Below are positions 1-17,984 of a DNA stretch of 17,984 nt, piece after piece. The notes beneath the pieces were generated by a model. The model ran no database searches. It saw only the letters and a list, made by a program, of their open reading frames with translations, and was not told the origin of the DNA. Numbering within the stretch: position 1 is the first letter of the stretch; the number at the start of each line of letters is the position of its first letter. The translations under genes were made by a program, and so were the position numbers. The stretch is from Thermoplasmatales archaeon SW_10_69_26 (GTDB taxonomy: Archaea; Thermoplasmatota; SW-10-69-26), in NCBI GenBank assembly GCA_003009755.1, contig PXUB01000013.1, forward strand, positions 1-17,984, written 5' to 3'.

Positions 1-8
1 CGTCCGTC

Positions 9-27
9 GCAAACCATCCAGGTTTGC
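9..27. other. small hairpin downstream of EF-2
   Basis: Perfect 7-bp inverted repeat gcaaacc (9-15) and ggtttgc (21-27) around the loop atcca. It lies about 70 bases past the EF-2 stop on the minus strand. No clear T-tract follows on the minus strand, so a terminator role is only a guess. I see no gene start in bases 1-95. Confidence 0.35.
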
Positions 28-95
28 TTCCTCACGCTCCGCGACCTTGACCGCTCACGCCGGCGCGAGATCTTGCGCACATCGAGTCCGGCAGG

Positions 96-2300
96 CTAGA
101 CCTGGAAGTCCACGGGCGTCGGAACGTCGGGCTTCATGCCCTTGCGCTCGCGGATCTCGGTGGTGATCTCGTCGAGCAGGTTGGCGGGCACGGGCGCGAA
201 GCCGGCCTGCTCGGTGCTCCAGAGGGCGCGGCCGCCGGTGGCCGAGCGGATCGCCGCGCTGAAGCCGAACATCTCGTCGACCGGCGCCTCGGCGTTGACG
301 ACCACGCTTTCGCCCTCGGACTCGATCTCGGCGATCGTGGAGCGGCGCTGCTGCAGCTCGCGGGTCACGTCGCCCATGATGTCCTGCGGGACGTTCACGT
401 AGACCTTCTGCCGCGGCTCGAGCAGGTCGACGCCGACGGCGGTCATCGCGCCGAAGATGGCGTTGCGGACCGCCGGGATCGTCTGCGAGGGGCCGCGGTG
501 GATGGCGTCCTCGTGGAGCTTGGCGTCCTTGAGGCGCACCTTGAGACCCATGCAGGGCTCGTCGGCGCGGGGGCCGCCGTCCATGGCTTCCTGGAAGCCC
601 TCCATGACGAGGTCCATCGTCTCGTAGAGGTACTGGACCCCCTTCGTGTCGTCGATGAACATGTTCGTCCCCTCGATCCACGACACGCTGCGAGCGTCGT
701 CGCGCTCCCAGCCGAGCTCGGTGAGGACCTCGCGGACCTCCTTCTCGTCCTGGTCGCGGATCTTGCCGTCCGGCAGCTCGCCTTCCCGGATCGCTTCCAT
801 GACCTCGGGCTCGAGGGGTTCGACCTCGAAGAACAGCCGGTTGTGGCGGTTCGGCGAGCGACCCTCGAACTCGGGCGTGGCCTCCGAGATCGACTCGCGG
901 TAGACCACGATCGGTTCGCTGGTCTGGATCTCGATGCCGTGCTCTTCCTTGATCCGGTGCTCGGTGACCTCCAGGTGGAGCTCCCCCATGCCGGACATCA
1001 GGTTCTCGCCCGTCTCCTGGTCGATCGACACCTGGATCGACGGGTCGGCCTTGGAGACCGAGCGCAGCGCCTTGACGAGCTTGGGCAGCTCGGCGACGTT
1101 CTTGGCTTCGACGCTGACCGTCACGACCGGTTCGCTGACGTGGACGATCCGCTCGAAGGGCTCGACCTCCTTCTCCTCGGTGACGGTGCTGCCGGCGATG
1201 GCCTCGTCGAGACCGACGACGGCCGCCAGGTTCCCGGCGTCCACGCTGTCGACGTTGACGCGGTCGGCGCCGACCATGACTCCGACGTCCTGGATGCGGT
1301 GCTCGCCGGCCACGCCGGAGATGTAGACCTGTTGGCCGCGTTCGATCTGACCGGAGAACATCCGGCCCACGGCGACCTCGCCGGCGTGCTCGTCCATCAC
1401 GATCTTGGTGACCATGAAGGACAGCGGGCCCTGCTCGTCGCAGTTGACGAGGCTCTGGCCGTACTCGCTTTCGGGATCGCCGCGCCAGATGTGCGGGATC
1501 CGGTACTTCTGGGCCTCGTCCGGCGGCGGCATGTGCTTGACGACGATGTTCAACATGACGTCCGCCAGCGGGCACTCCTTGATCAGCTCGCGAACCTCGT
1601 CGTTCTCCAGCCGGTTGTAGACGTGCTCCATCGAGTAGCCCGTCTGCTGGATCCAGGGGATCGAGACCGCCCAGTTGTACAGCGCCGATCCGAAGGCGAC
1701 GGTGCCGTCGTCGGGGCTGACCTGCCACTCCTCGGCCAGCTCGTCGTTGGGCGCGTACTTGCGGATGAGCTCGTTGACCTCCCGGATGATCTTGAAGAAC
1801 TTCTGCTGCATCTCATCCGGGCCGATCTTCACCTCGTTGATGAGGCGGTCGACCTTGTTGATGAACAGGATCGGCTTGCCCTTCTCGCGGAGCGCCTGCC
1901 GGATGACGGTCTCCGTCTGCGGCATGACGCTCTCGACCGCGTCGACCACGACCACGGCGCCGTCGATGGCGCGCATGGCGCGGGTCACGTCCCCGCCGAA
2001 GTCCACGTGGCCGGGCGTGTCGAAGAGGTTGATGAGGTAGTCGTCCTCCTCGTACTCGTGCACCATCGACAGCGCCGCGCTGTCGATCGTGATGCCTCGC
2101 TCCTGCTCCTGCTCGTCGAAGTCCATGACGAGCTGCTCGCCCGCCAGCTCTTCCGACATCATGCCGGCGCCCGCGATCAGGTTGTCCGAGAAGGTGGTCT
2201 TCCCGTGGTCGATGTGGGCCGCCGTCCCGATGTTGCGGATGAACTCGGGATTGTCCATGATGTCTCGTGCGCGCTTGATGTTCTCCTCTTTCCGGCCCAT
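96..2300 (-). CDS. fusA: archaeal translation elongation factor 2 (aEF-2)
   Basis: GTPase that drives ribosomal translocation in the cytoplasm. The 734-aa product matches the usual archaeal EF-2 length. Visible motifs are the G1 P-loop AAHIDHGKTT, the G2/switch region QERGITID, G3 DTPGHVDFGG and G4 NKVD. Domain IV has LHEDAIHRG, whose second His (about residue 601) is the expected diphthamide site. The open frame extends upstream to 2492, but ATG at 2300 is chosen because MGRKEEN is the family N-terminus and minus-strand AAGGTGG lies a few bases upstream. A TATA box 75 bases upstream gives it its own promoter. rps7 does not immediately precede it as in most archaea; a chemosensory operon lies between. 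The identification is secure. Confidence 0.97.
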   Translation of the reverse strand: MGRKEENIKRARDIMDNPEFIRNIGTAAHIDHGKTTFSDNLIAGAGMMSEELAGEQLVMDFDEQEQERGITIDSAALSMVHEYEEDDYLINLFDTPGHVDFGGDVTRAMRAIDGAVVVVDAVESVMPQTETVIRQALREKGKPILFINKVDRLINEVKIGPDEMQQKFFKIIREVNELIRKYAPNDELAEEWQVSPDDGTVAFGSALYNWAVSIPWIQQTGYSMEHVYNRLENDEVRELIKECPLADVMLNIVVKHMPPPDEAQKYRIPHIWRGDPESEYGQSLVNCDEQGPLSFMVTKIVMDEHAGEVAVGRMFSGQIERGQQVYISGVAGEHRIQDVGVMVGADRVNVDSVDAGNLAAVVGLDEAIAGSTVTEEKEVEPFERIVHVSEPVVTVSVEAKNVAELPKLVKALRSVSKADPSIQVSIDQETGENLMSGMGELHLEVTEHRIKEEHGIEIQTSEPIVVYRESISEATPEFEGRSPNRHNRLFFEVEPLEPEVMEAIREGELPDGKIRDQDEKEVREVLTELGWERDDARSVSWIEGTNMFIDDTKGVQYLYETMDLVMEGFQEAMDGGPRADEPCMGLKVRLKDAKLHEDAIHRGPSQTIPAVRNAIFGAMTAVGVDLLEPRQKVYVNVPQDIMGDVTRELQQRRSTIAEIESEGESVVVNAEAPVDEMFGFSAAIRSATGGRALWSTEQAGFAPVPANLLDEITTEIRERKGMKPDVPTPVDFQV

Positions 2301-2639
2301 GAATCCACCTTGTGCGTCGGATCCGGGTCGAAGGAAGCTCGAGCCCGGCGTCGTCCTTGACCAAGGAAGCGTGGTATAAAACTGTGACGAGGGTGACCGA
2401 GGATCTGGGCCGAGCGAGGCCAGCCGTGCACGTGGGGGCGGGTCGGGTGCCACGCGGTCGAGGCGCACGAGCTGCTCGACGCTGACGCGCAACCGCAGCG
2501 GCCCCCGGCCGCGTCCGGCTGGCGGGCCCCACGGCCCGCGCCGGGTCCCCGTCCTCGGCTTGCTCGTCGCCGGCCTCGGTGAGCGGCTTGGCGACCCGCC
2601 GCCGCGCCAGGCGGCCCTCGTCCATGACGAGCCCCCAGG
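2301..2639. other. intergenic region between CheA and EF-2
   Basis: 339 bases, very GC-rich. It holds the EF-2 promoter and a perfect 7-bp hairpin (gcgggcc/ggcccgc, 2522-2539) about 100 bases past the CheA stop. Open frames here run on into EF-2 in other frames and resemble nothing I recognise. I see no supported gene. Confidence 0.5.
2373..2382 (-). promoter_or_regulatory. TATA box of the EF-2 gene
   Basis: The minus strand reads GTTTTATACC, a good archaeal box A. It is 75 bases upstream of the ATG, so transcription would start near 2350 and give a leader of about 50 nt carrying the Shine-Dalgarno sequence. rps12 shows nearly the same TATA-to-start distance (74). Confidence 0.7.
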
Positions 2640-4838
2640 TCAGGCGATCAGCTCCTCGATGGTGTCCGCCAGGCGAGCCGGATCGAACTCCTTCTTGGGC
2701 ATGTAGGCGTCGGCTCCCGCCTCCAGGGCCTGGCGAGCCGGACCGCTCCGCTCGGAGGTGGTCACGAGCACGATCGGGACGTCCATGGCGGAGGCGCGGA
2801 TCCGCTCGGTGAGCTCGATGCCGTCCACCTCAGGCATCAGGACGTCGGTCACGACGGCGTCGACGTCCTCGTCCCGCAGACGCGCCCACCCCTCCTCGCC
2901 GTCCGGGGCTTCCAGCACGCTGAAGCCTGCGGTCTCGAGACCGCGTCGGATCTGTCGGCGGGTCACGTCGGTGTCCTCGACGAGCAACAGTCGCGGCTCG
3001 GCGCTGGGCTGGGGCTCGGCCGAGGGGAGCTCGAGCGGGCCCGCCTCGCGGATCGCGTCCGCCATCTCGCGCGGGTCCAAGATGACGCACACGGCCCCGT
3101 CGGAGAGGACCGTGGCTCCCGCCACCATGCGGACCGAACCGAGGATCGCGCCCAGCGGTTCGACGACGATCTCGGTCTCGCCCACCAGGTCGTCCACGAG
3201 CAACCCGACGCGTTCACCGCGGTCGAGCAGGACCACGCAGGGGCTCTCGCCCGACGCGAAGGGAGCCCGGGCTGGCGAGTCGACCTCCAGGGCCTCGGCG
3301 ATGTCCGCGACCGGCACCGGCTGCCCGTCCATCTCGACCGTCGTCACCTCGCCGTGATGGTCGACGTCCTCCAGGGCGACGTTCAACACGCGCAACAACG
3401 CGTCGGTCGGCACCGCGAACCTGTGCTCGCCGAGGCAGACGAGCATGACCCGCGCCGTCGACAGCGCCACGGGGACCTCGATCCGCACCAGGGTGCCCTC
3501 GTTCAGCGTGGACGAGACGTCCACCGTCCCCCGCAGCTCGTCCACGCCGCGAGCCACCGTCCCCAATCCGATGCCGCGTCCGGACACCTCGCCGGGGGCC
3601 TCCCGCGTGGTGAACCCGGCGTCGAACACGAGATCGATCACCGCCTCGTCGTCGAGCCGGTCGACCTCCGGGATCGCGCCCCGGCGGCGAGCCACCTCCC
3701 GCACCTCGTCGGGATCGATCCCTCGTCCGTCGTCCTCCACCTCGACGACGAGGCTGTGCGCCGTCCGGCGGGCCGCCAGCCGGACCCGAGCGACCGGGTC
3801 CTTGCCTTGCTCGCGTCGTTCCTCTGGGGGTTCGATGCCGTGGTCGACGGCGTTGCGGACCAGATGCATGATCGGGTCTTTGAGCTCCTCGAGCACGCGT
3901 TTGTCGGCTCGAACCCGATCGCCCTCGATCTCGAGCTCCACCTGCTTGCCCTGGTCGCGAGCGAGGTCGCGGACCGCCCGGCTGAACAGGTCGAAGATCT
4001 CCGCCATCGGGAGCAGCCGGCTCTCCTGGATGCCTTCCGAGAGCGCCTCAGCCAGCGACGCCAACCGTTCGGTGTCGTTCTCGGCCCGGTCGGCCATCTG
4101 GTCGAGTCGCTCGGCCAGGTCCTTGGTCGTCCGCCGCAGCTTGCGTTCGACGTCGGGCTCGGTCTCGCCCACGACCTCCTCGCGGATCGTCTGGGCGATC
4201 TCGGCCACCAGCTGTTGCCCCCTCGCCAGCTCTCGGCGACCCTCGTCCAACCGCTGGACCGTGGCCGTGAGCTCGCTCGCTCGACGCATCAGTCGGTCGA
4301 GCTGGCCAGGGTCCACCCGGATCGTCTCGATCCGGTGTGCGCGGGCCCGGCCCAGCGGGTCACGGGTGCCCTCCCCCGGCTCGTCCCCGCGCTCGTCCTG
4401 CCCCTCGGGCTGCCCGCCCGCGCCCTCGTCGACGGAGGGCTCACCAGCCTCCCCGGCGGCCTCGAGCTCGGCGACGAGGTCCTCCACGGGGACGTCCTCG
4501 GCGCCGGGTTGACCCTGGGTGGCCGCGTCGACCAGCGCCCGCAGCCCGTCGAGCGCGTCCACCAGCACGGCGACCTCCTCGGCCTGGAGCCCGCCCTCAT
4601 GGGGCCCCCGTTGGAGGACGCCCTCGCTCACGTGGGCGAGGGTCTCGATCCCCTCGAACCCCATGATCCGCGCGGCGCCTTTCAGGTTGTGCGTCTGGCG
4701 GGCGGCCGCCGCCAGGGCCTCCTCGTCGTCCGGTGCCTGGTCGAGCTGCATCAGCGCCTGCTCGAGCTCGGCCAGGTGCTCGCGGCTCTCGGTGCGGAAG
4801 AGGTCGAGCATCTCGTCGTCGGTGTCGTCGCTTGCCAT
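2640..4838 (-). CDS. cheA: hybrid chemotaxis histidine kinase CheA-REC
   Basis: Cytoplasmic kinase that passes receptor signals to a receiver domain. The 732 residues hold an HPt/P1 domain with HNLKG (phospho-His H50), an acidic Gly/Glu-rich linker (about 110-160) in place of a clear P2, and a P3 dimerisation helix from about 167. P4 follows, with N-box HLVRNAVDHG (325-334), DDGRGID (369-375) and SGRGIGLG (419-426). Next come a P5 CheW-like domain (about 460-595) and a C-terminal CheY-like receiver (about 615-732) with E621/D622, phospho-acceptor D665, T693 and K715. ATG at 4838 has GGTGAGGAGG just upstream and starts 8 bases after the preceding gene's stop. All catalytic boxes look intact. 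Fused receivers are known from FrzE/ChpA-like kinases, so this may steer something other than an archaellum. Confidence 0.94.
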   Translation of the reverse strand: MASDDTDDEMLDLFRTESREHLAELEQALMQLDQAPDDEEALAAAARQTHNLKGAARIMGFEGIETLAHVSEGVLQRGPHEGGLQAEEVAVLVDALDGLRALVDAATQGQPGAEDVPVEDLVAELEAAGEAGEPSVDEGAGGQPEGQDERGDEPGEGTRDPLGRARAHRIETIRVDPGQLDRLMRRASELTATVQRLDEGRRELARGQQLVAEIAQTIREEVVGETEPDVERKLRRTTKDLAERLDQMADRAENDTERLASLAEALSEGIQESRLLPMAEIFDLFSRAVRDLARDQGKQVELEIEGDRVRADKRVLEELKDPIMHLVRNAVDHGIEPPEERREQGKDPVARVRLAARRTAHSLVVEVEDDGRGIDPDEVREVARRRGAIPEVDRLDDEAVIDLVFDAGFTTREAPGEVSGRGIGLGTVARGVDELRGTVDVSSTLNEGTLVRIEVPVALSTARVMLVCLGEHRFAVPTDALLRVLNVALEDVDHHGEVTTVEMDGQPVPVADIAEALEVDSPARAPFASGESPCVVLLDRGERVGLLVDDLVGETEIVVEPLGAILGSVRMVAGATVLSDGAVCVILDPREMADAIREAGPLELPSAEPQPSAEPRLLLVEDTDVTRRQIRRGLETAGFSVLEAPDGEEGWARLRDEDVDAVVTDVLMPEVDGIELTERIRASAMDVPIVLVTTSERSGPARQALEAGADAYMPKKEFDPARLADTIEELIA

Positions 4839-4846
4839 CGTCCTCC

Positions 4847-6328
4847 TCACCTCATCGCATCCAAGCTGTCCGCGACCGCCTGCAGCTCGTCGACGAGCTG
4901 TTGGGCCCGCTCGTGGCGGTCGGCGGCCACGGTCACGCGCTCGCGGGTGCCCTCGATGTCGTCCTCGACGGCGTCCAACGCCTGAGCCTGATCGGCGGCG
5001 GCTTCCCGGACGGTGGCCGTCTGCTGTTGGGAATCCGCCAACCGATCGACGATCTGCTCCAGCCAGTCGTCGACGTCGTCGGCGCTCGTGCGGGTCTCCT
5101 CGATCGCTTTCCGCGTCCGCTCGATCACGACGGCCGCGGTCTCCGAGGACTCGTGGGCTTCGTCGGCGATCGCCTCCAGGGCCTGGGCTTCCGTCTTGGC
5201 TTGCTCGGCCAGGTCGCGGATCTCGGTGAGCTCGCCCGTGTCGGCGCCGGACCGGGAGGCGGCCACCGAGGCGTTGAGGGCGAGCACGTCGATCCGGTCC
5301 GCGGTGTCCGCCAACGTGTCCGCGGACCGCTCCAGGTGGTCGACCTCCTCGCTGACGTCGAGGATCTGCTCGGTGAACTCGCCCACGCCGTCCTCGACGT
5401 TCCCCAACCGTTCTCGGGTGCGGTCCACCCGGCGGCGGCCGTCCTCGGCCCAGCTTTCGACGGTGGTGGCCACCTGGCCTAAGGCGTCGACCTTCGCGTG
5501 GACGTCCCGGGCTTGGGCTTGCAACTGCGCCAGGTGGTCCTCGATCGCTAGGGTGGTCTCCTGCTCGGCGTTCACCCGCCCCCTTGCGTCCTCGAGGACC
5601 GTCTCGAGATCCGCCAACCGTTCCTCGAGGGTCCCCGCATCGCGCTCCAGGTCGCGGTCGATCGTGTTCACCGTCCGATACCCGACCACCGCGGACGTCA
5701 GCGCGGCCGCCAGCGACCCCCACAGGATCGCCTGATCCAGGTCGCTGTGCTGCTCGTGGATGGCCTCCCGCTGGTCGTTGAGGATCTGGCGTTCGCGATC
5801 GACCAACCGTCCCAGGGCGGCTTCGGTCCTCGTCCGCGCCTGGCTGGCCTGCGAGCCCGTCAGCCGGGCCTGGGCTGCGGTCTCGTTGCCGGCCTCCATG
5901 TCGTCTTGGGCTCGCCGCACGAGCTCGATGTAGGCGGTCGCGTTCTCCTGCATCTCGACGAACGTCGACTGCCGTTCGGGATCGTCGAAGGGTTGGTCGA
6001 CCTCGTCGACCTGCATCTGGAAGGTCGTGATCTGGGACTCCAACCGGCTCCGGTTCTGCGTCTCGCCCGTCATGACGTACGTGTGGCTGGCCTCCACGAC
6101 CCCCAAGAACGCCCGTTTGAGCTCGATCATCCCGGTCAAGCTGCGACGCTGCTCCTCCACGCGGTCCTCGGCCTCCCCGATCTGGTCCGTCTGCGCGTTC
6201 ATCAGGATCGCGCCGGCGAGGAGGAAGACGATCGGCAACCCGACCGCCACGGCCATCTGCCGGTCGAACGACCACCCTTCGAGCCAACCGCTCCCGTCGC
6301 GACCGCTGGCGCGATCGTCACTGGCCAC
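4847..6328 (-). CDS. CHASE3-type methyl-accepting chemotaxis-like transducer
   Basis: Predicted membrane receptor, 493 aa. TM1 is about residues 25-44. An extracytoplasmic helical segment of about 155 residues contains EASHTYVMTGE, reminiscent of CHASE3 (..RGYLLTGD..). TM2 is about 200-216, followed by a long acidic coiled coil. A degenerate MCP hairpin tip occurs at 346-361 (IDVLALNASVAASRSG, against the canonical LLALNAAIEAARAGE). No clear HAMP domain is visible. GTG at 6328 is chosen because it begins right after the CheW stop (6333) and the frame upstream of it is out-of-phase CheW sequence. It lies directly between cheW and cheA. The altered tip could weaken or re-specialise kinase coupling. 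Receptor function is inferred from topology, tip and operon. Confidence 0.85.
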   Translation of the reverse strand: MASDDRASGRDGSGWLEGWSFDRQMAVAVGLPIVFLLAGAILMNAQTDQIGEAEDRVEEQRRSLTGMIELKRAFLGVVEASHTYVMTGETQNRSRLESQITTFQMQVDEVDQPFDDPERQSTFVEMQENATAYIELVRRAQDDMEAGNETAAQARLTGSQASQARTRTEAALGRLVDRERQILNDQREAIHEQHSDLDQAILWGSLAAALTSAVVGYRTVNTIDRDLERDAGTLEERLADLETVLEDARGRVNAEQETTLAIEDHLAQLQAQARDVHAKVDALGQVATTVESWAEDGRRRVDRTRERLGNVEDGVGEFTEQILDVSEEVDHLERSADTLADTADRIDVLALNASVAASRSGADTGELTEIRDLAEQAKTEAQALEAIADEAHESSETAAVVIERTRKAIEETRTSADDVDDWLEQIVDRLADSQQQTATVREAAADQAQALDAVEDDIEGTRERVTVAADRHERAQQLVDELQAVADSLDAMR

Positions 6329-6332
6329 GGTG

Positions 6333-7289
6333 TCAGGCCCCCCGGATCCGCACCATGGTTCTCGCGGCCAACACCTGGAGAGGGTCGACGAGCGGCACCG
6401 CCTGGCCGTCGCGATCGAGCTGCCCCAACACCCCGGGCTGGTCCGGTGAGCCATCGATGCTCCCCTCGTCGAGGGGGACCGTCTGCCGGACCTCGTCGAC
6501 GGCCACCGCGGCGGGCTCCGAGGGGGGGTCGACCAAGGCCGCCAGAGCCACGTCGCGTCGGTCGACGGGGGAGAACCCCAACAGCGGGGCCAGGTCCACG
6601 ACGCCCACGATCTCCCCCCGGTGGTTGGCCAGGCCGAGCACGTGGTCGGGGGTCGTCGGGACCGGCGTCAACCGACCCAACCGGACGAACTCCTGCACGG
6701 GATCGACCAAGAGCGCGACCGTGTTGCCCGCCAGGCTGGCCAGCACCGCCAGCCGCTCCGGCTCGACCGGCGGGGCCATCGGGGCCACGGTCGGGTCCCG
6801 GCGGCGACCCAGCTCGGCCAGCTCCGCCTCGTCGAACCCGCTGAACAGGTCCTCGACGGAGACGGTCGGCTCGACGCTGTCGGCCCGGGCGGCCAACGCC
6901 TCCAGCTCGAGGACGTCGGCCGAGCGCTCCCCGAGGCGGATCGCGCCTCGGATCGGAGCCTCGTGCGAGGCCTCGATCGCCGTGTCCTCCGGGGCCGACA
7001 CGATGGTGTGAACCTCGGTGGCCACGAGGGCGAAGCGCCGGTCGCCGGCCTCCACGTCGACGAGGCGATGGTCGAGCGTGTAGGCCTCGGGTCGTCGGCC
7101 GAAGCACAGATCGACGTCGAGCACGGGGACCACCTCCTCGCCCACGTGCGCGTCCCCGATCCAGCCGCCGTGGCCGTTACCCGCTCCCGAAAACACCACC
7201 AGCCCCAGAACCTGACGGACGTGTCGTGCCGGCACCGCGTAGCGCCCCTCGCTCGTGCCGAACACGAGCAACGGTCCGAGGTCGTTCAC
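6333..7289 (-). CDS. cheW: tandem CheW-domain coupling protein
   Basis: Scaffold linking chemoreceptors to CheA. The 318-aa product contains two CheW-like domains, about residues 4-135 (LLVFGTSEGRYAVPARHVRQVLG) and about 178-312 (VLGLANHRGEIVGVVDLAPLLG, the more canonical one), joined by an acidic linker. Ordinary CheW proteins are about half this size. GTG at 7289 is preferred because GGGAGG lies 8 bases upstream. An alternative start at 7328 would add 13 residues and has no good ribosome-binding site. It is the first gene of the operon, and the next start is only 4 bases past its stop. No convincing TATA box was found upstream. Confidence 0.88.
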   Translation of the reverse strand: MNDLGPLLVFGTSEGRYAVPARHVRQVLGLVVFSGAGNGHGGWIGDAHVGEEVVPVLDVDLCFGRRPEAYTLDHRLVDVEAGDRRFALVATEVHTIVSAPEDTAIEASHEAPIRGAIRLGERSADVLELEALAARADSVEPTVSVEDLFSGFDEAELAELGRRRDPTVAPMAPPVEPERLAVLASLAGNTVALLVDPVQEFVRLGRLTPVPTTPDHVLGLANHRGEIVGVVDLAPLLGFSPVDRRDVALAALVDPPSEPAAVAVDEVRQTVPLDEGSIDGSPDQPGVLGQLDRDGQAVPLVDPLQVLAARTMVRIRGA

Positions 7290-7706
7290 CCCCCGTCCCT
7301 CCCGCGGCGTGAGGCCGTCCCAGGCCATCCGTCCCGGCGGTCCAGCAGCCTGTGGTCTCCCACCCCGAACGCCTGCGCAGAGCCCATCGGTACCGCCACA
7401 AGGCTACGAGCCGCCGTGCAGCTGAAAAGCCTGGAGGGACGAAGTTGGTGGAGTCGACCAGCCTCCAGAGGCCAGAGGGGTCCACGGGGGACGATCGGAC
7501 GGCAGCCGAGACCTCGCAGGGGTGGATGTCGCCAAATCGGAGGTCCCGGATCGGAGATCCGGTCTCTCGCGGGCTCCCTCTCTGCGATGACCGAGCGGAG
7601 CCAGACAGAGCATCGATCTCGCGCGGTACGCGCCGGGCTAGCGACGCGGTGGTCGCGACTCGTGCTCTCGCTGGGTCCTTCTCTGCGATCAGCGCGCGGA
7701 GGCTTT

Positions 7707-7750
7707 CGAGCGTCGAGCTCGTGTGGTATACGCCGAGCTAACGACGCTCG
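7707..7750 (+). repeat. bulged hairpin B
   Basis: The outer stem is cgagcgtcg (7707-7715) with cgacgctcg (7742-7750). The inner stem is agctcg (7716-7721) with cgagct (7734-7739). A 12-nt loop tops it, and AA is unpaired on the 3' side (7740-7741). It differs from the hairpin at 7791-7840 by paired, compensating changes in the outer stem. Confidence 0.75.
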
Positions 7751-7790
7751 CGATTCAACCGAACCGGGCGGTGGTTGTCGGTTCGGGTTC

Positions 7791-7840
7791 TCGCGAACGT
7801 CGAGCTCGCGTGGTGTTCGCCGAGCTAGCGACGTTCGCGA
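7791..7840 (+). repeat. bulged hairpin C
   Basis: The outer stem is 12 bp, tcgcgaacgtcg (7791-7802) with cgacgttcgcga (7829-7840). The inner stem agctcg/cgagct matches hairpin B. There is a 12-nt loop, and AG is unpaired on the 3' side (7827-7828). A weaker relative (A) with the same layout lies at 7611-7648. Confidence 0.78.
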
Positions 7841-7926
7841 TCCGGACGAGGCGGCGATGCGTTAGACGAGTCTCGTCCTCTCGCTGGATCGGCTTGACCC
7901 AGCTAGCGCGCCGATCGGGGGGGTTT

Positions 7927-7972
7927 TCGACCATCGGCCCCGCGAAGTCTACGTCGGGGCAGCGATGGTCGA
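7927..7972 (+). repeat. bulged hairpin D
   Basis: The outer stem is tcgaccatcg (7927-7936) with cgatggtcga (7963-7972). The inner stem is gccccg/cggggc, with a 12-nt loop and AG unpaired at 7961-7962. The stem sequences are unrelated to B and C, but the geometry is the same. A run of seven G and four T immediately precedes it. Confidence 0.78.
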
Positions 7973-8036
7973 GATGCGCACGGCTCGGTCGATGCAGTCG
8001 ACGAGAGCCGTGCTCTCGCTGGGTCCTTCTCTGCAA

Positions 8037-8699
8037 TCAGCGCGCGGACCCAGCGACCCGCTCGACCTCGTTCTTCTTGTTGACCGCGTAGCTGTCCTGG
8101 GAGTCGTTGGCTGCGTCGAGCAGCTCCTGAGCCAGGCAGAGGTGCACCGGCGTCTTGTTCTTGTAGCTGGTCTGCATGACGCCCTTCGTCAGGTTGCGCA
8201 GCGCCCAGTCGACGCGGCGGGAGGGAGCGGTGTCGACGGCCTTGGGCACGCTGATGCCGCCGTAGCGCAGACGGGTGACCTCCTCGCGCGGCGCCGCGTT
8301 CTGCAGCGCGTCGACGAGGATCTGCAGCGGGTTCGTGTCGGTCTCCTCCGCGATGTGGGCAAAGGCGTCCTCGATGACGCCGATCGCCTTCGTCTTCTTG
8401 CCCGTGTACTCCTCGGTGCGCATCAGCTGGTTGGCGAACCGCTCGACGATGTTGACCTCGGACTTTCCGAACCACTCGTTCGCGTGGCGGGCGCCCGTGT
8501 GGACGCTGAACTGGCCGCTGAGGTTGACGTAGCGGGCCAGCCCGCGATCCTCGATCACGACGTCGCTGGGGTCCCAGCGGTCGAAGAGGTAGTCACCGAT
8601 GGCCGATCCCTCGGTGTCGGGACCCATCGGGACGACGGGGTCGGGTTCTTCGTGGGCGAGTTCCTCGGTTTCCTCGGTCTCGGCTTCTTCCTCGGCCAC
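8037..8699 (-). CDS. rps7: 30S ribosomal protein S7 (archaeal uS7)
   Basis: Head protein of the 30S subunit that binds the 3' domain of 16S rRNA. The 220-aa product ends in the archaeal pattern VNKKNEVERVAGSAR. It also contains VNIVERFANQLMR, NPLQILVDALQNAAPREEVTRL and RRVDWALRNL, all typical of uS7. The N-terminus carries a very acidic extension (MAEEEAETEETEELAHEEPD) before the conserved core. GTG at 8699 is chosen because GGTGATC, close to a perfect anti-16S match, lies just upstream and the rps12 stop is only 4 bases before it. It is co-transcribed with rps12. Its last codons lie inside a 40-nt sequence that is repeated downstream (7661-7700). Confidence 0.96.
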   Translation of the reverse strand: MAEEEAETEETEELAHEEPDPVVPMGPDTEGSAIGDYLFDRWDPSDVVIEDRGLARYVNLSGQFSVHTGARHANEWFGKSEVNIVERFANQLMRTEEYTGKKTKAIGVIEDAFAHIAEETDTNPLQILVDALQNAAPREEVTRLRYGGISVPKAVDTAPSRRVDWALRNLTKGVMQTSYKNKTPVHLCLAQELLDAANDSQDSYAVNKKNEVERVAGSAR

Positions 8700-8703
8700 G
8701 CGA

Positions 8704-9132
8704 TCACCGCATCGGTTTCTCCTTCTTCCCGAGCACGAGCTCCTCGAGGGAGACACCGTTGACCTTGACGACCTTGAACCGCACGCCCGGGATGTCCCCG
8801 TACGAGCGACCCATGGCGCCGCCGATGCCCTCGATGAGGACCTCGTCGTGCTCGTCGATGAAGTTGATGGCGCCGTCACCCACGCAGAAGGCGGTGACTT
8901 GACGCCCGTTCTTGATGAGTTGGACCTTCACGCACTTCCGGATGGCGGAGTTCGGCTGCTTGGCCTCGATCCCGACCTTCTCGATCACGATACCCCGGCC
9001 TTGGGGCGCGCCACCGAGCGGGTCAGCCTTGTCGCGGAGGTTCTCCGCGCGGCGTTTGTAGTGTCGGTCGGACCAGCGGAACTTCTTCCGGTCCTTCTTC
9101 AGCTTGCGTGCAGCGTTCAATCCGTTCGCCAT
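8704..9132 (-). CDS. rps12: 30S ribosomal protein S12 (archaeal uS12)
   Basis: Decoding-centre protein of the small subunit, 142 aa, the usual archaeal length. The conserved core is plain: [32 protein letters not shown] and [21 protein letters not shown] at 9132 starts the expected [20 protein letters not shown]; upstream codons of the open frame run through the promoter and are discarded. GAGGGTGA lies a few bases upstream as ribosome-binding site, and a TATA box lies 74 bases upstream. It is first in the rps12-rps7 unit. nusA, which usually precedes it in archaea, is absent, and a hypothetical gene lies there instead. Confidence 0.97.
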
Positions 9133-9201
9133 CGGATGGTCACCCTCGCCCCGGGTGGACAGACGTCCCTCGGGGCCATCGTGGAACCAGGCAAAGAAGG
9201 T

Positions 9202-9213
9202 CCTGTATAAAGG
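9202..9213 (-). promoter_or_regulatory. TATA box of rps12-rps7
   Basis: The minus strand reads CCTTTATACAGG, with TTTATA at 9206-9211, about 74 bases before the rps12 ATG. The predicted transcript begins near 9182 with a leader of about 50 nt, similar to EF-2. Confidence 0.7.
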
Positions 9214-9256
9214 TTTGCGGGTGGGTTCCTGGCGGGCTGTCTCGTTAAGCAGGGGC

Positions 9257-9371
9257 CGCGAAGGACACGAAGGATCGCCAAGGCCACGAAGGGCCTGTGA
9301 CTCGCCGCCGGGCGGCTTTGTCACGGCAGCTGCTCGCCTTTGTGCCCTGGCGTCCCTTCGCGTACTTGGTG
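9257..9371. repeat. long imperfect inverted repeat with cacgaagg motifs
   Basis: The left arm (about 9257-9293) contains gaaggacacgaaggatcgcc and then aaggccacgaaggg. The right arm (about 9336-9371) is its imperfect reverse complement (cctttgtgccctggcg, then tcccttcgcgtacttgg). Between them is a nested hairpin: gtgac/gtcac (9297-9301, 9320-9324) enclosing gccgc/gcggc. It sits just upstream of the rps12 promoter and 49 bases past the end of the neighbouring hypothetical gene. It resembles dispersed cacgaag-type repeats I recall from bacterial genomes (memory only). Confidence 0.65.
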
Positions 9372-9419
9372 GTCCCCCCCCCGTTTCTTATCCTTACAGC
9401 GCGGGTGCGGGCCGACCTG

Positions 9420-10037
9420 TCACGGGTCCTCCCCGTGCTCGGCGATCAGCTGGCGCCCCCGGTCGGCGCACTCGGGGTACGCCTCGGCCAGCTCGGTGCC
9501 GAGGAACGCCTCGATCTCCTCCAACCGCTCTCGCGTGCGCTTGACCGCGTGGTCGTCGTCGGCCGGGGCGTTGCCCTGCACCTTCTCGTGGCCTTCCCGC
9601 CATCCCTCTGGGAAGTACCACACTTTGTACCAGCGGGCGCCGGCTCGCCACAACAGGTACCCCAGGGCCGTGCAGGCCGGGGGCACGTCCACGCTCAGGG
9701 CTCGCAGCGAGGCCGGATGCCCGTCGCAGGACACCATCACGTAGCTGCCGGGCAACAGCACGGTGCCCAGCTCCTCGAACAGCTCGATCTGCTCCTCCCA
9801 CGTGAGCGCCTCGCCGTCGGTCTCGCCCCCGACCCAGGGCCGGTAGCGGACCTCCAGCCACGGATGCCGCCAGGCGGTCCCGGGGTTCGTCTGCCCCTCG
9901 AAGAGCCGCCATCGGGCGCCCGCACGGTGGGCCTCCACTCGCACGGGATGGGGGCTGGACTCGTCGCTTTCCTCCTCCACGCTCAGATCCATGCCAGCGA
10001 CGGTCACGCCATCGAGCTTGTCGAGGGGAAGGCGCAC
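9420..10037 (-). CDS. conserved hypothetical protein, DUF1122-like
   Basis: 205 aa, function unknown. It is soluble, with no signal peptide or membrane segment. The central block is distinctive: LLPGSYVMVSCDG (about 110-125), then DVPPACTALGYLLWRAGARWYKVWYFPEGWREGHEKVQ in overlapping pieces, rich in Trp and Tyr. An acidic helical tail follows (RTRERLEEIEAFLG). The block reminds me of the archaeal DUF1122 family; a profile search would be needed. GTG at 10037 is chosen over the longer frame because GAGGG lies just upstream and the sequence before it is unpatterned. ATG at 9992 is possible and 15 codons shorter. It is divergent from the FBPase gene (182 bases apart) and lies upstream of rps12 on the same strand. 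Confidence 0.7.
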   Translation of the reverse strand: MRLPLDKLDGVTVAGMDLSVEEESDESSPHPVRVEAHRAGARWRLFEGQTNPGTAWRHPWLEVRYRPWVGGETDGEALTWEEQIELFEELGTVLLPGSYVMVSCDGHPASLRALSVDVPPACTALGYLLWRAGARWYKVWYFPEGWREGHEKVQGNAPADDDHAVKRTRERLEEIEAFLGTELAEAYPECADRGRQLIAEHGEDP

Positions 10038-10184
10038 GTCGCCCTCACGTGCGCGCGGCGAAAGAAGTTTGGCCCCCGCCCAAGCCGACGCTTGGCGAGC
10101 CCAACCGCGGCCGTGCCACGGAATCCCCCGCGGATGTGAGCAGGAGGTCACCCGGAGGAGGCAGGACGTGCGGTATCGGGCCCG

Positions 10185-10194
10185 TCTTTTATCT
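10185..10194 (+). promoter_or_regulatory. TATA box of the FBP aldolase/phosphatase gene
   Basis: TCTTTTATCT, with TTTTAT centred about 30 bases before the ATG at 10220. No Shine-Dalgarno sequence lies before that ATG (gtccggtcaacc), so the transcript is probably leaderless or nearly so. Confidence 0.65.
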
Positions 10195-10219
10195 ACCGCC
10201 GGTCTATGTCCGGTCAACC

Positions 10220-11389
10220 ATGACGGAGGTCACCGCCAGCATCATCAAGTGCGACGTCGGGGGATGGCCGGGCCATTCGACGACGCACCCGGACCTCGAG
10301 GAGACCGCCCGCGAGCAGTTGGCCGACGCCAGCAACGCCGGCGCGATCGAGGACTTCCACGTCACGCACGTGGGCGACGATCTGAACCTGATCATGCTCC
10401 ACCGCGAGGGTGCGGACGCCGAGGCCGTCCACAGCCTCGCCTACGACGTCTTCGAGGAGGCGACCGAGGTCGCCAAGGAACTGGGCCTGTACGGCGCCGG
10501 CCAGGACCTGCTCTCCGACGCGTTCAGCGGCAACGTCCGCGGCATGGGTCCCGGCGTCGCCGAGATGTCGTTCACCAAGCGCACCAGCGAGCCGATCCTC
10601 GCCTTCCTGATGGACAAGACGGAGCCGGGCGCGTTCAACCTGCCCATCTACAAGATGTTCGCCGACCCGTTCAGCACGGCCGGGCTCGTCATCGATCCCA
10701 ACCTCCACCAGGGCTTCCGCTTCGAGGTCTGGGACATCCAGGAGCACGAGCGCGTGTTCCTCGAGACGCCCGAGGACAGCTACAAGCTGCTGGCCCTCAT
10801 CGGCGCCAAGGAGCGCTTCGTGATCAAGCGCGTCTACCCCAAGGAGGCGCACAAGCTGCCCAGCGACGAACCGGTCGTCGCCGTCAGCACGGAGAAGCTC
10901 GTCGACGTCGCCGGCGAGTACGTCGGCAAGGACGATCCGGTCGCGCTCGTCCGCGCGCAATCGGGCCTGCCCGCCGTCGGCGAGGTCCTCGAACCGTTCA
11001 GCTTCCCCCACCTCGTCAGCGGGTGGATGCGCGGCTCGCACAACGGTCCGATCATGCCCGTCGGCGTCGAGGACGCGGACTGCACCCGCTTCGACGGTCC
11101 GCCCCGCGTCGTCGGCCTCGGCTTCAACGTCCACAACGAGCTCGAGCTCACCGGTCCCGTCGACCACTTCGACGACCCGGCCTTCGACAACGCTCGCGAG
11201 AAGGCCAACGAGGTGACCGACTACATGCGCCAGCACGGCCCCTTCGAGCCGCATCGGCTCCCGCTCGAGGAGATGGAGTACACGACGCTGCCCGGCATCC
11301 TCGAGTCCCTCGAGGGCCAGTGGCACTCCGTCGACGCGGAGGCCTCCGAGGTCGACGCCGAGACCGTCACCGTCGGCGAGGTCGAGTGA
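10220..11389 (+). CDS. fbp: bifunctional fructose-1,6-bisphosphate aldolase/phosphatase (type V)
   Basis: Gluconeogenic enzyme that condenses dihydroxyacetone phosphate and glyceraldehyde 3-phosphate to fructose 1,6-bisphosphate and then dephosphorylates it. The product is 389 aa, near the family length. Metal-ligand motifs are IIKCDVGGWPGH (D12, H19) and VGDD (D53, D54). The central signature is NVRGMGPGVAEMSF. EYVGKDDP carries Y234 and Schiff-base lysine K237 followed by D238 and D239, the spacing known from the Thermoproteus enzyme. So both activities look intact. ATG at 10220 fits the family start and the TATA spacing; the open frame upstream to 10049 is ignored. It is monocistronic, convergent with the RHH gene, and its stop codon lies in a 13-bp hairpin stem. 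Confidence 0.96.
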   Translation: MTEVTASIIKCDVGGWPGHSTTHPDLEETAREQLADASNAGAIEDFHVTHVGDDLNLIMLHREGADAEAVHSLAYDVFEEATEVAKELGLYGAGQDLLSDAFSGNVRGMGPGVAEMSFTKRTSEPILAFLMDKTEPGAFNLPIYKMFADPFSTAGLVIDPNLHQGFRFEVWDIQEHERVFLETPEDSYKLLALIGAKERFVIKRVYPKEAHKLPSDEPVVAVSTEKLVDVAGEYVGKDDPVALVRAQSGLPAVGEVLEPFSFPHLVSGWMRGSHNGPIMPVGVEDADCTRFDGPPRVVGLGFNVHNELELTGPVDHFDDPAFDNAREKANEVTDYMRQHGPFEPHRLPLEEMEYTTLPGILESLEGQWHSVDAEASEVDAETVTVGEVE

Positions 11390-11421
11390 CGAACGGCATC
11401 CAGAGCGCGTTCGTCACTCGA
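11382..11421 (+). terminator. hairpin over the fbp stop codon
   Basis: Perfect 13-bp inverted repeat tcgagtgacgaac (11382-11394) with gttcgtcactcga (11409-11421), loop 14 nt. The TGA stop (11387-11389) is in the left arm. No T-run follows, so it could be a terminator-like or mRNA-stabilising structure rather than a classical terminator. Confidence 0.5.
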
Positions 11422-11735
11422 GACCGCGGCCGGGCGCCTACGTGCGGCGAGCGGCCGTGCGAATCACGAGCATCCCTGGCCCGGTGAAGACCGCGGGCCG
11501 GATGCTCGTGGTCGAGGGATGCCCGAGGTCGAGTAACAGCCGACGACCCACGCATGGCTCGCACTCGTGAGACCGAGTCTCCTCAACCCAGCCCCGCCTC
11601 GGTCGGACCGCGAGGATCGCTCGTCCGGCGTCCACCGCTCGGCCTCGATGGTCGCGAGATCCCGAACCGACCGCGAGCCGCGTGTGGCGTGCCTGGGCCT
11701 TGGTCGGGTGTCCGCGGTCGGCCCAGGCTCGACGA
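11390..11735. other. intergenic region between fbp and the RHH gene
   Basis: 346 bases between convergent genes with no supportable reading frame. Besides the stop-codon hairpin and hairpin E, there is a 9-bp perfect repeat gcctgggcc/ggcccaggc near 11692-11729 and a 7-bp gaccgag/ctcggtc pair near 11572-11605. The motif gagaccg recurs here, as in the right-end hairpin cluster. Confidence 0.5.
11465..11510 (-). repeat. bulged hairpin E
   Basis: Read on the minus strand: outer stem cacgagcatcc/ggatgctcgtg (11 bp), inner stem ggcccg/cgggcc (6 bp), a 10-nt loop, and AG unpaired on the 3' side only (11476-11477). This is the geometry of hairpins B to D, 3.5 kb away and in the opposite orientation. 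Confidence 0.72.
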
Positions 11736-11981
11736 TCAGGCCGAGCTCGTGTCCGTCTCGTCGATGACCTCCTCACCGAGATCCTCACCTAACGGCTCCT
11801 CGCCCCCCTCCTCGTCGGCTCGCTCCTCGAAGTAGGCCACCACCGCCTCCTCCACCATCTCGGAGACCGTGGTCCCGGTGAGGATCTTCAGGCTGTGGAG
11901 CTTGAGGTGCAACCGCTTCGGCAGCGACACCTTCATCGTCTTGTCCTCGTCGAGATCCATGTCGTCGTCGCGAATGTCCAT
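11736..11981 (-). CDS. small ribbon-helix-helix DNA-binding protein
   Basis: 81 aa. An acidic N-terminus (MDIRDDDMDLDEDK) is followed by a ribbon-helix-helix core: beta strand TMKVSLPKRL, helix HLKLHSLKILTG, turn TTVSEM and helix VEEAVVAYFEE (about residues 15-54). A very acidic, probably disordered tail ends it. Such CopG/Arc-type proteins bind DNA as dimers and often repress nearby genes. ATG at 11981 has GGAGGGTG 5 bases upstream. No partner toxin gene is adjacent, so an antitoxin role is unsupported; it reads as a free-standing regulator. It lies 173 bases downstream of the H-NOX operon on the same strand. Confidence 0.82.
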   Translation of the reverse strand: MDIRDDDMDLDEDKTMKVSLPKRLHLKLHSLKILTGTTVSEMVEEAVVAYFEERADEEGGEEPLGEDLGEEVIDETDTSSA

Positions 11982-12154
11982 GTAACACCCTCCACGGGAG
12001 GTCCGGGCGACGGGCCCAGCGGATGCCTATCCTCCTGTGTCAGTACAGTCCAGTTACCGCCAACGACGGCCGAACATCTCCCCAGGCCATCGTCCCTCCG
12101 ACCGAGCCGGACCCACACCCCACGCCGGCCCCCACCTGCCAGTGCACGACGGGG

Positions 12155-12625
12155 TCAGTCCAGGTTCGGGAGCTTGACGACCTGAACCCAGTAGAGGCCC
12201 AGCTCGTGGATCGTCGCGATGAACGTCTTCACGTCCATCGGTTTCGTGATGAACCCGGCGGCCTGGAGCTCGTAGCTTTTGCGGAGATCGTCCTCGTCGT
12301 CGGAGGTGGTGAGGATGACCACGGGGATCTCCTGTAGCTCGGGATCGTCCTTGACGCGAGCCAACAGCTCGTGGCCACCCACGCGGGGCAGGTTGAGATC
12401 GAGCAAGATCAGCTCGGGACGGCTGGCCTCCTCGTAGCCGTCCTCGCGATGGAGGTAAGCCAAGGCCTCGTCCCCGTCGCGGAGCACGGTCACGTCGTTG
12501 GCGATCCGCATCGTCGCCAGCCCCTCCTCGACCAGGCGCACGTCGCCGGGGTTGTCCTCGACGAGGAGGATCTCGATCGGTTCGGAGCCGGTGAGCTCGT
12601 CCTCGACGTCCAGGTCACCGGTCAC
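12155..12625 (-). CDS. Rcp1-like single-domain response regulator
   Basis: 156 aa, a CheY-fold receiver with no output domain. It has the acidic pair E23/D24 (LLVEDNPGDVRLVEEGL), phospho-acceptor D76 (LILLDLNLPRVGG), T106 (VVILTTSDDEDD) and K128 (FITKPMD). The NPGD and DLNLPRVGG patterns and the C-terminal helix resemble Rcp1, the partner of phytochrome-type kinases. GTG at 12625 overlaps the kinase stop codon by 4 bases (GTGA), and GAGGGGGC lies upstream, so translation is coupled. It should receive phosphate from the adjacent kinase. With no DNA-binding domain, its target is probably a protein. No genes for that target are visible here. Confidence 0.92.
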   Translation of the reverse strand: MTGDLDVEDELTGSEPIEILLVEDNPGDVRLVEEGLATMRIANDVTVLRDGDEALAYLHREDGYEEASRPELILLDLNLPRVGGHELLARVKDDPELQEIPVVILTTSDDEDDLRKSYELQAAGFITKPMDVKTFIATIHELGLYWVQVVKLPNLD

Positions 12626-14376
12626 GTCGACGCCCCCTCGGCGGCTGGCATCGTGAAGTGGAACGCCGAGCCCTCGCCCGGCTCGCTGTCGACCCAGATC
12701 TCGCCACCGTGGCGGTCGACGATCTGTTCGCAGATCGCCAGCCCGATCCCGGTGCCGCCGGTCCCGTCGCCGATGCGATGGAACACCTCGAAGATCTCCT
12801 CGGTGGCCTCGCTCGGGATGCCGACGCCCTCGTCGTCGACGGTGAACCGCCACCGTTGTTCCTCGCGGACGGCGTGGACGTGGATGCACGGGGCCTGGTC
12901 GCCGCTGTACTCCAGCGCGTTGGAGACGAGGTTGCGGAACACCTGGGCCAGCTGGTCGGGGTCGGCTTGCACGGTCGGCAGGTCCTCGACGGTGAGGCGC
13001 GCCCCGGTCTCCTCGATCTTGACCTCGAGGTCGGCGAGGGCGTCCTCGAGGACCCCGTGGGCGTCCACGGGCTGGGGCTCGCGGCTCTCGGTCTGCACGC
13101 GGGCGTACGTCAGCAGGCTGTCGATCAGGCGCTTCATGCGGTGGGCGCCCTCGCGAGCCTGACCGAGCAGGTCGCGGCCGTCCGGGTCCAAGTCCTCACC
13201 GTGGCGGTCGTCGAGAAGCTGCAGGTAGCTGGTGATCGTGCGCAGGGGCTCTTGCAGGTCGTGGCTGGCGGCGTAGGCGAACTGCTCGAGGCGACGGTTG
13301 GTGGCTTCGAGCCGTTGCTCGTACCGTCGGCGATCCGTCAGGTCCCGGATGACCTTCGAGAACCCCTGCAGCTCTCCGTCCTCGTCGTGGAGGGCCGTCA
13401 TCGTCATCTTGGCCCAGAACCGCGAGCCGTCCTTGCGCACCTGCCAGGCTTCCTCCTCGACGCTGCCCCGGTCTTCAGCTTCGCGGATCGAGCGCTCGGG
13501 GCGGCCCGCCCGACGGTCCTCCTCTGTGAAGAACGTCGAGAAGTGCTCGCCGAGGATCTGATCCTCGGTGTAGCCGATCATCGTCTCGGCGCCGACGTTC
13601 CACGTCTGGATATGGCCCTCGGGATCGCAGCTGAAGATCGCGTACTCCTCGACCTGCTGGACGAGGGTCTCGAAGCGGCGCTTCTCCTCCTCGAGCTGGC
13701 GTTGGCTGCGTTGGCGGTGGACCGCCTGACTCAGCACGCGAGCCATCGCCTGCACGAACCTGGCGTCGTGTCGGTCGAAGGAACGCGGCTCGCGCGCTCG
13801 GACGCTGAAGATCCCCCAGGCGTCCTCGGGCGCGGGGACGACGACGGCGATGCTGCTCTGCACGTCGAGCTCCGCGAACAACGGCGGTCGACGGAACCGA
13901 TCCTCTTGCTCGTAGTCGTCGACGATCGTGGCGTCCCAGTTGCGGATCGTGTGCCCGGCCTGGGTCCCAGCGTCGACCGAGAGGTGCGCCTGGCCGACCT
14001 GTGCCGACGGCCAGCCGGTGCCCGCCGCCAACACGAGGTCTCCGGTCTCGGGATCGAGCTGGAACACGTCGCTGTAGTCGGCCTCGAGAACGGCCGCGGT
14101 CCGCCGGCACAGCTCCTCGGCGAGGTCCGGGAGGCCGCGGCGCTGGAGCGCGAACCGGCTGATCTCCTGCAAGGCCGACTGCTGGGCCAGCCGATCCTCC
14201 AGTTCGGCGGTCCGCTGCTCGACGCGGTGCTCGAGCTCGGCGGCGAGCTGCTCGAGCTCCTGCTGACGGTCGTAGAGATCCCGGGTCGAGGCCTCGGCGA
14301 TGCGTTCGGCCTCCTTGCGGCGCTGGCTTTCGCGCTCGGCCCGCCGCTGCAGCCGGGACATCGTCTCCTCAGCCAC
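12622..14376 (-). CDS. GAF-PAS sensor histidine kinase
   Basis: Soluble 584-aa kinase without membrane segments. It has an N-terminal coiled coil (1-70), a GAF domain (about 72-220), a short linker helix and a PAS domain with PAC tail (about 232-350, AIFSCDPEGHIQTWNVGAETMIGYTEDQILG in overlapping pieces, then KVIRDLTDRR). HisKA follows with YAASHDLQEPLRT (phospho-His H372). The HATPase carries an N-box (RNLVSNALEYSG, N486), DDEGVGI (514-520) and GTGGTGIGLA (538-547), all intact. GTG at 14376 overlaps the H-NOX gene by 8 bases and has GGGAGG upstream; ATG at 14361 is a less well spaced alternative. The H-NOX protein encoded just before it is the obvious regulator, as in bacterial H-NOX/kinase pairs. 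The PAS and GAF domains may sense additional cues. Confidence 0.94.
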   Translation of the reverse strand: MAEETMSRLQRRAERESQRRKEAERIAEASTRDLYDRQQELEQLAAELEHRVEQRTAELEDRLAQQSALQEISRFALQRRGLPDLAEELCRRTAAVLEADYSDVFQLDPETGDLVLAAGTGWPSAQVGQAHLSVDAGTQAGHTIRNWDATIVDDYEQEDRFRRPPLFAELDVQSSIAVVVPAPEDAWGIFSVRAREPRSFDRHDARFVQAMARVLSQAVHRQRSQRQLEEEKRRFETLVQQVEEYAIFSCDPEGHIQTWNVGAETMIGYTEDQILGEHFSTFFTEEDRRAGRPERSIREAEDRGSVEEEAWQVRKDGSRFWAKMTMTALHDEDGELQGFSKVIRDLTDRRRYEQRLEATNRRLEQFAYAASHDLQEPLRTITSYLQLLDDRHGEDLDPDGRDLLGQAREGAHRMKRLIDSLLTYARVQTESREPQPVDAHGVLEDALADLEVKIEETGARLTVEDLPTVQADPDQLAQVFRNLVSNALEYSGDQAPCIHVHAVREEQRWRFTVDDEGVGIPSEATEEIFEVFHRIGDGTGGTGIGLAICEQIVDRHGGEIWVDSEPGEGSAFHFTMPAAEGAST

Positions 14377-14941
14377 GGGCGTGGGCCTCCCGGCTCGTCG
14401 ATGCCTCGACCGTCAGCACGAGGTCACAGTAGCTGTCCCCCTCGTGCACGCAGCGGGGTTGCTGGACGCCGATCTCCTCCCCGTAGCGGTCGCCGGTGCC
14501 CAACAACAGACCCTCGGCGAACGAGCACAGGCCCCGCTCGGACTCGTAGCGCAGCGAGAGATCCCCGTCCTCGGGGTCCTCATCGAGGGCGAAGGTCGGG
14601 ACCTCGGCGCCCGGGTACAGCTTGCGGACCTCGGGGTGGATCACGTCGTTCAGCGTCAACGCGAACTCCCGCGTCGAGGTGTGAGGCTCGAACAGCTCGG
14701 GGTAGCGGTCCGCCAGCCGATGCAGCGCCCGGCGGCCGAACCACTGCTGGGCTCGCCGGCCGCTGTACCCGACGACGGGCTCGGCGGCTTGCAACAAGGT
14801 GACCAGCTGCTCGTAGGGATAGTTGCCCAGCGTCGTGTAGACGCCGTCGAGGCCCGCCTCCTCGAGGATCCGATCCCACGCGTCCATGCCGTGCTCGTCG
14901 ACGATCGTCTCCTCGAGCAACGTGAACACGATGCCCTTCAC
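14369..14941 (-). CDS. H-NOX (heme NO-binding) sensor protein
   Basis: 190-aa cytosolic heme sensor. The N-terminus MKGIVFTLLEETIVDEHG is typical. Proximal heme ligand H102 lies in NDVIHPEVRKLYPGAEVP. The YxSxR porphyrin-propionate motif is Y132-E-S134-E-R136. The residue aligned with the oxygen-stabilising distal tyrosine of the Thermoanaerobacter protein (5 past the Arg) is F141, so NO-selective rather than O2 binding is expected. C139, C164 and C172 sit at the positions of the zinc-ligand cysteines I recall from Vibrio/Shewanella H-NOX, with H166 nearby. GTG at 14941 has GAGGTGA upstream. It is first of three overlapping genes with a kinase and response regulator. Identification is firm; ligand preference is inferred. 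Confidence 0.95.
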   Translation of the reverse strand: MKGIVFTLLEETIVDEHGMDAWDRILEEAGLDGVYTTLGNYPYEQLVTLLQAAEPVVGYSGRRAQQWFGRRALHRLADRYPELFEPHTSTREFALTLNDVIHPEVRKLYPGAEVPTFALDEDPEDGDLSLRYESERGLCSFAEGLLLGTGDRYGEEIGVQQPRCVHEGDSYCDLVLTVEASTSREAHARG

Positions 14942-15050
14942 TGGGTCTCACCTCGTCGAGCAGGCTCCCAGTGAACCGAGATGCCCTCGGCCATCGTGGG
15001 AAGTTGGCCCTCGCTGCCGTATCCCGGTTGGGCCGGGCGCACATCTGGGC

Positions 15051-16085
15051 CTAAGCGGTCAGCTCGGTCCCGCAGGCCGGGCAAAAGGTCCCGTCGGCGG
15101 GCGCTTGAGCCTCGCAGCCATCGCACGTCACCGTCGCCTGCGGGGTGTCGTCCGAGGAGAAGGCACAAGCCAGCGGGGTGGCCCTCGCGCTGGTCCACGC
15201 CGAGCAGGCGCCCAGCACGGCCAACCCGCCGACCACGGTCGCGATGCCGCCGGCGAGCACGAACGCGTACCCGACCGAGGCGCCGGCGCCCAGGCTAGAG
15301 AACAGCGTCCAGGGCGTCGTGCCCAGCCACCAGGCGGCGAACACGACCTCGCCCAAGCCCCACACGAGGCCGCCCAGCGCCACGCCCAACGCCACCCCGG
15401 CGCGGCCACGGGCATCCCCGCGCACGAACGGTAAGACGGTGGCGGCCAAGGTCGCGACGAGGTAGCCGCTGACGTGCACCGCCTCCCCGTACCGGAAGAC
15501 GATCTCGGCCCCGAACCGCGAGGCGTTCGTGATCGAGCCGGGGACGGTGGCCACGCCTCCGAGCAGCAACCCGCTGGCGACCAGGCCCAACACGCCGGCC
15601 GACAACGAGGGCCCGGTGCGGTCCGGGCGGTACAGGTTCAACGCCAGCAGGCCGAACAGGCCCGCGAGGACGAGGACCACGCCGCCGCCGATCGCTTGCC
15701 CCGAGCCGCCGCCGGTCATCATCTGGAAGATCCCGATGACGAGCCACAGCGTCGCGAACAGCGTTGCGGGCTTCGCCAGCGAGACCGGTTCGTCCTCGGA
15801 GAAGAGGTGCAAGGCCAGCGGCAGCAGGGAGGCGCCGAGCACGACGAGCGTCGACGCCGTCGCCAGGTGGAACAGGAACGAGAACACGCCGCGGGGGTCG
15901 TCGAGCCCGCCCAGCGCCGTTAGCCGCCAGATGCCGTTGCCCGTGCCCACGAGGATCAGGCCAAGTCCGACCGCGAACGCCGCAACCGCGCCCAACCGGC
16001 GGGCCAGATCCCGCGAGCGGTCCACCCAAGCCTGCTCGTCGCTCGACAGCTCCACGCTCGCGGGGTCCCCAGCCTCGACTGCCAT
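15051..16085 (-). CDS. multi-pass membrane protein with C-terminal zinc ribbon
   Basis: 344 aa, function unrecognised. The acidic N-terminal segment (about 30 residues) is followed by about eight hydrophobic helices (near 31-48, 66-90, 105-122, 130-150, 162-180, 206-225, 230-255 and 262-298). A cytoplasmic-type tail ends in a four-cysteine zinc ribbon, CDGCEAQAPADGTFCPACG. Small single-Cys-pair ribbons of this kind are common at the ends of archaeal membrane proteins. ATG at 16085 (or GTG at 16088) is 25-28 bases from a TATA box and lacks a ribosome-binding site, so a leaderless message is likely. It is divergent from the Csp-like gene (116 bases apart). There is no evidence for a transport substrate. 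Confidence 0.85.
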   Translation of the reverse strand: MAVEAGDPASVELSSDEQAWVDRSRDLARRLGAVAAFAVGLGLILVGTGNGIWRLTALGGLDDPRGVFSFLFHLATASTLVVLGASLLPLALHLFSEDEPVSLAKPATLFATLWLVIGIFQMMTGGGSGQAIGGGVVLVLAGLFGLLALNLYRPDRTGPSLSAGVLGLVASGLLLGGVATVPGSITNASRFGAEIVFRYGEAVHVSGYLVATLAATVLPFVRGDARGRAGVALGVALGGLVWGLGEVVFAAWWLGTTPWTLFSSLGAGASVGYAFVLAGGIATVVGGLAVLGACSAWTSARATPLACAFSSDDTPQATVTCDGCEAQAPADGTFCPACGTELTA

Positions 16086-16108
16086 CACGCCCCGAACATC
16101 GCCCGGTG

Positions 16109-16118
16109 AGGATAAAGG
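16109..16118 (-). promoter_or_regulatory. TATA box of the zinc-ribbon membrane protein gene
   Basis: The minus strand reads CCTTTATCCT, centred about 27 bases before the start codon, so transcription should begin at or next to the start codon (leaderless). Confidence 0.65.
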
Positions 16119-16201
16119 CCCGGGATGCCGGATCGCGCCCTCCGCGGCGAAGATGTTCCCTCGCCAGGCAACCTAACCACCGGAGGCGGGCTGACCCGTT
16201 C

Positions 16202-16549
16202 ATGGCCTTGACCGAGCTCCAGATGGGGTCCGAGATCGAAAGCTGCCTCGACAACTGCTTCGAAGCCTCGCAAGCGGCCGAGAAGTGCGCCAACCACTGC
16301 ATCGAGATGGGCGAAGCCGACCGGTCTCGCTGCATCGAGCTCTGCCAGGACGTCGCCGACCTCACCAGCCTCCACGCCCGCATGATGGCCCGCGACTCCG
16401 AGTACCACAACGAGATGGCCGCCGTGTGCGCAGACCTGTGCGAGACCTGCGCCGACGAGTGCGAGCAGTTCGACGGCCCGATCCCGCAGACGTGCGCCCA
16501 GGCCTGCCGCACGTGCGCCGCGTCCTGCCGGCAGATGGCGGGGGCTTGA
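16202..16549 (+). CDS. Cys-rich four-helix copper-storage-like protein (Csp/DUF326)
   Basis: 115 aa with 14 cysteines, almost all in CxxxC or CxxC spacing along helices (C15/19, 29/33, 44/48, 76/80/83/87, 98/102/105/109), plus H32, H58 and H69. This is the pattern of four-helix-bundle Csp proteins, which fill the bundle core with Cu(I). No signal peptide is present, so it should be cytosolic like Csp3. ATG at 16202 follows no close Shine-Dalgarno sequence (GGAGG is 16 bases away). It is divergent from the zinc-ribbon membrane gene. A hairpin follows its stop. No other copper genes are visible, so copper binding rests on the Cys pattern alone. Confidence 0.9.
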   Translation: MALTELQMGSEIESCLDNCFEASQAAEKCANHCIEMGEADRSRCIELCQDVADLTSLHARMMARDSEYHNEMAAVCADLCETCADECEQFDGPIPQTCAQACRTCAASCRQMAGA

Positions 16550-16552
16550 TCG

Positions 16553-16574
16553 GGGGCCGAGACCAGCTGGCCCC
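16553..16574 (+). terminator. hairpin after the Csp-like gene
   Basis: Perfect 6-bp stem ggggcc (16553-16558) with ggcccc (16569-16574) and a 10-nt loop, starting 4 bases past the stop codon. No T-run follows; possible terminator. Confidence 0.35.
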
Positions 16575-16598
16575 TGCGCGGAAACGTGAAATGTCTAA

Positions 16599-16989
16599 TC
16601 AGCGTAGACGTGCTTCGAGGACATGCAGCTGACCGATGGCGTCAGAACACGAGCCCGGAGGGAGAGCACCCCAGGCGCTCCATGACAGCGAAGCTGGTCG
16701 CATCGACGTAGGAGTAGGACTTGTCGTCGTGTTCGAGGAGGATCTCCTCCGCCCGCTCCTCGTCCTCTGGTGTCACCCGCTCGACCGGCATCGTGTTCTC
16801 CCGCAACCAGGTCCGGGCGTGGTGGGCGCCAAGGCGGACGTTGAGGAGACCGTAGGTTTCCGCGACGAGGAAGTTCGTCACGAAGAGACGGTCATCCCGG
16901 TCTCTCGTGGCTTCGAGGGTCTCCCGGGCATGCTGGTGGTGGTCGTCCGTCTTGTTCAGGACGGCTGCGATCGCCGAGGTGCTCGTCGT
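16599..16989 (-). pseudogene. decayed VapC-like PIN-domain toxin
   Basis: An intact stretch reads TSAIAAVLNKTDDHH, then DDRLFVTNFLVAETYGLLNVRLGAHH and YSYVDATSFAVMERLG, a clear PIN-domain RNase. The 5' end is damaged: the expected VDTSA is preceded by out-of-family residues (ATTSTSA), the first catalytic Asp is missing, and there is no start codon between an in-frame TAG and this block. The 3' end is frameshifted. GLVF is followed by TGA (16644-16642), but skipping one T gives FDAIGQLHVLEARLR with a stop at 16601-16599, about the length of a PIN tail. Two of the four acidic residues (E of AETYG, D of YVDATS) remain in frame. An internal start at 16881 would give only 79 aa. Confidence 0.8.
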
Positions 16990-17170
16990 GGCTGGACGAC
17001 AGATCCTCTGGACCCTCGGCGCTCCCCGCTAGCGCCAGCAGACCCTCACCAGACCACGTCTCGTCCGCTTCCGACTCCTGTCCGGCTTCGAGGAGCTGCT
17101 GGAGGTGTCGGGCGGCTTCAGATCGGAGCTCATCGACGAGCCGGTGGAGATCGTCGGAAGACGCGGTCAT
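16892..17170 (-). CDS. antitoxin-like protein, fused out of frame into the toxin remnant
   Basis: 92 aa. Residues 1 to about 67 resemble small antitoxins found upstream of vapC: an amphipathic helix (MTASSDDLHRLVDELRSEAARHLQQLL in pieces), WSGEGLLALAGSAEGPEDLS, then a HDEHL element. After about residue 67 the frame runs through the toxin region in the wrong phase (SRPEQDGRPPPACPGDP), so the native C-terminus is gone. ATG at 17170 has only weak GGG upstream. It overlaps the vapC remnant. Family assignment is by pattern and context; activity is doubtful without a toxin. Confidence 0.6.
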   Translation of the reverse strand: MTASSDDLHRLVDELRSEAARHLQQLLEAGQESEADETWSGEGLLALAGSAEGPEDLSSSHDEHLGDRSRPEQDGRPPPACPGDPRSHERPG

Positions 17171-17522
17171 GGCCCTTGTTCTCTGCTTTTTGGTTGTTCA
17201 GAACCACGAAATACCTTGCGGTCCTTCAGGTCGCTCCGGGTGTCCGTGCAGGACCCATAGATCCAGACGTGGGGACGGGGAAGCCTGAATCCGCGGAACC
17301 CGTGTGCAGGAGGGGCTGAGGATCGGGCCCGGGGACAGCCATTCGAGGCTCAACACGAACACGTCTGTGTAGGTGCCAGGCATGGCCGGTGGGAAAAGTG
17401 ACGTGGAACTGCGCCGGGTCCCGGCCTTGACCAAGACCGACCGAGCTAAGCGGGGCCCCGTCCGGGCGCTGGCGGTCCATCTCTGGGCGGAGGTTGGATG
17501 TGGGTGGCACGCTGTCGCGTAT

Positions 17523-17560
17523 CGAGACCGACCGTGGGCCGGTGGGTGAGGTCGGTCTCG
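17523..17560. repeat. inverted repeat R1
   Basis: Perfect 11-bp arms cgagaccgacc (17523-17533) and ggtcggtctcg (17550-17560), loop 16 nt. Confidence 0.8.
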
Positions 17561-17589
17561 TGATCCGGCCAGAGCGGTGCGTTGGCCTC

Positions 17590-17622
17590 TCCGGAGACCG
17601 TGCGAGTCCGTCGGTCTCCGGA
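17590..17622. repeat. inverted repeat R2
   Basis: Perfect 11-bp arms tccggagaccg (17590-17600) and cggtctccgga (17612-17622), loop 11 nt. The arms share gagaccg with R1 and R4. The 10-bp palindrome ttcgtacgaa follows at once. Confidence 0.8.
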
Positions 17623-17673
17623 TTCGTACGAACGCCATCAGACTCGGACGAGAGGCGTTGTCGAGGGACTCAC

Positions 17674-17714
17674 CGCATCCGGTCGCGGAGCGGGTGCTTC
17701 CAGCTGCGGATGCG
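17674..17714. repeat. inverted repeat R3
   Basis: Perfect 8-bp arms cgcatccg (17674-17681) and cggatgcg (17707-17714), loop 25 nt. Confidence 0.65.
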
Positions 17715-17807
17715 CTGGCGTGCCTTGCGAGTGTGGGCGCAACGGGTCGGTCGTGGAGTCTGAGGGAGTGTTGATGACGAAGACCGGGGCGAGCCGCTCG
17801 CCACGTG

Positions 17808-17857
17808 CCGAGACCGCGGCGCCCTCCGCCCTTCAGGGGTCGGGCTTGCGGTCTCGG
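17808..17857. repeat. inverted repeat R4
   Basis: Perfect 10-bp arms ccgagaccgc (17808-17817) and gcggtctcgg (17848-17857), loop 30 nt containing a possible short inner stem ccct/aggg. Confidence 0.75.
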
Positions 17858-17862
17858 ATTTC

Positions 17863-17914
17863 GGACGAAGACCGACGCTCGCTCGCGTGACCGGTCCGGC
17901 GTCGGTCTTCGTCC
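17863..17914. repeat. inverted repeat R5
   Basis: Perfect 15-bp arms ggacgaagaccgacg (17863-17877) and cgtcggtcttcgtcc (17900-17914), loop 22 nt. It begins 5 bases after R4 ends. Confidence 0.82.
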
Positions 17915-17916
17915 TC

Positions 17917-17982
17917 ATCCTGCCCTCCGCACGACTAGCTGTGACCCGGTGGGGGACTGTTGAGAAGTGCGGAGGGCAGGAT
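17917..17982. repeat. inverted repeat R6
   Basis: Perfect 16-bp arms atcctgccctccgcac (17917-17932) and gtgcggagggcaggat (17967-17982), loop 34 nt. It begins 2 bases after R5 ends and stops 2 bases before the window edge, so the cluster may continue. Confidence 0.82.
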
Positions 17983-17984
17983 TT

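Follow-up and report, generated by a model that had tools for sequence, protein, structure and literature searches.

Integron attC sites are imperfect hairpins that are read by their structure, carry unpaired bases on one strand and lie at a gene's stop codon. The double-hairpin and GC-cluster elements of mitochondria are mobile, G+C-rich palindromes with covarying stems, and we know of no copying or restoring of gene ends by them. Integrated elements of archaea occupy tRNA 3' ends, rarely the 5' region of tRNA-Ser, or the 3'-distal part of a protein gene, leave direct repeats and may be stacked in an array at a single site; known ones, for example in Thaumarchaeota, carry genes, and cryptic ones span 2.6–98 kb (PMC6563490). 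REP and BIME sequences comprise the GTAG and CGTC superfamilies (PMC3733652), and REPs have also been described in archaea (PMC12306157). Here, we report a previously undescribed family of three-hairpin units that adjoin the ends of tRNA genes and conserved protein genes in the genome of Thermoplasmatales archaeon SW_10_69_26.

The genome of this Thermoplasmata-type archaeon is GC-rich and spans 2.82 Mb in 49 contigs, three of which (C3, C6 and C39) terminate inside or close to arrays, and some arrays contain masked stretches or gaps. We analysed in detail a 17,984-nt stretch of contig PXUB01000013.1 (the window), with gene calls made in this analysis from codon usage. The nearest named relatives of its fbp gene come from Thermoplasmata archaea, the top one being isolate CSSed11_322R1 (81% identity). 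In the window, arrays lie next to rpsG and fbp; H1 denotes the bulged hairpin and hairpin A its neighbor in the unit.

7546–7562, no strand assigned: GATC-triloop hairpin CCGGATC gga GATCCGG, of the hairpin A type and found in other arrays
7564–7602, minus strand: more degenerate copy of the rpsG gene-end segment (repeat family D7, 64%)
About 7610–7648, plus strand: degenerate H1 copy A (covariance model E 0.0015)
7665–7699, minus strand: direct copy of the rpsG end segment, covering stop codon, loop, inverted arm and GAG; repeat family D7 (86% between 7642–7700 and 7990–8048)
7704–7753, plus strand: H1 copy B (covariance model, 68.7 bits)
7759–7786, minus strand: hairpin A of unit 3, stem CCGAACCG/CGGTTCGG
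7790–7841, plus strand: H1 copy C (covariance model, 72 bits)
7844–7878, minus strand: hairpin A of unit 2, stem GGACGAG/CTCGTCC
7887–7916, no strand assigned: short hairpin GATCGGC/GCCGATC at the gene-end position of unit 2
7925–7974, plus strand: H1 copy D (covariance model, 62.4 bits)
7978–8013, minus strand: hairpin A of unit 1, stem GCACGGCTC/GAGCCGTGC
8016–8056, minus strand: gene-end hairpin of rpsG, followed in the sense direction by GA and hairpin A
8016–8026, complement: inverted-copy arm of the rpsG gene-end hairpin, GGACCCAGCGA
8046–8056, complement: CDS arm of the rpsG gene-end hairpin, TCGCTGGGTCC, with the stop codon in the loop
11382–11421, plus strand: gene-end hairpin of fbp, made of TCGAGTGACGAACG (stop TGA within the arm) and its inverted copy CGTTCGTCACTCGA
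11463–11512, minus strand: H1 copy E (covariance model, 63.7 bits)
11525–11536, plus strand: short direct copy of the end of fbp, reading GAG GTC GAG TAA where the gene has GAG GTC GAG TGA, weak alone with a score of 22, within the control-gene range
11608–11657, minus strand: degenerate H1 copy (covariance model E 8e-6)

A preliminary description of this DNA had recognized four hairpins of constant geometry (copies B to E), and our scan, which allowed any bulge of 0–4 nt and placed copy B at 7706–7751, recovered all four, as compared with 0.1 hairpins of the 2-nt 3'-bulge class per shuffled window (20 first-order Markov shuffles). Each copy comprises an outer stem of 9–12 bp, an inner stem of 6 bp, a 2-nt bulge on the 3' side and a 12-nt loop, shortened to 10 nt in copy E. 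DNA folding z-scores are −1.8, −4.3, −4.4 and −5.0 for copies B, C, D and E, respectively. The suggested weaker copy A matches the covariance model, but folds no better than shuffled sequence. The bulge is AG in 19 and AA in 15 of the 34 strong copies, without exception, matching the AA/AG given in the preliminary description. Its view that the outer stems of D and E are unrelated did not hold, since they are variants of nnGCGAGCATCG like the other H1 outer stems, and the loop core that it had noticed is described better by cRYGGTnnnnnC than by RGTNYNC. The flanks of 41 H1 copies read TTC on the 3' side and mostly TC on the 5' side, with no GTAG or CGTC tetranucleotide beside the stem.

The stems bear the compensating changes expected from the earlier proposal that shape is selected. 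Among the ten copies on which our covariance model (R1) was founded, 11 of 18 base pairs show two-sided changes and 98.3% of pairs are formed, versus 83% after shuffling (0 of 500 shuffles as high); the signal vanishes when partner columns are slid by 1–3 positions. Interior pairs, tallied over 478 cells, are Watson-Crick in 465 cases, G-T in one, A-C in six (these would be G-U if the other strand were read) and other in six. Structural RNAs usually contain far more wobble pairs, and the pairing of H1 therefore seems to be important, or renewed, at the level of DNA.

The genome-wide covariance search put forward in the preliminary description yielded 49 matches, corresponding to about 44 distinct places once strand duplicates were removed, and all 44 are intergenic. 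Across 40 relatives, the model returned no convincing copy; a single weak match in one genome (G009, E 2e-4) has a poorly paired stem and was judged to be due to chance. A degenerate H1 pattern had no match in contigs of GTDB genomes or in viral contigs, sets that possibly do not include the genome studied here. As far as these searches reach (the same-family genome G001, which is 75% complete, five same-class genomes and the pattern scan over GTDB contigs), the H1 family seems restricted to its own genome. No curated Rfam family matched the window at gathering level, in line with the earlier impression that no named family fits.

Convergent intervals account for 16 of 24 H1 intervals, as compared with 16% of the intergenic gaps of at least 150 nt in a 400-kb genome sample (p 5e-8). 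Relative to the gene at whose end it is found, H1 occupies the opposite strand, so that its complement is always sense-downstream, and two seemingly divergent intervals hold tRNA genes obeying the same orientation. The mismatch with flanking genes reported earlier is therefore real, but it is not random: where the flanking genes run in tandem, strong copies are consistently antisense to them. The 400-kb sample contains 0.70 perfect hairpins per kb in intergenic DNA, 0.61 in coding sequences and 0.32 in shuffles; no genome-wide hairpin excess was seen, so the arrays are local.

H1 forms part of a larger unit, in which three hairpins alternate, a feature that the first reading of the sequence had missed. 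Along the sense strand of the neighboring gene, the parts come in an invariable order: the end of the gene with its stop codon, an inverted copy of this end, GA, hairpin A, GAAT, and either H1 or hairpin B, after which the next unit begins. A unit measures about 100–250 nt and is free of genes. On the H1 strand, a 3-nt gap separates nearly every H1 from hairpin A, after which comes TCTC; hairpin A starts exactly at this distance in 25 of 37 copies, where 0.3 would be expected. The hairpin A stems are variable and usually start with GNACG. One type has a conserved 18-nt loop, tcnGCGGTnnCnGCGGTC, and stems that also covary, and its model finds 28 places in the genome, including arrays devoid of H1, and none in 20 relatives.

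The conserved genes with adjoining units include rpsG, fbp, aspS, tfb, cox3, spt5 and htpX. A gene-end hairpin of at least 11 bp occurs at nine of the 22 genes with H1 downstream and at none of 152 other genes, among which the best pairing score is 9. The pairing reaches 15–18 bp at aspS, htpX, a ferredoxin gene and a sulfurtransferase gene; in the window, rpsG (product C-terminus, ERVAGSAR) and fbp have such hairpins. Since the fbp end GEVE-stop is shared with the fbp of the relative L100, which has no hairpin behind it, the gene end is original and the downstream arm is the copy. L100 thus provides an empty site for fbp, as G001–G008 do for aspS.

Gene ends are also repeated in direct orientation, often beyond H1 or hairpin B. 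These direct copies span 10–50 nt at six tRNAs, tfb, a metB-like gene and C17 (50 nt for tfb, 45 nt for the metB-like gene), and 28 nt at the sulfurtransferase gene. A stop-codon-anchored peptide search additionally found copies for aspS and cox3, with scores of 62 and 60, respectively, versus a maximum of 22 in control genes. We did not count as evidence an EASL-stop copy at rpsB (score 23) or the EVE-stop copy at fbp, whose score equals the control maximum. The aspS copy retains FPRDRDRLRP-stop with eight nucleotide changes and no amino-acid change, and the cox3 copy retains VYAIVYLQWI-stop with four nucleotide differences, again all silent; peptide and stop are likewise kept with synonymous differences only at tfb and one other gene. 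Seven gene/copy pairs together carry 22 nucleotide differences and four amino-acid changes where 15.3 are expected (0 of 20,000 simulations as low), a total biased by the peptide search, which favors coding-like copies. Some copies found by DNA match (metB-like, htpX) do have amino-acid changes. Each aspS end copy pairs with its own inverted arm, the arms differing at synonymous positions, and the older copy of the cox3 end likewise remains able to pair with its own arm. Copies of the aspS type would most simply have diverged while both were coding, for example in separate lineages, and been joined later. The copied segment varies in length, no fixed target duplication is apparent, and several other sites yielded no direct copy. 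A misjoin of strain variants could imitate doubled gene ends, but would not place the junction directly after H1 or hairpin B at site after site.

The main rival account invokes template switching at palindromes. REP/BIME-like palindromes would be tolerated 3' of genes, and replication template switching (snap-back copying and slippage) would generate the end hairpins and copies with no dedicated integration. Exact inverted copies of a flank are what snap-back copying classically produces, and the inverted copies may be attributable to template switching; the array at htpX consists of a tandem duplication of 141 nt, and the extragenic, clustered location of all copies 3' of genes and the alternation of several hairpin families with short tags are REP/BIME-like. 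This account nonetheless leaves unexplained the synonymous-only divergence of direct copies, the constant three-hairpin order with a gene-end copy just upstream of GA and hairpin A, and the bias toward the ends of tRNA and conserved genes, and the genome has no RAYT-type Y1 transposase; we consider it unlikely.

Arrays also adjoin tRNA genes for Gly (ccc, gcc, tcc), Arg (gcg, ccg), Pro (ggg, cgg), Met and Leu (caa). At tRNA-Ser (tga), the array instead sits by the 5' portion of the gene. Both inverted (14–17 nt) and direct (10–39 nt) copies of the tRNA 3' end were found for Gly-ccc, Gly-gcc, Gly-tcc, Pro-cgg, Met and Leu-caa, and the direct copy starts within the inverted-copy stretch at all six of these sites. 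The tRNAs Glu, Ser-gga and Ser-cga have no long 3'-end copies.

These sites bear on whether the hairpins act as RNA or DNA, a choice that the preliminary description had left open with a slight preference for DNA. The stop-straddling hairpin and those following it could be terminators, processing sites or 3' stabilizers selected at convergent genes, as their constant sense-downstream position, compensatory pairing and strong bias to convergent pairs would suggest. However, a tRNA would have to fold in competition with an inverted copy of its own 3' end, one array sits at a tRNA 5' part, the hairpins follow only a small fraction of genes and are missing from the same genes in relatives, Rfam offers no match, and G-U pairs are nearly absent (1 of 478 interior cells). 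Structured RNA was dropped as the favored reading in light of the scarce G-U pairs, the tRNA-end copies and the absence in relatives; a role as 3'-end RNA elements is improbable. The exact inverted copies of gene and tRNA ends and the direct gene-end copies likewise favor a DNA element, relative to which an RNA function is less likely.

As in the pattern described for archaeal integrated elements (PMC6563490), the target is in a tRNA or conserved gene end that is restored after insertion. Given that the arrays follow these target rules, we propose that H1 is a module of very small, gene-free, non-autonomous integrative DNA units at tRNA and conserved gene ends, a reading to which we give an even chance. 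A unit would bring the terminal part of the gene with its stop codon, followed by an inverted copy that would let the gene end fold as a hairpin. Each new unit would enter on the gene-proximal side by recombining inside the gene end, restoring it and leaving the former end downstream as a direct copy, and successive entries would pile up units in tandem. The units may move as folded single strands or circles, served in trans by a tyrosine-type recombinase, with the AA/AG bulge putatively marking the strand for recognition.

RAYT (Y1 transposase, PF01797) and Cas1 (PF01867) had no match in the genome, whereas 8 and 9 of 14 control genomes, respectively, were positive, and reverse transcriptase (PF00078) had none either; RAYT, casposase and reverse-transcriptase drivers were accordingly dropped. 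Three PF00589 matches are candidate tyrosine recombinases. One of them, on C2, lies just past the array and gene-end copy at tRNA-Gly-ccc, a link that is circumstantial given that tRNA sites attract integrases anyway. Against integrative units stand the lack of an enzyme tied to them, only one array adjoining a tyrosine recombinase gene, the varying length of the copied segment, and the use of at least 25 different gene ends, where known integrases use one or few sites. To our knowledge, a long exact inverted gene-end copy is part of no known integrase site.

In an integron-like system, T-T' and H1 would be folded single-strand sites of a structure-reading tyrosine recombinase adding cassettes at gene ends. 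The conserved shape with varying sequence, the strand-specific 2-nt unpaired step and the stop codon within the first hairpin agree with this scheme, but the H1 consensus shows no integron-type core boxes (RYYYAAC/GTTRRRY) and no cassette genes separate the units, making it very improbable.

Returning to the integrative units, a bolder version is that they represent a new kind of mobile element: gene-free three-hairpin units that would travel from one genome to another in folded single-stranded form, integrate at any one of dozens of gene ends through a structure-reading recombinase, form a hairpin with the target end and swap in a synonymously recoded end, so that arrays would be an ordered record of insertions. 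We hold this version tentatively and regard it as doubtful. If the integrative reading holds, an integrative element can lack genes altogether and measure no more than 100–250 nt, and repeats resembling ordinary extragenic palindromes record gene-end integration. Each unit's inverted copy of its host gene end, co-evolving with the synonymous changes of the gene, is an unusual trace, which makes the origin and movement of such palindromes directly testable. That reading would also suggest that essential genes and tRNAs of this lineage may have their 3' ends replaced repeatedly.

The units share features with each of the systems considered at the outset. Like integron attC sites, they comprise folded, strand-specific hairpins next to stop codons, but have neither visible core sites nor cassette genes. 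Like mitochondrial double-hairpin and GC-cluster elements, they are G+C-rich palindromes with covarying stems, in an unrelated host. With REP/BIME sequences they have in common that short extragenic palindromes, often lying 3' of genes, occur as dimers and in clusters, with short unpaired tags and compensatory stem changes; they differ in lacking a GTAG/CGTC tag and a RAYT gene, in combining a 9–12-bp stem, a 6-bp stem and a constant 2-nt bulge, in the constant order in which two or three hairpin families alternate, and in the gene-end copies. Archaeal integrated elements (tyrosine integrase elements and casposons) resemble them in targets, direct repeats at some sites, the restored gene and arrays at one site, whereas the units described here consist of hairpins only within 100–250 nt, contain the gene end as an inverted copy and occupy dozens of sites in one genome.

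Hairpin arrays, built in part from the bulged hairpin family H1 and from hairpin A, adjoin tRNA genes and also follow protein-coding genes, as in these stretches:

C2:33058-34100 (stretch L061, 3859-4900): tRNA-Gly(ccc) array, beyond which the tRNA end recurs in direct orientation over 10 nt, followed by a tyrosine recombinase gene.
C1:123200-123800 (stretch L077, 3700-4300): array adjoining the 5' part of tRNA-Ser(tga) and lacking H1.
Stretch L058, 2990-3922 (contig C47): IS1595-type transposase gene with an H1 array immediately 3' of its stop codon.
Stretch L043, 4391-6307 (contig C41): beta-CASP ribonuclease gene, followed by two near-identical H1/hairpin A units.

The tRNA-Gly(ccc) site on C2 seems to be shared by two kinds of insertion; the tyrosine recombinase gene beyond the array is spread across two frames. 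Upstream of tRNA-Ser(tga) on C1 lie three repeats of its initial 23 nt, interspersed with inverted copies. Hairpin B is a further family, with a stem close to TCGCCAGAGACCGC and loops of 15-35 nt; in several arrays (stretches L041, L054, L044, L155 and L158) hairpins A and B alternate. Contigs C3, C6 and C39 end inside or near arrays (C3:77, C6:160, C39:54601), so that assembly breaks are probably caused by the arrays, making the count a lower bound.

Within the window, the intergenic region between rpsL and the next gene carries an imperfect inverted repeat (GAAGGACACGAAGGATCGCCAAGGCCACGAAGG and GGCGTCCCTTCGCG, 9241-9380), which is a repeat type other than the hairpin units. The usual archaeal order rpsL-rpsG-EF2 is broken between rpsG and the EF-2 gene by chemotaxis genes (2640-7328), comprising a CheW-domain protein and CheA/receptor-like reading frames.

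The beta-CASP ribonuclease encoded on C41 looks like aCPSF1, the archaeal terminator factor.
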